Assembly: GCA_016866305.1 (NCBI GenBank)
Contig: VGMX01000005.1
Location: forward strand, 1 to 64,000
Length of the DNA stretch: 64,000 nt
Source of the DNA: Chlorobiota bacterium
Lineage (GTDB): Bacteria > Bacteroidota > Chlorobiia > Chlorobiales > Chlorobiaceae
Direction of reading: 5' to 3'
Part shown: in pieces, positions 1-64,000 of the stretch
Position numbering within the stretch: the stretch's first letter is position 1
Layout: each line of letters opens with the position of its first letter
Notes under the pieces: generated by a model
Told to the model about the DNA's origin: nothing
Seen by the model: only the letters and a program-made list of their open reading frames with translations
The model's database searches: none
Made by a program: the position numbers and the translations under genes

Positions 1-124
1 TAGAGGTCAGCATCCACGAAGTCGTGCCGCTGTCGGTGACAACCTCCTCGGCTCCCCATGCCGTACCGCCGGACAACATTGCCGCTGCAAGAAACAGCAA
101 TGGATACGAGAACTTTTTCATCAT
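1..124 (-). CDS. Ammonium transporter (Amt), N-terminal fragment
   Basis: Only the first 41 codons lie in the window; the gene runs off its left edge. The translation begins MMKKFSYPLLF, a basic-then-hydrophobic signal peptide ending near AWGA. It continues with DSGTTSWMLTS, which resembles the start of the first membrane helix of bacterial Amt channels (D-x-AWMLxS-type). Many Amt proteins carry such a cleavable leader and conduct ammonium across the inner membrane. Start could be either of two adjacent ATGs (124 or 121). There is no clear Shine-Dalgarno. Identification rests on about 15 mature residues, so it is tentative. Confidence 0.6.
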   Translation of the reverse strand, partial: MMKKFSYPLLFLAAAMLSGGTAWGAEEVVTDSGTTSWMLTS

Positions 125-393
125 GATTACTACTGTTATGTTTTTTGTTGTCTGTTTTGTTGCCTAATAATTTTAAATTTCTTACACGAAAGTATTAAAT
201 ATTTAATATAAAAACAAGTTTTTATCCATAAATAATAACAAAAAGGTAGGAATATGTGTAAAAAATGCGTCTGCAGATGTTTCGGGTGTGCTGGCAAGCC
301 TGCCGGAGCAGTGAACATGAGGCCCGGAAGCAGAAGCTTTTTTAGGGATTTTCCGGCATTGAACCCATACAGGTAAATCGTAAATTTGTTGCA
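125..393. promoter_or_regulatory. AT-rich intergenic region with 16-bp palindrome
   Basis: This divergent gap separates the putative amt gene (-) from the ATPase gene (+). It is much richer in A+T than the flanking genes. At 193-208 it holds a perfect 16-bp palindrome, TATTAAATATTTAATA, about 70 bp upstream of the amt start. The palindrome could be an operator or simply part of an AT-rich promoter. I see no convincing sigma-54 box and no gene here. Confidence 0.35.
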
Positions 394-885
394 GTGGATT
401 TCCTTGAAGGTTTCACAAACAGCGATTCAACAGGAATGGATGATTCGCCTGAATGGCAGATTCCTGCATCTTCCGGATTTTTCGGACTCGTTTTGCGCAG
501 TCGTGCCGAAGAGTATTCGAAGCTTCAAGAGGGGATCGTTTCGTTCGGTAATAATCACGGTTACAGCAAGGCATTCCTTGCCGAACTTGAACTGACCCTC
601 AAGGAGGCTTTTGTCAACGCCCTGAGGCATGGAAACCGAGAAAACGATGCACTTCCTGTTACCGTACAGTTCAGGACCGGCCCGGCAGGAAAAACCCTTG
701 ACGTGACTGTTCGCGATTGCGGCAGGGGGTTCATGCCCGAGTCGATTCCGGATCCAACCCGGAACTCCTTTCTCCACAAGAGGTCCGGAAGAGGTTTTCA
801 TATCATCAGATCGTATGCCGAAATCGTCGGTACCCAGGCAGATGATTCCGGTTTTTCCCTTACACTTCGTTATGTTCCTCGCTGA
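394..885 (+). CDS. Anti-sigma factor-type ATP-binding protein (RsbW/HATPase_c_2 family)
   Basis: A single GHKL ATPase domain without the dimerisation domain of sensor kinases, as in RsbW/SpoIIAB-like serine kinases. Visible motifs are the N box EAFVNALRHGN (residues 71-81), the G1 box DCGRGF (108-113) and the G2 box SGRGFHII (131-138). Such proteins usually bind and sometimes phosphorylate an anti-sigma antagonist in partner-switching regulation. No antagonist or sigma factor gene is adjacent, so the partner is unknown. The GTG at 394 gives 163 residues. An in-frame ATG at 436 would give 149 residues and removes a poorly conserved leader. Neither has a well-spaced Shine-Dalgarno. Confidence 0.8.
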   Translation: MDFLEGFTNSDSTGMDDSPEWQIPASSGFFGLVLRSRAEEYSKLQEGIVSFGNNHGYSKAFLAELELTLKEAFVNALRHGNRENDALPVTVQFRTGPAGKTLDVTVRDCGRGFMPESIPDPTRNSFLHKRSGRGFHIIRSYAEIVGTQADDSGFSLTLRYVPR

Positions 886-916
886 TTTTCTTAACTAAAC
901 CAGTCGCAAAAACCAT

Positions 917-2566
917 ATGGATATTTCGAAAAGTGTTGCGTGGAGTTTTCTGCAACAGCACAAACAGGAAATGGATCATCTGTCCCTGAGAACCCTTTTT
1001 CAGGAGGACCGGTCGCGGTTCGAGCGTTTTTCAGTCAGGTGCGGCGGGATACTGCTCGATTACTCGAAAAACAGGATTACCGGCAGAACCATGCAACTGC
1101 TTGTTGAACTTGCCCGTTCGGCAGGCGTTGAGGAAAAGCGCGGACGGATGTTCGATGGCGAACCAATCAATCTCACGGAAAAACGGGCCGTGCTGCATAC
1201 TGCGTTGCGCAGACCACCCGGTTACAGCCTGGTTGTTGACGGACTCGACGTCTCTTCGGAAGTGGCCGATGTGCTTCGGCAGATGCAGTCGTTCTGTGAC
1301 AGGGTTGTTTCGGGAAGCTGGAAAGGTTTTACCGGTAAGCAGATCACTGATGTGGTCAATATCGGTATCGGAGGCTCTGATCTCGGGCCCTTTATGGTCA
1401 CTGAAGCGCTCAGGCCTTTTGCACATGGAAAAATACGGGTGCATTTCGTTTCCAATATCGACGGAACGCATATCAGTGAAGCCCTCAAGTCGATCGATCC
1501 CGAAACCACGCTTTTCATCATCGCCTCGAAAACCTTCACCACCCAGGAAACCCTCACCAACGCACTGAGTGCGCGCGCCTGGTTTCTCGGCCATGCCGGA
1601 GAAGAGAGGCATATCGCCAGGCATTTTGCCGCCGTATCGACGAATCGTGAAAAGGTTGAGGAGTTCGGTATCGACCCGTCGAACATGTTTCGTTTTTGGG
1701 ACTGGGTTGGGGGCAGGTACTCACTCTGGTCGTCAATCGGTCTTTCCATTGCCCTCTATCTTGGTTTCGACCGGTTTTCGGAACTGCTTGCCGGTGCGCA
1801 TGCAATGGATGAGCATTTCCTGTCGGCTCCCCTTGAAAAGAACATGCCGGTAATCATGGCCCTGCTCGGCGTCTGGTACAACAACTTTTTCCATGCAACA
1901 TCCCATGCGGTTATTCCCTATGATCAGTATCTGCACCGTTTTCCTGCTTTTCTGCAGCAGCTCGATATGGAGAGCAACGGCAAGCGGGTTGATTGCAGCG
2001 GAAATACCGTGGAGCATGCCACCGGGCCGGTGATCTGGGGGGAGCCGGGCACGAACTCGCAACATGCTTTTTTCCAGTTGCTGCACCAGGGACCCGCTTT
2101 CATTCCGGCAGACTTCATCGTGCCGCTGAAAAGCCGGAACCCGCTGGGAGAGCATCACGACATGCTTCTTGCGAACTGCTTTGCCCAGACCGAAGCGCTG
2201 ATGATGGGGAAGACCGCCGAAGAAGCCCGGAAGGAGCTGGAGTCCGCCGGATGTGACGCCGAGACCCTCTCCATGCTTGTGCGGCACAAGGTTTTTCCCG
2301 GCAACAGACCGACAAACACCATTGTTCTGGACGAGTTGAATCCCTGCACACTCGGCAGCCTCATCGCGCTCTACGAGCATAAAGTGTTCGTGCAGGGAGT
2401 AATCTGGCAGATCAACTCGTTCGACCAGTGGGGGGTGGAGCTCGGCAAGCAGCTTGCCAAAGCGATCCTTCCGGAGTTGCAGGGTTCCGCCGATGTTTCG
2501 GGGCACGACGGTTCTACCAATGCGCTGATCAACCTGTACCGGAAAAACCGTCAGATACCTGACTGA
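917..2566 (+). CDS. pgi: Glucose-6-phosphate isomerase
   Basis: Interconverts glucose 6-phosphate and fructose 6-phosphate in the cytosol, linking gluconeogenesis to glycogen and envelope sugar supply. At 549 residues it has the normal length of the large bacterial/eukaryotic form. It shows the SIS-fold phosphate-binding loop [10 protein letters not shown] (about 149-158) and the PGI signature [14 protein letters not shown] (about 262-275). The ATG at 917 fits the family N-terminus. The 3' end overlaps the convergent apbE gene by 16 bp, so the two messages share a short antisense tail. Confidence 0.96.
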
Positions 2567-3594
2567 CCGTTCATCGGAGCGATATATCTGCCAAGGTTCG
2601 GGCTCAGCAGGATGCGGTTCTTCCGGTCGATCAGGATAAACGCAACTGCGGGGTCTTTCCGGATGATCTGCAGCGCCTTCTCGTAGCCGAGAATGAAGAA
2701 TGCCGTTGCATAGGCATCGGCTTTGGCGGGATCGCCGGAAAAAACCGTCGCGCTTTTCAGGCCTTCAGCGGGATATCCTGTTTGGGGATCGATGATGTGG
2801 TGGTAGCGCTTGCCCTGCCACAGAAAAAAGTTTTCGTAGTTACCGCTTGTGGCGATGCCGCAGGGTTTCAGTATCCGGAAGGATACAACCGGTTTTCCAC
2901 CTGCGGTCTGATTGTCAGGGTCTTTGATTCCGGAACTCCAGTACTGCCCGTTTTTGTTTCCGTGCACGTAGAGGTCTCCGCCCGCGTTGATGATGAAATG
3001 ATCGATACCCCGTGATTTCAGCAGTTCACCTGCCTTCCATGCGGCGTATCCCTTTGCGATGCCTCCGAAACCGATTTCCATGCCTGCTTTTTTGAGGAAA
3101 ATGGTGCTCCGGAGCGTATCGAGTTCGATCTGCCGGTAATCGACAAGCCTGCGGATAGCGGCGATGCTGTCAGCAGGAGGCGGGATTTTGCGGTTTTTGA
3201 TGTCCCACAGCCTGCCGAGAGGCCGGAAGGTAACGTCGAAGGCTCCATTGGTTGCACGGGCTATTGCGATGGATTTGCGGGTGACGGTTACAACCGGCCC
3301 GGGTACGGAAACTTTTCCTGTCCCGGCATTTTTGTTGACCAGAGAGACCGGACTGGCGTCCTGCCATTCGCTCAGGTCCGATTCCAGTCCGGCAATCAGC
3401 CGGAAGGCCGCATCGAATGCATCCCTGATGTTCGCTTCCTCACTCCGGGGTGCTTCGGCCTTGATTTTCATGACTGTGCCCATCAGCACTTTTTCCTGTT
3501 CATAGAGACGGTGTTCATTGCCTGGTGTTCCGCAGGCAATCAGGGTTAAACAGAGTGCGAACATTGCACCGGGATGCAGGGAACGGACAGACAT
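2551..3594 (-). CDS. apbE: FAD:protein FMN transferase (ApbE), lipoprotein
   Basis: Transfers FMN from FAD to a threonine or serine of target proteins, classically NqrB/NqrC and RnfD/RnfG, on the outer face of the inner membrane. The start at 3594 gives MSVRSLHPG followed by a lipoprotein signal with lipobox LIAC. An upstream in-frame ATG at 3681 would bury this signal. Family motifs include [11 protein letters not shown], a glycine-rich [10 protein letters not shown] and [11 protein letters not shown]. The total of 347 residues is normal. It lies divergent to mrpA and about 6 kb from an rnf operon whose RnfD and RnfG are its probable substrates. Confidence 0.92.
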
Positions 3595-3665
3595 GCGAGT
3601 GATTCTTATGATTGTCGTTGTCGGGTGGTTCTGAAAATAACAAAAAATGCTCTTCATCAACAGGT

Positions 3666-3694
3666 TTGTTCCTGTCACCAATCTGTGTTATCCT
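3666..3694 (+). promoter_or_regulatory. Possible promoter for mrp operon
   Basis: TTGTTC (3666-3671) and TATCCT (3689-3694), each matching the sigma-70 consensus at four of six positions, are separated by exactly 17 bases. They sit about 100 bp upstream of mrpA in the apbE-mrpA divergent gap. Sequence match only. Confidence 0.3.
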
Positions 3695-3795
3695 GTATAA
3701 GAACCGGTTTGCCAGATATGTTTCTGCTGCCGCGATCATGAGACCCGGAAGATGCCCTAACCTGCGGAAGTGCGCCCATTCTGATTAAGGAGGAG

Positions 3796-6114
3796 ATGCC
3801 CTTGTTTTACCTGTTGCTTACGGGATTTATCGTTTCTGCCGTTTTGCCGTTTCTCTCGAGGAGGGTCAAGGGGTATTCCGGATGGGTTGCCGTGCTGCTG
3901 CCCCTTGCTCTCCTTTTCAGGTTTCTTGCTTTCTATCCGCGCATTGCCGCCGGAGAGATTATCCGGGAAAGCGTTTTATGGGTGCCTTCGCTCGGCATCA
4001 ACCTCACTTTTGTCCTCGACGGGCTGAGTCTTGCCTTTGCCCTGATCATCACCCTCGTGGGCGCCGCCGTGTTTCTGTATGCCGGAGCCTATATGCGGCA
4101 TGACAAAGAGATGCCGAGATTTTTCTTTTCGATCTCCCTGTTCATGAACTCGATGCTCGGTCTCGTCCTCTCGGACAATATGGCGGCCATGTTTGTTTTC
4201 TGGGAGCTGACCGGCATCAGTTCGTTTCTTCTCATCGGATTCAGCCATCATGACCTGCAGTCCAGAAAATCCGCACTGCAGGCCCTGCTTGTCACCGGCG
4301 GCGGGGGACTGGCGCTTCTTGCCGGTCTGATTCTTCTTTCAGGCTTGTCCGGTACGATGGAGCTCTCCGAACTTTACCCGCAGCACGATCGTGTCGTCTC
4401 CTCTCCGCTGTATCCCGCGATTGCGCTTCTCGTCATGATCGGGGCGTTTACGAAATCCGCCCAGTTTCCATTCCATTTCTGGCTGCCGAACGCCATGGCG
4501 GCGCCGACGCCGGTGAGCGCCTACCTGCATTCCGCCACGATGGTCAAAGCGGGCATCTACCTGCTTTCCAGGATGAACCACGTGCTCGGCGGCACAGCGC
4601 TCTGGCAGGACAGCCTGCTCGTCGTCGGAGCGCTGACGATGGTGGGAACCGCCATACTCGCTTTCAGCCAGACGGATCTGAAAAAACTGCTTGCCTATTC
4701 CACGTTGAGCGTGCTCGGTACCCTCTGCATGATGATCGGTATCGGTTCCGAGCTTGCGATAAAGGCTTTTTTCGTCTATCTCGTTGCACATTCGCTTTAT
4801 AAAGGCACACTTTTTCTTGTTGCCGGCACCATCGACCATGCTGCCGGAACCCGGGAGGTCGGCATGCTCGGGGGTCTGGGCAGGATGATGCCGTTCACCA
4901 TGGCGACGGCGCTGCTCGCATCATTGTCGATGATGGGCGTCATTCCGCTTGTCGGGTTCATCGGAAAGGAGACGCTCTACGCATCGATCCTTGAACTCGA
5001 AGATTGGGGGAGGTATCTCGTTGTCGCGGCGGTCGCAGCCAACGGGCTGCTTGTCATGATCACCCTGCTTGCCGGTATTCGTCCCTTCATCGGAAAGCTG
5101 CCCCAGTTTCCTTCGACGCCGCACGAAGCGCCCATTGCCATGCTTGCAGGTCCGGCTTGTCTTGCCGTTTTTGGCCTGTTGGCCGGACTTTTTCCCGATT
5201 ATTTCCTGGGATCCCTGCTTGACCGGTTTGCCTCTGTCGTGCTTGCCGATACGCTTACGTTCAGGATAAAACTCTGGCACGGTTTCAACGAGGTGCTCCT
5301 GCTGAGTTTTGTGACGTTCTTCTGCGGCATGCTGTTCTCCGTTCTGCGCAGGAAGATGCTGCCCCATCTGAAAGAACGTCACATCATGCCGTTCCTCAAG
5401 CCATCCGCCTGGTATGATGCCGCGCTCGAAGCCCTGATGCGGCTTGCGCGTATTCAGACCCGTATCCTGCAGAACGGCAGCCTTCGCAACTATGTTACCG
5501 TCATCGTCACAACGGCCGTAGCGCTCGGAGCCGCAGCTCTGGCCGGAACCGTTTCCGCACTGCCGGCGTTTCCGGCAGGCGACGTCACATTTTACGAGGT
5601 TGCCATCGTTTCGATAATCCTTTTCTCGATTCTGCTCCTGATCACCTCGTCTTCAAGGCTCAAGGCCGTTATCGCCCTCGGCGTCATGGGGTTTTCCATA
5701 GGCATCATCTTCATTCTTTACGGTGCCCCGGATCTTGCCCTTACCTCGTTCGCCATCGAAACGCTCAGCGTGATCCTTTTTGTCCTCGTGCTCTACCGGT
5801 TGCCCCGCTTCTCAACCTACTCCACGACGGCCTCGCGCTTCAGGGACGTACTCATTGCCGGTTCAGTAGGCGTCTTCATGTCGGTCATGGTGTTGCTTAC
5901 GGCCTCAGGCGAACTGGATTCGGGCCTCAAACGCTATTTTGCCGAAGCAAGTCTCCCTGAAGGGAAGGGGCGCAATATCGTCAATGTCATACTCGTCGAT
6001 TTCAGGGCTATCGATACACTCGGGGAAATAACCGTTCTCGCGGTTGCAGCCATCGGCGTGTTCTCCATGCTCAAGCTTGTCATTAAAGGGTACCCAAAAG
6101 AGGAGCGTTCCTGA
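3796..6114 (+). CDS. mrpA: Mrp-type Na+/H+ antiporter subunit A
   Basis: Largest membrane subunit of the multisubunit Mrp cation/proton antiporter, homologous to NuoL. The 772 residues are almost entirely membrane helices. The central part carries proton-channel motifs around FPFHFWLPNAMAAPTPVSAYLHSATMVKAGIYL-type sequence (about residues 225-255). The C-terminal third has the MrpA-specific extension with YGAPDLALTSFAIETLS (about 640-656). A strong AAGGAGG at 3787-3793 precedes it. It is only 2 nt from the ATG at 3796 but 8 nt from an in-frame TTG at 3802, which may be the true start. First gene of mrpABCDEFG. Confidence 0.94.
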   Translation: MPLFYLLLTGFIVSAVLPFLSRRVKGYSGWVAVLLPLALLFRFLAFYPRIAAGEIIRESVLWVPSLGINLTFVLDGLSLAFALIITLVGAAVFLYAGAYMRHDKEMPRFFFSISLFMNSMLGLVLSDNMAAMFVFWELTGISSFLLIGFSHHDLQSRKSALQALLVTGGGGLALLAGLILLSGLSGTMELSELYPQHDRVVSSPLYPAIALLVMIGAFTKSAQFPFHFWLPNAMAAPTPVSAYLHSATMVKAGIYLLSRMNHVLGGTALWQDSLLVVGALTMVGTAILAFSQTDLKKLLAYSTLSVLGTLCMMIGIGSELAIKAFFVYLVAHSLYKGTLFLVAGTIDHAAGTREVGMLGGLGRMMPFTMATALLASLSMMGVIPLVGFIGKETLYASILELEDWGRYLVVAAVAANGLLVMITLLAGIRPFIGKLPQFPSTPHEAPIAMLAGPACLAVFGLLAGLFPDYFLGSLLDRFASVVLADTLTFRIKLWHGFNEVLLLSFVTFFCGMLFSVLRRKMLPHLKERHIMPFLKPSAWYDAALEALMRLARIQTRILQNGSLRNYVTVIVTTAVALGAAALAGTVSALPAFPAGDVTFYEVAIVSIILFSILLLITSSSRLKAVIALGVMGFSIGIIFILYGAPDLALTSFAIETLSVILFVLVLYRLPRFSTYSTTASRFRDVLIAGSVGVFMSVMVLLTASGELDSGLKRYFAEASLPEGKGRNIVNVILVDFRAIDTLGEITVLAVAAIGVFSMLKLVIKGYPKEERS

Positions 6115-6530
6115 TGTATTCGATTATTCTTGCCACGGCTTCGAAATATCTGCTGCTGCTCCTGCAGATGTTTTCCGTTTTTCTGCTTTTCAGGGGGCAC
6201 AACGAACCAGGAGGCGGTTTTGTCGGCGGGCTCGTTGCAGCAGCGGCATATGCGCTTTATTTTATCGCCAATGGCATCGGCAAGGCTGAAAAGCTGCTTG
6301 CAGTCGATCCGTTGCACCTGATTTCCGCGGGCCTTCTGCTTGCGGTTTCAAGCACATTGCCCGCTTTTGCCGCAGGGCGAAGCTTCATGACCGCCATCTG
6401 GTTCGATACAGGAATTTCCCTGTTCGGAAAGGTGGGCACACCGCTTGTTTTCGATACCGGGGTCTATTTTCTGGTTCTTGGAATAGCCCTGAAAATCATT
6501 TTTTCACTTGCCGAGGAAGATCGCCCATGA
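6114..6530 (+). CDS. mrpB: Mrp antiporter subunit B
   Basis: Small membrane subunit of 138 residues with about four helices and the family-typical segment [15 protein letters not shown] near residues 26-40. The start codon overlaps the mrpA stop (TGATG), which implies translational coupling. It is required for assembly of the antiporter core in characterised Mrp systems. Confidence 0.93.
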
Positions 6531-6886
6531 CGCTGCTCCTGGCTCTGGTTATAGGCTGTCTGTATGCCGCAGGTATCTTTCTCATTCTGAGGAGGAACAT
6601 GGTCAAGGTAATCTTCGGGCTTATTCTGCTCGCTCATGCGGCAAATCTTCTGATCTTCACGGTTGGCCGTCTGACAAAGGGAATTCCGGCATTCGTTCCC
6701 GAAGGCGCAGGCATGCTCAGCGGAGAGTTTGCCGATCCGTTGCCCCAGGCCCTCATCCTGACGGCGATCGTTATCGGATTCGGTCTCCAGGCCTTTACCA
6801 TAGTGCTTTTCAAGCGTACCTGGCTGACGCTGGGGACCGAGGATCTCGACCTGATGAAAACAACCGATGAACCACCAAGGGAGTGA
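6527..6886 (+). CDS. mrpC: Mrp antiporter subunit C (NuoK-like)
   Basis: Three-helix membrane protein of 119 residues homologous to NuoK. The helix-2 stretch [15 protein letters not shown] contains the family pattern, and the loop [17 protein letters not shown] is typical of MrpC and NuoK. The ATG at 6527 overlaps the end of mrpB by 4 bp. It forms the channel interface between MrpA and MrpD. Confidence 0.94.
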
Positions 6887-6889
6887 CCG

Positions 6890-8404
6890 GTGAACCAGAT
6901 CGTCATTATTCCCATACTGCTGCCACTGGCAAGCGCGGTCGCGATGCTGTTATTCAGCCGTTCCGTAACGATCCAGCGCATCATCAGCCTCTCGTCCTCC
7001 TGTCTGTTGCTTGCCGCGGCAGGCTGGCTTCTGGCAGCCGTCATATCCGGTGGCATGCTTTCATTGCAGGCCGGGGGCTGGGCAGCACCCTTCGGCATCA
7101 CGCTTGCCGCCGATCTGCTTTCTGCCGTTATGGTTGCGGCGTCCGCCCTGATAGGGTTTGCCACCGTGATCTATTCGTTTGCAGTGATCGATCCTGAACG
7201 GGAGCGGTTCTTTTATCACCCGCTTCTCCAACTGCTTCTGATGGGCATCAACGGTGCTTTCCTGACCGGAGATGTTTTCAACCTCTATGTCTGGTTCGAG
7301 GTCATGCTCATCTCATCCTTCGTGCTGCTGGTGCTTGGCGGGACGCCGGTCCAGCTCGAAGGAGCCATCAAGTATGTTACCATCAACCTGCTCTCCTCGT
7401 CGGTTTTCCTTGCTGCAGCCGGCATCCTGTACGGTATTGCCGGCACGCTCAATATGGCAGATCTTGCCCGGATCGCACCGCGGATTGAACAGAAGGAGCT
7501 GCTTTCCGTCGTCTCCGTGCTGTTCATGATCACCTTCGGCGTCAAGGCGGCGGTTTTCCCGCTTTTTTTCTGGCTCCCCGCATCGTACCATACGCCGCCG
7601 GTGCCGGTATCGGCGATTTTTGCCGGTCTGCTGACCAAGGTCGGCGTCTATGCCCTGATCCGTTTTTTTACGACGGTATTTCCCCATGAATCGATATTCA
7701 TCAACGACGTGCTGCTTGTGGCATCAGCCCTGACCATGCTTACCGGTGTTCTTGGCGCTGTCGCGCAGTACGATGTGAGAAAACTCCTCTCCTTTCACAT
7801 CGTCAGCCAGATCGGGTATATGATTTTCGGGCTTGCCTTGCATTCTCCGCTTGCTCTGGCCGGTGCACTGTTCTATATCGTGCACAACATCATCGCCAAA
7901 ACAAATCTGTTCTACATCAGCGGCATCGTCGAGCGCATTTCCGGTACCTGGGATCTGAAAAGGGCAGGAGGCGTCTATGCGCGTTACCCATTCATCAGCA
8001 TGCTTTTCCTGGTTCCTGCGCTGGGCCTTGCCGGAATACCTCCGCTTTCCGGATTCTGGGCGAAATTCGTCATCATCAGGGCAGGCTTCGAGGCGGGTGA
8101 GTACGCAGTAACGGGTATCGCTCTCTTCGTCAGTCTGCTGACTCTTTTTTCCATGATGAAGATCTGGAACGAGGCATTCTGGAAGGAGCGGCCACATCAG
8201 CAGGAATACGAGGGAATTAACCGTTATGTCTCGATGGGCATTGCCGGAAAGGCGATGCTCCTCTCTCCGGTCGTCATGCTCGGCCTCCTGACTATCCTGT
8301 TCGGGATTTTTTTTGAACCTGTTTTCCGTATAGCCGAATCAGCATCCCTCCAGTTGCTCGATCCTCTGCTCTACAGTACCGCGGTACTCGGGAGGAAGGA
8401 ATGA
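6890..8404 (+). CDS. mrpD: Mrp antiporter subunit D (NuoM/N-like)
   Basis: Antiporter-like membrane subunit of 504 residues, homologous to NuoM/NuoN, with about 14 helices. Family features include YVWFEVMLISSFVLL (helix 5, about 131-145), KAAVFPLFFWLPASYHTPPVPVSA (about 219-242) and the lysine-bearing helices used for proton transfer. It starts at GTG (6890) three bases after the mrpC stop. Confidence 0.94.
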   Translation: MNQIVIIPILLPLASAVAMLLFSRSVTIQRIISLSSSCLLLAAAGWLLAAVISGGMLSLQAGGWAAPFGITLAADLLSAVMVAASALIGFATVIYSFAVIDPERERFFYHPLLQLLLMGINGAFLTGDVFNLYVWFEVMLISSFVLLVLGGTPVQLEGAIKYVTINLLSSSVFLAAAGILYGIAGTLNMADLARIAPRIEQKELLSVVSVLFMITFGVKAAVFPLFFWLPASYHTPPVPVSAIFAGLLTKVGVYALIRFFTTVFPHESIFINDVLLVASALTMLTGVLGAVAQYDVRKLLSFHIVSQIGYMIFGLALHSPLALAGALFYIVHNIIAKTNLFYISGIVERISGTWDLKRAGGVYARYPFISMLFLVPALGLAGIPPLSGFWAKFVIIRAGFEAGEYAVTGIALFVSLLTLFSMMKIWNEAFWKERPHQQEYEGINRYVSMGIAGKAMLLSPVVMLGLLTILFGIFFEPVFRIAESASLQLLDPLLYSTAVLGRKE

Positions 8405-8874
8405 CCCACCTTCTGTACAACATACTGCTGGCTATGGCATGGGTGCTGCTTACCGGAGAAGCCACCATTCCTTCATTCACTGCAGGCATGGTCATCGGCT
8501 ATCTGCTCTTGTGGGTATCCCGTCCGGCATTGGGCGGGGAGGCCTATTTCCGGAAAATTCCTCTCGTTGTCCTGTTCCTGCTCTTTTTCCTCAAAGAGCT
8601 GATCATCGCAAACCTCAAGGTGGCTTTCGATATTCTTACTCCCAAGGATTACATGGAACCCGGAATTGTCGCATTTCCTCTCGATGCCCGAACGGATATG
8701 GAAATAACGCTTTTTGCCAATCTCGTGACGCTTACTCCCGGTACGCTCAGTCTCGATGTCTCTCCGGACAGAAAAACGCTCTATGTGCATGCGCTGTATG
8801 TCAGGAACGCCGATGCGTTCCGCAGGGAGCTGAAGGAAGGTCTTGAAAAACGATTGCTTGATCTGCTCAGATGA
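8401..8874 (+). CDS. mrpE: Mrp antiporter subunit E
   Basis: Subunit of 157 residues with two N-terminal helices, a third around [18 protein letters not shown] and a soluble C-terminal domain. The sequence [17 protein letters not shown] (about 103-118) is the hallmark of the MrpE family. The ATG overlaps the mrpD stop by 4 bp. Confidence 0.94.
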
Positions 8875-9143
8875 CGATCATTGAATTTTCGGTAAACACG
8901 GCTGTAGTGCTGATCGGCCTGTCCATTCTTGTCATATTCGTACGGCTTGCAATAGGCCCGTCGATAGCGGACCGGGTGGTGGCGCTCGACCTTTTGTCGG
9001 CAAACGCCATCGCCTTCATTGCCGTCTATTCGATCAGGAATAATTCAACGACATTTCTTGACGTAGGCATTATCGTCGCCATTCTTGCGTTTCTTGGAAC
9101 GGTGGCGTTCGCCTTTTATCTCGGAAAAGGAAAAAAACCATGA
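8871..9143 (+). CDS. mrpF: Mrp antiporter subunit F
   Basis: Three-helix protein of 90 residues with the family signature GPSIADRVVALDLL (about 30-43) after helix 1. It overlaps mrpE by 4 bp. Structural membrane subunit of the Mrp complex. Confidence 0.93.
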   Translation: MTIIEFSVNTAVVLIGLSILVIFVRLAIGPSIADRVVALDLLSANAIAFIAVYSIRNNSTTFLDVGIIVAILAFLGTVAFAFYLGKGKKP

Positions 9144-9487
9144 GAGAGACTGCCGGAGGCATCCTGCTTTTGCTGGGAACGGTTTTCATTCTTCTTTCAG
9201 CTGTCGGCATCTTCAGAATGCCCGATCTCTACACCAGGATGTCCGCCACAACCAAGGCGTCCACGCTCGGTATCGGCCTGGTGCTTGCAGGCACGGTGCT
9301 GTACTGGTTCGATATTGCCATCGCCGCGCGCGCAATATCGATTATCGTTTTTCTTTTTCTGACCGCGCCCGTTGCCGCGCATATCATCGGCAGGGCGGCA
9401 TACTTCGATGGCGTCCCGCTCTGGAAGCACACGAAAATCGATGAGCTGGCCGAGGATCTCGAAAAGAAAAGGGAAGGGGAGAAGTGA
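9140..9487 (+). CDS. mrpG: Mrp antiporter subunit G
   Basis: Last gene of the operon, 115 residues, three helices. The motif GIFRMPDLYTRMSATTKASTLG (about 25-45) is diagnostic for MrpG. The tail after about residue 95 is hydrophilic and charged (EDLEKKREGEK). It overlaps mrpF by 4 bp, and its stop is 40 bp from the stop of the convergent rnfA. Confidence 0.94.
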   Translation: MRETAGGILLLLGTVFILLSAVGIFRMPDLYTRMSATTKASTLGIGLVLAGTVLYWFDIAIAARAISIIVFLFLTAPVAAHIIGRAAYFDGVPLWKHTKIDELAEDLEKKREGEK

Positions 9488-9488
9488 A

Positions 9489-9508
9489 CCTGCCGGTGTC
9501 CCGGCAGG
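9489..9508. terminator. Hairpin between convergent mrp and rnf operons
   Basis: A perfect 8-bp stem CCTGCCGG / CCGGCAGG with a 4-base loop TGTC lies in the 39-bp gap between the mrpG and rnfA stops. No U-run follows on either strand. It may be a weak shared terminator or an RNA-stabilising 3' hairpin. Confidence 0.5.
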
Positions 9509-9526
9509 CGATCGTGCTCTCTGGAC

Positions 9527-10105
9527 TTACTTCACGAGACCTGAAAAGCCCATGAATGCGAGCGAGAGGATGGCCGCTGAAATGAATCCAACCGGCACAT
9601 TTTTGAACGGTGCCGGAACATCGGCCTCTTCGAGCCTGATCCTGATTCCTGCAAACATGACAATGGCAAGAATGAACCCCATGGCAGAGAAGAATGCGAA
9701 CACAACCGATGTCAGCAGATCATAATTTTCCTGGATCGCAATCAGCGCCATGCCAAGAATAGCGCAGTTTGTCGTGATGAGCGGCAGGTAGATGCCCAGC
9801 GAGCTGTACAGCGACTTGCTCACCTTTTTCAGGACGATCTCCACGAGCTGCACCAGCGAGGCGATGACAAGGATGAACATGACGGTCTGCATGAACTCGA
9901 TGCCGAAGGGAATCAGCACGGCTTTCTGAAGGACGTAGGTAATTGCCGTGGATACGGTCATGACAAAGGTGACGGCAAAGCCCATGCCGATTGCCGTATC
10001 GAGATTCTTCGATACACCGAGGTAGGGACAGATACCGAGGAAGCGCGCAAAGACCACATTGTTGACGAATACCGCGCTGATGATGACAAGAAACATTTCC
10101 TGCAT
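9527..10105 (-). CDS. rnfA: Rnf complex subunit A
   Basis: Integral membrane subunit (192 residues, six helices) of the ion-translocating ferredoxin:NAD+ oxidoreductase. The cysteines in FLGICPYLG (about 23-31) and TTNCAILG (about 111-118) match those that, with their counterparts in RnfE, hold a membrane-embedded Fe-S cluster in Rnf/Nqr structures. In this genome rnfA is last in the operon (rnfBCDGEA), unlike the Escherichia coli order. Confidence 0.95.
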
Positions 10106-10707
10106 TATTTGCTCCCCTTTTTCTTTTCAAGTGCGTTGAGGCCGGCGATGATCAGACCGAGACCGGCGAAGGCTCCCGGAGGGAGTGCGAAGACGAGAAT
10201 GGTGCTTGCCTCCTCTCCGGCCAGGGGGATATTGAAGATTGTTCCGGCACCGAGGACCTCCCTGAATGCCGAAAGCACGAGCAGGGCCAGCGTGAAGCCG
10301 AGCCCCATTCCGACGGCGTCGATCACGGAGTACCAGATGCCGTTGCGGCTGGCAAAAGCTTCAGCCCTGCCGAGGATCATGCAGTTCACCACGATCAGCG
10401 GGATGAAGATGCCGAGAGCCTGGTTGAGCTCGGGAGAGTAAGCCTTGATGAGCAGATCGACGATGGTGACGAATGTGGCGATGACCAGCACGAAAGAGGG
10501 GATCCTGACGGTATCCGGGATGGCTTTTGCGGTCAGGGAAATGACGATGTTCGAGCCAAGCAGCACGAAGGTGGTTGCAAGTCCCATACCGAGCCCGTTG
10601 ACGGCCGAAGTGGTGACGGCCAGCACGGGACAGAGGCCGAGCAGCATTTTCGTGACCGGATTTTCCCGGACAAACCCTCTTGTGAGAATATTGAGTGCTT
10701 CGTTCAT
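10105..10707 (-). CDS. rnfE: Rnf complex subunit E
   Basis: Inverted-topology paralogue of RnfA with 200 residues. The cysteines in [10 protein letters not shown] (about 22-31) and [15 protein letters not shown] (about 106-120) pair with those of RnfA around the intramembrane cluster. The stop overlaps the rnfA start region by one base, indicating coupling. The short charged tail EKKKGSK is typical. Confidence 0.95.
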
Positions 10708-11249
10708 TTTCCTTCGGTTTTTGGATATTGCTCGTTGATGTACTGAAGGCCTCGCTGAACCGCATCGGTGACAGCCCTCGATGAGATGGTGGCGGCGGTC
10801 AGTTCGTCGATCTCACCGCCGTCTTTTTTCACTTTCCATGTCGTGCCCTCCAGCGCCCGGCCCCTGAACTGCTCCTTGAACTTCGCCTTGTCGATCTTGT
10901 CGCCGAGTCCCGGTGTTTCAAGGTGGTAGACCACCTTGTAGTCATATATTTTCTGTTCCGGCGAGACGCCAAGCAGAATTTCAATTTTACCGCTGTACCC
11001 GATGGTGGTTGCGGACTCCACGGCAATGCCCTTCAGGGTGCCGTTCCTGTCGTACGCCTCGTAAAACCTGGTTTTTTTTGTCTCGACGTTTTTCAGGCTG
11101 TCTATGTCGAACGGAAATATTTCCTCTATGGCCTTGCGCTTCATTTCGGCTTTGGCAAGCGCAATGGGGTCGCGGGTCAGGTCATCGACGATGGCGAGCA
11201 ATGCCGCCGCGATCAATCCTACCAGTGTCAAGGTTATGATGGGTCTCAT
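10704..11249 (-). CDS. rnfG: Rnf complex subunit G (flavoprotein)
   Basis: Single N-terminal membrane anchor ([21 protein letters not shown]) followed by a periplasmic FMN-binding domain, 181 residues. The motif [12 protein letters not shown] (about 150-161) corresponds to the flavinylation site whose threonine is esterified to FMN by ApbE. Here Ala replaces the usual Gly of SGAT/TGAT. The ATG at 11249 overlaps the rnfD stop by 4 bp. A longer open frame to 11402 is only antisense-free space inside rnfD. Confidence 0.93.
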
Positions 11250-12223
11250 GTTGTTACGGACTTCTTTTGATGGATTGCCTTTCTGTCGTTGAGATCCCAG
11301 CTGTCGATGAGCGGGACGAAACCGTTCATGATGAGGATCGCGAACGAAACCCCTTCGGGATAACCGCCCCATAAGCGGATAATCGCGGTCAGGAGGCCGC
11401 ATCCGAGTCCGAAAATCAGCTGTCCGCGTACTGAAAGGGGTGAAGTCACCATATCTGTGGCCATGAAGAACGTTCCGAGGATCAGTCCGCCGGTCACCAT
11501 GTGGAAGAGCGGCGGCGCGTAGGCTGCAGGATCGATCAGATGAAATATGGCGGTGAAGAGGAATACCGAGCCGAGCATGGTCAGCGGGATATGGAAGGTA
11601 ATGTAGCGCTTGTAGAAGAGCCAGCCGGCTCCTGCAAGAAGCGCCAGCGTTGATGTTTCGCCCATGCTTCCGTTCATGGTGCCGTAAAAGCCGTTCACGA
11701 GATCGAGCGATTTCATGGCCGCGGCCACACCGTCTGTTTTCAGGATGCCGAGCGGAGAGGCAGCAGTTTCCATGTCAACTGCAAAAGGTACCGGCCAGCT
11801 CGTCATGGCTGCCGGGAAGGAGATGAGCAGGAAGACCCTGGCTACAAGTGCCGGGTTGAAAATGTTGTATCCAAGTCCGCCGAAGACATGCTTGGCCGCA
11901 GCTATTGCGATGAATGAGCCGATGATGAGCATCCAGAACGGAAGGTTGGAAGGCACGTTCAGGGCGAGCAGCAGGCCGGTCACGAGCGCGCTGCCGTCAA
12001 GGCAGGAGGCCGGTTTTTTCCTGATGGTGTCCATGAGCCATTCGAAGCCGATGCAGCTCAGGATACAGACAAGGGTGACCAGCAGCGCCCGCATGCCGAA
12101 GAGCCAGACCGACATGATGGTGGCAGGAGCGAGCGCAAGGGCGACGTTGTACATCACCGACTCGATCGAGTCTTTGGTGCGGACGAACGGCGCATAGGAA
12201 ACGTTGAGGTTTACTGATGGCAT
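11246..12223 (-). CDS. rnfD: Rnf complex subunit D (flavoprotein)
   Basis: Membrane subunit of 325 residues, homologous to NqrB, with about ten helices. [20 protein letters not shown] (about 114-133) is a family signature. The segment [15 protein letters not shown] (about 254-268) is where RnfD/NqrB proteins carry covalent FMN on threonine. Here the aligned residue appears to be serine (codon at 11430-11432). It lies 18 bp after rnfC and overlaps rnfG. Confidence 0.94.
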
Positions 12224-12241
12224 GAGAAGTGATTGGTGTTT

Positions 12242-13567
12242 TTACGCTGATTTTCTTTGCTTCCGACTGCTGACAAGTGCTTTTGCGTATTTTATCCAAT
12301 GGACGAGCTCCCGTCCCGACGGACAGACATAGGTGCAGCTTCCGCACTCCGTGCAGTTTGCCAGGCCGAGAAGCTGTATCTTTTCAAGCTGCCTGAGCTG
12401 CGCGACATTTGCCAGCAGCCATGGCGCGAGCCCCTGCGGGCAGACCTCCACGCACCGTCCGCAACGGATGCAGGCACGCTCCCTCGATTTGCCGAGTGCC
12501 GAATTATTGATGAAGAGGATGCCCGAGGTTGTTTTCACGACCGGCACGTCGAGCGAAAAGATTGCCTTGCCCATCATCGGGCCGCCGGAAATGACCTGGT
12601 TTGTCTTTTCCGACATGCCTCCGCAAAACGCAATGATGTCGCTGAAACTCGTGCCGATGCGGGCACTGATGTTTTTCTGTCGGGCGATCTCCATTCCGGA
12701 AACCGTAACCACCCGCTCGATGAGCGGCCGGTTTCTGCAGACGGCGTCGTAAACCGCAACTGCGGTACCGATGTTCTGCACGATGCATCCTCTGTCGAAC
12801 GGAAGCTCTCCTTCGCCGACGTTCCTGCCGGTTATGGCGTTGATCAGCTGTTTTTCGGCACCCTGCGGGTATTTCGTTTTCAGGGCCAGGACTTCGATCT
12901 TTTTCGGGACTGCGTATTGCTGCAGCGCGTCAATGGCATCCGGTTTGTTCGCTTCTATGCCGATGGCAAGCTTGAGTGTGCCGGGAAAGAGTGATGCCAT
13001 GATTTCAAGACCGGCAACAACCGCTTCGGGAGATTCGACCATAAGCCGGTGATCGGCAGTCAGGAAGGGCTCGCACTCCGCCCCGTTGAGAATGATGGTA
13101 TCGATTTTTTTGTCGGGAGGAGGCGAGAGTTTTACATTGGTGGGAAATCCCGCACCGCCCATGCCGACGACTCCGGCATCCCTGATTTTTTTCAGGATTT
13201 CCTCTTTCGACATCCCTTTCCAGTCAACCGGAGCGCTGTTCAGACCTTCCGCCCATTCATCCTTGCCGTCAGGTGTGATGAAGACGGTCATGGCATACTG
13301 TCCTCCCGGGTGAGGATGCGGTCTGATCGCCCTGACCTTGCCGCTGGTGCTTGCGTGGACGTTCGCCGAGATGAACCCGTCAGCCTCTCCGACAAGCTGC
13401 CCTTTTTTTACCTCGTCGTTCATCCTGACCACGGGTTTTGCCGGTTTGCCGAGATGCTGGCTGAGCGGTATGGAAAGTTCGGCAGGCAGCGGCATGACCT
13501 CTATCGGGCTGTTTCCGGTATATTTACTTTCCGGAGGATGAATGCCCCCTGTTTTAAACGTCTTCAT
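12242..13567 (-). CDS. rnfC: Rnf complex subunit C
   Basis: Peripheral NADH-binding subunit of 441 residues. It begins [12 protein letters not shown], the usual RnfC opening, and contains [16 protein letters not shown] (about 135-150), the NAD/FMN-binding segment related to NuoF. The C-terminus has two 4Fe-4S motifs, [12 protein letters not shown] (about 365-376) and [12 protein letters not shown] (about 404-415). It abuts rnfB with no gap. Confidence 0.95.
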
Positions 13568-14401
13568 TTATGAGGCTTGTTTTACAGCGTTCAGGTCCCG
13601 CTCCAGCCTGATGCAGTTCACTTTTGTCGGGCAGACCTCGATGCACTTGCCGCATGCCGTACACTTTTCCTGAATGATCCTTGCAAGGAAATCCTCGATG
13701 ACGATCGCGTTGTCCTCACACACCTTGACACACTTCTGGCAGGCGGTGCACCCCGCATCGCAGGCTTTTTTTGTTGCGGCACCCCTGTCGTGAGAATTGC
13801 AGGCGATGAAGTATCGAGCAGCTTTTTTATCCTGCATGACCAGAACGCCGGTCGGACAGACAGGAATGCAGGCTGCGCAACCGGTGCAGAGATTTTTATC
13901 GATAACGATCAGTCCGTTTTCGAGGCGCATTGCGCCAAAATCACACCAGGCAATGCAGCTTCCCAGACCGATACAGGAGTAACGGCACTGTTTTGGTCCG
14001 GCAAAAGCCTGTGTCGCGGCCCAGCAGTCCTGAATACCGAGATATTGTGCACTCCGGCGGGCAACATCGTTTTTTCCCTGGCACAGCACCACTGCGGTCT
14101 GCGCTTTCGGTTCAGCCATCGCCATGCCGAGCGTTTCGCCGAGTTTCACGGCAAGGTCGGGGCCCCCGACAGGACAGGTCATGGCGTTGTTCCTTGTCTC
14201 GACCAGCACTTCGGCAAACTGGTTGCAGCTCGGGAACCCGCATGCACCGCAGTTCACTCCCGGCAGGATGCTGTTGACAAGCTTTACCGTCGGGTCCTCT
14301 TCGACATGAAACCTTTTCGAGACATAGTGGATGATCAGCCCGAGGGCAAGCGCAACGGCGCCAAGGCTCGACACAGCCGGGATGAATGCATCACTGATCA
14401 T
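13568..14401 (-). CDS. rnfB: Rnf complex subunit B (electron-entry ferredoxin-like)
   Basis: Accepts electrons from ferredoxin. It has an N-terminal membrane anchor (about 8-26), then the 4Fe-4S loop [15 protein letters not shown] with a downstream C (about 50-76), then several ferredoxin motifs: [23 protein letters not shown] and [12 protein letters not shown]. At 277 residues it is of the long type found in anaerobes. It is the second gene of the operon, seven bases after rseC. Confidence 0.94.
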
Positions 14402-14407
14402 ATGCGT

Positions 14408-14803
14408 TTATTTTATTCCTGCTATGTAGTAATAGGTTTTGTGTTTCAGCAGCAGTTGCAGTACGAGAAACGTTGCTGCGAGCAACACCGTTCCGGCAAG
14501 GAACGACTGCCACAGCCCGAGACCGTAGAGTGCGGCGATACCAAGCACGGCAATGAACACTCCGAGCGGCAGGATAAAGAGCAGTGCTGCTGCCTTGAGT
14601 TCGCCATGTTCCCTTACGGAGCATTCAACCATGTCGCCGGTTTTCGCTCCGATGCCGTTATCCGCAAGCACGGTATCGGCATTCGTCAAAGGTTTCTGTC
14701 CCATGCTGCAGGCTCCGCAATGCATGGCCGCTCTTGACGAGTCGGGGCAGATGAGCTGCACTTCAGCTTTTCCTTTACAGGTTGTCACTACTCTGGCATA
14801 CAT
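14408..14803 (-). CDS. SoxR-reducing/RseC-family membrane protein
   Basis: Protein of 131 residues with an N-terminal domain carrying closely spaced cysteines ([19 protein letters not shown], about 17-35) and two membrane helices (about 72-115). This is the architecture of RseC/MucC-type proteins, which often accompany rnf (rsx) operons and take part in reducing SoxR or maturing the complex. The ATG at 14803 begins the conserved MYARVV. An in-frame extension to 14887 is unlikely. First gene of the rnf operon. Confidence 0.82.
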
Positions 14804-14979
14804 GCGGCAAATGATTCCCCAGGTTATTAACTTGCGTAATAACTTGTAATTACAAACGTTATACGAGTGATTGATGTCGATGGGCAACGCGAGATGCGCC
14901 GCACTGTTCCGGATACGGTCACAGCAGGTTGACCTCCGGAAAAAATGAAACCAAATTTACAAAAAACCGGAACGTCAAG

Positions 14980-15009
14980 CAAACAGCCGGGAGTGGTCCC
15001 GGTTGTTTG
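14980..15009 (-). terminator. Hairpin downstream of purB
   Basis: A 13-bp stem (arms 14980-14992 and 14997-15009, one G-T wobble) with loop GTGG starts nine bases beyond the purB stop. On the minus strand a T-rich stretch (GGTTTTTTG) follows about 12 bases later. Probable purB terminator. Confidence 0.6.
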
Positions 15010-15018
15010 CCCTCATGC

Positions 15019-16323
15019 TTACAGTCCGTTTCGTTTGAAAATGGTATCGACGCTCGTTCTCAGCTTTCCGAGAATGTTCCCGAAGCTGAACAGGGAATTG
15101 ATCTCTTCAGGGGAGAGGTGCAGCAGCAGCTCTTCATCCCGCAGCACCAGGTCGCGCAGGTGGATTTTTTTGGCCCAGCTTTCCATGGCGTTGCGCTGAA
15201 CAAGACGGTACGCCTCTTCGCGGGTCATGCCTTTTCCGGTAAGGGCGAGCAGCAGCGTCTGGGAAGTTGTCAGGCCGTAGGAGGAATTGAAGTTCTCTTC
15301 CATGCGTTCCGGGTAGACCAGCAGGGTTTCCAGCGAATCGCTGAAAGTGCGGAGCATGTAGCAGAGCGCAATGGTGGAGTCCGGCATGATGATGCGTTCG
15401 ACCGACGAGTGCGAGATGTCCCGTTCATGCCAGAGGGCGACGTTTTCCATGGCGGCAATGGAGTTCGAGCGCACGACACGCGCCAGGCCGGTGAGCCGTT
15501 CGAAGGTGATCGGGTTGCGCTTGTGCGGCATGGCGGAACTGCCTTTCTGTCCCTTGCTGAAGAACTCCTCGGCTTCCCGTACTTCGGTGCGCTGCAGATG
15601 GCGCAGTTCCACAGAGAACTTTTCAATGGATGAGGCGATTATCGCCAGTGTTGTCGCAAATTCGGCATGCCGGTCACGCTGCAGGATCTGTGTTGAAATC
15701 GGTGATGGTTCCAGCCCGAGTTTCCGGCAGACAGCCGCCTCGATATCCGGAGAAAGATGCTGATAGGTTCCGACCGCACCGGAAATCTTGCCGACCGAGA
15801 CCGTTTGCACGGCCTTTTTCATGCGATCGAGATTGCGCAGCATCTCCTGGCGCCAGAGCAGCAGTTTCAGGCCGAAAGTGGTTGGTTCGGCATGAATTCC
15901 ATGGGTTCTGCCCATTTCAATCGTGTATTTGAACTCCACGGCGCGCCGGCCAAGCACGGCAACGAGCGCTTCGATATCTGCAAGAAGAATGGTTCCCGCA
16001 TCGCGCATCTGCATGGCAAGGCAGGTATCGACGACATCCGACGATGTGAGACCTTCATGGATGTAGCGGGACTGCGGTCCGACATATCCTGCAACATTGG
16101 TGAGAAATGCTATGACGTCATGCTTGGTTTCCTTTTCGATTTCAAGTATCTCGTCAACCTTGAATGCTGCTTTTTCCCGTATGGTCTGCAATGCCTCTTC
16201 AGGAACGAATCCGGCTTCCGCGCGTGCTTCAACGGCTGCTATTTCAAGCTGGAGCCAACGCTGGAATTTCGCTTCTTCGGTCCAGATTGCCGAGATGTCT
16301 TTTGGTGAGTAACGTGGTATCAA
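15019..16323 (-). CDS. purB: Adenylosuccinate lyase
   Basis: Catalyses two fumarate-releasing steps of purine synthesis: SAICAR to AICAR, and adenylosuccinate to AMP. At 434 residues it is the compact bacterial form. The fumarase/ASL superfamily signature [11 protein letters not shown] (about 263-273) with its catalytic serine is present. The N-terminus [14 protein letters not shown] is typical. It is transcribed alone and followed by a hairpin. Confidence 0.96.
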
Positions 16324-16461
16324 TGTCGGGTCGGTTTACGGGTTTTGTTGAGGTGCTGTGCGGTAAATGTCCTGAATATAATGTATCGGGCAAAGAAAAC
16401 CCAGCCTTGAAGGCGGGTGCCGATGGGTGGAGGCAGAAAAGGGTGGGGGTACTCTTCGTAT

Positions 16462-17883
16462 TCACGGGGCGTTCTTCAGTTCATCGTACACCTGCCGGAT
16501 ATAGGCGAGCGCCGCATCGCGGTCGTACGGAATGACTCCGTCGATCACGGCGTTTTCCATCCTGCTTTTGATCGTGCCCACCATCCGGCCTTCGGTGAGT
16601 CCGAGCGTCTGCATGATATCCGAACCGTCGATGGGAGGGCGCCATTGGGCGAGCAGGTCTTTTTCGGCCACTTCGGCGATTTTCTGTTCGACATTCCCGA
16701 AGTTCTGCATGATGCGCATCACCTTGCGCGGGTTTTTGCTGGTTACGTCGGCCCTGCAGAGGCTCATGAGGTCTTCGAGGTCGGGTCCGGCCTCGAACAT
16801 CAGCCTGCGGATGGCCGAATCGGTGATCTCCTCCCTGGAGAGCGGTATGGGGCGATGGTGCAGACGCACCATTTTCTGGACGTAGTCGAGGGGTTCGAGC
16901 GGCCAGCGCATCGACCTGAATATTTTCGCGACGATCCTTCCTCCGACCGCTTCATGGCCGTGAAAAGTCCATCCTGCCGAAGGGTTGAACCGTTTGGTTG
17001 CAGGTTTGGCGATATCATGCAGAAGGGCTGCAATTCTCAGCCAGAGATTCTGCGAATGTTTCGACACATTGTCCACCACCCTGAAAGTATGGAAGAGCGT
17101 ATCCTTGTGACCGAGACCATCTACCTGCTCGATGCCGGCCATTGCGCTCACCTCGGGCAGGATATCTCCGAGAATGCCGGTTTCGTAAAGTATTCCGAGT
17201 CCCCTCGACGGTTCGGGGCTGAGCATGATCTTGAAAAACTCCTGGCTGATTCTTTCGCGGGAGACAATCCGTATCCGTTCGTGCATGGCGCTCATGGCGG
17301 CAATCATGCCCGGATCGGGAGTGAAGGCGAGCTGAGCGGCAAATCGGGCGGCGCGCATCATGCGCAAGGGATCGTCGGAAAAGGTCCGTTCAGGATCGAG
17401 AGGCGTTTTCAGTATTCCGCGTTCAAGATCGTCGAGGCCGCCGTGCCGGTCGACAAGCGTTCCCCGTTCGGCAGCGTTAAGGCACACGGCAAGGGCGTTG
17501 ATGGTAAAATCCCGCCGGGAAAGGTCGTCTTCGAGCGTTCCGATTTCAGTGATCGGTTTTCGGGAATCCGGGTTGTAGGACTCCTTTCGGGCACCGACGA
17601 TCTCAAGCTTCAGTGAGCCGGCCTTTTTGTCGGTTATGTCGAGCTGTGCGGTCCGGAACCGTTCGAATACGACAAAATTCCTGCCGTGCAGCTCGTGTCT
17701 GACGGTTTGTGCAAAAGCAACCGGCTCCCCGACAACCATGATATCGATATCGGTGCAGGTCCTCTGCATGAGCGTGTCGCGCACGTATCCACCGACAAGG
17801 TGGCAGGGCAGGTTTTCGCGGTCGGCAAGGTCCCCTATGCGGAAAAGGATATCGGGAATTTCCTGTTCTGTGAAACGTTTCAT
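16462..17883 (-). CDS. tRNA nucleotidyltransferase (CCA-adding type) with HD domain
   Basis: Class II nucleotidyltransferase of 473 residues, starting at MKRFTEQEI (17883). An upstream ATG at 17943 would run into the preceding gene. The head domain shows LVGGYVRDTLM (about 29-39) and the metal-binding DIDIMVVG (about 44-51), then the polyA-polymerase core RRDFTINALA. The C-terminal HD phosphohydrolase segment includes LLHDIAKPATKRF. Such enzymes add or repair the tRNA 3' CCA; A-adding or poly(A) activity is possible. The tRNA-Cys gene in this window has no encoded CCA, so CCA addition is needed. Confidence 0.88.
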   Translation of the reverse strand: MKRFTEQEIPDILFRIGDLADRENLPCHLVGGYVRDTLMQRTCTDIDIMVVGEPVAFAQTVRHELHGRNFVVFERFRTAQLDITDKKAGSLKLEIVGARKESYNPDSRKPITEIGTLEDDLSRRDFTINALAVCLNAAERGTLVDRHGGLDDLERGILKTPLDPERTFSDDPLRMMRAARFAAQLAFTPDPGMIAAMSAMHERIRIVSRERISQEFFKIMLSPEPSRGLGILYETGILGDILPEVSAMAGIEQVDGLGHKDTLFHTFRVVDNVSKHSQNLWLRIAALLHDIAKPATKRFNPSAGWTFHGHEAVGGRIVAKIFRSMRWPLEPLDYVQKMVRLHHRPIPLSREEITDSAIRRLMFEAGPDLEDLMSLCRADVTSKNPRKVMRIMQNFGNVEQKIAEVAEKDLLAQWRPPIDGSDIMQTLGLTEGRMVGTIKSRMENAVIDGVIPYDRDAALAYIRQVYDELKNAP

Positions 17884-17908
17884 ACCTGTCTCCCGGCCTG
17901 TGCAACCC

Positions 17909-18943
17909 TCAGTCGAACAGTGCGGCATTGCCGGCAATTTCATCGGTTATGCGGTCAGCCACCATGACGGCCCGGCGTCCGTCCCTTGAGCTTACCGCTA
18001 CGGGAAGGTCGTTCCGGACGGCGTCGATGAAATGGCGGAGTTCGTCCTTCAGGGCGTTGGTTTTCGGTACATCGGGGGTGATGTAGTCGAGCACCATTCC
18101 GTTCATGGCATCCTTGATCTCGCCGAACTGCTCGAGAATCTTGCGGGCCGCATAGGTTTTTACGGGATTTCTGGAGGAGGCGAGTTCGGGATGTACCAGC
18201 CGGAATACTTCCGATTTTCCGCTTGTCAGGTCAAGTGACGCATAGCTTTTCGGTTCATTGCAGAAAAAACGCATTTTGCGGATCCGGTTACGGCTCAGGC
18301 GGCTTGCCGTCACATTTGCCGTTGCGCCGTTGACAAAGTCTATTCTTGCCGTAGCCATGTCAAGCTCGTTGGAAAACACCCGGACACCGGAAGCAGCAAT
18401 GCTTTTGATGTCGGATTTGATGAGGGAGAGCACGAGATCGATATCATGGATCATCAGGTCGAGCACGACCGAAACGTCGGTCACCCTGAGCGAGAAGCCG
18501 CTCAGCCGTTCCGCCTGGATATACATCGGCTCCCCGATATACGATTCGACGGCTCGGAGGGCAGGATTGAAGCGTTCGATATGTCCCACCTGGATGCGTA
18601 CACCGTTCTCCTCTTCAAGACGGATCAGCTCGTCAGCCTCTTCGAGCGTTGCGGTTATGGGTTTTTCAATGAAAAGGTGCTTTTTTCCCCGGAGCAGGTG
18701 CCGTGCGATATCGTAATGGGTGCTTGTCGTTGTGGCGATTATTGCCGCGTCGCAGTTCAGGGAAAGTTCCTCGATCGAGTCGAAGCGGTCGATATCGTAT
18801 TTCTGCGATATTTCTGCGGCCCGGTCGGTATTCCTGTCGAAGATACCGGAAAAATGCACTCCCGAGGATTCCCTGGCGATCTCCCCGAGAAGTCTGGTGT
18901 GAAATTCGCCGAGCTTGCCTGTTCCGATAACGCCTATACGCAT
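17909..18943 (-). CDS. Gfo/Idh/MocA-family dehydrogenase (possibly UDP-sugar 3-dehydrogenase)
   Basis: NAD(P)-dependent oxidoreductase of 344 residues. It has a Rossmann start MRIGVIGTGKLGEFH, the family EKPIT motif (about 94-98), VGHIERFNPALRA (about 117-129) and VLDLMIHDIDLVLSL (about 160-174). The last two resemble enzymes oxidising C3 of UDP-GlcNAc for lipid A diamino-sugar synthesis (GnnA type), but the family is broad. No aminotransferase partner is adjacent. It lies 25 bp upstream of the tRNA nucleotidyltransferase on the same strand. Confidence 0.8.
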   Translation of the reverse strand: MRIGVIGTGKLGEFHTRLLGEIARESSGVHFSGIFDRNTDRAAEISQKYDIDRFDSIEELSLNCDAAIIATTTSTHYDIARHLLRGKKHLFIEKPITATLEEADELIRLEEENGVRIQVGHIERFNPALRAVESYIGEPMYIQAERLSGFSLRVTDVSVVLDLMIHDIDLVLSLIKSDIKSIAASGVRVFSNELDMATARIDFVNGATANVTASRLSRNRIRKMRFFCNEPKSYASLDLTSGKSEVFRLVHPELASSRNPVKTYAARKILEQFGEIKDAMNGMVLDYITPDVPKTNALKDELRHFIDAVRNDLPVAVSSRDGRRAVMVADRITDEIAGNAALFD

Positions 18944-18970
18944 AAAAATATTTTTCTCTTGGGAACCCGT

Positions 18971-20230
18971 TCAGGTGATTTCAGTTTCAGTCGAGGGTTC
19001 CAGTGCTTCGATTTTATACTTGAACAGGGCTAATGCTATAAAAGTGCCGAGGATGGTGAGTATTCCAGCCACCACGTAGGGGGCATGAAAATTCATGCCA
19101 TACAGGATGCTGCCGCTGAATGGTCCCATGATTCGGGCGAACGAGTTCACTGACTGTGAAAGCCCGAGAATCTGTCCCTGTTGCTGCCTGTAGCTGTAGA
19201 GCGAGATCATCGAAAGGTTGATCGGGGCCACCAGGCTTGTGCCGATGGCAAAACAGAGCAGGATCAGCAGGCCGGCGGAAAAGAGCGTATCCTGCGGGAT
19301 GAACGGCACGAAAAAAACTCCGGCAAAGGTGAAGAGATGTCCCCAGAGGAACAGTTTGTGTTCGCCGAGTTTCCTGATGAGACGGCTGATCAGTCCTCCC
19401 TGCACGATCACCGAAAAAAAACCGACATACGCGAAAATATAGCCGATCTCCTGGTCGGAAGCACCGAAATACTCTTTCCAGAGCAGGATGGAGGCGACCT
19501 GCATGTTCACGATGGCAAAGGTGAAGATGTAGTTCGCTATCATCAGCAGGGCAAGCGGTTTTGATCGGAAAGTGAGTTTCAGACCGTTCACGTACTCATC
19601 GACCTTTGCCTTGAAGAACGATCCCGATTTCACGCCGTTGTTTTTGCCGGCCAGCATGCCGAAGTCGAGTTTTTGCGCCTGCTTGTTGGATTCCGGCAGG
19701 AAGAAGACAGCAAGTATGAAATCGAGGAATATGAGGCCTGAGGCGACATAGCCCACCATCTCGATGCCGTAGTTGTGCTTGAGCAGGCCGCCGATGAGCG
19801 GGCCGATGATGAACCCTACCCCGAAGGCGGCTCCTATCATGCCCATTGCGCCGGAACGGTTTTTGCTGTCGGTCACGTCGGTAATGTAGGCCTGGGCGGC
19901 GGCGATATTGGCAGAGCCGATGCCGGAAAGTCCTCTTGCGAAGATCAGCAGCGGAATGGTGTCCGACTGTGAGAAGATCAGATAGGAGACCGCCGTTATG
20001 AAGATGCTGACGAGCATGACGGGCCTGCGACCGATCCTGTCGCTCAACTTGCCCCAGAGCGGGGAGAAGATGAACTGCATGATGGAGAAAATCGCGGCAA
20101 TGAGGCCGATCATGAAGGGATTTGCGCCGAGGTCTTTCGCATAGGTAGGCAGAAGGGGCAGAACAATGCCGAACCCGATCAGATCAAGCAGAACCGTAAG
20201 GAGAAGGATGACCAGTGGCGATTTCTTCAT
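18971..20230 (-). CDS. MFS multidrug/tetracycline-type exporter
   Basis: Protein of 419 residues with 12 predicted helices in two halves. The motif [17 protein letters not shown] between helices 2 and 3 (about 59-75) is the MFS drug-antiporter motif [20 protein letters not shown] (helices 4-5) and [12 protein letters not shown] (motif C-like) point to the TetA/DHA1 branch. The hydrophilic central loop (about 190-215) is long. The substrate cannot be read from sequence. Confidence 0.88.
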
Positions 20231-20335
20231 GCATGCATGCTGTTATATTGCGGCGCCATCGAGCTAAAGGCTCAAAGATAAGCAATTCAGTTCTTTTCCG
20301 AGAGGCTCACCGAAAAAACAGGCGTTTTGCCGGTT

Positions 20336-21217
20336 TTATTTTTTTTCAAGAAGCTTTTCCATCCGGGATATCCCCTCAAGCACTCTTGGCCCCGGTCGCA
20401 GAAACAGACTGTTATCGAAACCGTCAAACACCTTTTTGTGGCGAACGGCAGCAATATGCTGCCATCCGTTTCTCTGCATCACACCATCGGCGGCAGGATA
20501 CCTCTTCGACATGTACATGCAGGCAATCACATCGGGATTCTGCTGGATAACCCACTCCTCGGAGACCTCGAAGTACTCCTTTCCGACCGCGTCGCCGATA
20601 TTGTGTCCCCCGGCATAGCCGATCAGAGCGGAGGTGTAGCTGTCCAGACCGCCTGTCCAGCAGGGATCGTCCCAGATTTCAAGATAGACCCGCGGCTTCT
20701 GCGTGCGCTTGAGGTTCTTTTTCCGGAAATCCGACAGTCCCTGCTCGATGACGGCAGCAAGGCTGTCGGCTTTTTTTGCGCGGCCGGTGAGTCTGCCCAG
20801 TTTTCTGAGAGCTTCGGGGATGTCGTCGGGGGTTTTGCAGGAGATGTGTTCGATCCGCATACCCATGGCGGTAATTTTGGCGCTGTTGCGCTCATCCTCG
20901 AGATCGACGTCGATGACAATATCGGGGTGGATGGAGGCGATCATCTCCAGCGAGGGTCTCCCGAATGCTCCGGCAACAGGCACTCTTGCCGCTTCCATCG
21001 GCCAGTCGCATGCGCTCGTGCGTCCGGCAAGCTGCTTTCCTGCACCGATGGCGAAGATCATTTCGGTAACGCTGGGCGCCAGACTGACAATCCGGGGAGC
21101 CCCATCGAGGTTCTCTTTTTTCGGGCTTTCGGCAGGGCTGCATCCGGCAATGAGCAGCATTGCAAGAACGAGAAGCAGAACCGGGTTACGGCCATCAGGC
21201 CTCGAAAAGCTTTGCAT
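20336..21217 (-). CDS. Periplasmic binding lipoprotein, BtuF/cobalamin-like
   Basis: Protein of 293 residues with a lipoprotein signal ending LLIAGC (cysteine about residue 26). The fold is the class III binding-protein type. PRIVSLAPSVTEMIFAIGAG (about 41-60) and the helical backbone linker match BtuF-like cobalamin or ferric-siderophore binders. Cobalamin is a plausible ligand because bacteriochlorophyll synthesis needs it in phototrophs. No permease or ATPase gene is adjacent. The ATG overlaps the end of the upstream Nudix gene by 23 bp. Confidence 0.8.
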   Translation of the reverse strand: MQSFSRPDGRNPVLLLVLAMLLIAGCSPAESPKKENLDGAPRIVSLAPSVTEMIFAIGAGKQLAGRTSACDWPMEAARVPVAGAFGRPSLEMIASIHPDIVIDVDLEDERNSAKITAMGMRIEHISCKTPDDIPEALRKLGRLTGRAKKADSLAAVIEQGLSDFRKKNLKRTQKPRVYLEIWDDPCWTGGLDSYTSALIGYAGGHNIGDAVGKEYFEVSEEWVIQQNPDVIACMYMSKRYPAADGVMQRNGWQHIAAVRHKKVFDGFDNSLFLRPGPRVLEGISRMEKLLEKK

Positions 21218-21605
21218 ACTGTTTCAGGATTACTTCGTGATTGAATGCAAGGGGTATAGCCAGCGCTTCTGCAATGGTGAACCATCCGGTTTCTTCAACT
21301 TCTTCGGGCATCAGTCGCAGCGTTCCGGACGCAGTGCCGCAGAATGCAAGTGCAACGGCATGAAAGCTGTATTGCGGGAAGATTTCATCGATGTAGCAGA
21401 GGAACCGAGGGTCGGAGAATGCGAGGCCGGTCTCTTCACCCACCTCCCGGATAACGGCAGCAAGAGCAGTTTCGCCCTGGTCGATATGTCCTCCGGGGAG
21501 GCACCAGAATCCCCTGAAAGGGCTGACGGCTCTCCGGGTGAGCAGCACCGTCGAGCGATTTGCCCTGTCCGGCGCGATGATGGCGGCTACCGTGGCTTTT
21601 GTCAT
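21195..21605 (-). CDS. Nudix hydrolase
   Basis: Protein of 136 residues with a complete Nudix box GGHIDQGETALAAVIREVGEETGL (about 38-61; pattern Gx5Ex7REVxEExGx). It hydrolyses a nucleoside-diphosphate-linked compound. The substrate (8-oxo-dGTP, ADP-ribose or other) cannot be assigned. It is cotranscribed with the overlapping binding lipoprotein. Confidence 0.88.
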   Translation of the reverse strand: MTKATVAAIIAPDRANRSTVLLTRRAVSPFRGFWCLPGGHIDQGETALAAVIREVGEETGLAFSDPRFLCYIDEIFPQYSFHAVALAFCGTASGTLRLMPEEVEETGWFTIAEALAIPLAFNHEVILKQYAKLFEA

Positions 21606-21854
21606 GGGGCGGCGGTTAAAAAGGGAGAGGCTTTTTCTACAGCAGGGAAAATGGCAAAAAAAGATGATTTCCGAAGACCCTCCGGATGAATTTCCTTCCT
21701 GGTCATTTGTTCGATGTCATTTTTCAACGGCTTGTACGCGTTTTCAGTAATGTCCGGTAAAAAATAAAAAAGGTCTGAAAACACTTGGGAAACGGCGATA
21801 TTAAAAGTGAGAAAAACAATTGATATCAGCCGTATTCACAAGGAGTTCCAGACC

Positions 21855-22367
21855 ATGAAGCAAGTTACAACGCTATTGGGTGAGTTGCTAAAGATTTTTC
21901 CGAGATATGAATTCGAGAAACTCGAAAAGCAGCACCAGCAACCACTACACGAAGTATTGCACGGGCTGGCAACAGCTGATAACCTTGTTCTATGCGCAGA
22001 TTGGCGGACATGACAGTCTCCGGAGACATTCAAACAAGCCTTGGCGTCCATGCTCAGAAATGGTACCACCTTGGACTTACAGACATAAAACGAAGCACCT
22101 TGTCTGACGCCATGAAAAACCGCCCGCATCAAATTTATGAGGGACTGTTTTACAAACTGCTCGACAAGTGCCGGTCAGTTACTCCTGAGCACAAGTTCCG
22201 GTTCAAGAACCCACTTTTCTCAATGGATGCCACCGTCATTGATCTCTGCCTGAGTGTTTTTCCTGGGCAGAATTCCGTCAACGCAAGGGAGCCATCAAAT
22301 TGCACTACCTCTATGATCACCGTGGCTCGCTGTCCACCCATACCGTTATCAGGAACTCGACATGTTA
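21855..22367 (+). pseudogene. Decayed IS4-family transposase (DUF4372 type), truncated
   Basis: Transposase-like pieces run through all three frames. Frame one from 21855 has MKQVTTLLGELLKIFPRYEFEKL. A second frame from about 21960 has GWQQLITLFYAQIGGHDSLR. A third (about 22035-22265) has QKWYHLGLTDIKRSTLSDA and FRFKNPLFSMDATVIDLCLS, including the first catalytic Asp. A fourth shift at about 22265 gives WAEFRQRKGAIKLHYLYDHRGS before a stop. At least three frameshifts, plus loss of the C-terminal half with the rest of the DDE triad, make it inactive. No terminal inverted repeats were found. Confidence 0.8.
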
Positions 22368-22562
22368 AACAAGGATATCTACCGGGACTACTTCGAACAG
22401 ATTCTCGATGTTCATGCAAGGCTTGTCCATGAGGCTGAAGAGGTTTCAGCAACTGCCGAAAACGAGGCGCTTCGTCAGGCAGTGATGGATATCGCCTCTT
22501 TCGGAGCACGCCAGAAGGCTCTGGCGGAAGAGCTTGAACGGCGGCGGCTCGATGCAGCCTGA
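22362..22562 (+). CDS. Small hypothetical protein
   Basis: An open frame of 66 codons, predicted mainly helical and rich in Glu/Ala (HARLVHEAEEVSATAENEALRQ). Codon use resembles the neighbouring real genes. Its ATG sits on the last bases of the transposase relic. It may therefore be the surviving 3' part of a gene interrupted by the element rather than a complete gene. No recognised family. Confidence 0.45.
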   Translation: MLNKDIYRDYFEQILDVHARLVHEAEEVSATAENEALRQAVMDIASFGARQKALAEELERRRLDAA

Positions 22563-22596
22563 TCATTCCTGTTTCCGCTGAGCGGGCAGGAGGTGC

Positions 22597-23055
22597 TCAG
22601 CCTGCCCTTGTTGCCCACCAGTCGTCCCCGTAAGTGTAGAAAAGCTCCTCTCCCTTTCCGATATCCCGCAGCGCGTAAAGCACCAGCTCGGGTCCGTTCC
22701 GGGTCTCCTCACGGTAGTAAGCCACGTTAGGTTCGGGGGAGTGGTTGAAGAGCATGCCGTACCCCATGACCACGAGTCTGGCGGTTTCGGTGCTGCCGTA
22801 GAAGACGTAGTTGAGCAGTTCGCCGCCCACATCCCTGTCGTTCACTTCGAGTGCGGGGCACCGCTCGATGATGTCGCCCTCCCTGATGCCTTCCAGGGCA
22901 AAAGCTCCTCGACCGCTGACAGTCGACGGTCCTATGCCGACCACGCCCCTGCATTGAGCCGGCGTGCGTATTTTCAGCTGCATCCCGATTGCGATGCCGG
23001 CCATGAGCCCTGCAGCGAGCAGGGCAGGAACAAGGATGTAAAGATTGATGGCCAT
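22597..23055 (-). CDS. Membrane-anchored SET-domain protein
   Basis: Protein of 152 residues with an N-terminal hydrophobic helix (about 5-26) and then a compact SET domain. Visible SET landmarks are GRGAFA (about 48-53), the AdoMet/knot motif GYGMLFNHSPEPNV (about 98-111) and GEELFYTYG (about 134-142). SET proteins are lysine methyltransferases. In bacteria their targets are mostly unknown, and the anchor suggests a membrane location. It lacks the Cys-rich post-SET segment. Confidence 0.82.
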   Translation of the reverse strand: MAINLYILVPALLAAGLMAGIAIGMQLKIRTPAQCRGVVGIGPSTVSGRGAFALEGIREGDIIERCPALEVNDRDVGGELLNYVFYGSTETARLVVMGYGMLFNHSPEPNVAYYREETRNGPELVLYALRDIGKGEELFYTYGDDWWATRAG

Positions 23056-23236
23056 AGGTTTTCTGCTGTTGGCAAGAACAGCTATGTTACGAAAAATTGC
23101 GGTTTGTTGAAATTCGACCGCAAGCTCATTTTTCGTTTACGGGTATCGAACGGATGCGGAGTGAGCCGCACCGACGGAATGATCAGCATTCATTTCGGGT
23201 TGTTCATACCTGAAGGAAACCTTACGTAAACTGCCG

Positions 23237-23641
23237 ATGAAACCGGTTGCTTTTCTTCGCTATCTCTGGGCATTTCCCAATACGGCGCTCGGGTTGCTGT
23301 TCTTTCTGCCTGCGTTCGTTTCAGGTGGCAGGATCAGGCGCATTGACGGCGTTCTGGAGATATCAGGCAGAACGACAGCCTGGGTGCTCCGGAGAGTTCC
23401 TTTTGCCGGATCGGCTGTCGCGCTCACGCTTGGCCACGTCGTGCTTGCCGCGGATGATGAGGTTCATGAGCGGTGGCGCGGCCATGAGCGTATTCATGTC
23501 CGGCAATATGAGCGGTGGGGGCCGTTTTTTATTCCGGCATACCTCGCAAGCTCCATTGCCGCAAGGCTCAGGGGCGATGACGGTTATCTCGGCAATCGCT
23601 TCGAATCCGAGGCGTTCATGCGGGGAGGGCACATCACGTGA
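23237..23641 (+). CDS. Small membrane-associated protein with HExxH motif
   Basis: Hypothetical protein of 134 residues. A hydrophobic segment near the N-terminus (about 10-29) and another around 93-106 flank a conserved-looking HERIHVRQYERWGPFF (about 83-98). The HExxH part is the zinc-binding core of small gluzincin-type peptidases, and the pattern HE..HxxQ..R.G recurs in minimal metallopeptidase-like membrane proteins. No third ligand is obvious. It ends 19 bp before the ABC ATPase gene on the same strand, so it may belong to that operon. Confidence 0.6.
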   Translation: MKPVAFLRYLWAFPNTALGLLFFLPAFVSGGRIRRIDGVLEISGRTTAWVLRRVPFAGSAVALTLGHVVLAADDEVHERWRGHERIHVRQYERWGPFFIPAYLASSIAARLRGDDGYLGNRFESEAFMRGGHIT

Positions 23642-23659
23642 ATAGCAGCCGGAGCCGGC

Positions 23660-24394
23660 ATGCAGGGTGAACCGGATATCGCCGGGGTGCAGGATGCCGT
23701 GCTGAAAATCAGCGGGCTTTCGAAAACCTATCTCATGGGAGAGGTGAAGGTCGAGGCGCTCCGTCATGTATCGATCGAATTTTTCACCGGCGAGCTGGTG
23801 GTGCTGCTCGGCGCATCCGGCAGCGGCAAATCCACACTGCTGAACATCATCGGCGGTCTTGACGTACCTTCGGAAGGAAAGCTCTATTTCCATGGACGGG
23901 AAATGACTGCGGCAAGTGAAGCCGAGCTGACGGCATACCGCCGCCGCTCCATCGGCTTCGTGTTCCAGTTCTACAACCTGATTTCCAGCCTTTCCGCTCT
24001 TGAGAACATCCAGCTTGTCACCGATATTGCCGAATCACCCATGCAGGCCGAGGAAGCGCTCAGGCTTGTCGGCCTTGGCAACCGGATGAACCATTTTCCG
24101 GCACAGCTTTCCGGAGGGGAACAGCAACGGGTCGCCATAGCCAGGGCGGTAGCCAAACGTCCGGAACTGCTGCTTTGCGATGAACCCACCGGCGCACTCG
24201 ACTACCAGACCGGCAAACTGGTGCTTGAGGTTATCGAAAAAGTGAACCGCGAACTCGGAACGACCACACTCGTCATCACCCATAACGCATCGATTGCCGG
24301 AATGGCCGACCGCGTGGTACGACTCGGAAGCGGCGAGGTGACCGAAGATCGCAGGAACCTTGCAAGGCTTACCCCTTCGGAACTTGTCTGGTAG
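23660..24394 (+). CDS. ABC transporter ATP-binding protein (LolD/MacB type)
   Basis: ATPase of 244 residues with Walker [10 protein letters not shown] (about 51-59), Q-loop VFQFYNL, signature [14 protein letters not shown] (about 150-163), Walker [13 protein letters not shown] (about 170-181) and the H-loop ITHN. The MacB/LolD subfamily drives mechanotransmission-type exporters. It is followed by an FtsX-type permease gene and an adaptor gene, forming a tripartite efflux or lipoprotein-handling system. Confidence 0.93.
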
Positions 24395-24401
24395 TGACGC
24401 C

Positions 24402-26768
24402 ATGAACCTTCTCGGGAAAAAACTGCTTCGCGAACTTCAGTACCTCAAGGGTCAGATGCTGGCTGTGGCCGCTGTCGTTGCGTGCGGCATTTCGGTTTTT
24501 GTCTCCATGAGCAGCGTGAAATATTCTCTTGAGGCCTCCCGTGAAAAGTATTACAACCGTTATCGCTTCGCCGATGTGTTCCTGCAGGTCAAGCGCGCTC
24601 CGGAGTTCTATCGCGAGAGCGTGAGCCGCATTCCCGGGGTCGCGTCGGTAAACACGCGCATCGTGGCCGATGTGACGCTCGATGTGCCGGGACTTGACGA
24701 ACCGGCCACCGGAAGGCTGATTTCCGTTCCCGAATATCGTACCATTCCGGTGCTGAATGACCTTTTCATCAAGAACGGCCGCTATATCGAGCCGGGAAAG
24801 CCTGAAGAGGTGGTCGCCAGCAAACCGTTTCTCGAAGCCAACGGTCTTGTTCCCGGAGACCGGATATCCGCTGTGATCAACGGACGGAAAAAAGAGCTGG
24901 TAATTGTCGGCATGGGGCTTTCGCCGGAGTATATCTATGAGGTACAGCCCGGAGCATTTTTCCCCGATAAACGGCGTTTCGGGGTGTTCTGGATAAGTCG
25001 AACGGCTCTGGAGTCGGCGCTCGACATGAGCGGCGCGTTCAATGACCTGTCGCTTACGCTCGCTCACGGAGCTTCCGAAAAAAACGTCGTCATGCGTCTT
25101 GACAACATGTTCCGCCGTTACGGTTCTCTCGGCGCCTACGGAAGGAGCGAGCAGCTTTCCGACCGTTTCATTGCCGACGAGATCAGGCAGGTGGGTATCC
25201 AGATCACCTTTCTGCCGGCGGTGTTTCTTGCCGTGGCGGTCTTTCTGCTCAATATCGTGTTGCGGCGCATCGTTGCCACGCAGCGGAACCAGATTGCCGT
25301 GCTCAAGGCCATGGGGTTTTCCAATGAGGAGGTCGGGTTGCACTATCTCGGTTTCGCCTTGGTTCCCACCGCAGCGGGATCGGTTGCCGGAACGCTTCTC
25401 GGTGCCTGGCTCGGCAGAAGCCTGATGAACATCTACGCCGATTTCTACAATTTCGCTGAACTGGTCTACTTTTTCCGCTTCAAGGATGTCGCCCTTTCTG
25501 TGCTTCTGAGTTTTGGCGCAGCGCTTTTCGGCGCGTTCGGTGCGGTTCGCGGTGCCGTGCAGCTCCCCCCGGCGGAAGCCATGCGCCCTGATTCTCCCGT
25601 CATCTACAGGCCTGGCGTTCTCGACCGACCGTCATTGCAGAAAAAAATATCGGTACCCGCAAGGATTATCCTGCGCAATCTTGAACGCCGGCCGTGGAAA
25701 GCCGCGCTGTCAGTGCTGATGATTTCACTGGCCGTCGCCATTCTCATTGCCGGTCGCTACACCTATGATGCGGTTGAGTGCATGGTGGCGGTCGAGTTCA
25801 ACGAAAAGCACCGAGAAGACGTCACGGTTGTTTTCAACGACCCGATGCCGCCCTCCGTGGCATACAGCATCGCTTCGCTTGACGGGGTGCTGGAACACGA
25901 ATTTTACCGTGAAGAACCGGTCAGGATGGTTTCCGGCCACAGAACCAGGCGACAGTCGATAAAGGGGTTGCAGTCTGCCGAAGGGCTGCAGCGTCTGGTC
26001 GACAGGAACAGCCGGCAGATAGCCCTGCCCCCGAACGGTGTTCTCCTGACCTCAACGCTGGCAGGCATTCTCGGCGTGAAGCGTGGAGACACGGTGCGTC
26101 TCGAGTTTCTGCAGGGACGCCAGCAACAGCGAGAGGTGCTGGTTGCCGGAACGATCGATGAAATTCTCGGTCTTTCCGCCTATATGCATATCGGGGAACT
26201 CAATCGCCTTGCCGGTGACGGGGGGGCGTTCAACGCTGCATATCTCAGGATAGAGCGGACGAAAGCCTCCGGACTCTTTTCGGATTTCAAGGACATGCCG
26301 GGTGTCGGCAGCATCATGATGCTCAAGGCGCTCAAGGAGAGTTTCGACGAACTGATTGCCGAAAGCATGACCACCTCGACCCTCATTCTTACCTCCTTTG
26401 CCTGTGTGCTTGCTTTCGCGGTGGTGTACAACGGCGCGAGGATTTCGCTTTCCGAGCGCGCGCGAGAGCTTACGAGCCTCAGGGTGCTGGGCATGACCAT
26501 GGGGGAAATTTCCTTCATCCTGCTTGGGGAACAGGCGCTGCTGACGCTTCTTGCCCTGCCGCTCGGTTTTGTCATCGGTATCGCACTTTCCGCCCTGCTT
26601 TCTGTGGGTCTCAGTTCGGAGCTGTACCGCTTGCCGCTCGTCTTCAGCGCCTATAACTTTCTTTTCGCTTTTATGGTTGTTGTTCTTGTCTCGGCGGTTT
26701 CGGCTCTCGCGGTCAGAAACCGTCTTGTGGGTCTCGATCTTGTGGAGGTTTTAAAAACCAGGGAATGA
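24402..26768 (+). CDS. ABC transporter permease, FtsX/MacB superfamily
   Basis: Protein of 788 residues starting at MNLLGKKLLR (24402), seven bases after the ATPase gene. An N-terminal helix (about 15-37) leads into a large periplasmic domain. FtsX domain one has helices near residues 270-390. A second periplasmic domain follows, then FtsX domain two near residues 650-780. The two-repeat layout resembles LolCE-like or antimicrobial-peptide exporters fused in one chain. Substrate unknown. Confidence 0.88.
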   Translation: MNLLGKKLLRELQYLKGQMLAVAAVVACGISVFVSMSSVKYSLEASREKYYNRYRFADVFLQVKRAPEFYRESVSRIPGVASVNTRIVADVTLDVPGLDEPATGRLISVPEYRTIPVLNDLFIKNGRYIEPGKPEEVVASKPFLEANGLVPGDRISAVINGRKKELVIVGMGLSPEYIYEVQPGAFFPDKRRFGVFWISRTALESALDMSGAFNDLSLTLAHGASEKNVVMRLDNMFRRYGSLGAYGRSEQLSDRFIADEIRQVGIQITFLPAVFLAVAVFLLNIVLRRIVATQRNQIAVLKAMGFSNEEVGLHYLGFALVPTAAGSVAGTLLGAWLGRSLMNIYADFYNFAELVYFFRFKDVALSVLLSFGAALFGAFGAVRGAVQLPPAEAMRPDSPVIYRPGVLDRPSLQKKISVPARIILRNLERRPWKAALSVLMISLAVAILIAGRYTYDAVECMVAVEFNEKHREDVTVVFNDPMPPSVAYSIASLDGVLEHEFYREEPVRMVSGHRTRRQSIKGLQSAEGLQRLVDRNSRQIALPPNGVLLTSTLAGILGVKRGDTVRLEFLQGRQQQREVLVAGTIDEILGLSAYMHIGELNRLAGDGGAFNAAYLRIERTKASGLFSDFKDMPGVGSIMMLKALKESFDELIAESMTTSTLILTSFACVLAFAVVYNGARISLSERARELTSLRVLGMTMGEISFILLGEQALLTLLALPLGFVIGIALSALLSVGLSSELYRLPLVFSAYNFLFAFMVVVLVSAVSALAVRNRLVGLDLVEVLKTRE

Positions 26769-27937
26769 GCATGATGGTTTTTTCAAAAACACAGCGCATT
26801 GCGGCACTTTCTCTTATTGTTGTCGCAGCCACCCTGTATCTTGTCTTCAGGCCGTCGCCCCTTCCGGTCGATTCAGGGCTTGTGACGACTGGGCCGCTGC
26901 AGGTGACGCTCGATGCAGAGGGGTTCACGAGGGTAAACGATCGCTATGTTGTCGGGGCTCCCGTTTCAGGTCGCCTGTCAAGGGTTATCCTTGAAGAGGG
27001 TGAGCATGTCCGCAAGGGCGACAAGGTGGCGGAGCTGCTTCCTGCGGCTCTCGATTCCAGGGAGTACCGGGAAGCTTCGGCAAGAGCGGCATCAGCAAAA
27101 GCTTCATTTGACGAAGCCGTTGCGCGTGAGCGGCGCGTGGCGCTCGATTTCCTGCAGGCAGAGCGCCGACAGGTGCGCTACCGGAATCTCTACAGGGAGG
27201 GAGCGGTTTCACGGGAGGCTTTTGAAATGGCTGAAAACGAAGCGATGGTGCTGCACAAGGAAGCCGATGCCGCCAGATCTGCCGCTGCATCCGCACGGTA
27301 TGCATTCCAGGCGCAACAGGCTGCGATCGACAGCCAGACAATGGGTATTCCGGTGCCGGTACTCGCTCCGGCTGCCGGAACAGTGCTCAGAATACATGAG
27401 AAAAGCGAACGGGTGGTGACTGCAGGAACCACGCTTGTCGATATCGGCGATCCGTCCCGCATCGAGGTTGTCATCGACGTGCTCTCTTCAGATGCGGTGA
27501 GGGTCAGAACAGGAAATACCGTGATCATTGACGACTGGGGAGGCGAAAAGTCCCTCCGGGGAGTCGTCAGAACCGTCGAACCCGCTGCGTTCACCAGGAT
27601 TTCAGCACTCGGCATCGAGGAGAAGCGGGTGAATGTCGTGGCGGTTCTCGGCAGGTTCGAGCCGCGGCTCGGGGACAATTTCCGTGTCCAGACCAGGATC
27701 GTGCTGCAAGAGGCCGGCAACGTGCTGAGGGTGCCTGTGAGCAGCCTGTTCAGGGATGCTTCCGGATGGAAGGTATTCCTGATCGAGCGAGGCAAGGCTG
27801 TCGAGAAACCGGTCAGGATCGGTATGCGGGGAGCCATTCAGGCGGAGGTGCTCGATGGACTTCAGGAAGGCGACCGTGTGGTGGTGCATCCGACCAACGA
27901 GCTGAGTCACGGCATGCGTGTCACCTTTCAGCAATAG
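26765..27937 (+). CDS. Periplasmic adaptor (HlyD/MacA-type membrane fusion protein)
   Basis: Protein of 390 residues with an N-terminal signal-anchor (about 10-27). A lipoyl-type half motif VSGRLSRVILEEGEHVRKGDKVAEL (about 61-85) follows, then an alpha-helical hairpin (about 92-185), the second lipoyl half VLAPAAGTVLRIHEKSERVV, and beta-barrel and membrane-proximal domains. The ATG overlaps the permease stop by 4 bp. It links the inner-membrane ABC unit to an outer-membrane channel, which is not encoded here. Confidence 0.9.
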   Translation: MSMMVFSKTQRIAALSLIVVAATLYLVFRPSPLPVDSGLVTTGPLQVTLDAEGFTRVNDRYVVGAPVSGRLSRVILEEGEHVRKGDKVAELLPAALDSREYREASARAASAKASFDEAVARERRVALDFLQAERRQVRYRNLYREGAVSREAFEMAENEAMVLHKEADAARSAAASARYAFQAQQAAIDSQTMGIPVPVLAPAAGTVLRIHEKSERVVTAGTTLVDIGDPSRIEVVIDVLSSDAVRVRTGNTVIIDDWGGEKSLRGVVRTVEPAAFTRISALGIEEKRVNVVAVLGRFEPRLGDNFRVQTRIVLQEAGNVLRVPVSSLFRDASGWKVFLIERGKAVEKPVRIGMRGAIQAEVLDGLQEGDRVVVHPTNELSHGMRVTFQQ

Positions 27938-27941
27938 GCTG

Positions 27942-28445
27942 TCACCTGAACCAGACCGAATCGGGATGCCGGGCATGCAGTGTCTTGTCCAGACCCAGCC
28001 ATTGTCCGGAAGGGAGCAGCATCATCAGCACCGAGAAGATCATGAACGGCGGCAGCGTGAGGTTGTAGAATCCCCCGGCCGCGAAATTCATCACGAGAAA
28101 AAGTGCGAAAGCAGCATTTGCCCTGACGCCAAGTCCGAGTGCAAGGCCGAGGCCGATGACGAGTTCTCCGATGGTGACGATCCACGCTATCGGCAGGGCA
28201 AGAGGTATGGCGAACTGTTCGAGGTAGATGGCCTGAAAGTCGTTCAGAGCCGGGGGATCGGTTAGCCTTTGGGTGAAAAAAACGTGCATCTTGTCTGTCC
28301 AGAGCCACCCCCGGACAAGCTTGTGCCAGAACCCGTAGAGGAAAAAGATTGCGAAAATGTAGCGTCCGGCAAGGAAAAGCACAATGCCCACGGTCTGCAG
28401 CGGGTGTGTTTTCATGTACTCCCTGTTCCACGAAAAGGTACTCAT
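27942..28445 (-). CDS. DoxX-family membrane protein
   Basis: Protein of 167 residues with four predicted helices. FLAGRYIFAIFFLYGFWHKLVRG near the N-terminus and IGELVIGLGLALGLGVRANAAFALFLVMNF in the middle are characteristic of DoxX/DoxD-type proteins, some of which are linked to quinone or thiosulfate oxidation. The ATG at 28445 (MSTFSW) is preferred to an in-frame TTG at 28469. It converges with the adaptor gene, with only 4 bp between stops. The role is not inferable from context. Confidence 0.75.
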   Translation of the reverse strand: MSTFSWNREYMKTHPLQTVGIVLFLAGRYIFAIFFLYGFWHKLVRGWLWTDKMHVFFTQRLTDPPALNDFQAIYLEQFAIPLALPIAWIVTIGELVIGLGLALGLGVRANAAFALFLVMNFAAGGFYNLTLPPFMIFSVLMMLLPSGQWLGLDKTLHARHPDSVWFR

Positions 28446-28528
28446 ACTGCTGTTAAAAGCGTTTATCAAAGCAGAGGCAATATACGAATTTCCCGGAAGT
28501 CAAGCTATCGGGGGAGACAGCAGACCTT

Positions 28529-28580
28529 GGGCAGCAGGCTGTGGGCCGTGGGCAGTTGTCGGAAATCCGGAATCCGGAAT
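28529..28580. repeat. Short degenerate intergenic repeats
   Basis: The gap between the DoxX and priA genes contains two repetitive patches: GGGCAGCAGGCTGTGGGCC followed by GTGGGCAG (28529-28555), and a CCGGAAT direct repeat at 28564-28580. No coding frame is present. They look like slippage-type intergenic repeats. Confidence 0.35.
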
Positions 28581-28608
28581 ACCGTCTGCCGGCGACTGAC
28601 TGCTGATT

Positions 28609-31044
28609 TCACATCAGATTCTGCGGATCGACGTCGATGCTCACGGACAGTTTTGCCGAACGGTATCGTGCGAGCAGACTGTCAATCTGACTGCGGATGA
28701 AAGAGGGTGAGAGCTTTCCCGAAAAAATTTTTACAAGCAGCTGATAACGGTATCGTCCCTTGAGTTTGGCCAGCCCGGCAGGCGCAGGACCGAGAAGCTT
28801 TACCTGTTCTGAGGGAAGATTAGCATCGAGCTGTTCTCTGAAAAAGAGTGCGGCTTCCGCTGACTGCTTTTCCTCGGTCGAGGAGAACTCGAATTTTACC
28901 AGTTTTGCTGCCGGTGGGTAGCCGAGCGCCCCGCGCACGGCGATTTCCCGCTCGAAGAACCGCTCATAACTGCCTTCAAGCAGCGAGCGGAACACCTCGT
29001 TCTCCTTGTTGTAAACCTGAAGATACACCTCTCCGGGGATCGATGCGCGGCCGGCTCTGCCCGATACCTGTGTCAGCAGGGCAAACATGCGCTCCGAAGC
29101 TCTGAAATCGGGTATGTTCAGGCCGATATCGGCCATCAGCACTCCGACGAGGCTGACATCGGGGAAATCCAGTCCCTTCGCCACCATCTGCGTTCCAAGC
29201 AGTATTTTCGATTTTTTCTCGTGGAACGCCTTCAGGATGCGTCCATGCGCTCCTTTCGAAGAGGTGGTATCGATATCCATGCGCAGGATCTGTTCATCAG
29301 GAAAAAGGGTTTTCAGCTCCTCCTCTATGCGCTCCGTACCGCTGCCCTTGTAGAAGAGATTGCTCGAACTGCATCCGGAGCACTGCTGCGTAAAGATCTC
29401 GGTATGGCCGCAGTAGTGGCAACGGAGCTGCATGCCGGTGGCATGGTATACCAGCGGAATGTTGCAGTGCCGGCAGACGGGAGTGTGGGCGCAGTCGAGG
29501 CAGAAGACGCTTCCGGCGAAGCCCCGGCGGTTCTGCAGCAGGATCACCTGTTCGTTTTTTTCGATCCGTTTGCGGATTTCCCTGAACAGTCGGTCGGAAA
29601 TCGACGCGGAGGCCCTTGGTGCTTCCCGCATCGAAATCAGGGTGATTGCCGGCAGTACGGAGCCGTCCACCCGTTCGGGAAGTTTCACAAGCCGGTACTT
29701 CCCGTTTCGGGCGTTGTCGTACGATTCGAAGGAGGGTGTTGCCGAACCGAGTACGCAGACCGCTCCTTCGAGCATTGCCCGCATGACGGCAGTGTCCCTT
29801 GCATGGTAACGGGGAGTCCGGTCCTGTTTGTATGCTCCGTCATGCTCTTCATCCACGATGATCGCACCCACGTTTTCAAGGGGTGCGAAAATGGTCGACC
29901 GTGCTCCCAGAGCGATTTTTGTTCTGCCGCTCCGGAGACTGTGCCATGCATCATATTTCTCCTGGTCGCTCATGGCGCTGTGCAGAATGGTTATTTCGTC
30001 ATGGAAATGGTGGTGGAAGCGTCCTGCTGTCTGGGGAGTAAGCGAAATTTCCGGTACCAGAACGATGGCGGTTTTTCCGGAGGAGAGCACTTTTTTCAGC
30101 AGTTCGATATAGACCAGGGTTTTGCCGCTTCCGGTGATGCCGTGCAGAAGGAAAGTGCTGAACCTATTTTCGTTTGCTGCCCGTACCAGCAGGTCGAGAG
30201 CTTCAGACTGCCCGCCGGTCAGTTTTTCAGGGATTTTCGGCGGTTCCGAATAGGTGTTTCGGAAATTGCTTCTCTGTTCGACGGCTACTTTTTTTGCAAG
30301 GCCTTTTTTTACCAGTTCGTTAAGCACCACGGAGGAAACCCCAAGTGTTTCGGCCAATGCCGGCTGGTTCTGTTTTCCGAGTGCCTTGAATGCCTCAAGC
30401 TGTTTCGGGGCGTTGCCGAGCAGCTTCCCGGCATTGGCGGCAATGTTTTCGGTAACGAGGTAAGCGGTTTTCCGTTTCGGGTGTGTTGTTTCGAATTTCT
30501 TCTGCAGCGTGATATAACCGCCTTTCTCGAGTTCGGCGAGCGTACGGTAGAGCTGCTTGCGTCCGAGCCTGCCCTGAAGCTGCCGCACGGTAAGTTTTTT
30601 TTCTTTGGCAAGCATCCGCAGAATTGCTCTCCTCAGAGGCGTACTGACGGTTTTCCGTTCAGCGGCTTGCAGTTGAAATCCGGTCAGTTCGGCGACATCG
30701 TGTACGGTGGTTCTTACCGCTGCAGGCAAGGCGGCAATAATGGTGTCGAGAGGTGCGGCAAGGTAGTAATCGGCCATCCAGAGACCGAGCCGGAGCAGGT
30801 TCGGCTGCAAGACAGGCCGTCCGCCATAGATCAGGTCGGCAATAACCGGGCCTGAATAGTCCGGTGTGTCCCCGTCGTGAAGATCAAGCACATAGGCCGG
30901 GAAAAGTGCCTTTCTCCTGTCCTGAAAACCCGCGAGCACCATGCTTCCCGGTTGTATTTCCCCTTTGAACGGGGCAGGGACGGGCAGTTTTACCGGTTCT
31001 CCCCTGAAAAGCCTGTCGATGACAAGAAGAGCCTGCATTGCCAT
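28609..31044 (-). CDS. priA: Primosomal protein N' (PriA helicase)
   Basis: Replication-restart 3'-5' helicase of 811 residues. After the N-terminal DNA-fork-binding domain come Walker A GITGSGKTLVY (about 298-308), the DEEH box VDEEHDGAYKQD, and the zinc-binding cysteine set CLDCAHTPVCRHC / CHYCGH / CSGCSSS (about 515-565). The C-terminal helicase motif QVSGRAGRA follows. Length is slightly above the usual 730-800. The ATG at 31044 lies just downstream of the adk terminator. Confidence 0.95.
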   Translation of the reverse strand: MAMQALLVIDRLFRGEPVKLPVPAPFKGEIQPGSMVLAGFQDRRKALFPAYVLDLHDGDTPDYSGPVIADLIYGGRPVLQPNLLRLGLWMADYYLAAPLDTIIAALPAAVRTTVHDVAELTGFQLQAAERKTVSTPLRRAILRMLAKEKKLTVRQLQGRLGRKQLYRTLAELEKGGYITLQKKFETTHPKRKTAYLVTENIAANAGKLLGNAPKQLEAFKALGKQNQPALAETLGVSSVVLNELVKKGLAKKVAVEQRSNFRNTYSEPPKIPEKLTGGQSEALDLLVRAANENRFSTFLLHGITGSGKTLVYIELLKKVLSSGKTAIVLVPEISLTPQTAGRFHHHFHDEITILHSAMSDQEKYDAWHSLRSGRTKIALGARSTIFAPLENVGAIIVDEEHDGAYKQDRTPRYHARDTAVMRAMLEGAVCVLGSATPSFESYDNARNGKYRLVKLPERVDGSVLPAITLISMREAPRASASISDRLFREIRKRIEKNEQVILLQNRRGFAGSVFCLDCAHTPVCRHCNIPLVYHATGMQLRCHYCGHTEIFTQQCSGCSSSNLFYKGSGTERIEEELKTLFPDEQILRMDIDTTSSKGAHGRILKAFHEKKSKILLGTQMVAKGLDFPDVSLVGVLMADIGLNIPDFRASERMFALLTQVSGRAGRASIPGEVYLQVYNKENEVFRSLLEGSYERFFEREIAVRGALGYPPAAKLVKFEFSSTEEKQSAEAALFFREQLDANLPSEQVKLLGPAPAGLAKLKGRYRYQLLVKIFSGKLSPSFIRSQIDSLLARYRSAKLSVSIDVDPQNLM

Positions 31045-31049
31045 GAAAG

Positions 31050-31081
31050 AAAAAAGCCAGTGCAGCGCACTGACTTTTTTG
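31050..31081 (-). terminator. adk terminator (bidirectional-looking)
   Basis: Stem CAGTGC / GCACTG (31058-31063 and 31067-31072) with a 3-base loop. It is flanked by an A-run on the left and a T-run on the right, so it can act on either strand. On the minus strand it follows adk by 27 bases and ends in TTTTTTCTTTC, six bases before the priA start. Confidence 0.75.
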
Positions 31082-31107
31082 CGTTACGGTTTGATTTTTC
31101 TCGTTGT

Positions 31108-32560
<1,453 letters not shown>

Positions 32561-32565
32561 GATTG

Positions 32566-33675
32566 TTAGAGCCGGTTAGAATATTGATGCGGTTCTTCCG
32601 TGATACGCGGCCCTCCGCCCGCTGCAAGCTGACCGCATGCAGCATCGATGGATGCCCCGTGACTTTTTCTGACAGTTACCAGCAATCCCGAATCAAGAAG
32701 AGAGCGCATGAAGACCTCTCTTTCTGCGGTATAAACGGGATCGAAGTTAATATTAACGATTGCATTATAATCAATCAAATTAATTTTACAGAAAAGGGCT
32801 CTTGCGAATTTCACGAGCTCCCTGGCGTCTTCAGGGCGGTCATTGACGCCGCGCAGAAGCATGTAAACCAGTGTTACCGGCTGTCCGGTTGCCCGGTTGT
32901 ACTCCGCAAGCGCCTGCTTCAGTTCGGCAAGCGGATACTGTTTTGCAACTGGCATGAGGGACTCTCGTTTTTCCTGTATTGCGGAGTGCAGCGATACGGC
33001 GAGTTTCGTTCTGGACCCCTGTCTGCCCAGGCGAACGATTTCAGGAACAAGGCCGACCGTGGAGATGGTGATTTTTTTCCCGGAAAAGCTGAAACGGTAG
33101 CGTTGATTCGTGAGGGTGTCAATGGCGTCGAGCACATTCACGGTATTGAGCAGGGGTTCGCCCATCCCCATGAAGACGATATTGGTCAGGGTTTTCGATC
33201 TTTCGTACCGGTCGAGGAGGTAATCGTTGAGGAGATAGACCTGGTCGGTTATTTCTCCCGGAGAGAGGTTTCTTCTGAAGCCCATCCTTCCTGTTGCACA
33301 GAAGGTGCAGTCGAGCGGACATCCGGCCTGCGAGGAGATGCATGCCGTTATCCTGTTCTCCGACGCAATGAGCACCGATTCCACGGTCTGGCCATCAGGC
33401 ATCGTGACGAGAAACTTGGTTGTCGGCAGCTGTTGTCCGCTGCCGGATTCCTGCAGGCACTCCGCTACGGTTGCCTGGCGGATCGCATAAAGCGAGGAAA
33501 GCTTTCCTCGGAGCGCAAGGCTGAGGATGCTGATATCGTCAAACCTCAGTGATCGGTGACTGAACAGCCACTGGTGCAGTTGCGATGCCCTGTAAGCAGG
33601 TTCGCCGAAGCCTTTGATGACGTCTGCCAGTCCGGTTCTGGTCAGATCCTTTATGTTCGGAAGAGAATGGTTCAT
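32566..33675 (-). CDS. rlmN: 23S rRNA/tRNA adenine-C2 methyltransferase RlmN
   Basis: Radical-SAM enzyme methylating C2 of A2503 in 23S rRNA and A37 in some tRNAs. Protein of 369 residues with the CxxxCxxC cluster motif CPLDCTFC (about 119-126). Downstream SAM-binding glycines are in [10 protein letters not shown]. The C-terminal catalytic cysteine region is DAACGQLA (about 350-357). First gene of the rlmN-unknown-adk unit. Confidence 0.95.
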
Positions 33676-33922
33676 GGTCTTGAAACAGGAAATCGGCAGG
33701 TTCAGTTCGTTTCATTCCGGCGGGATAGCACCGGTTACGATAAAAAAGGTTTTTTTTGTCTGAAATAAAGGGAAAGTGATTTTGGAAAAAAAGAGTAAAT
33801 ACTTATAGTGTAGTGCAGATAAAATGATTTTCTGACAGCCTGCTTTTCCTTTTCATGCCGTCGCCGGGGCGGATTCATGGTACCAGTATTCATCCATTGC
33901 AATAACTTCCGCATCGCACATT
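33676..33922. other. Divergent intergenic region
   Basis: Gap of 247 bp between rlmN (-) and the regulator gene (+). It contains A/T-rich stretches (33750-33830) that could hold promoters for both genes. No convincing -35/-10 pair, hairpin or coding frame is visible. Confidence 0.4.
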
Positions 33923-34261
33923 ATGAGTATAAAAAGCGAAAGTGATACCAGCTATGACCATCAACTGCTTGACAAGGTAATCCATGCCAGGATACGTTTT
34001 GCAGCCCTGGCATACCTGCATGCGGTCAATCAGGCATCGTTCGTCGAGATCCGCGATCAGATAAGGGCAACGGATGGAAATCTGAGTGTTCACATGCGCA
34101 AGCTCGAGTCTGCCGGCTATATCAGTTGCGACAAGGAGTTCCAGGCCCGCAAGCCGCAGACCATCTACAGTATCACTCCGGTCGGCCGGGAAGCTTTTTC
34201 AAACTACAGGAATCATCTCGGTTCCTTTTTCGGCCAGGATATCATCTTTCAGCCAGCCTGA
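33923..34261 (+). CDS. Winged-helix transcriptional regulator
   Basis: Protein of 112 residues made of one winged helix-turn-helix domain. RFAALAYLHAVNQASFVEIRDQI leads to the recognition helix GNLSVHMRKLESAGYI (about 51-66), then a wing (KPQTIYSITPVGREAF). This matches the PF13601-type DNA-binding family related to MarR/ArsR regulators. No ligand or metal-binding cysteines are evident. Its target is unknown. It is divergent from rlmN. Confidence 0.85.
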   Translation: MSIKSESDTSYDHQLLDKVIHARIRFAALAYLHAVNQASFVEIRDQIRATDGNLSVHMRKLESAGYISCDKEFQARKPQTIYSITPVGREAFSNYRNHLGSFFGQDIIFQPA

Positions 34262-34348
34262 CCCCGTTCCGGTAAAAGCCGCGGTTTATTTTTTCCTTAA
34301 AGGGAAAAGTAATAGATTAGGTTCTTTTCTTAAAGTGATACGAAACGG

Positions 34349-35422
34349 ATGATATTACCGCGTTACGGGCGCAAGCTGGATTTGAACGAATGGTCTCCTG
34401 TGATCGAGGCTCTGCTTGATGGTCGGCATTTCGTTCTGACTACTCATGAAAATTCCGATGGTGACGGTCTGGGAAGCGAAGTTGCTCTCGCTCTGGTGCT
34501 CAGGGCTCTCGGGCGCGAAGTGAAGATTGTCAACCCTACCGAAGTTCCTCCGAATTACACCTTTCTGAAGCATGCCGGAGGAATAGAGCTGTTCGACGGG
34601 CGGGACGAGCAGGCCATACAGGACATTTCCATCTGTGACGTACTGGTTGTGCTCGATGCGAACCTGAGTGACCGCATGGGCTCATTGCGTCCGCATGTCC
34701 AGTTCGCCCGTGAGCTTGGAGGGCTTAAAATTCTTTGCATCGACCATCATCTCGAACCGGAGGATTTTGCCGACGTGATGGTCTGTGAACAGTATGCATC
34801 CTCAACCGGCGAACTGGTGTACGATCTTATCACGGCCCTCGAGGAGAAGACGGGGATGCAGCTCATCACCGTGCAGGTTGCCGAAGCGCTCTACACTGCG
34901 GTTATGACCGATACCGGTTCTTTCCGTTTTCCCAAAACCACTCCCTATGTCTACCGTCTTGCCGGGGATCTGGTCGGCAAGGGCGCCGATCCTTCATCGA
35001 TCTATGACCGGGTTTACAACTCCATTACTCCCCAGGCGCTGAAGTTGCTTGGAGCGGCTCTCGGAGCCATAACCATCATGCATGAAGGAAAGGTATCGTC
35101 GCTGTTTATTTCGCAGGAGATGATGAAGTCCACCGGCAGCAAACTCTTTGACACCGATCTGATCGTCAGGTATCTCCTGAGTGTTCCTTCGGTTGTTATC
35201 GCCGTGCTGATGGTGGAGATGCAGGATGGAAGAATAAAAGCCAGTTTCCGTTCCAGAGGCCCCGTCTATGTGAACCAGCTTGCAAAACGCTATGGGGGAG
35301 GCGGCCATATGAACGCTGCGGGCTGTCTGCTGCACTATTCCGCCGAAAAAGCCATAAAAGCCATTCCTGAGGATGTTTGGGCTTTTCTTGAAAATCATGA
35401 AGCGACAGCAAGGCATTCCTGA
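34349..35422 (+). CDS. DHH-family phosphoesterase (NrnA-like)
   Basis: Protein of 357 residues with DHH-domain metal motifs: THENSDGDGLGSE (about 31-43), VVLDANLSDRMG, CIDHHLEPEDF (DHH itself, about 131-141) and DTGSFRF. The DHHA1 motif GGGGHMNAAG is near the C-terminus (about 314-323). NrnA-type enzymes degrade short RNAs and dephosphorylate pAp. c-di-AMP hydrolysis is an alternative for this family. It precedes pepA by 38 bp. Confidence 0.9.
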   Translation: MILPRYGRKLDLNEWSPVIEALLDGRHFVLTTHENSDGDGLGSEVALALVLRALGREVKIVNPTEVPPNYTFLKHAGGIELFDGRDEQAIQDISICDVLVVLDANLSDRMGSLRPHVQFARELGGLKILCIDHHLEPEDFADVMVCEQYASSTGELVYDLITALEEKTGMQLITVQVAEALYTAVMTDTGSFRFPKTTPYVYRLAGDLVGKGADPSSIYDRVYNSITPQALKLLGAALGAITIMHEGKVSSLFISQEMMKSTGSKLFDTDLIVRYLLSVPSVVIAVLMVEMQDGRIKASFRSRGPVYVNQLAKRYGGGGHMNAAGCLLHYSAEKAIKAIPEDVWAFLENHEATARHS

Positions 35423-35460
35423 ATGCTCTTGAACCCATAACCGAATAGCCCCTTTTTGAT

Positions 35461-36978
35461 ATGAATATAACTGTCCACACCGATCCGGTAAGAAAAATCA
35501 GGACCGCTCTTTTTGTCGTACCCTTCACTTCGGCAGCATTGAAAAAAAACGGTGAACCGGTTTTGCGGGATCTTGGTTTCGAGGGAAAGGTGCTGCAGGA
35601 TTTCAAGGCCGATGCCGGAGAGCTGGTTTTTCTGTTTGGATCGACCGGGAAAAGTTCGGCAGAGCGCGTTGTGCTTCTCGGATGCGGTGAAGGCAAGAAG
35701 GCGGAGGATTACCGCAAGGCTGCAGCCGTGATGGCCGCAAAGGCGGTGGATATGGGTATTGGCTCGATCACGGTGGATTTTTCCGCCATCCGCTCTTTTG
35801 CCGCATCGGCCAAAAGCTCCGTGCAGCGTGTCGGTTCATCGTTCATTGAGGGATGTTTCATCGGAGCTTACCGCTTCGAACGCCTGAAGAGCGGCAAGCT
35901 CGCCGGGAAGAAAGAGGGGGGCGGCAAGAAGAAGGAGATCGTCGACCTTGTTCTGAGAACCGAACCGGCTCAGCTCGCTGCGCTGCGTGATGGCGCCGAA
36001 ACCGGACGGATTGTCGGGTCCTGCCAGAACAGGGCAAGGGATCTGGTCAACCTTCCCGGCAATCTGCTCAATGCCGAAGATATCTCCCGAGCGGCTGCTG
36101 AATCAGGTGCGAGAGGGGGGTATGAGGTAACGGTGTTCGGCAAGGAAGAGATCGAGTCCATGGGTATGGGGGGGCTGCTTGCGGTAAACAAGGGCAGTGT
36201 CCATCCTCCCACCTTCACCGTGCTCGATTACAGGCCGGCGGGCAAACCATCAAAGACCGTAGCGCTTGTCGGCAAGGGGGTCACGTTTGATTCAGGAGGC
36301 ATTTCCCTCAAGCCGTCCGAAGGAATGGGTGAAATGAAGTCCGATATGGCCGGAGCCGCTGCCGTTATCGGGGCGCTCGAAGCGGTCTCCCTTCTTAAAC
36401 TCCCGGTTCGGGTGATCGGCTTTCTGCCCGCTACGGACAACATGCCGAGCGGTTCGGCACTGAAGCCGGGAGATGTTATCACGACCTTTTCCGGCATTAC
36501 CGTCGAGGTTGGCAATACCGACGCCGAAGGCCGGCTGATTCTTGCCGATGCCCTGATCTATGCGAAAAAACAGTACGATCCCGATATTATCATCGATCTG
36601 GCAACCCTTACGGGTGCATGCATCGTCGCGCTCGGCTATGGTGTAGCCGGACTGTTCAGCAATAATGACCGTCTTTCTGAGGATATCTGCAACGCCGGAC
36701 AGAGAACCGGGGAAAAAGTCTGGCGCATGCCGCTCTGGGAAGAGTATGCCGAAATGATCAAATCGGATGTGGCCGACGTCAGCAATCTCGGTGCAAGAGG
36801 AGCCGGTTCGGTCACCGCAGCGAAGTTTCTGGAAACCTTTATCGACGGTCACAAGAAATGGGCTCATATCGATATTGCCGGACCATCGTTCTCGACGGGC
36901 AAAAGCGGAGCGAAAGCGACCGGTGCGACGGGTTTCGGAGTGAGACTGCTTGTCGATCTGCTGAGAGCATGGTCGTAA
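35461..36978 (+). CDS. pepA: Leucyl aminopeptidase (M17)
   Basis: Two-zinc/manganese cytosolic aminopeptidase of 505 residues. The catalytic C-terminal domain contains GKGVTFDSGGISLKPSEGM (metal and catalytic Lys, about 271-289) and the family signature NTDAEGRLILADAL (about 351-364). The N-terminal domain is of the usual PepA length. Confidence 0.95.
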   Translation: MNITVHTDPVRKIRTALFVVPFTSAALKKNGEPVLRDLGFEGKVLQDFKADAGELVFLFGSTGKSSAERVVLLGCGEGKKAEDYRKAAAVMAAKAVDMGIGSITVDFSAIRSFAASAKSSVQRVGSSFIEGCFIGAYRFERLKSGKLAGKKEGGGKKKEIVDLVLRTEPAQLAALRDGAETGRIVGSCQNRARDLVNLPGNLLNAEDISRAAAESGARGGYEVTVFGKEEIESMGMGGLLAVNKGSVHPPTFTVLDYRPAGKPSKTVALVGKGVTFDSGGISLKPSEGMGEMKSDMAGAAAVIGALEAVSLLKLPVRVIGFLPATDNMPSGSALKPGDVITTFSGITVEVGNTDAEGRLILADALIYAKKQYDPDIIIDLATLTGACIVALGYGVAGLFSNNDRLSEDICNAGQRTGEKVWRMPLWEEYAEMIKSDVADVSNLGARGAGSVTAAKFLETFIDGHKKWAHIDIAGPSFSTGKSGAKATGATGFGVRLLVDLLRAWS

Positions 36979-37011
36979 GGAGATGATGCCGTTAACCAAA
37001 CATGTGTTCTC

Positions 37012-37716
37012 ATGACGGATCAGCAGCGGAGTCCGGTAGTGCTTGTACCAGGGGTTCTTTTCTGGGATGGCCTCTATGAGGTGATGCGCGATGCACTGGC
37101 GGCATATGTGCCGAGAGAAAAAATCGCCATCGCCCCGGTGAGTTTTGTCGACTGGGTGGGTTTTCCTCCATCTCCTGAACGTTCCACCAACCGGGTGATG
37201 GCCGCCATAGATCGCGCCGTTCATGATTTGCAGAAAAAGTTTCCTGGTGAACCGGTAACGATCGTGGCGCATAGCGGCGGCGGTACGGTAGCCATGATCT
37301 ATCTGCTTGAGAAGCCGTTTCAGGGTGATGTGTATCATCCCGGCGAATCGGTCAGGAAGCTGGTGACGCTCGGCACCCCGTTTCATACCCATGAACATTA
37401 CGCCAGAATCAAGACCGATTTCATTTCAAGGCACCTCGATCGCGATTTTTATTCCCGCAAGGAGGTTGTCTCGATCGTCAGCGATCAGTACAAGGGTAAT
37501 CCACAAGGTTCCCTTGTGGAAAGAATGTGTTACATGTTCTACAAAAGCGTTGCTGAAGATGGCCAGGTAGCCGGAGACGGCATCGTTCCCGCAGGGAGCT
37601 GTTATCTTGAAGGGGCTCGCAACGTCACTATTGCGCATGTCGAGCATCTTCCCACACCGCATACCAGATGGTATGGCACAAAAGAAGGGGTTGAACAATG
37701 GATTCAGTGGCTGTAA
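37012..37716 (+). CDS. Alpha/beta hydrolase, lipase-like
   Basis: Protein of 234 residues. [12 protein letters not shown] opens strand beta-3 with the oxyanion region, and the nucleophile elbow is [10 protein letters not shown] (about 83-92, Ser within HSGG). A late HVEH / PTPHTRW offers the catalytic His. The length and the GTPF segment resemble small triacylglycerol-lipase or esterase folds. There is no signal peptide, so it is probably cytosolic. It overlaps the next gene by 19 bp. Confidence 0.78.
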
Positions 37717-38555
37717 GGCATACAGGGGGTAAACCGGCAGGGTTGCTGCTGGTCGTCATGGCGATTGTGCTGTTTCTCGGCGGATGCAGCCGCCCGGAAA
37801 AACCTGCAAAGGATCCCCGGCAGCAGCATATCGAGTCCATGATGGAGATTCTGACACAGGTTCAGAAAAACCTTGTCAGAATCCAGCAGAAAGAGGCCGT
37901 CGTCGAGCGCCTTTCCTCCGATATCGAGAAACAGGACTCCAGGGATGCCGAGCAGATCGGCAGGAATATCTATTCAAGCATCCGCTTCATCGATTCAACA
38001 CTGACGGCAAGCAAGGCGCTTATTGCAAGGCTCGAGGAGGAAAACAGAAAGTCGCAGTACCGGGTTGCTTCGCTCGACAAACTTACTTCCGAGATGAAAA
38101 CGGCCATCAATGACAAGGATACGGAGGTAAGGAAGCTGAAAGGCCAGGTGCAGCGTCTCAGCAGCGAGGTCTCTTCACTGATGAAGACGGTCGATGTGCT
38201 CGACGACTTCATTCAGGAGCAGGGGAATCAGCTCTATACCGCATACTATATCAGCGGCACCTTTGACGATCTGGTTTCGAAAGGCGTTCTCGTCAAGATC
38301 AATCCCCTTGAAAAATTATTCGGTAATCAGTACCGTATTTCTCCTGATTTCGATGTGGCGCTATTCAAAAAGATCGATATCACCGAAACCCGGGATCTGT
38401 TTTTCAGCAGACCGCTGAAAAACGTGAAAATTATCACGCCTCACACGACGGGTTCGTATGAGCTTGCCGGAGGTGCGACCTCCACCCTGCTTCTGATCCG
38501 TGACGAGCAGGAGTTCTGGAAAAAAACAAGGTGTCTTGTCATTGTTTTTGAATGA
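37698..38555 (+). CDS. Coiled-coil lipoprotein of unknown function
   Basis: Protein of 285 residues with signal [16 protein letters not shown] (lipobox LGGC, Cys about 33). A long, almost uninterrupted coiled coil follows (about 50-180), and then a beta-rich C-terminal domain (about 185-285). It should be membrane-tethered in the periplasm. The coiled coil suggests a spacer or scaffold role. The start overlaps the hydrolase gene, which suggests cotranslation. I do not recognise the family. Confidence 0.78.
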
Positions 38556-38619
38556 GAACAGTTCATGACAAGTGCATTTGGCTATTCTGTCAATTGAAAT
38601 GAAAAAAACAAGTTAACTG

Positions 38620-39957
38620 ATGAAGATTACAATATTCGGTTCCGGGTATGTCGGTCTTGTAACCGGAGCGTGTTTTGCCGAGGTGGGTAATGATGTGCTG
38701 TGTGTCGATATCGACCATTCGAAAATAGAGCGTCTCAACAATGGTGAAATTCCCATCTATGAGCCCGGGCTCGAAAGCATAGTGCATGAAAACAGCCGCA
38801 ATGGCCGCCTGAAGTTCACCTCCGATATCCACAAGGGAGTAGAATTCGGTCTCTACCAGTTCATTGCCGTGGGCACTCCTCCCGATGAAGACGGTTCGGC
38901 CGATTTGCGTCATGTGCTGAGCGTTGCAGAAAGCATCGGCATCCATATGCAGGAGTACCGCATCATCATCAACAAGTCCACTGTTCCGGTCGGCACGGCC
39001 GATCTCGTTCGTGAAAAGGTGCTTTCGGTGCTTAATGAACGGAACGCAGGTATCGATTTCGATGTGGTTTCGAACCCCGAATTCCTCAAGGAGGGCGATG
39101 CCGTCAACGATTTCATGAAGCCCGAAAGGATCGTTGTGGGTGTCGACAACCCGCGGACGAAAGAGTTGCTCCGTTTTCTGTACTCGCCCTTCAACCGGAG
39201 CCATGAGCGGTTTATCGCCATGGATGTCCGTTCAGCCGAACTGACCAAGTATGCCGCAAACTCCATGCTGGCCACCAAGATCAGCTTCATGAACGAAATC
39301 GCCAACATCGCCGAAAAGGTCGGAGCGGATGTCGAAGAGGTCAGGAAAGGCATCGGCTCGGACTCCAGGATCGGGTTTTCGTTCATTTACCCCGGTGTCG
39401 GGTACGGCGGATCCTGTTTCCCGAAAGACGTTCGGGCGCTTGAGAGAACTGCTCGCAAGCACGGTTACGACTCGCGTATCCTGCAGGCGGTGGAGGCGGT
39501 CAATCACGACCAGAAAAGCAGCATCGTGCGCAAAATGAAGGATCATTTCAAGGGAGACCTTAACGGACGGATCATCGCGCTCTGGGGCCTTGCCTTCAAG
39601 CCCAATACCGACGACATGCGGGAAGCTCCGAGCCGTCGTGTGATGGAAGAACTCTGGCAGGAAGGCGCCTCTGTAAGGATATACGATCCCGTGGCCATGG
39701 AGGAGGCAAGGAGAATCTACGGCGACCACGAAGGCCTGTATTACGCGTCCAGCCAGGATGATGCGGTCACCGGTGCAGATGCCCTGGCCATACTTACCGA
39801 ATGGCTGATGTTCCGCAGTCCTGATTTCGACATGATCAAGCGCGAGCTCCGGGAGCCGGTGATTTTCGACGGAAGGAATATCTACAACCCCGATTTTATG
39901 GAGCAGTCCGGATTTACCTACTACTCCATCGGCAGGCGGCCGAGGGGGGTGAACTGA
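38620..39957 (+). CDS. ugd: UDP-glucose 6-dehydrogenase
   Basis: Oxidises UDP-glucose to UDP-glucuronate with two NAD+, supplying acidic sugars for polysaccharide. Protein of 445 residues with Rossmann start [33 protein letters not shown] (about 86-97) and the catalytic cysteine in YGGSCFPKD (about 260-268). The 3' end overlaps the convergent thiD gene by 44 bp. Confidence 0.93.
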
Positions 39958-40759
39958 TCTGCCAGAACCGGTAAAAGTGGTGCAGCGGGCCGTTTCCCTT
40001 GCCGAGACGGTAAGCGGCTCCAGCCCTGATTGCCTCGCAGGTATACGCTTTAGCCCGCTCCACTGCTGATTCCAGATCCGATCCCCCGGCAAGGAGCGCT
40101 GCAATGGCAGAAGAAAGCGTGCAGCCGGTACCATGCGTGTTCTTCGACTCGACTTTTTCCGTGCTGAACCACCTGAATCCGCCGCGGTGCAGCAGACAGT
40201 CGCTGCACACGTTTCCTTCCATATGGCCACCCTTGACCAGTACCGCCGATGCACCGAGCTTCCGCAGCCGGATTGCGGTCTCTTCCATCTCCTCTTTTGT
40301 TGTCGAACAGCGGTCCGCTCCCGTCAGCAGGGCGCTTTCAGGAATATTGGGCGTAATCAGGGAGGCAAGCGGAAAGAGTTTTTCGATCATCAGCGGAACG
40401 GCATCGCGATCAAGCAGTTCCATGCCGCTCGATGAGCGCAGCACGGTGTCGAGCACGACAGGCACGTTGAGATGGCGCAGCATGTCGGCTACTGTGCCGA
40501 TGACCGCTGTGCTTCCAAGCATGCCGATTTTTACGGCATCGATTTCGATATCGCACAGAATGGCCTCCAGCTGCGCTCTGAGGTTCGATACCGGCAGTTC
40601 GAGACTTTCACTCACGCCACGGGTGTTCTGTGCCGTAACGCATGTTATGACGCTTGCTCCATAGCATTCGAGCGCGGCAAAGGTCTTGAGATCCGCCTGT
40701 ATTCCGGCGCCTCCGCTTCCGTCGGAACCGGCAATGGTGAGAACGGTTCTGTAACGCAT
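39914..40759 (-). CDS. thiD: Hydroxymethylpyrimidine/phosphomethylpyrimidine kinase
   Basis: Phosphorylates HMP and HMP-P in thiamine synthesis. Protein of 281 residues starting at MRYRTV (40759), just past the thiE stop; an ATG at 40795 would overlap thiE. Ribokinase-fold motifs are [19 protein letters not shown] (about 7-25) and the anion-hole [12 protein letters not shown] (about 208-219, catalytic Cys). It converges on and overlaps ugd. Confidence 0.93.
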
Positions 40760-40766
40760 GGGCAGG

Positions 40767-41387
40767 TCAGTGATGGTGTTCAAGAAGATCGACAAGGCTG
40801 CGGGCTGCCTTTCGGGGCGACCCGCTCCGGCTTATGGCGGCTATGACGGCAATGCCCGAGGCTCCGGATTCAAGCGTCAGAAAAGCATTCTGCGGGGTTA
40901 TGCCGCCGATGGCCACAACCGGCAGGTCCGTTGCCGTCCGTACTGCCGCGATGGCTTCGGGACCGATCGGTGCCGTATGTTTTTGCTTCGATCCCGTCGG
41001 GAAAATATGGCCGAATCCTACATAATCCGCCCCATTGCGTTCAGCAGCTGCGGCTTCATCGGAAGAGGATACCGAGACACCGAGCAGCTTGTCCGGCCCC
41101 AGCAGTTTTCGCGCTGCTGGAGCAGGCAGATCCTGCTGGCCGAGATGCACGCCGTCGGCGCCGGATGCAATGGCGATATCCACTCTGTCGTTGACGATAA
41201 AGAGGGCTTGGTGCAACCTGCAGAGCGCCTGTATTTCCTCTGCCCAGCGGTACAACTGCTCTCCGGAAGCTGTCTTGTTGCGGAGCTGTATCATCAGCGC
41301 TCCTCCTTCGAGAGCCTGCCGGGCAATCTCCACCATCGGCAGAGATTCGTCGGTAATGTAACAGAGAAACGGTGTGGAAGGTATCAT
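40767..41387 (-). CDS. thiE: Thiamine-phosphate synthase
   Basis: Couples HMP-PP with the thiazole phosphate to make thiamine phosphate. Protein of 206 residues in a TIM barrel. The active-site segments are MIQLRNK (pyrophosphate Arg), [21 protein letters not shown] (Mg-binding Asp at the end) and [23 protein letters not shown] precedes the phosphate-binding loop. It overlaps the upstream TenI-like gene by 4 bp. Confidence 0.9.
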
Positions 41388-42004
41388 CGTACCAGGATGT
41401 ATTCAAGGGTTTTCAGGAGTTCGGGAAATTTCGACGTATCGTTGAAAAGGGAAATCGCTGCAATGCCGTGAGCTCCTGCGGAACGGCACAGGGCAGCATT
41501 TTCGGGAGAGATGCCCCCTATGGCAAATACCGGAACCGGAACTGTACGGCATACGACGTGCAGTTTTTCAGTGCCTTGAGGCGATCCGAACCGCCGCTTT
41601 GAAGGAGTATCGAAAACAGGACCGAAAACCAGGTAATCCACCCCTTCATCGACAGCTCTCATGGCCGAATCGGGCGAGTGGGTGCTTTTTCCGGTCAGCA
41701 TGGCGCCCTTCAGAGAGCGGAGCTTGTCGGCCGGACACGACGATTCCTGCAGATGTACACCATCGAGAGCGGCAGCAGCAGCGATATCGGCGCGTTCGTT
41801 GACAAGAATCTTCGCTCCGGTTCCGGCAGCACGGCTTTTTACGGTAACACACAAGTCGAGAAGCGTCGCAGCATCGAGATGTTTTTCCCTGATGATCATC
41901 AGGCAGGGAAGGGAAGGGGGAAGCAATGCGATCTGCCGCAGCATCAGCGAATCATGGCATCCACCATCTTCGGTTCCGCTGCTGACGATGCAAATCCGCG
42001 GCAA
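41384..42004 (-). CDS. TenI/ThiE-like protein, probable thiazole tautomerase
   Basis: Second TIM-barrel protein of the ThiE superfamily beside thiE. The Mg-binding Asp of VHLGQxD is missing (VHLQESS). The segment [11 protein letters not shown] carries a His-Ser that aligns with the catalytic His of Bacillus TenI (GRSVHS). It therefore probably aromatises the thiazole tautomer rather than coupling it. The start is uncertain: TTG at 42004, after a GGGG, gives 206 residues, normal for the family. The open frame extends to 42280 but would collide with the divergent RidA gene. Confidence 0.72.
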
Positions 42005-42239
42005 TGCCCCTGCACCCGCGTATTCCGGAAAGGGATTGCACCATTCAGGTGCTGATTGGCTTTCAATACTCACAGGCTCAAAAGGTAAGGACGTTTTGTT
42101 TGGACTCCAGGCAAAATATTCCCTGCCGTATTGCTTGTCAAAGCGCAGGATTTGCCGTACATATGAAAAAGACTCTTTCTCCGGTGTCTTCGGAGCGTGG
42201 TCTGTTTTTCTTTCCTGTGCAATATAATGATCGATTCTT

Positions 42240-42722
42240 ATGTCGCATATTGAAGAACGTATCGCTCGCGCGGGTTCCATGCTTCCCGTCCCGCCCGTTC
42301 CCGCAGGGCTTTACCTGCCCGCAATCAGGATTGGTGATATGGTTTATACCTCAGGCCAGCTTCCGCTTCTCGACGGGCGTCTTGTCGAGCCGGGAGGTAA
42401 GGGAAAAGTCAACGAAATCAACCAGGGCGAAGCAGCAAAAGCCGCAGGTACGGCTCTTCTCAACGCGCTTGCCGCGCTGAAAAGTCTTGTGGGTTCACTC
42501 GATGCCGTGGAGCAAATCGTAAAACTTACGGTCTTTGTGGCCAGCGAATCATATTTCTCCGGCCAGCACCTTGTCGCCAACGGCGCATCGTCCCTTCTCA
42601 AGGAGTTTTTCGGAGAGCAGGGAAGGCATGTCCGGAGCGCGGTCGGCGTTGCCGAATTGCCGCTCGATGCCAGCGTGGAGCTTGAGCTTATCGTTGTCTG
42701 TAAATTCAGACAGGGGGCATGA
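42240..42722 (+). CDS. RidA/YjgF-family protein
   Basis: Protein of 160 residues of the long RidA subgroup (with [21 protein letters not shown] at the C-terminus). RidA proteins hydrolyse reactive enamine/imine intermediates from PLP enzymes. The canonical catalytic Arg position reads [10 protein letters not shown] (about 130-139). It is divergent from the thiamine cluster. Near relatives of RidA (Rid7 and others) cannot be excluded. Confidence 0.88.
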
Positions 42723-43599
42723 TAAGGCTTTCATGAACTGATTCTTTCCTCGCTGTTTTTTCGATGAAAAAAACGGCATTTCCCATCATTCCGAAACCGG
42801 TTATTTTTCCTCCAATCCCCGTAAATCTCCCGGGGAAACAAGCGGCGATCTCGGGTTAAAAGTTTATAAAACAATAAGATATTATTTTTACCCATTTGTT
42901 TTATGACTACTTCTGATACAGATAAGTGGCGTTATAATCATTTCTTATATCAAAATTATTATGAATTAAATATGACAATTGCGTTTTAATATCATTGTTA
43001 TAATGATGTGATTTTTTGTTGTTATATGATGTCTAAAAATCATAAAAATAATATTTGATAAAATATATTATAATGTTTTATCAAAACAATATAAAATATT
43101 TTATATAAATTTTATTTTAATATTTTAATGTTAATAATAATGCTTTATAAGATCTTTGATATAGTTTTTATTGGATGGTTTTTATCTTTATTTATGTTGA
43201 TCTGAAATGTCTCAGTGAATTTATGTTCAGATTGGCCTAATATGTGATCTGTACTGATTTTATTGTTTTTGAAACTGATTGGTCGGGAGTGATTATCGTA
43301 TTGATTATTGTGTTATTATGCAGGCAATACCAGCAAAATCCTTTGTGAAGTATTTTTGACTTCCGTTTGTATTTAGCCGGATTCTGTCATCATGTTCCTT
43401 CCTGGTTTTTTTTCAATGCATTTTCTCTTGATTGCTGCAGGGTGCGAGGGGAAGCCTGGTGATAAATTATCCCGGGCTGTTGACGTGAGGGTGGGGTTTG
43501 GAATGTTTTTTTGCGTTTTTGTTTCATGATCGGTAAAATAGGATTCGAAGAAAAGTTTCGGGGTTCCCGGCAACGCTCCAATTATCAATCCCAGCGCAC
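42723..43599. other. Long gene-free region with extremely A+T-rich core
   Basis: No coding frame is convincing over 877 bp. Counting 42901-43200 gives 50 G+C in 300 bases (about 17%), against roughly 55% around it. The core holds an inverted repeat (43056-43083), a looser repeat ATCTGAA...TTCAGAT near 43199-43237 and several TATAAT-like hexamers. No clear DnaA boxes, terminal repeats or RNA gene were recognised. It may hold promoters for the downstream protease gene or be a foreign insertion. Confidence 0.6.
43056..43083. repeat. Perfect inverted repeat in the AT-rich core
   Basis: Arms TGATAAAA (43056-43063) and TTTTATCA (43076-43083) are separated by 12 bases. It could be a protein-binding site or a weak hairpin. 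In sequence this A/T-rich, chance cannot be excluded. Confidence 0.4.
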
Positions 43600-45267
43600 A
43601 TGTCCCGCATTCTGACTGTTATCGTTATGGTTGTCATCCTTGCTTTCGGTGTCTTTCTCGGCACGCGATTGAACAAGGGGGAACAACAGGGCAATGGGGC
43701 CGAAAGAAAAATGGATGACGCCTACAGCCTGATCATGGATCTGTATGTTGACGATGTCCAGTCCGATTCTCTTGCCGGAGCCGGAATCAGGGGAATGGTC
43801 GAGTCTCTCGATCCTCATTCCGTGTATCTTGATCCGGAGGAGGTCTCCTTTTCCCAGGCGGAATTTGACGGGAATTTTGACGGCATCGGCATTGAGTTCG
43901 ATGTCATCAACGATACGTTGCTTGTGGTTACTCCCCTTTCGGGTGGTCCGAGTGCCGCCGTCGGTATTGCGGCCGGAGACCGTATTGTCGCCATTGATTC
44001 GGTTTCGGCCATTGGGATCACGCATCAGGAGGTGCTGCGCAAGCTCAGGGGAAAGCGAGGAACGACGGTAAGGCTGAAAGTGTTCCGCCCGCTCAACGGA
44101 AAGGTGATGGATTTTCTTGTCACCAGAGGCCGAATTTCAACGTCGAGCATCGAGGCGGCATTCATGCTTTCAGAAGCAACCGGCTATATCCGATTGAGCC
44201 GTTTCGTGGCAACAACGGCCGAAGAGTTCCGGAAGTCGCTTGCCACCCTGAAAGCAAAGGGAATGAGTAGGCTCGTCATTGACATGAGGGGCAATCCCGG
44301 CGGCTTTCTTGAGCAGGCAGTCGAGGTTGCCGATGAATTTCTGAAGAAAGACCAGCTTGTCGTCTATACCAAGAGCGCCAAGAATGCCATAGAAGACGCC
44401 CGTTATGTCGCCAAATCCGGGGACGGGTTCGAAGCCGGCCGGGTTGCCGTGCTTGTCGACAAGGGTAGCGCTTCCGCCTCGGAAATTCTTGCGGGGGCTT
44501 TGCAGGACAACCGGAGGGCGGTGATTATCGGGGAGCTGACGTTCGGCAAGGGGCTCGTGCAGCGCCAGTTCGAGTTCAAGGACGGATCGGCTCTGCGTCT
44601 GACCGTGTCGCGATACTACACGCCTTCCGGAAGGCAGATACAGAGAACCTATCGCAAGGGTGATGAAGGGCGTGAAATATATTACAAGGATGCAATGGTC
44701 GATTTCAAGCCGGAGAAACTGTTTGCAGAGCCCGGCAGTTATCTGTTCCAGAAAAACAGCGATCTGTCGGTCTACAGGACAGGCTTTCTTGCAAAGGTTC
44801 TTTCGCAGTCGGAATCTCCCGGTATCTTTCAGAAAGGGCAGTACGAACTGTTGCGTGATGCCGGCGGTATTATACCCGACTACTGGATAAGCGGGAGACC
44901 ATATGCCGAACTGTACCAGGAGCTCTACCGCACCGCTTCTTTTGACTATCTTGCCCAGAAGATTCTTGACGATCCGGGCAGTATGGTGCAGCAGTACCGC
45001 AAGTCGCCTGATCGATTCCTGAGCGATTACTCCCAGGAAAGCCGCTTTGAATCGCTGGTTGTGAAAATCTGTGCGGAAAAAAAGATTACATTCCAGAAGC
45101 AGGCTTTTTTACAGGAACAGAAAAATATCGCTCTTGCGGTGAAAGCCAGGCTTGCTCATCGTCTTTTCGGTACCGAAGGGCAGATCAGGGTCTATGTGAT
45201 GCAGGCCGATCCGCTCGTCAACGTGGCTTCAAGGGTGCTTGGCCCTGAAGCAGCCCGTGTGCCTTAA
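43600..45267 (+). CDS. C-terminal processing peptidase (S41 family)
   Basis: Periplasmic Ser-Lys protease of 555 residues. A signal anchor (about 2-20) is followed by a PDZ domain ([10 protein letters not shown]...[12 protein letters not shown], about 90-150) and the S41 catalytic domain. The catalytic Ser is in [10 protein letters not shown] and the Lys in LTFGKGLVQ. The C-terminal extension (about 380-555) is longer than in minimal CtpA proteins. Substrates are proteins with exposed C-termini. The start at 43600 follows the AT-rich region. Confidence 0.9.
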
Positions 45268-45268
45268 C

Positions 45269-45964
45269 ATGTCAAAACGCAACAATGTCATGTCCCTGCT
45301 TGAAAAAATCAACAGCAACACCTGTACGCTCCGTCTGAAAAACGACTGGCTGAAAATTTTCACCTGTCCGGTTCCTACCTCCGATTTTCTCTCTTTTGTA
45401 GGCGTTGCTGAAATTGACGCTCCTCAGCACGCGGTGCTCAGTCTTCTCTACGATATCGATGCGGCAACGGAGTGGGTCTGGAAAACCAGGGAGATGCGAC
45501 TGCTCAAGGATCTTTCCGAAGATGAAGAGGGGAATGCCGACGGCGGACGTGTCGTCTACCAGCTCGTCAGCGCACCCTGGCCGCTTTTCGACCGCGAAAT
45601 CATTACCCGTTCCAGAGGGTTCATCGATCCATCCACCTCTGAAGTATTCATCAAGATGGATTGCCTGCCGGATTTCCTTCCCCTTGACAGCCGGTATGTG
45701 CGGGTGCCCCAGGCGGAAGGAGCATGGAATATTCTTCCTGTTGCCGAGAATTCCTGCCGGGTGGTCTTCAGGCTGCATATCGAGCCGGGAGGAGAGATTC
45801 CGGCCTGGCTGGCCAACATAGCGGTTATCGATACCCCCTATCACACCATGAACAACCTGCGTCAGATGGTCAAAAAGGAGAAATACCGTACCCCTGTGGA
45901 TGCTCCTTTCAAAAAGTCACCGGGAGATATCATTCAGAACTATCAGGATTTTATAGCCGAATAG
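45269..45964 (+). CDS. START-domain lipid-binding-like protein 1
   Basis: Protein of 231 residues of the START/SRPBCC fold with no signal peptide. Shared family features are [17 protein letters not shown] (about 92-108) and the C-terminal amphipathic helix [16 protein letters not shown] domains enclose a hydrophobic ligand such as a lipid. ATG at 45269 is one base after the protease stop; a start at 45239 lies inside that gene. It is paralogous to the following gene. Confidence 0.82.
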
Positions 45965-46020
45965 TTCTTCCTTGCGGATATTTTTTGCGGTTTTTTCCTT
46001 TCATCAAATGTTTGTGTTAT

Positions 46021-46638
46021 ATGGATGTTCAGTCGGCTCTGCAGGCAAGCTGGGATTTTCGCGTCGAGCACAAGGGAATACGGATTTATTCTTCGAAAGT
46101 GAGGAATTCCGATGTTCTTGGTTTCAAGGGCGAAGCTGAATTTCCCGTTACCTTCAGGAAGCTGATAAGCCTTTTCTACGATACGGCAAACTACCATCGC
46201 TGGGTGCACCAGCTTGCCGGTATGGATGTGCTTGAAAAAAACGATTGTCTCGAATATGTCGTGCGCCAGCTCATCAATGCACCCTGGCCCCTGCAGAAAC
46301 GGGAAATGATCGTGCGTACGGGACTTGCCCAGGCCGGCGAAAATGCCGTAGCCGTAACGATGACCGGCGAGCCGGACTATCTGCCGCCCAACACGCAATA
46401 TCACCGGGTCCGTCACTGCATGGGCTTGTGGGTTTTCACCCCTGCCGACAGCGGCAGCGTTCACATCACCTTTGTCATGCACGTGAATCCCGGCAGTGAC
46501 GTTCCCTCACCGGTCAGCAACACCGCGATGTTCGAAGTCCCCTTCTACTCGTTGCAGAACATGAAAAATCTTCTGACCAGCGGCGCCTACAATCCTCCCT
46601 ACCCCGAGGAGATCGAAAACCATCTCTGTATTATCTGA
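46021..46638 (+). CDS. START-domain lipid-binding-like protein 2
   Basis: Protein of 205 residues. Segments [28 protein letters not shown] (about 85-101) and [12 protein letters not shown] match the preceding protein in order and spacing, so the pair arose by tandem duplication. ATG at 46021 (MDVQSALQ) begins the domain; the longer frame to 45724 overlaps its paralogue. The ligand is unknown. The 3' end overlaps the convergent kinase gene by 8 bp. Confidence 0.82.
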
Positions 46639-47614
46639 GATGCTCCCGGCAGGCCCTGATGAGCTTTTCAGCCCTGACGGGCACCGCCCCTACCTCCTGG
46701 CATACGGTTCCCGCGGCGAGGTTCGCCATCGCCGCGCTGCTGACGATATCCAGTCCTGCCGCCGTGCAGAGGGCAAGCACGCCGATCACCGTATCGCCCG
46801 CTCCGGAAACGTCGGCAACGTCAAGCGACGCGGCGGGGATATGGGTGAATGATCCGTTGTAGATGGTCATCCCTTTTTCACTTCTGGTTATCACAATGTT
46901 TTCCGCATCGAGTTTCTCCTGGAGTTTCAGACATGCCGCCTCGACCTCCCGGTCGATGTTATGCACCATCATGCCGAGAGATGATGCGAGTTCGGAGAGG
47001 TTGGGCTTGAAGACCGTGCTGTTGCGGTAGCTGAAGAACCCCTGCAGTTTCGGATCGACAAGCACCGGAAGGTCATGGCTGCGTGCAATGCCGATGACTT
47101 CTGCTACAAGCTCCGGAGTCAGCACGCCCTTGTTGTAATCTTCAAGAATGAGCGCATCGATCGACCCGGCAAGCTCTCGCAGCTTTTCAAGAATACTGTG
47201 AGCAATCCCCGCATCGACAGCCGAACGGCTTTCGAAGTCCACTCTGGTGATGTGATGGTTCTGCGAAAGAATTCTTGTCTTGCAGGTTGTCGGGCGGGAT
47301 GGGTCGCAGACAAGGTACTCCCCGGAAAGTCCCTGGCTCCGGAAAAGATCGAGCAGAACCTCGCGGCTTGCATCGTTTCCCGTCACCCCGATCAGGATTG
47401 TCTCTGCACCCAGGGAGAGGGTGTTGCGCGCAACATTGGCGGCTCCGCCGAGACGGTGGTCCTCATGCGTGACATCCACCACCGGTACAGGGTATTCCGG
47501 GGAGATGCGCGATACATGCCCGAAAATATACTTGTCCAGCATGATGTCGCCGATGACCGCGATTTTCAGCCGGCTGAAGGATGCGATGATCTCTTCTACA
47601 GGAAGGGAGTGCAT
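46631..47614 (-). CDS. rfaE1: D-glycero-beta-D-manno-heptose-7-phosphate kinase
   Basis: PfkB-family kinase of 327 residues for ADP-heptose synthesis, needed for LPS core. It corresponds to the first domain of HldE without the cytidylyltransferase-type second domain. [20 protein letters not shown] (about 27-46), [10 protein letters not shown] and the C-terminal [11 protein letters not shown] (catalytic Asp, about 267-277) are visible. A separate adenylyltransferase must lie elsewhere. Confidence 0.9.
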
Positions 47615-47757
47615 GAATAGTGACGGTTTGTTGATAATGCCGTTGAGCAGGTTGCTGCAGTATGCGCTTTTATGCGTATAGGTAACAAAAATAGCTCTAA
47701 ATTCCAGAACAACCGTAAACCGGCAATCCGGGGGTTTTATTTATTATGAATTTTTGT

Positions 47758-47763
47758 TATAAT
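47758..47763 (+). promoter_or_regulatory. Possible -10 element for ffh operon
   Basis: A perfect TATAAT lies 59 bases upstream of the ffh ATG in an A/T-rich gap (47740-47790). No good TTGACA is present at the expected distance; TTTTAT occupies the -35 spot. Weak evidence. Confidence 0.35.
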
Positions 47764-47821
47764 TAAAGCTAATCATTTTTAAGCTTTATCTTGAAAAGCA
47801 GATACGAAAGCGGATACGATC

Positions 47822-49171
47822 ATGTTCGACAGTCTCACTGATAAATTAGAGCTTACCTTTAAAAAGCTCGCCGGTCAGGCAACCATAAACGAAATCAACA
47901 TCGGTATCGCCATGCGCGATATCAAGCGGGCGCTGCTTGGTGCGGACGTCAACTACAAGGTTGCCAAAAAGCTCGTTGAGGATATCCGCGAGAAGTCCCT
48001 CGGCGAACAGGTCATCAAGAGCGTTTCTCCGGCGCAGATGATCGTCAAGATCGTCAGCGATGAGCTGACCGAACTGATGGGAGGCGAGAACAAGCCGCTC
48101 AACCTTTCTCCCAAGAAGCTTCCGGCAATCATCATGGTGGCCGGCCTTCAGGGTTCCGGCAAAACCACCTTCTGCGCCAAGCTTGCCAGGAGGCTGAAGA
48201 AAAACGGAAAGAACCCCATGCTGGTGGCTGCCGACGTATACCGTCCGGCTGCAATCGACCAGTTGAAGACCCTTGGTGCAGATATCGAGGTTCCGGTGTT
48301 CTGCGTAGAGGAGCAGGATGCCATGAAAGCCGCCATGCAGGGGCTCGAGGTCGCTCGTTCCGGAGCGAAGGACGTGCTGATCGTCGATACAGCCGGACGA
48401 CTGCAGATCGACGAGAAGATGATGGCCGAGGCTGAAGCGATCAAGCATGCGCTGAAGCCGGACGAGCTGCTGTTCGTCGTGGACTCCATGATGGGCCAGG
48501 AAGCCGTCAATACTGCCAGGGAGTTCAACGAACGGCTCGATTTCGACGGCGTGGTGCTCACCAAGCTCGACGGCGACGCCCGCGGCGGTGCGGCGCTCTC
48601 CATCAGGCAGGTCGTGGAAAAGCCGATCAAGTTCATCAGTATCGGCGAAAAGGTTGATGACCTCGACCTTTTCTATCCCGACCGTATGGCCCAGAGAATT
48701 CTCGGTATGGGCGACATCGTGAGTTTCGTGGAAAAAGCCCAGGAGACGCTTGATCTCGAGAAAACCATGCAGATGCAGAAAAAACTCATGAAGAATGAGT
48801 TTGACCTGAACGACTTTTTCGACCAGCTGCAGCAGCTCAAGAAAATGGGCTCCATTCAGGGCCTGATAGAGATGGTGCCGGGCCTGAACAAGATGGTGCC
48901 GAAACAGGAGATCGACAATCTCGACTTCAGACCTATCGAGGCGATGATCAACTCGATGACCCGCCAGGAGAAGGAGAATCCCGACATCATCAACGGGAGC
49001 CGCCGCCAGCGTATCGCAAGAGGGAGCGGAACCAGGGTGCAGGATGTCAATCTGCTGCTCAAGCAGTTCGGCGAGATGAAAAAGATGATGCGTTCGGTGT
49101 CGAAACTGTCGCAGTCCGGCAGAAAGATTACGTCGCAGAATCTTGCGCTTGACAAGTTTTTAAAACGATAA
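47822..49171 (+). CDS. ffh: Signal recognition particle protein Ffh
   Basis: SRP54-type GTPase that binds signal sequences and delivers ribosomes to the membrane. Protein of 449 residues: helical N domain (1-85), G domain with [15 protein letters not shown] (about 106-120), DTAGRL (about 188-193) and [10 protein letters not shown] (about 246-255). The methionine-rich M domain (about 300-449) includes the RNA-binding [12 protein letters not shown]. It heads a conserved operon with rpsP. Confidence 0.97.
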
Positions 49172-49210
49172 CGTATTTCAACTGTTAACATTAACTAAAC
49201 TTTTGAAGCA

Positions 49211-49618
49211 TTGGTAAAGATCAGACTTAAAAGAACCGGAAGAAAGAAAATGCCGTTTTACCAGATTGTCGCTGCCGATTCACGCGCACCGCGCGACGGC
49301 AAGTTTCTGGAAGTTGTCGGGCACTACCAGCCGACCGCGAAACCGCATGCCGTAACCCTCAAGAAAGACCGCGTTTCCTACTGGATGCAGACCGGCGCAC
49401 AGCCGACCGATACCGTTCGCAGCCTTATCCGTTCTACCGGTCTTCTGCATGAGCTGAGACTGCGCAGCCTTGGCCGCAGCGAAGCGGACATCACTGCGGA
49501 GATGGAAAAATGGCAGGAGAAGCAGGCTGAAAGGCGTCAGAAGCGTCTTGCGGTGAAAACCCGCCGCCGTCAGGCCAGGAAAGCTGCCGAGGCGAAAGCT
49601 GAAGGCGGAGAGGCCTGA
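49211..49618 (+). CDS. rpsP: 30S ribosomal protein S16
   Basis: Protein of 135 residues starting at TTG (49211), read as [20 protein letters not shown], the universal S16 N-terminus. No ATG fits. The conserved core ends near residue 80. The rest is a basic/Ala-rich extension ([21 protein letters not shown]) longer than in E. coli S16 (82 residues). It follows ffh by 39 bp. Confidence 0.95.
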
Positions 49619-49651
49619 AGGGGGTAACTGCAGTTTGAATCTGTTTTCCGT

Positions 49652-50158
49652 ATGGAGCGCTATCTGACGGGTACCATACTCAAGCCGAAAGGGTTGAACG
49701 GCGAGGTCAAGGTGTATCCGGTTACGGATTATCCCGAGCGGTTTCTTTCGCGGAAGTCCTGTTACATAGGGAAAACGGGCAGCGAAGCGGTGCTCTGCAA
49801 CGTTGTCCGCGCCTCGCTCGCCAAAGGCTTTGCATGGCTTTTTTTTGAGGGCATAGAAAGCCGTGAGGCGGCTGAAGCCATTTGCGGCCTGAACCTCTAT
49901 ATCGAGGAACAGGAACTGCAGCCGATGCCCGAAGGGCGCGCATATCTGCATGAACTGATCGGCCTTGCCGTCGTTGACGGCAGCGGCAATGACGCGGGGG
50001 TCGTTACCGATGTGCTGCAGATGCCGGCCAGCGAGGTTTACGAAGTGACGATGAGCGGGGGCAGGGTGGTATTGCTGCCGGCCATCGAAGAGTTTATCGA
50101 AGAGATCGATACCGAAAGACGCCTGATGGTTGTTCCGAGGTTCGAAGAGTTTTTGTGA
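49652..50158 (+). CDS. rimM: Ribosome maturation factor RimM
   Basis: 30S assembly factor that acts with S19. Protein of 168 residues with the N-terminal domain YLTGTILKPKGLNGEVKV (about 3-20) and the C-terminal PRC-barrel (about 95-168, LIGLAVVDGSGNDAGVVTDV). Position between rpsP and trmD is the conserved order. Confidence 0.94.
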   Translation: MERYLTGTILKPKGLNGEVKVYPVTDYPERFLSRKSCYIGKTGSEAVLCNVVRASLAKGFAWLFFEGIESREAAEAICGLNLYIEEQELQPMPEGRAYLHELIGLAVVDGSGNDAGVVTDVLQMPASEVYEVTMSGGRVVLLPAIEEFIEEIDTERRLMVVPRFEEFL

Positions 50159-50193
50159 ATTGTTCCTGACACGCGTGGAGAGCCGGAGGCATC

Positions 50194-50895
50194 ATGGCAC
50201 CATTACGGATTGATGTGATCTCCGTTATTCCCGGCTTTTTCGATTCGCCGCTCGAAAACGGTCTGATCGCGATAGCCAGGAAGAAGCAGTATGCGGAAAT
50301 TCATGTGCACAACCTGCACGATTACGGTCTCGGCCGCTACAGGCAGGTTGACGATACCCCGTTCGGCGGCGGGGCAGGCATGGTGATCCGTCCCGAGCCT
50401 GTTTTTGCATGTATTGAAACGCTGCTTGCCGAAAGGGCGTACGATGCGGTTATCTTTCCCTCACCGGATGGAAAACCCTTCGATCAGCCCCTGGCAAACA
50501 GGCTTTCGCATGCAGGGAACCTCATCCTGCTTTGCGGGCACTACAAGGCCATGGACGACCGGGTACGTCAGCAGCTCGTCACCATGGAGGTTTCCGTGGG
50601 AGATGTGGTGGTTTCGGGTGGCGAGATTCCCTCGCTGCTGATCATGGATGCCGTACTCAGGGTGGTACCGGGCGTGATCGGTGACGGAGAATCAGCCCTC
50701 AGCGATTCCTTCCAGACCGGCATGCTGGATTGCGCCTGGTATACCAGGCCTGCGGAGTTCAGGGGGATGAAGGTTCCGGATGTGCTGTTGTCGGGACATC
50801 ACCGCAACATCGAGAAATGGCGTTACGAAAACGCCCGGCAGCGGACGCTCGAACGTCGCCCCGACCTGCTTGACAGAACGGTTTTTGAAGAGTGA
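50194..50895 (+). CDS. trmD: tRNA (guanine37-N1)-methyltransferase
   Basis: SPOUT-class enzyme making m1G37. Protein of 233 residues with [12 protein letters not shown] at the start, [12 protein letters not shown] (about 52-63) and the AdoMet knot [12 protein letters not shown] (about 112-123) with [11 protein letters not shown] (about 140-150). Conserved operon neighbour of rimM and rplS. Confidence 0.96.
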
Positions 50896-50931
50896 ACAAT
50901 AACGTAATAACGTATAAATAGTTGTCGAAAA

Positions 50932-51294
50932 ATGGATCAGTTAATTCAGTTAGTTGAAGCCACACAGAGCAGGGCAGATTTTCCGGAGATCAACCCCGGT
51001 GATACCGTAAGGATACAGCTGAAGGTTATCGAAGGAGAAAAAGAGAGATTGCAGGCTTTCGAGGGCGTGGTCATCAGCGATCGCGGCGCCGGAGGCTCCA
51101 AAACCATCACCGTCCGCAAGATTTCGCACGGCGTGGGTGTCGAGAGGATCATCCCGGTCAACTCTCCGAATGTCGAGAGTGTCACCGTTCTGAAGCACGG
51201 CAAGGCAAGAAGGGCGAAGCTCTTCTATCTGCGCAAGCGCACCGGAAAGGCTGCACTCAAGGTCAAGGAGCGCAAGACGGCGGTCAAAGCCTGA
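50932..51294 (+). CDS. rplS: 50S ribosomal protein L19
   Basis: Protein of 120 residues with the family core [29 protein letters not shown]-type sequence (about 18-45) and the basic tail [19 protein letters not shown]. Last gene of ffh-rpsP-rimM-trmD-rplS and followed by a strong terminator. Confidence 0.97.
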
Positions 51295-51310
51295 GATTTT
51301 CCGCTTGATT

Positions 51311-51346
51311 CCGGCAGGCCCATGCAGGGCTTGCCGGTTTTCTCTT
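51311..51346 (+). terminator. Rho-independent terminator after rplS
   Basis: Stem CCGGCAGGCCC / GGGCTTGCCGG (11 bp, one G-U pair) with a short loop, followed by TTTTCTCTT. It starts 16 bases past the rplS stop. Confidence 0.85.
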
Positions 51347-51560
51347 CCCCTTGTCTTCGTTACCGTTCAGGCAATCCTCAAAAAAGGGCTGCCCTGAGTC
51401 GGCATTTTTTTTGTCTGATCGCCTTTCTCTTTCCGGACGTTTCAATGCGTATATTATCGCTCCGGATGAGCCCCACAGGGGCCGGGGCCCCAGGCATTCC
51501 CTTATTGCCGGAACGCCTTTTGCGGGCGTCGTAACACCACTTTCAACAGGGATGTTCGTT

Positions 51561-52400
51561 ATGATGCAGATAGGCGATTACCGTTTGTATTCCCTCGACG
51601 TGCAGGATTTCGCGCTCGACGGCGGGGCCATGTTCGGTGTGGTGCCGAAGGTGCTGTGGGAAAAGCTTGCACCAGCGGACAACCTGAACCGCGTCATGCT
51701 CAAAACCCGGTTGCTGCTGATTTCAGGCCATGGACGCAACATTCTCGTCGATACCGGCATGGGTACGGCATGGAGCGAGAAACTGCGCACCATCCATGCG
51801 CTTTCGGAGTTCAGGCTCGAGTCCGCCTTGCAGGCCCACGGGCTCACTGTGCAGGATATCACCGATATCATTTACACCCATCTGCATTTCGACCATGTCG
51901 GAGGCGCTTTCATGCCGGCAGGAGATCGGCTCGAACCGGTTTTTCCTGCAGCCCGGCACTTTGTACAGAAAGAGAACCTCCTGTCGGCCAAGCATCCAAA
52001 CCAGAAAGAGAAGGTCAGCTACTCGGCGGCTTTCGTCGATGCGTTCGCAAACCTCTCCCGTGTCGAGCTGCTCGACGGGCCTGCCGAACTGTATGCAGGC
52101 ATCGAGGTGTTCGTCAGTAACGGGCACACAAAGGGTCAGCAGCTCGTGCGCGTGAGCGACGCAAGCCTTTCGCTTGTGCACGGCGCGGATCTCGTCCCCT
52201 CCTCGGCGCACCTTCCGCTTCCCTGGGTGATGGGCTTTGATATCGAACCGCTCACGGTGATCGACGAGAAAACCGCCCTGCTCGAACAGATGCTTGAAAA
52301 GAGCGAGATGCTCTTTTTCGGCCACGACCCCTTCAACGAGGCAGCAACGCTCAAGCGGGGCGAAAAAGGCATCATGGTTGATTCCTTCATTACCCTGTAA
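51561..52400 (+). CDS. MBL-fold metallo-hydrolase
   Basis: Protein of 279 residues with the metal-binding HLHFDHVGG (HxHxDH, about 104-112). Further ligands are the His of SNGHTKGQQ, an Asp in HGADLVPS and FGHDPF near the C-terminus. The layout resembles quorum-quenching lactonase or RNase-Z-like hydrolases of the AttM/AhlA type; the substrate is unknown. Candidate starts are ATG 51552, 51561 and 51564. The open frame extends to 51351 but that part is not domain-like. Confidence 0.85.
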   Translation: MMQIGDYRLYSLDVQDFALDGGAMFGVVPKVLWEKLAPADNLNRVMLKTRLLLISGHGRNILVDTGMGTAWSEKLRTIHALSEFRLESALQAHGLTVQDITDIIYTHLHFDHVGGAFMPAGDRLEPVFPAARHFVQKENLLSAKHPNQKEKVSYSAAFVDAFANLSRVELLDGPAELYAGIEVFVSNGHTKGQQLVRVSDASLSLVHGADLVPSSAHLPLPWVMGFDIEPLTVIDEKTALLEQMLEKSEMLFFGHDPFNEAATLKRGEKGIMVDSFITL

Positions 52401-52412
52401 CCTGCCGGGAAG

Positions 52413-53243
52413 ATGCCGTCCGAACTGTCTCAGGAGCTTGTCATGCCTTTCAGGGAAAAGGTGTTCGCCTTCTACCGCCTCAACCGTCGTTCATTTCCCT
52501 GGAGGGAAACCTGTGACCGGTACGCCGTCATGGTGAGCGAAATCATGCTGCAGCAGACCCGGGCCGAACGGGTGGTGCCGAAATTCACGGCGTGGATGGA
52601 GCGATTTCCCGAAGCGGCATCCCTTGCCTCCGCTTCGCTTCGTGATGTCCTCGCGCTCTGGAGCGGACTTGGCTACAACTCCCGATGCATGAGGTTGCAG
52701 ACCTGCGCGCGCATGGTTGTGGATCGGTTCGGCGGCGTGGTGCCCGCAACTCCCGTGGAGCTGAAACGCCTTCCCGGCATCGGCGACTACACCTGCCGAT
52801 CCATTCCCGTCTTTGCCGACAATCTCGATGTTGCTGCCGTCGATACGAACATCCGGCGCATCATCATGCATGAATTCATGCTGCCCTCAGAAACTCCGAA
52901 GCAGGAGATACAGGCTCTGGCGGAACAGCTCCTGCCGGAAGGCCGCAGCCGGGAGTGGCACAATGCACTCATGGACTACGGTTCGCTCTGGCTGACCAGT
53001 CGTGCGACCGGCGTCCGTTCGCTCACGAAACAGTCGAAATTCCCTGGATCCCGGCGCTGGTACCGGGGGAGGCTGCTGAAGGAGCTTCTTGCAGCAGGCC
53101 AGGTTTCTTTCGAAGAGCTGGAAGTGAAGTACGGCGAATGTCCCTGGGGGGTTCAGGAGATCGTCGGAGGGCTTGTTCGCGAAGGGCTTGTGGAGGAAGG
53201 AGAGAGCGGGAACGGACGGATGCTTTGGATCAGGGAGCGGTAG
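52413..53243 (+). CDS. MutY-like A/G-specific DNA glycosylase without Fe-S cluster
   Basis: HhH-GPD base-excision glycosylase of 276 residues. FPWRETCDRYAVMVSEIMLQQTRAERV-type sequence (about 28-53) includes the MutY catalytic Glu. The helix-hairpin-helix LKRLPGIGDYT (about 117-127) is followed by AAVDTNIRRI with the catalytic Asp. After LMDYGSLWL the four Fe-S cysteines of MutY are absent. The C-terminal NUDIX-like 8-oxoG-recognition domain is also missing; a small winged-helix-like tail replaces it. Start ATG 52413 or 52443. Confidence 0.82.
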   Translation: MPSELSQELVMPFREKVFAFYRLNRRSFPWRETCDRYAVMVSEIMLQQTRAERVVPKFTAWMERFPEAASLASASLRDVLALWSGLGYNSRCMRLQTCARMVVDRFGGVVPATPVELKRLPGIGDYTCRSIPVFADNLDVAAVDTNIRRIIMHEFMLPSETPKQEIQALAEQLLPEGRSREWHNALMDYGSLWLTSRATGVRSLTKQSKFPGSRRWYRGRLLKELLAAGQVSFEELEVKYGECPWGVQEIVGGLVREGLVEEGESGNGRMLWIRER

Positions 53244-53273
53244 GCGGGTCGGGGATTCTCTGCCGCCCGAAAC

Positions 53274-53804
53274 TCACGGTTTCCGGTTCAGGCAGTGAAT
53301 CCCATTTTTCTCGGCCAGCCAGTAAGCGCATTCCGAGGGAATCGAAGCGCATATTTCCAGATACGAGCCTGACACCTTCGAAATGATGAGCGGGTATCTG
53401 GAGCTTTTTTCCAGGCTTTTGCGGGCATCTTCGACTCCGGCTTTTCTTGCCCGCTGCTGCCTGATCATCTCCTGCGCGAGATTGTCCAGAAACACCGATT
53501 CAGTGAAGACCGATCCGGGATGAAGTGTCCGGCACACCCTTTCGCCGATCGCGATGCTTCGTGCGTTCCGGATGTATTCCATTGCCTGGTCGAGTGTAAG
53601 GAGCTGGGGCTCGAACTTGCCGATTTTCCTGAGAAGAAGTTTTTTTTGCCTCTCCAGGCCGGACTTCGGTTCCGGCGCATCGAACAGGTCCAGTATCTTC
53701 CGGATGCTTTCGAGTATGCTGCCGTCCCTGTAGTTTTTAATGGTTGCCATGATCGTGTCAAAAGGTTGGTGCATCGGCAGGCGAAGCCCGGGGTTTCCGT
53801 TCAT
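53274..53804 (-). CDS. Hypothetical protein
   Basis: Protein of 176 residues with no signal peptide or membrane segment, mainly helical (SILESIRKILDLFDAPEPKSGLERQKKLLLRKI...DQAMEYIRNARSIAIGERV). ATG at 53804 is chosen because AGGAG lies four bases upstream. A second ATG at 53750 is possible. The frame extends to 53972 without support. Not recognised. It is convergent with the glycosylase gene (30 bp gap). Confidence 0.65.
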   Translation of the reverse strand: MNGNPGLRLPMHQPFDTIMATIKNYRDGSILESIRKILDLFDAPEPKSGLERQKKLLLRKIGKFEPQLLTLDQAMEYIRNARSIAIGERVCRTLHPGSVFTESVFLDNLAQEMIRQQRARKAGVEDARKSLEKSSRYPLIISKVSGSYLEICASIPSECAYWLAEKNGIHCLNRKP

Positions 53805-53829
53805 CGGCTCCTTTCGCCCGAAGATGCAC

Positions 53830-54120
53830 GGACAAGCGCATCTCGTTTGTTTCTTCCGGGAGCGGAAAGGAAGAGATCGGGAATCCGTTGCACGGCAGGG
53901 TATCCGGGGCGATCGGTGTCCATTAGCGCGTGCTGCAACGCAAGCCGAACCGCCGGATATCTCCCGATTCATGTCGCCAGGCAGAAACGCTGTCCTTCCG
54001 GCGTTCTTCGGCGTGTTTTCGTTCGCTGAAATCCGGGAAACATCCGGTTTTCTGCAGGATCGAGGCTATGGCGGAGGCATCGGAGCCAACGGCTTTTCGA
54101 ATGCTTTTCTCCTCCTCCAT
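53830..54120 (-). pseudogene. GNAT acetyltransferase relic
   Basis: The minus strand begins MEEEKSIRKAVGSDASAIASILQKTGCFPDFSE, which looks like the start of a GNAT N-acetyltransferase. It soon loses similarity and stops. A second frame nearby (about 53900-53830) reads GYPAVQRIPDLFLSAPG, similar to the beta-4/beta-5 region of the same family (GYxAVHWxPxLxLxGPEG). The acetyl-CoA-binding motif A is missing. Best explained as a truncated, frameshifted remnant. Confidence 0.42.
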
Positions 54121-54265
54121 TCCGTGCGGGTTTTATCCCTTTCCTGAACAGAGAATGGGTTTTGATGTAAAATAGTAAAAATAGAGAAGATTTTCAAGCG
54201 TTACCGGCCTGTTTCTGCTTGAGGCGGGTGCAGGAGGGGGAAGCGGGGGGATTGCCGGCAAGCAG

Positions 54266-56098
54266 TTACTCGGTGTTGTATACCATGTTCAGGGCGTTGT
54301 ACACCTTGTCAATCTCCTGAACGTACTTTTCGGTGATGGCTTTTCGTTTCAGCTTCAGGGTTGGCGTCATGTCTCCTTTCTCCACGCTGAACGCTTCGTC
54401 GATCAGGAGGAACTTGCGCACTTTCTCGTGCGTGGCGAGCTGCCGCGAGATGGTTCGCATGAGCTTTTCATAGATCTGATGAACAGCCTTGTTCTCGATC
54501 AGTTCCTTGTTGGAATTTGCCGCAATCGAGTTCTGGGCGGCAAACTCCGCGAGTTTGGCGAAATCGGGCACGATGACCGCGATGAGGAAGGGGCGTTTTT
54601 CACCGATCACGATCACCTGATCCACGAACGGGCTGTCCGCAATCAGGTTCTCGATCGGCTGGGGTGCGATGTTCTTGCCGCCGGAGGTGACGATGATGTG
54701 CTTTTTCCGGTCGGTGATCTTCAGGTAACCGTCCGGGTCGATCACTCCGATGTCCCCGCTGTAAAACCAGCCATCCCTGATCACCTCGTTTGTAGCGGTT
54801 TCGTCCTGCCAGTATCCCTTCATGATGTTGGGGCCTTTCAGCAGGATCTCGCCGTCTTCGGCAATCTTTACCTCAACGTTCGCCACTGCCGGGCCGACCG
54901 TGCCGAACTTGATCTTTTCAGGCCGGTTCACGTTGGTGACCGGTGAGGTTTCCGTCAGGCCGAACCCTTCGAGAATAGGGATCTCAAGTGCCTGGAAGAA
55001 TTCGCCTATTTTCTGCGGCAGGGCGGCACCGCCTGAAACGAAGTAGCGGAGTCTTCCGCCGAACTTCTTGCGGATCTTGTGGTACACCAGTTTGTCCGCC
55101 AGGTTATGCTGAACGGCAAGCGGCATCGATACCCGGTTTTTCTCGTTCATCTGCCGGTGGTACTCCTCGCCGGTTTTGATGGCCCAGTGAAAAATTTTCT
55201 TCTTCACGGCGCTTTCGTTGCCGATCTGCTTGAGCATGTTGGTCTTCATCCGGTCGAAAAGCCTCGGCACGGTGAAGATGATGGTGGGTTTGGCCTCGGT
55301 GATGTTGAGCGATATGGTTTCGATGCTTTCGGCCAGGTAGATGGAGGCTCCGCATGAAAAGAGCAGGTAATATCCTCCGGTACGCTCATAGGCGTGCGAG
55401 AGCGGCAGGAACGAAAGACTGCAGTCGGTTTCGTCGAGCCGGATGACCGTCGAGCAGGATTTCACGTTTTCGCAGAGGTTCCGGTGCGAGAGCATCACGC
55501 CTTTGGGCAGGCCTGTCGTGCCTGATGTGTAGATGATGGTTGCGGTATCTTCGGGCTCCACCTTGATGCCGTCGAGAATCCAGGGTTTGTCCTCGAGGAT
55601 TTTCTTGCCGGTCTTTTTTGCATGGTTAAGGTCGATCACGTCCTCGATGGGCTCTTCGAGCCTGTTCAGCACGATCACGAGGCCGAGATCCGGCAGGTTC
55701 TGCCAGATGGAGAGAATCTTTCCGAGCTGCAGCATGTTGGAAACCACGATGCCTTTGGCACTGCAGTTCTTCAGGATGTATTCGATCTGGTTCGGGGGCA
55801 GCGACGGATAGAGGGGCACGTCGATCGCGCCGATGGTGAGGATCGCCATGTCGGAAAGGTACCATCCGGGCCGGTTTTCGGAGAGAATGGCCACACGGTC
55901 CTGCGGCCCTATGCCGTTTTCCCTGAGAAAGGCCGAAAACGCATGCACATCCTTTTCCAGCGATTCGTAGGGGATCGGTTCATAGACGCCGTTGATTTTG
56001 CGGGCGATGGGGAATTTATCCTTTTTGCCCCGGTAATGGCTGAAAACGGAAGAGAAGAGCTCGGGCAGGGTATGAAATTCAGGATTGATGAGTCCCAT
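54266..56098 (-). CDS. Long-chain fatty acid-CoA ligase (AMP-dependent)
   Basis: Adenylate-forming enzyme of 610 residues of the FadD15/ACSL type. The P-loop motif [21 protein letters not shown] (about 188-208), [10 protein letters not shown] (about 379-388) and the hinge motif [25 protein letters not shown] (about 442-466) are intact. It activates long-chain fatty acids for lipid recycling. Monocistronic between the GNAT relic and the divergent sugar cluster. Confidence 0.92.
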
Positions 56099-56312
56099 AG
56101 AGCGCAGGTGTTTATCTTAAGGATGTGAGTATTGAAAAGAACAATACAGAAGCTCCCGTTCGGCGCGACGGAGCGGCGGAATTTCCGGCCCGGCGCCCGG
56201 TGGAGCAGGAAGGTTGCAAGCGATTAAAAAAATAATTAACAATACAATATTATCTTTGCAAAGAGCGTCTGGTACTTTATGGTATCTTTTATGTCTGTTT
56301 TTTACCGGTTTT

Positions 56313-57374
56313 ATGCAGTCAGCGAAAAAAAAGAGTGATAATCTGCCGGGATATGCCGGCCTTCTGTTTGGCCTTGTTCTCATCATCTACCTTTTCAGCC
56401 GGATTGACCTTGCCGGTGCAATCGGGAGGATCACTTCGATAGGGGTATCCTCGGTGCTCATTCTCCTGCCTTTCATGGTGCTGCATGTGGTCGAGACCTT
56501 CGCGTGGATAAAGGTTTTCCCGCCGGGTATTCCGGCAATTCCGTTTTTTCCCCTGCTGAGAATACAGCTTATCGCCGAAACCGTTTCCATGACGCTGCCG
56601 GCGGGAGTTGCGGTCGGCGAACCGCTCAGGCCCTATCTCTGCAAGCGTTTTATCAATCTGCCGGTACCGGAATCGGTGGCCAGCGTCGCGGTTCGCAAGC
56701 TTATGCTCGGCGCCGCACAGGGACTCTATACCCTCTTCGGGGCGCTTGCGGGCTACGGCTTCCTGCAGGCTGTTTCCAGCCGGATCATCGGGTTCGGGGG
56801 ACTCGGTATGATGATGGTTGTCAGCGGCCTGGCGGTTTTTCTGCTTTTCATGCTGTTTCTTCTGCTGCTCCTGAACGGAAAGGTTGCCCGGCAGCTCCAT
56901 ACGTTTCTGATGCTTGTGCCGTTCAGGAAGGTCAAGGCGTGGCTGCTGGAAAAGGAATCGGGTTTTCTCGACACCGACCACGCACTTGGCAGCTACAGGG
57001 GTTCGCCCTCCGGAGGACGCTTTCTGGCGATGAGTTACTACGTGCTTGCGTGGTTCATGCTTACGGCCGAGAGTTATATTATATTGCATCTTCTGGGGGT
57101 CGAGATCTCATTTTACCGGATTTTCGCAATCGACATCGCCCTTGCCATGCTCCGTTCGCTGTTTTTCTTCATTCCTTCCGGGCTTGGCGTGCAGGATCTC
57201 GGCTATCTGGTTTTTTTTCAGGCGATCGGCATGCATGATTTTTCGGCGACCGGTGCGGCATTTGTGCTGTTGAGGCGGTTCAAGGAGGTGCTCTGGTATG
57301 CTGCCGGTTACGGCGTCATGTTTCTGTCGGGGGTCCACCTCAAGGATGCGGAACGTATCAGCGGCAGTGAGTGA
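56313..57374 (+). CDS. Flippase-like membrane protein (UPF0104/LPG-synthase TM domain family)
   Basis: Protein of about 353 residues with eight or more helices. LPAGVAVGEPLRPYLCKR (about 93-110) and FFIPSGLGVQDLGYLVFF (about 285-302) are hallmarks of the lysylphosphatidylglycerol synthase TM region family, often found with polysaccharide or glycolipid genes. ATG at 56313 is preferred; a TTG at 56214 would add 33 residues. The stop overlaps the next start (TGATGA). Confidence 0.8.
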   Translation: MQSAKKKSDNLPGYAGLLFGLVLIIYLFSRIDLAGAIGRITSIGVSSVLILLPFMVLHVVETFAWIKVFPPGIPAIPFFPLLRIQLIAETVSMTLPAGVAVGEPLRPYLCKRFINLPVPESVASVAVRKLMLGAAQGLYTLFGALAGYGFLQAVSSRIIGFGGLGMMMVVSGLAVFLLFMLFLLLLLNGKVARQLHTFLMLVPFRKVKAWLLEKESGFLDTDHALGSYRGSPSGGRFLAMSYYVLAWFMLTAESYIILHLLGVEISFYRIFAIDIALAMLRSLFFFIPSGLGVQDLGYLVFFQAIGMHDFSATGAAFVLLRRFKEVLWYAAGYGVMFLSGVHLKDAERISGSE

Positions 57375-58330
57375 TGAAGAAGAAGATTCTCTTTATCTGC
57401 GGTTCGATGAACCAGACCACCCAGATGCACCAGATTTCGGGATGGCTGGGCGATTACGATCGGTATTTTTCCCCGTTTTTCAGCGACGGACTGCTTGGCC
57501 TGGCCAGCGGCATGGGGTTGCTCGAATTCACCATACTTGGCAAAAAACGCTCCAGCAGGGCGCTTCAGTACCTGCTCGACCATGACCTGCAGCTCGACAT
57601 TGGAGGTATGGCCCGCGACTACGATCTGGTGGTTACCTGTACCGACCTGATCGTGCCCAAAGAGATCCGCCGCAGGAAGATCGTACTGGTGCAGGAGGGA
57701 ATGACTGAACCGGAAACCGTGCTTTTCCATCTCGCACGGAACTTCCGCTGGGTGCCGCGCTGGGTGGCCGGTACGGCCACGACAGGCCTCAGCGATGCGT
57801 ACGAAAAGTTCTGCGTAGCCAGCGAAGGGTACCGTGACCTGTTCATCCGCAAAGGGGTCAACGCCGAAAAACTGGTGGTGACCAGCATACCGAATTTCGA
57901 CAATTGCGAGCGATACCTGCGGAATTCGTTCGAGCACCGGGACTTCGTGCTGGTCTGCACCTCCGACAACCGCGAAACCTTTATTTACGAGAATCGGCGC
58001 CGGAACATCGAGAAGTATCTCGATATGTCCGGGGGGCATCAGCTCATCTTCAAGCTTCATCCCAACGAGAACGCCCGGAGAGCCGTGCGCGAAATCAGTA
58101 CCCTGGCTCCCGGCAGCCTCGTGTTCACCGAAGGCAGGACCGAGGAGATGATCGCAAACTCCCGCATGCTGATCGCACAGTTTTCTTCCACCATTTTCGT
58201 GGGGTCGGCTCTCAACAAGACCGTGCACTGCAGCCTGACGCCCGAAGAGCTCAGGGCGCTCACACCGCTGCAGAACAAGTCGGCAGCCCGACGGATTGCC
58301 GATGTGTGCCGTAACGTTATCGACGGATAG
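57374..58330 (+). CDS. Unknown protein, GT-B / CDP-glycerol-transferase-like
   Basis: Protein of 318 residues. It starts [21 protein letters not shown], resembling the N-terminal Rossmann domain of GT-B transferases or sugar epimerases. A second domain contains FKLHPNEN (about 229-236) and [15 protein letters not shown] (about 270-284), reminiscent of the HPN...SS motifs of CDP-glycerol/teichoic-acid-type transferases. ATG overlaps the previous stop and the next gene follows by 8 bp, so it is part of the sugar cluster and may transfer the product. Assignment tentative. Confidence 0.6.
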
Positions 58331-58338
58331 GAGCCCCG

Positions 58339-59055
58339 ATGAAGACTGTTGCCATCATTCCCGCACGAGGCGGCTCGAAAGGGCTGCCGGGAAAAAACAT
58401 CCATCCCGTGGCCGGGCGTCCATTGCTTGCCTGGAGCGTGCAGCAGGCCCTCGATTCGGTACGCATCGACCGGGTGTTCGTTTCTACCGACGATCCCGCA
58501 ATTGCCTCGGTCGCAAGGTGCTGCGGAGCCGGGGTGATCGACCGTCCGGCAGGACTCTCCGGCGACAGGGCCACCTCGGAATCCGCATTGCTGCACGCCA
58601 TCGACCGGCTTGAATCGGAACATGGCATCGAGGTCGGCCTTGTGGTGTTCCTGCAGGCAACCTCTCCGCTGCGCAAGCCGGGGGATATCGACCGGGCAAT
58701 CGAGAGGTTCGAGGCCGAAGGTGCCGATTCGCTGATTTCCGTTACCCGCCTCGATGACCTCACGCTGTGGGAAAAGAAGGCTCACGGCTGGGAGAGCGTG
58801 AATTTCGACTGGCGTAACCGAGGCATGCGCCAGGATCGTGCCGAGCAGTATATCGAGAACGGCTCCATCTACCTCGTCACTCCCGAGGTGCTGAAAACTT
58901 CCGGAAACCGGATCGGACGGAGACTCGCCGTCTACGAAATGGAGTTCTGGCAGACGTGGGAGATTGACACGCTTGAAGAAATCGATTTAATTGAGTATTA
59001 CCTGTTCAAGAAAAACCTGGCGAGCCAGGAATCCGGTCCGGAGAACCCATCATAA
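58339..59055 (+). CDS. CMP-ulosonate synthetase (NeuA-type cytidylyltransferase)
   Basis: Protein of 238 residues. The CTP-binding loop [16 protein letters not shown] (about 6-21) and the downstream [15 protein letters not shown] (about 111-125) are typical of acylneuraminate cytidylyltransferases (NeuA/PseF/LegF branch) rather than KdsB. A C-terminal catalytic-metal region [11 protein letters not shown] is present. It should activate an eight- or nine-carbon acidic sugar as its CMP derivative. No NeuB-type synthase gene is nearby, so the substrate is likely derived from Kdo or made elsewhere. Confidence 0.85.
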
Positions 59056-59066
59056 TCCATCAGCCC

Positions 59067-60197
59067 ATGCAATTCTTTCTTTCCACCGATCTTCTGATCG
59101 GCGTCAATGAGGCCCTGAACCTGCAGGAGCAGGTACGGCAAGCAGGCATGAAGAAGCCCGGTATCATCTACGATGCAAATCTTTCCTCGAACCTTTATTT
59201 CCAGGATGTGCTCAAGGGGCTTGTCGGCCGTTTCGGTGACTGCGTGGTCTACAGCAACGAGTTCAGGGGAGAGCCCACCTACACCCATCTCGAAAATGTG
59301 GCGGAATTCTTTCGCAGGAACGTGCCGGACGGCATCGTGGCCATCGGGGGCGGCAGCACGCTCGATCTCGGCAAGGGGGTTGCGCTCCTGCTCACCAATC
59401 AGGTGCCCGCACTTTCCCTGAAGGGGTTTCCGGCAGACGTCCGCGATCCGGTGCCGCTCGTCACCGTGCCGTCGCTTCTCGGCAGCGGTGCGGAAATCAG
59501 CTTCAATGCGGTGTTCATCGACGAAGCCGAAGGACGCAAGCTCGGCATCAACAGCCGGAAGAACTTTCCCAGAAAAACCGTGATCGACCCCCAGCTCTCC
59601 ATGACCGCTCCGATGGAGAGCGTGATCGCCTCGGCAATGGACAGCCTTGTGCACTGCGTGGACAGCTTCGGTTCGCAGAAACACACCCCGCTGAGCAGGA
59701 TATTCGCCATCGAAGGGTTCCAGCGCACCTTCTACGCGCTCCAGCAGGGTCAGCTCGACCGCGCGGAGTCGCGCATCGACCTCGCCATCGGCAGCGTCTG
59801 CGGCACCACCGCGCTTATGAACTCCGGCGACGGACCCACCAACGGATTTGCCTACTATCTCGGTGTCAGGCACAAGGTGCCGCACGGGCTTGCCGGCGCC
59901 ATCTTCCTCAAGGAGGTGATGCGCTACAACTTCGACCACGGCTATGAAAAGTATGCCATGCTCAATCCCATGCGCTCCTCTCCCTCGCCGAAGGAGGCTA
60001 CCCAGGAACTGCTCGGGGAGCTGGACGAGCTGTACCGACAGCTTGACATACCGAACCTCGTGCCTTACGGCTACGGCAAGGGAAACGCCGCCGAACTTGC
60101 AAAAAACGTATCGGAAGCCCTCAAGGGATCGTTTGCCGGCAACCCCGTAGCCTTTACCGAGGATTCGGCACGTCAGGTGATCTACAACCTGACCTGA
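59067..60197 (+). CDS. Iron-type alcohol dehydrogenase, KdnB-like (Kdo 8-oxidase candidate)
   Basis: Group III alcohol dehydrogenase of 376 residues with the nucleotide-binding VAIGGGSTLDLGKG (about 91-104). Metal ligands visible are Asp192 and His196 (MDSLVHCVDSF) and His273 (VPHGLAG). The position of the His that is the third His ligand in E. coli FucO (His263) reads Asn259 here. The MDxxxHCVxS block and the neighbouring aminotransferase and cytidylyltransferase genes fit KdnB, which oxidises C8 of Kdo. Substrate not proven. Confidence 0.75.
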   Translation: MQFFLSTDLLIGVNEALNLQEQVRQAGMKKPGIIYDANLSSNLYFQDVLKGLVGRFGDCVVYSNEFRGEPTYTHLENVAEFFRRNVPDGIVAIGGGSTLDLGKGVALLLTNQVPALSLKGFPADVRDPVPLVTVPSLLGSGAEISFNAVFIDEAEGRKLGINSRKNFPRKTVIDPQLSMTAPMESVIASAMDSLVHCVDSFGSQKHTPLSRIFAIEGFQRTFYALQQGQLDRAESRIDLAIGSVCGTTALMNSGDGPTNGFAYYLGVRHKVPHGLAGAIFLKEVMRYNFDHGYEKYAMLNPMRSSPSPKEATQELLGELDELYRQLDIPNLVPYGYGKGNAAELAKNVSEALKGSFAGNPVAFTEDSARQVIYNLT

Positions 60198-60332
60198 CGG
60201 CAATCGGGACCATGACGAAAATTGGAGTGTATAGACAGGTTCACCGGGATTTCCAATATCCTGCAGCGATGTTATCCCACTGCAGAACAGATACAGGCAG
60301 GTTTCCTAACGTAACTCACTAAAACGAAAAAA

Positions 60333-61490
60333 ATGGCAGGAGCAGAACTTATAGGCCGCGAAGAGCTGGCAGAAATACAGGAGCTTTTCAGTCACGACAA
60401 GGTGAACCTTTACCGCTATGGAGGGGGGAACTACAAGGCTCGGGAGTTCGAGGAGCGGTTCGCCCGGTACATGGGGGTAAAGTACGCGCACGCGGTTTCC
60501 TCCGGTACGGCGGCCATTCACTGCGCGCTTGCCGGCGCGGGTATCGGTCCCGGTGACGAGGTGATCACCACCGCCTGGACCTTCATCGCCCCGGTCGAGG
60601 CCATCAGCGCACTCGGCGCAGTGCCGGTACCGGTGGAGATTGACGAAACCTACCACCTCGACCCGCTGGAGGTGGAAAAGGCCATCACTCCCTCCACGAA
60701 AGCCGTGGTAGCCATTCCCATGTGGGCCCCGCCTCAAATGGACGAACTGGCGGCGATCTGCGAGCGCCGCAACATCATGCTCATCGAGGACGCCGCCCAG
60801 GCGCTGGGAGCCTCCTACAAGGGTCGCAAGCTTGGCACCATCGGCCGGGTGGGTTCCTTCTCCTTCGACGCGGGCAAGACCCTGCACACCGGAGAGGGCG
60901 GCATCATCGTCACCAACGACCGGGAGGTGTACGATCGTGCAGCCGAGTTCTCCGACCACGGCCACATGCACCGGGAGGGGCTGCCGCGCGGCAAGGACCC
61001 GCGCAGGGCCAAAGGGCTCAATCTGCGCCTCAGCGAGGTGACAGCGGCCATAGGCCTGGCACAGCTCGGCAAGATCGACCTGATTCTCTCGCGCACGAAG
61101 GAGAACAAGAGGAAAATCAAGGAGGCCATACGCCATCTTGGCAACATCACCCTCAGGCCTTTTTCGGACGAGGAGGGCTCGCAGGGCGACACGATGATCT
61201 TCCGCGTGCGCGACCGCGAGGCGGCCCTGCAGTTCGAAGCGCACCTCATGGAACGGGGCTTCGGCACAAAAATCCTGCCGGAAGCGCTCGACTGGCACTT
61301 CGCCGGCGTATGGAACCACCTGCTCCCCGAGTTCGATCGCTATCGTGACGCCGATCTCGAAACGCTCTGGCCGAGAACCGGCGCCATGCTGCGCAGCAGC
61401 ATCTGCCTGAACATCCCGGTGCTGATGGACGATGCCACCATCGGGCGGCTCATCGAGGCAATCATCACCGGATCGGAGAGGATCGGGTAG
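60333..61490 (+). CDS. DegT-family aminotransferase, KdnA-like
   Basis: PLP sugar aminotransferase of 385 residues. The PLP lysine is in FSFDAGKTLHTGEGG (about 177-191), with VSSGTAAIHCAL (about 55-66) and EDAAQALGA. The block SDHGHMHREGLPRGKDPRRAKGLN-type sequence (about 208-231) resembles KdnA, which aminates C8 of the oxidised Kdo. It is the last gene of the cluster, 135 bp after the dehydrogenase and before a terminator. Confidence 0.8.
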   Translation: MAGAELIGREELAEIQELFSHDKVNLYRYGGGNYKAREFEERFARYMGVKYAHAVSSGTAAIHCALAGAGIGPGDEVITTAWTFIAPVEAISALGAVPVPVEIDETYHLDPLEVEKAITPSTKAVVAIPMWAPPQMDELAAICERRNIMLIEDAAQALGASYKGRKLGTIGRVGSFSFDAGKTLHTGEGGIIVTNDREVYDRAAEFSDHGHMHREGLPRGKDPRRAKGLNLRLSEVTAAIGLAQLGKIDLILSRTKENKRKIKEAIRHLGNITLRPFSDEEGSQGDTMIFRVRDREAALQFEAHLMERGFGTKILPEALDWHFAGVWNHLLPEFDRYRDADLETLWPRTGAMLRSSICLNIPVLMDDATIGRLIEAIITGSERIG

Positions 61491-61574
61491 CAGGGAAGAG
61501 CAACAGGGAAATGCCTGCACGGCGATGCGGGTGTTCCTGTTCCCGGGACAAAGGTCAACGCATCAGACCGGACA

Positions 61575-61607
61575 TAAAAAAAGCCTGCTGGTGAAGCAGG
61601 CTTTTTA
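61575..61607. terminator. Bidirectional terminator between kdnA-like gene and tRNA-Cys
   Basis: Perfect 8-bp stem AGCCTGCT / AGCAGGCT (61582-61589, 61595-61602), loop GGTGA. An A-run on the left and a T-run on the right let it serve both the plus-strand sugar operon and the minus-strand tRNA. Confidence 0.85.
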
Positions 61608-61716
61608 AGCTGAAAACAAGGCTTTCGAGCCGTCGGGAGCAGGGAGAATCATCGGCAAACAAGCCCCGTGCAGGGGCGCGAGTGCCAGGGTTGCATGACC
61701 GGCGTAAAGCTTTTTG

Positions 61717-61787
61717 AGGCGAAGAGCGGATTCGAACCGCTGTACAAGGTTTTGCAGACCTCTGCCTGACCACTCGGCCACTTCGCC
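61717..61787 (-). tRNA. tRNA-Cys (GCA)
   Basis: The 71-nt minus-strand sequence folds as a cloverleaf: acceptor GGCGAAG / CTTCGCC, a D-arm, anticodon loop CTGCAAA with anticodon GCA, and T-loop GGTTCGAATCC. The discriminator base is U. CCA is not encoded. Confidence 0.95.
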
Positions 61788-61852
61788 ATACTGTTCAAGG
61801 GAAGTAAAGGTAAACAAAGAAAACCGTTATTTCAAAACCCCATGCGATTATT

Positions 61853-62557
61853 TTACGCGCCGGTCTCCTCATCTTCTCCGACGGGCGCGATACAATCCTT
61901 GCGGATGTACTGCGGGTTGTTGATGCGGCGCGACACGCGGTGGAGCCCGATGACTCCCGCCTCGGCGGGACGGAGCAACCGGGCGGCAGAGCTGTCGCCT
62001 GCGTCGAGCCACTCCTGCCAGGTTTCGGGTTCGAGGATCACCGGCATGCGCTGGTGGATGGGCCGCATGTCGGGGTTCGCCGCCGTGGTGATGATGGTGC
62101 AGGAGGTGAGCGGCGGGCGCTCCTCCCCGGGCGGCTGCCAGCGGTCCCAGAGTCCGGCGAGCGCCATGGGGCGTTCGTTTGCGCGATGGATATACCAGGG
62201 CGACTTGACACTCGCGTTCCGCTGATCGCTCCACTCGTAAAATCCGCTGACGGGGATGATGCAGTGGCGGCGGTTGAGCATGTGGCGGAAGTAGCGCCTG
62301 CCGGCAAGCCCCTCGGTGCGGGCGTTGACGGGTCGGACCTTCGGCATGCTTTCGGCCCAGTGGGGGATGAGGCCCCACTGGGCGTTCGCAAGCACGTTTC
62401 TGCCCTCGTCTCCGAGCAGCACGGTGATGGTGCTCCGGGGGGCGACATTGTAACCAGGCATGAAGTGGTAGTGCTCGTCCCGGATGAAGGGAACTCCGCC
62501 TTCCCGCAGTTCGTCGAGGAAGCGCAGGAGTTCGAAAAATGCGAATCTGCCGCACAT
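61853..62557 (-). CDS. SOS response-associated peptidase / HMCES-like protein (YedK)
   Basis: Protein of 234 residues starting MCGRF, whose Cys2 crosslinks to abasic sites in single-stranded DNA after Met removal. Other conserved residues are Asn in NARTEG (about 74-79), Glu in GFYEWSD (about 103-109) and His in IHQRMPVIL (about 162-170). It shields abasic sites during replication. The longer frame to 62890 is rejected because Cys2 must be N-terminal. Confidence 0.92.
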   Translation of the reverse strand: MCGRFAFFELLRFLDELREGGVPFIRDEHYHFMPGYNVAPRSTITVLLGDEGRNVLANAQWGLIPHWAESMPKVRPVNARTEGLAGRRYFRHMLNRRHCIIPVSGFYEWSDQRNASVKSPWYIHRANERPMALAGLWDRWQPPGEERPPLTSCTIITTAANPDMRPIHQRMPVILEPETWQEWLDAGDSSAARLLRPAEAGVIGLHRVSRRINNPQYIRKDCIAPVGEDEETGA

Positions 62558-62623
62558 CTGATCAGGGTTTTGTAGTATGTATGCTATAACGCTGCATGAT
62601 GCTCTAAAACTTCCCTTGAACCT

Positions 62624-63055
62624 ATGGCACATATTTTTACTGAAATAACCATACCGGGTCCGCCTGCCGATGTCTGGCACGTGCTTGCCGACACGGCGGC
62701 CTGGCCGGGGTGGAACCCGCTCGTCACGGCAGTGAAGGGTGTTCCGGAAAAGGGGGGTGTGATCCGCATCCGCCTGAAAGTCAGAATGCTTCCCGCGCTC
62801 TGGGTTCCGGTCCGGGTTGAGACCCTCAGTCCTCCGGAGAGGCTCTGCTGGAACTTCACCCTGCCGTTCGGCTTCTTCCGCGCCGAGCACTGCTTTTCGC
62901 TTGCCCCAGGTCCAGGCGGAAGCACCCGGTTCAGCAACACCGAACGGTTCACCGGGCTGCTCGGCGGTGCTGCGGGCACCATCATGAACCGCTTTTTCCG
63001 GGAGGATTATGCAGGCATGGATCGTGCACTTGCCGGGAGGGTTGCCGCCAGGTAA
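62624..63055 (+). CDS. SRPBCC-family protein
   Basis: Protein of 143 residues of the polyketide-cyclase/Bet v 1-like fold: ITIPGPPADVWHVLADTAAWPGWNPLV at the start (about 7-33), a beta sheet, then a C-terminal helix (about 115-135). It binds an unknown hydrophobic ligand. Divergent from the HMCES-like gene. Confidence 0.85.
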   Translation: MAHIFTEITIPGPPADVWHVLADTAAWPGWNPLVTAVKGVPEKGGVIRIRLKVRMLPALWVPVRVETLSPPERLCWNFTLPFGFFRAEHCFSLAPGPGGSTRFSNTERFTGLLGGAAGTIMNRFFREDYAGMDRALAGRVAAR

Positions 63056-63171
63056 GCTGTACGATCCATGCCGGAAAAATATCCGGCTTCCGGGGCTACG
63101 AACTGCCGCTTTTCAGGGTTTATATTGTATTGTAGGGCTATGCCGGATGAACCGTTTAACGCAGGAGAACC

Positions 63172-64000
63172 ATGCAGGATCTGTCGATGGTGTTCGAAGG
63201 AGCCGCAGGGCAGGGAGTGCAGACCATCACGAGGCTGCTCCTGCCCGCCCTGAAGCGGAGCGGTCTGGAGGTGTTCGCCTGCACGGAATTCATGTCGCGC
63301 ATCCGTGGCGGCAGCAACTCGACCGAGATCAGGGTGGCGTCAATTCCCCGGCGGGCGTACCTGAAGCGCATCGACCTGCTTTTTGCGCTCTCGACCCGAG
63401 CCAGGGAAAATCTCGGAGAGCGTATCGGCTCCGGCACGCTTGTTTTTGCTGATCCCGCGGAGTGCCCGCTTTTTCCCGAAGGCACCTGCATTGCAGCTCC
63501 GGTCAGGACGCTCGCGCTTCAGGCCGGCAGCCCGGTGTATTCGAACACGGTGGTGGCCGGCATGGTGTTCGGCCTGCTGGGACTGCCGCCGGAACCGCTG
63601 CAGGAAAGCGTCGGCAGGGCCTTTTCCCTGAAAGGGGAGGATATTGCGGAAAGCAACCGGCATGCCGCCATGCTCGGCTATGACTGGGGCGGAAGCTGTC
63701 CTGCCGGGGAGCGCCTTGCCCTGCCGGAGGTGCAGCCGAAGGAGGCAGGAGAGCTCATGATCATGGACGGCATCTCCGCACTCGGTGTCGGCACGGTAGC
63801 CGCGGGATGCAACTTCATCAGCTCATACCCCATGTCACCCTCGACCGGGCTCCTGACCTGGCTGGCAAGGCAGGCGGGAGATTTCGGCATCGTGGTGGAC
63901 CAGGCGGAGGATGAAATCGCGGCAGTCAACGCCGGTCTCGGTGCTTCATACGCAGGAGCGCGTGCCGTGGTGACCACCTCCGGCGGAGGGTTTGACCTCA
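63172..64000 (+). CDS. korA: 2-oxoglutarate:ferredoxin oxidoreductase, fused gamma-alpha subunit (5' part)
   Basis: The first 276 codons are in the window; the gene continues past the right edge. Residues 1-185 form the gamma-type domain (FEGAAGQGVQTITRLLLPAL). From about 200 the alpha/pyrimidine-binding domain begins (DGISALGVGTVAAGCNFISSYPMSPST, EDEIAAVNAGLGASYAGARA). With KorB it reductively carboxylates succinyl-CoA in the reverse TCA cycle or runs oxidatively. GGAG lies five to seven bases before the ATG. Confidence 0.87.
   Translation, partial: MQDLSMVFEGAAGQGVQTITRLLLPALKRSGLEVFACTEFMSRIRGGSNSTEIRVASIPRRAYLKRIDLLFALSTRARENLGERIGSGTLVFADPAECPLFPEGTCIAAPVRTLALQAGSPVYSNTVVAGMVFGLLGLPPEPLQESVGRAFSLKGEDIAESNRHAAMLGYDWGGSCPAGERLALPEVQPKEAGELMIMDGISALGVGTVAAGCNFISSYPMSPSTGLLTWLARQAGDFGIVVDQAEDEIAAVNAGLGASYAGARAVVTTSGGGFDL

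Follow-up and report, generated by a model that had tools for sequence, protein, structure and literature searches.

A cluster of five same-strand genes in the window (the whole stretch of DNA analyzed here, 64,000 nucleotides from a Chlorobiota bacterium) probably encodes the terminal part of a CMP-nonulosonate (sialic-acid-like) pathway, in which a terminal CH2OH group would be converted to CH2NH2 and the sugar then transferred and flipped. Practically all green sulfur bacteria of the family Chlorobiaceae carry the cluster, and sequence comparisons establish the identities of its genes, their conservation, their phylogenetic placement, and their association with the synthase NeuB. The initial annotation had described five closely spaced genes for a flippase-like protein, a transferase-like protein, a CMP-ulosonate synthetase, a group III alcohol dehydrogenase, and a DegT aminotransferase; the arrangement is confirmed by the coordinates of the open reading frames, and the flippase-like, synthetase, dehydrogenase, and DegT assignments by Pfam, NCBIfam, and PDB searches (Table 1).

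Table 1. Features of the gene cluster and its flank in the window
Feature	Assignment	Coordinates	Strand	Basis
AMP-binding	Acyl-CoA ligase-like gene, flanking	54266..56098	-	PF00501, 274 bits
FLIP	LPG_synthase_TM/HpnL-like membrane protein, putative flippase	56313..57374	+	PF03706 match
GTx	GT-B-fold putative CMP-nonulosonate transferase	57371..58330	+	Predicted fold, invariant motifs, NeuB co-occurrence
CMPS	NeuA/PseF-branch CMP-ulosonate synthetase	58339..59055	+	PF02348, PDB matches, tree
ADH	Putative terminal oxidase of a nonulosonate; group III Fe-ADH from a NeuB-linked clade	59067..60197	+	PF00465, tree
DEGT	Putative terminal aminotransferase; PLP enzyme with DegT fold, KdnA superclade	60333..61490	+	PDB match, tree

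Successive genes are separated by -4, 8, 11, and 135 bases (that is, FLIP and GTx overlap by 4 bases), and FLIP has an alternative start, a TTG at 56214. A gene-neighborhood survey, as suggested by the initial annotation, recovers the whole cluster across the Chlorobiaceae: the order is kept in all 10 loci first fetched and is complete in 66 of the 76 loci in a contig scan, the remaining 10 missing only end genes. Because gene order is conserved in this way, a chance arrangement is excluded. DEGT is missing from two genomes (G110 and G153), probably through assembly, since GTx lies close to the contig end in both. We do not claim the AMP-binding gene as a pathway member; it is a synteny anchor common to the sister-family genome G005, in which a FLIP that is 40% identical adjoins the same GTx, and a clearly similar gene (judged by eye) lies upstream of FLIP and GTx at locus L131.

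Among the enzymes of the cluster, DEGT has the clearest affiliation. Its best PDB match is KdnA (5k8b; 274 bits, with the runner-up at 165 bits), and an alignment reveals 13 positions (among them D208, H209, H211, R219, G220, E235, W327, and H329) common to DEGT and KdnA and absent from the other DegT rows, confirming the KdnA-like blocks that had been noticed in this protein. Judged by the PDB matches, KdnA is the closest characterized relative of DEGT. Identification as LegC (180 bits, against a curated cut-off of 420) or PseC (169 bits, against 423.5) was rejected. The phylogenies of the DegT and ADH proteins, which had been put forward as a check on this affiliation, bear it out in part: a superclade containing both KdnA and DEGT has support of 100/100, but the KdnA clade proper (98/97) excludes the window protein, which falls, together with three NeuB-linked proteins, into its sister clade (93/92). 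Several branches in the trees are long.

The dehydrogenase, by contrast with the aminotransferase, stands apart from its presumed Shewanella counterpart. ADH matches KdnB (5k8c) with 63.7 bits, behind 24 other sequences, its best PDB match being a methanol dehydrogenase (105.3 bits); in the trees, the KdnB clade (100/100) is separate from the window ADH, on a long branch, and ADH groups with the dehydrogenases found in three NeuB clusters. Moreover, a metal-site histidine kept by KdnB and lactaldehyde reductase is an asparagine in ADH (GPTNGFAYY). The KdnB-like blocks once ascribed to this protein are thus not upheld, and because one metal-ligand histidine is replaced, the activity of ADH is uncertain. 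For CMPS, the best PDB match is PpNeuA, at 127 bits (KdsB reaches at most 43 bits), and the tree sets it apart from KdsB and from SpsF-like enzymes; by PDB, family, and tree placement it is, as had been proposed, a member of the NeuA/PseF branch and not a KdsB-type enzyme. CMPS and KdsB are the only CTP_transf_3 members over the cut-off in the genome.

No Pfam or NCBIfam family was found for GTx, nor any detectable membership in the sialyltransferase families GT38, GT52, and GT80. Its AlphaFold2 model (pLDDT 87.6) has a GT-B fold, and although the top structural matches are UDP-GlcNAc 2-epimerases (likewise GT-B), a capsule polymerase with bound CMP, TagF, and a polysialyltransferase are also among the Foldseek matches. 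Two motifs, Q108-E109-G110 and H230-P231, are invariant in 14 proteins: the second matches the HP motif of bacterial sialyltransferases, whereas the first begins with Q in place of the D/E of their D/E-D/E-G motif. The motifs lie 121 residues apart in GTx, versus 125 between EG and HP in the Neisseria meningitidis polysialyltransferase (PMC2169525). FLIP matches PF03706 with 76 bits (cut-off, 33.4).

Family and protein searches of the source genome qualify the earlier remark that no NeuB-type synthase is nearby: none lies at the locus, but one NeuB is encoded on another contig (251 bits; cut-off, 22.1). This protein has 292 aa and lacks a SAF domain, and its top PDB match is SpsE (1vli). It adjoins a HAD protein resembling KdsC and Kdn-9-phosphatase, whose best family, NF058599, is matched with 144.5 bits, below the curated cut-off of 180. 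NeuB was found in all Chlorobiaceae genomes searched, outside the five-gene cluster; that neither NeuB nor the phosphatase belongs to the cluster in this family is a point against the pathway we propose. NeuB and GTx occur together in every Chlorobiaceae genome of the search (65 of 65), as well as in 45 genomes from other families. Across the 297 genomes searched, the NeuB clade accompanies GTx in every case (110 of 110), and GTx occurs in 110 of the 112 genomes with that clade. A complete Kdo set is encoded elsewhere in the source genome, comprising KdsA (377 bits) with an adjoining KdsC, and KdsB (307 bits).

Outside the Chlorobiaceae, a scan of GTDB species genomes located ADH at three loci only, in a member of the Bacteroidota, an archaeon, and a gammaproteobacterium, all of which have DegT, NeuA, and NeuB alongside it. 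The gammaproteobacterial locus reads CMPS (49% identical), ADH (47%), DEGT (63%), and a CBS/NeuB fusion; that of the archaeon reads ADH, DEGT, NeuA, NeuB (with SAF), and NeuC. The third locus, L147 of the Bacteroidota (the same record as L042), has NeuB, NeuC, NeuD, and NeuA, and a strong LegC (470 bits) there forms a second aminotransferase beside the ADH/DEGT pair. The C9 of legionaminic acid is a methyl group; if L042 makes this sugar, terminal amination at C9 would therefore not be possible there. In other families, GTx (43 to 59% identical) and NeuB belong to a single operon that also holds a cytidylyltransferase and frequently FLIP. The core of NeuB, phosphatase, and GTx also occurs without ADH and DEGT, in operons that carry an SDR dehydrogenase and a class III aminotransferase instead, which suggests that the pathway includes an amination. 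In the Chlorobiaceae, CMPS, ADH, and DEGT appear to have replaced an ancestral module (SpsF-like protein, transketolase, class III aminotransferase, and SDR) that still lies beside GTx and NeuB in relatives. Since the NeuB-phosphatase pair is found in relatives lacking ADH and DEGT as well, the link of these two enzymes to NeuB rests on the three outside loci and on gene content.

From these data we infer a substrate, product, amine position, order of steps, acceptor, and role for the flippase, as follows. NeuB, acting from its separate contig, would condense a hexose 6-phosphate with PEP, and the adjoining KdsC-family phosphatase would remove the 9-phosphate. ADH could then oxidize the exposed C9 hydroxyl to an aldehyde, which DEGT would aminate in a reaction resembling that of KdnA at C8 of Kdo. 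CMPS would make the CMP-sugar, GTx would transfer the sugar onto a probable lipid or lipid-linked glycan acceptor, and FLIP would move the product across the inner membrane.

The initial annotation had instead proposed a Kdo8N-like pathway, with ADH and DEGT acting on C8 of Kdo, CMPS activating 8-amino-Kdo, and GTx adding it to LPS. The general chemistry of that proposal (oxidation and amination of a terminal CH2OH, followed by CMP activation) agrees with the position of DEGT in the KdnA superclade, and the proposal itself draws on KdnA being the nearest solved structure, on the shared KdnA-specific positions, and on a genome equipped for Kdo synthesis, Kdo having been reported in the LOS of Chlorobaculum tepidum by DMB-HPLC (PMC12285230). 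Kdo as the substrate is nevertheless improbable: ADH is not a KdnB nor CMPS a KdsB, the Kdo genes form their own set elsewhere, all three outside loci contain NeuB, and GTx tracks NeuB across genomes. In addition, genuine KdnA and KdnB pairs do exist in other families of the phylum, but in clades separate from those of the window pair.

The pathway could also depend on NeuB while ADH and DEGT act on an earlier precursor (e.g., at C6 of the hexose, prior to condensation) or on a carbon within the chain, in the manner of LegC and PseC. Internal ketones of nucleotide sugars are the usual targets of DegT enzymes, and the LegC-like aminotransferase beside the pair at L042 would be in keeping with such a role; however, DEGT falls far short of the cut-offs for LegC and PseC, it groups with KdnA, which aminates a terminal aldehyde, and coupling of NeuB to a phosphatase would free the C9 hydroxyl, just as KdsC frees that at C8 of Kdo, so that we regard this reading as unlikely. 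Less probable still is that CMPS, GTx, and FLIP serve an ordinary nonulosonate (Kdn or similar) and that ADH and DEGT are unrelated passengers. The occurrence of the NeuB-phosphatase-GTx core without them would allow for this, but CMPS, ADH, and DEGT travel together in both the gammaproteobacterium and the Chlorobiaceae, and operons devoid of ADH and DEGT hold the SDR and class III aminotransferase.

The preferred assignment to a terminally aminated nonulosonate can be extended, tentatively, to a more specific possibility: that Chlorobiaceae, family-wide and probably as a core trait, make a lipid-attached 9-amino-9-deoxy-nonulosonate, that ADH and DEGT are the nine-carbon counterpart of KdnB and KdnA, and that the related operons with transketolase, class III aminotransferase, SDR, NeuB, and GTx represent a separate and older way of making a similar amino-nonulosonate lipid in other families of the phylum. 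An unexplained aminolipid of Chlorobium limicola is described as an aminoglycosphingolipid (Jensen et al. 1991, as cited in PMC11762602), to which the cluster offers a possible genetic entry. No serine palmitoyltransferase was found among class I/II aminotransferase matches in the genome; two proteins of BioF/Kbl/SPT appearance proved to be BioF-like and CqsA-like, and because both fall under the serine palmitoyltransferase cut-offs, a sphingolipid acceptor was rejected and the link stays a lead only. A role in Chlorobium for the fatty acid hydroxylase of the relatives' operons was likewise rejected, the genome's only FA_hydroxylase being 25 to 31% identical and not an evident orthologue. Literature searches on Kdo8N and KdnA, nonulosonic acids of Chlorobi, and 9-amino nonulosonates returned nothing on the cluster. 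A sister enzyme pair that accompanies nonulosonate synthases in an archaeon as well as in bacteria would predict a class of sugar not met in those searches. Given the presence of the NeuB-GTx core throughout the Chlorobiaceae genomes searched and beyond, a surface or lipid constituent of green sulfur bacteria to which no genes are assigned can now be tested directly.

A terminally aminated ulosonate has a precedent in the Kdo8N pathway of Shewanella oneidensis, which employs KdnB, KdnA, and KdsB. The window shares with it an adjoining Fe-ADH, KdnA-superclade aminotransferase, and CMP-synthetase, along with the KdnA-specific motifs of DEGT, but differs in that its ADH comes from a different Fe-ADH clade and has a changed metal site, its DEGT belongs to a sister clade, and its cytidylyltransferase is of the NeuA type, the genomic partner being NeuB and not KdsA. 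The phosphatase-coupled Kdn pathway of Bacteroides comprises a Kdn-9-P synthase, a Kdn-9-phosphatase, and a CMP-Kdn synthetase; similar here are the NeuB-family synthase beside a KdsC-like phosphatase (best family NF058599) and the NeuA-type synthetase, whereas the phosphatase falls under its cut-off, ADH, an aminotransferase, GTx, and FLIP are additional, and the genes occupy two loci. Relative to GT38, GT52, and GT80 sialyltransferases, GTx has the GT-B fold, the EG and HP motifs, and a comparable spacing, yet departs from them in family membership, in the leading Q, and in having other GT-B proteins as its closest folds. Finally, the legionaminic acid pathway specified by sps in Bacillus subtilis (SpsC, SpsE, and SpsF; PMC7439481) likewise combines a NeuB-family synthase with a DegT enzyme, and an SpsF-like cytidylyltransferase occurs in the relatives' operons; unlike that system, the cluster contains no legionaminic precursor enzymes, and its DEGT, not LegC-like by score, lies in the KdnA superclade.

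The five plus-strand ORFs lie close together on one strand, as the initial annotation described, with gaps of -4, 8, 11, and 135 bases. In order, they belong to LPG_synthase_TM (the putative flippase FLIP), to no assigned family in family model searches (GTx, a GT-B-fold putative CMP-nonulosonate transferase), to the NeuA/PseF branch of CTP_transf_3 (the CMP-ulosonate synthetase, CMPS), to Fe-ADH (ADH), and to DegT (the aminotransferase, DEGT). This order is complete in all 10 Chlorobiaceae loci fetched first and in 66 of 76 recovered by contig scan, the other 10 missing only end-of-order genes. A draw of 297 genomes from across the phylum includes 65 Chlorobiaceae; in these, GTx and NeuB are universal, and DEGT is missing only from G110 and G153, in both of which GTx lies near a contig end. 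Across the draw, all 110 genomes with GTx carry the NeuB clade, although these genomes are related and do not represent independent events; the NeuB clade occurs in 112 genomes, and the two without GTx (G128 and G219) are many-contig assemblies.

Features of the cluster and of other loci
Location	Feature	Observation
56313-61490	Five-gene cluster	FLIP-GTx-CMPS-ADH-DEGT
60198-60332	ADH-DEGT gap	135 bases; ~15-84 in nine other Chlorobiaceae loci, ~284 in L032
L032:8599-9042	147-aa opposite-strand ORF	Between GTx and FLIP of a close relative
L042:1131-2147	Polysialyltransferase-like protein	PF07388, 30.5 bits; edge of UBA2364 nonulosonate cluster
G000:C6:77265-78272 (L115)	CqsA-like synthase, window's own genome	NF005526, 623 bits versus cut-off of 428

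The cluster had been read as a Kdo8N-like pathway, after KdnB (ADH) and KdnA (DegT) of Shewanella oneidensis, and its two enzymes fare differently under this reading. KdnA is the nearest solved structure to DEGT (274 bits, versus 165 for the next), and 13 DEGT positions also occur in KdnA proteins but in none of the other DegT sequences compared, so the claimed resemblance holds. In phylogenies, Chlorobiaceae DEGT joins L213 (100/100) and, with L148 and L042 (93/92), forms the sister of the KdnA clade (98/97), falling outside it; the two clades unite at 100/100, separately from LegC and the remaining DegT enzymes, in two agreeing analyses. The resemblance of ADH to KdnB was not borne out: KdnB scores just 63.7 bits, versus 105.3 for the best Fe-ADH match, and ADH groups with L213, L148, and L042 (98/96), KdnB lying elsewhere on a long branch (100/100). 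NeuB-linked ADHs also lack a metal-site His kept by KdnB, which we take to be a ligand by comparison with lactaldehyde reductase; Chlorobiaceae and L213 have Asn at this position, and L042 and L148 have Gly. CMPS, as originally claimed, sits with NeuA-type enzymes, apart from KdsB and SpsF-like ones (96/98). All of these trees are small, and their fine placement is unsure because several end branches are long. Genuine KdnA-type and KdnB-type pairs occur in other families of the phylum (L043, L044, L045, L048, and L049; the L045 ADH matches KdnB 5k8c at 449 bits, and L043 has a KdsB-like gene between the two), suggesting that Kdo8N extends far beyond Shewanella.

The window's genome holds a Kdo set, with KdsA (377 bits) adjoining a KdsC-family phosphatase, plus KdsB (307 bits). 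Separately, one NeuB-family synthase (292 aa) directly follows another phosphatase of the KdsC family; among NCBIfam models, this phosphatase fits the Bacteroides Kdn-9-phosphatase best, though under the cut-off. Only KdsB and CMPS exceed the CTP_transf_3 cut-off; the simplest pairing would thus be KdsA with KdsB and NeuB with CMPS. Kdo was detected in Chlorobaculum tepidum LOS by DMB-HPLC (PMC12285230) and, therefore, is not itself replaced. When GTDB species genomes were scanned for the ADH motif, only three loci outside Chlorobiaceae emerged, all with NeuB: L213 (gammaproteobacterium SCGC AAA168-P09; CMPS [49%]-ADH [47%]-DEGT [63%]-748-aa CBS/NeuB/xylose-isomerase-like-domain protein), L148 (Methanomicrobiales archaeon; ADH-DEGT-NeuA-NeuB [with SAF]-NeuC), and L147 (the same UBA2364 record as L042; NeuB, NeuC, NeuD, NTP transferase, ADH, DEGT, NeuA, LegC, and a polysialyltransferase-like protein). 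A NeuB-type nonulosonate is the probable substrate. Elsewhere in the window's genome, the CqsA-like gene adjoins an ORF with a CqsS-like start, and the two may form an alpha-hydroxyketone quorum-sensing pair of this green sulfur bacterium.

GTx of other families in the phylum (43 to 59% identical) keeps company with an SpsF-like cytidylyltransferase, two-part transketolase, class III aminotransferase, SDR, KdsC-like phosphatase, NeuB, fatty acid hydroxylase, and, often, FLIP. The sister-family genome G005 splits these between two places. One holds FLIP (40%)-GTx (59%)-SpsF-like-transketolase-aminotransferase with an AMP-binding gene resembling the one that flanks the window's five genes, and the other holds fatty acid hydroxylase-NeuB-phosphatase-SDR. 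An uncharacterized operon of the above composition beside GTx, with a split transketolase and an OlsE-like fatty acid hydroxylase, recurs in L094-L100, L104, L105, L138-L140, and L142-L145. Chlorobiaceae retain FLIP, GTx, NeuB, and phosphatase, with CMPS-ADH-DEGT standing where relatives have the other, probably ancestral module, which it appears to have replaced through gene transfer. The presence of a dehydrogenase and an aminotransferase in each version favors an amino sugar product.

A profile of 14 GTx relatives matched only a TagF-like polymerase in the PDB, weakly, and several relatives weakly match CDP-glycerol transferase or epimerase Pfam models. The AlphaFold2 model from these relatives (pLDDT 87.6) retrieved GT-B proteins by Foldseek, with UDP-GlcNAc 2-epimerases on top and, below them, CMP-bound capsule polymerase, TagF, and polysialyltransferase. 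The invariant E109-G110 and H230-P231 are equivalents of E153-G154 and H278-P279 of the Neisseria meningitidis polysialyltransferase, where both motifs are important to enzyme activity and HP has its role in binding CMP-Neu5Ac (PMC2169525).

We propose that NeuB and the phosphatase would yield a free nonulosonate, whose terminal (C9) CH2OH ADH and DEGT would convert to CH2NH2; CMPS would activate the aminated sugar, GTx would transfer it, and FLIP would carry the product across the membrane. The sequences establish the genes, their order, their homology, and the association with NeuB; the substrate, the C9 position, the sequence of steps, the acceptor, and the role of FLIP are inferred. We lean slightly toward the amine being terminal, and a lipid acceptor is put forward tentatively. 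These steps parallel, one by one, KdsA, KdsC, KdnB, KdnA, KdsB, and the Kdo transferase of Shewanella.

Follow-up and report, generated by a model that had tools for sequence, protein, structure and literature searches.

A probable CMP-ulosonate transferase of a new GT-B family, encoded next to a CMP-sugar synthetase gene in Chlorobiaceae

Near the end of the window, by which I mean the whole stretch of 64,000 nucleotides analysed here (the start of contig VGMX01000005.1 from a Chlorobiota bacterium of the family Chlorobiaceae), lies a cluster of genes that appear to serve the synthesis and use of an ulosonate (Table 1). The gene of interest begins with ATG at 57374, or alternatively with GTG one codon upstream, at 57371. 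It ends with the stop codon at 58328-58330, giving a product of 318 amino acids. The initial annotation had the gene overlapping that of a flippase-like protein and lying 8 bp before that of a CMP-sugar synthetase, and the sequence bears out both claims. The TGA of the flippase-like gene (57372-57374) shares one nucleotide with the ATG, and the synthetase gene, starting at 58339, leaves a gap of 8 nt. An AGGAG sits at the stop codon of the gene of interest. Judged solely by this gene order, the gene would be expressed together with its neighbours.

Table 1. Features of the cluster, in window coordinates
Feature	Positions	Strand	Basis
AMP-binding acyl-CoA-synthetase-like gene, divergent neighbour	54266..56098	-	PF00501, E 2.5e-81
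Flippase-like membrane protein, LPG_synthase_TM	56214..57374	+	PF03706, E 4.6e-21, above cut-off
TGATG, 1-nt overlap of flippase-like stop codon (TGA 57372-57374) and ATG	57372..57376	+	sequence
GT-B protein, probable CMP-ulosonate transferase, 318 aa	57374..58330	+	ORF, conservation, model and fold search
QEG motif, residues 107-109	57692..57700	+	invariant, 34/34
HPNE motif, residues 229-232	58058..58069	+	invariant, 34/34
S-S/T motif, residues 271-272	58184..58189	+	S271 in 34/34; residue 272 is S in 23, T in 11
CMP-sugar (NeuA/PseF-like) synthetase	58339..59055	+	PF02348, E 4.6e-27
Iron-containing alcohol dehydrogenase, KdnB position	59067..60197	+	PF00465, E 1.5e-33
DegT aminotransferase, KdnA-like	60333..61490	+	5k8b (KdnA)

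The flippase-like protein also matches the HpnL model (E 3.3e-24, below that model's cut-off). The closest solved relative of the CMP-sugar synthetase is PpNeuA (E 4.8e-36). It is the second such enzyme of the organism, since the genome has a separate KdsB that scores above the curated cut-off. Compared by sequence, the DegT aminotransferase has KdnA (5k8b, E 1.5e-80) as clearly its best solved relative, with the runner-up at 1.7e-47. The iron-containing alcohol dehydrogenase matches KdnB (5k8c) at E 1.7e-16, rank 25 of 41, and methanol and lactaldehyde dehydrogenases score better. The AMP-binding gene is kept in most Chlorobiales loci for which enough upstream sequence was fetched.

The gene is present in 137 of 394 genomes drawn from the phylum, usually as one copy per genome, as in the genome of the window. 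A frame conserved in so many genomes is not a chance ORF. The carriers are 83 Chlorobiaceae, the window's own family, and 54 members of other families. Most matches are near full length, at 44-90% identity, and the few short fragments come from fragmented assemblies. One genome (G099) has a second copy (L049:6668-7687), 44% identical and without an ulosonate partner nearby. A scan of named genomes confirmed at least 550 relatives. The 80 best of these were retained and comprise 71 from Chlorobiaceae or Chlorobiales and nine from Chloroherpetonaceae, Ignavibacteria, Poribacteria, Limisphaerales, Desulfobacula and Methylobacter. A plasmid of Methylomagnum also carries a homologue. In a tree of 43 members, the five from Chlorobiaceae form one clade (100/100), nested in a broader clade of 24 (97/97) whose inner branching is mostly unresolved and which also takes in other Chlorobiales, Poribacteria, the pair L145/L147, Methylobacter, Ignavibacteria and families f5, f29 and f35.

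Profile searches do not put a name to the family. For the window protein, a Pfam search up to E 1 comes back empty, Epimerase_2 and Glyphos_transf included, and the match of the protein to NCBIfam TIGR04396, a model of surface carbohydrate proteins, is weak (E 0.0029), with 16.8 bits where the cut-off is 125. Pfam scans of 34 members give weak matches to Epimerase_2 in 27 (best E 2.4e-6), MGDG_synth in 18 (best 2.1e-4) and Glyphos_transf in 16 (best E 8.1e-7), and none of these sequence matches is decisive. Little came from a PDB sequence search with the single protein or from a search of PHROGs. Literature queries, made without a locus name or accession and covering few subscription journals, found no paper on this protein family.

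By Foldseek and VIA-align, an AlphaFold2 model built with 26 sequences (mean pLDDT 86.2, pTM 0.86) has the GT-B fold over the whole length of the protein. The two-domain layout first read from the translation is thus seen in the model and in its full-length matches to two-domain GT-B chains. Top neighbours are UDP-GlcNAc 2-epimerases/NeuC (Z 16-18, rmsd 3.5-4.8 over 256-281 residues, 8-16% identity). Others are PglA (Z 15.6), TagF (Z 15.5), TarL (Z 14.6) and the polysialyltransferase 5wc6 (Z 14.4, rmsd 4.1 over 254). That epimerases head the list speaks against the transferase assignment of the initial annotation, but the resemblance, at so low an identity, is one of fold only. The fold, in short, is ordinary and the family is new.

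An alignment of 34 members, 44-81% identical to the window protein, leaves the following residues invariant: QEGM (107-110), T196, D198, R200-E201, K227, HPNE (229-232), S271, L280, K282, P298 and Q300. The HPN and SS-type motifs picked out earlier from the single sequence are residues 229-231 and 271-272. E108-G109 and H229-P230, each found in 34 of 34, are 121 residues apart, as compared with 125 for the corresponding motifs of the meningococcal polysialyltransferase. According to the study of that enzyme (PMC2169525), its full activity depends on both a D/E-D/E-G motif (E153, G154) and an HP motif (H278, P279), the latter helps to bind the CMP donor, and the two motifs are common to families GT38, GT52 and GT80. 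The motifs, so far as sequence can tell, favour a CMP-sugar transferase, with E108 as putative catalytic acid/base and H229 and S271 as putative ligands of CMP.

The most constant companion of the gene is a cytidylyltransferase gene. Among 35 loci outside Chlorobiaceae (fetched from 55 such places and chosen for spread), it starts within 300 nt downstream in 32. The exceptions are L036, where it is about 1 kb away, and L035 and L049, whose stretches contain none on the same strand. It is adjacent in 67 of the 71 Chlorobiaceae loci, two of the remainder having an insertion of about 1.3 kb and two ending too early. Adjacency holds for four of ten other named loci (one of them, L142, the same as L032). 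Four Poribacteria loci among the ten have a NeuA-like cytidylyltransferase gene upstream in the same locus, and the stretches of L145 and L147 have no cytidylyltransferase gene on the same strand. In two Poribacteria loci (L144:2751-4037 and L148:6813-8096), the NeuA-like ORF, of 427-428 aa, also has a HAD phosphatase match and looks like a fusion. In two Chlorobiaceae drafts (L087, about 7078-7974; L088, about 11077-12054), two small ORFs on the opposite strand lie between the gene and the CMP synthetase gene, and by eye they resemble a pair of GNAT-type toxin and DUF1778-like antitoxin.

The genes that would make the sugar are less constant. In Chlorobiaceae, the order is flippase-like gene, gene of interest, CMP synthetase, iron-containing alcohol dehydrogenase and KdnA-like aminotransferase. 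The common order elsewhere is gene of interest, KdsB-like cytidylyltransferase, class III aminotransferase, SDR, KdsC-family HAD and NeuB, with a split transketolase after the cytidylyltransferase in many loci outside Chlorobiaceae. Of the genomes tested for the class III aminotransferase, the five Chlorobiales from outside that family have it, at 62% identity, and the two Chlorobiaceae lack it; the best match in these two, only 37-38% identical, is taken to be HemL. Because matches to KdnA and KdnB occur, among the loci fetched, only in those of Chlorobiaceae, the KdnA/KdnB-like module is probably a later replacement in that family. And since the sugar-making genes change while the gene of interest and its cytidylyltransferase stay, the gene would act after the sugar is activated.

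A second companion shows up at the level of whole genomes. The genome of the window has a HAD-NeuB gene pair (G000:C2), unlinked to the window cluster, and its NeuB is 70% identical to that of Methylomagnum. A search of the same 394 genomes with this NeuB, at E <= 1e-80, finds the subfamily in 137: 132 have both genes, 5 only the gene of interest, 5 only NeuB and 252 neither. Other NeuB paralogues, in 15 genomes, score at E 1e-35 to 1e-50, far from the limit. All 54 carriers outside Chlorobiaceae have the subfamily. The gene stands without NeuB in G295, G299, G323, G342 and G350, which are Chlorobiaceae drafts with estimated completeness of 77-91%, and NeuB stands without the gene in G334, G338, G346 and G354 (66-86% complete) and in G219 (97% complete). 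Fisher tests of such co-occurrence ignore relatedness, to which counts within families are a partial answer. In the mixed families f10, f19 and f33, counted by eye, both genes are found in the same genomes in 19 of 25, 5 of 10 and 6 of 13 cases, a match not expected from relatedness alone. The co-occurrence that the initial annotation expected is therefore strong for ulosonate genes in general, and that with the KdnA/KdnB-like pair in particular is confined to Chlorobiaceae loci. Partners outside that family are the cytidylyltransferase, class III aminotransferase, SDR, HAD and NeuB. The genes at L145 and L147 are close relatives of the window gene (58% and 60% identity). In the draft genome of L145 (G394), the only NeuB paralogues are 33-40% identical; in that of L147 (G395), likewise a draft, a NeuB search at E <= 1e-10 finds nothing. 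Both genomes have KdsB above cut-off. Their donor may be another CMP-sugar.

Some partners suggest lipids. In five Chlorobiales genomes outside Chlorobiaceae (L172-L176), the same kind of gene lies beside NeuB; one of these, when tested, proved to be an FA_hydroxylase (PF04116, E 2e-28). At a limit of E <= 1e-60, which sets aside 23 genomes with weaker matches (1e-31 to 1e-39), this subfamily is found in 52 of the 394 genomes, 50 of which carry the gene of interest. Fifty of the 54 carriers outside Chlorobiaceae have it, leaving G322, G333, G345 and G389, and it occurs apart from the gene of interest only in G128 and G334, neither of them Chlorobiaceae. None of the 75 FA_hydroxylase matches at E <= 1e-30 in the 394 genomes comes from Chlorobiaceae. 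This absence is to be expected, since enzymes of the class need O2 and Chlorobiaceae are strict anaerobes, yet it makes the link to lipids weaker for the window itself: in Chlorobiaceae, only the flippase-like and acyl-CoA-synthetase-like neighbours provide that link. A flippase-like gene adjoins the gene of interest in Chlorobiales and at L037, L038 and L059, and there are acyltransferase genes near L038, L051 and L059. At L173 and L174, a gene of the endonuclease/exonuclease/phosphatase family is also near NeuB (PF03372, tested at L174). At L145:24-12219 and L147:47-14308, the gene of interest is beside genes for an oxoamine-synthase-like protein (alpha-oxoamine synthase) and an ABC transporter. 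The oxoamine-synthase-like gene of L147 is, by eye, fused to an apparent acyl-AMP ligase. L145 also has a large polyketide-synthase-like ORF, and L147 has sulfatase-family and NAD-epimerase genes. These two loci, with no cytidylyltransferase gene, possibly represent a lipid pathway of another kind.

I propose that the protein is probably a CMP-ulosonate transferase of a new GT-B family, with the acceptor left open. Transfer activity is suggested along with a CMP-ulosonate donor, the latter by genomic context and motifs. The adjacent cytidylyltransferase would make a CMP-activated (amino-)ulosonate, and the GT-B transferase would move the (amino-)ulosonate from CMP to its acceptor, for which a membrane lipid is the likeliest candidate. 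In Chlorobiaceae, the flippase-like protein may then move the product across the membrane. The lipid acceptor and an amino group on the sugar are the more weakly indicated parts of this scheme. The initial annotation considered a glycosyl- or glycerophosphotransferase, which fits the fold, motifs, gene order and co-occurrence, and the same four lines of evidence support its further prediction of a possible transferase for the activated sugar.

The protein might instead make a precursor of the ulosonate, as a NeuC/WecB-like 2-epimerase or hydrolase acting on a sugar nucleotide. Such enzymes provide the best fold matches, Epimerase_2 is the Pfam model touched by most members, though not by the window protein itself, and NeuC-type enzymes belong to sialic acid pathways. 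The catalytic residues of the epimerase, H213 and the SGGIQEE (GG-x-x-EE) stretch in E. coli WecB, appear to be replaced here, the first aligning with the invariant D198 and the second with FSSTIFV, in an alignment that is tentative (hhalign probability 6%, E 0.006). Against this reading, too, the gene is kept while the sugar-making genes change, even at loci with no nameable UDP-sugar genes. On account of this residue comparison and of the persistence of the gene, I rank an epimerase below a transferase and consider it improbable. There is still less to be said for the glycerophosphotransferase option of the initial annotation, a TagF/TarL-like CDP-alcohol phosphotransferase. TagF and TarL share with the window protein the GT-B fold, the SS stretch and the region of the HP motif. 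They are among its structural neighbours, Glyphos_transf is touched by 16 of the 34 members, and there is a profile match to the TagF-like Cps3D around the SS motif (E 3e-4). But the window protein is about half the size of TagF, and its partners are cytidylyltransferases of the CMP-ulosonate type and a NeuB-type synthase, with no CDP-glycerol or CDP-ribitol genes found. Given this genomic context, a TagF-like function is very hard to credit.

If the protein is a CMP-ulosonate transferase, the sugar could go not to a free membrane lipid but to a protein or to a glycan of the LPS core, O-antigen or capsule. For the known bacterial enzymes of GT38, GT52 and GT80, which transfer sialic acid from CMP, the acceptors are glycans (PMC2169525), and the Methylomagnum homologue adjoins several glycosyltransferase genes. 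On the other hand, the FA_hydroxylase subfamily tracks the transferase gene outside Chlorobiaceae, the flippase-like gene and, at L145 and L147, the oxoamine-synthase genes are its neighbours, and the annotated Chlorobiales loci contain no obvious polysaccharide cluster. I regard a glycan or protein acceptor as somewhat unlikely, and give a lipid acceptor a little under an even chance.

Which lipid might it be? A neuraminic-acid-like component was reportedly described by Jensen and coworkers in 1991 in the aminoglycosphingolipid of Chlorobium, and an amino-ulosonate head group supplied by this cluster would fit that name. The lipid is from Chlorobium limicola (Jensen et al. 1991, as cited in PMC11762602, which describes the genome of another bacterium). 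The genome of the window encodes a serine palmitoyltransferase whose best solved relatives are 8guh and 3a2b (E 6e-113). At L155:2842-5274, on contig C18 of that genome, the serine palmitoyltransferase gene is divergent from an NAD-epimerase gene, and the two resemble a bacterial sphingolipid pair. Sphingolipid as the universal acceptor is rejected, because several carriers have no clear serine palmitoyltransferase. With the enzyme of the window's genome as query at E <= 1e-60, 381 of the 394 genomes match, a limit that admits paralogues and does not discriminate. The best matches in carriers G001, G006, G011 and G016 reach only E 1e-36 to 1e-49, and those in G072 and G146 only 1e-65 to 1e-68. 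Five of the 83 Chlorobiaceae carriers (G063, G288, G291, G319 and G370, all drafts in at least 110 contigs) have no match at E <= 1e-60. A bolder version of the proposal is that this is a new family of CMP-ulosonate:lipid transferases of the bacterial ganglioside type, capping a ceramide-type lipid with an amino-ulosonate, and that the product in Chlorobium is the aminoglycosphingolipid of 1991. I think this unlikely, but if it is true, many Bacteroidota, Poribacteria and methanotrophs would produce similar sialic-acid-like lipids with the same cassette, which in groups other than Chlorobiaceae includes a lipid hydroxylase.

The proposal of a CMP-ulosonate transferase gives a probable function to a family that has no Pfam model, is present in nearly all Chlorobiaceae examined and is scattered through several phyla. 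It also marks out a cassette in which genes for a CMP-activated ulosonate keep company with partners of the lipid type. If the acceptor is indeed a lipid, then the gene becomes a candidate for the synthesis of ulosonate-bearing, ganglioside-like bacterial membrane lipids, and the old chemical report on Chlorobium becomes directly testable.

How does the cluster compare with known systems? It resembles the KdnA/KdnB pathway to 8-amino-Kdo of Shewanella in its DegT neighbour, with KdnA the clearly best solved relative. It differs in its alcohol dehydrogenase, to which KdnB is a more distant relative than methanol and lactaldehyde dehydrogenases are, and in that the genome also has a NeuB and a second CMP synthetase. 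The retaining beta-Kdo transferases KpsC and WbbB (GT107 and GT99) have, according to the part of PMC10148158 available, an invariant QXXXD and an HP motif. The family described here would share with them CMP-ulosonate chemistry, and does share the HP motif. QXXXD is not conserved, the best alignment column having it in 4 of 34 members, and for that reason a retaining beta-Kdo transferase of this type is rejected. The bacterial sialyl- and polysialyltransferases of GT38, GT52 and GT80 have the same GT-B fold and the HP motif found in every member aligned, and, like this family, go with a NeuA-like synthetase, here a neighbour, and a NeuB, here elsewhere in the genome. The Pfam search of the window protein, up to E 1, gives no sequence-level match to them, and the QEG of all 34 members begins with Q, outside the strict definition of D/E-D/E-G. 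Unlike theirs, the cassette in which this transferase is found includes genes of the lipid type.
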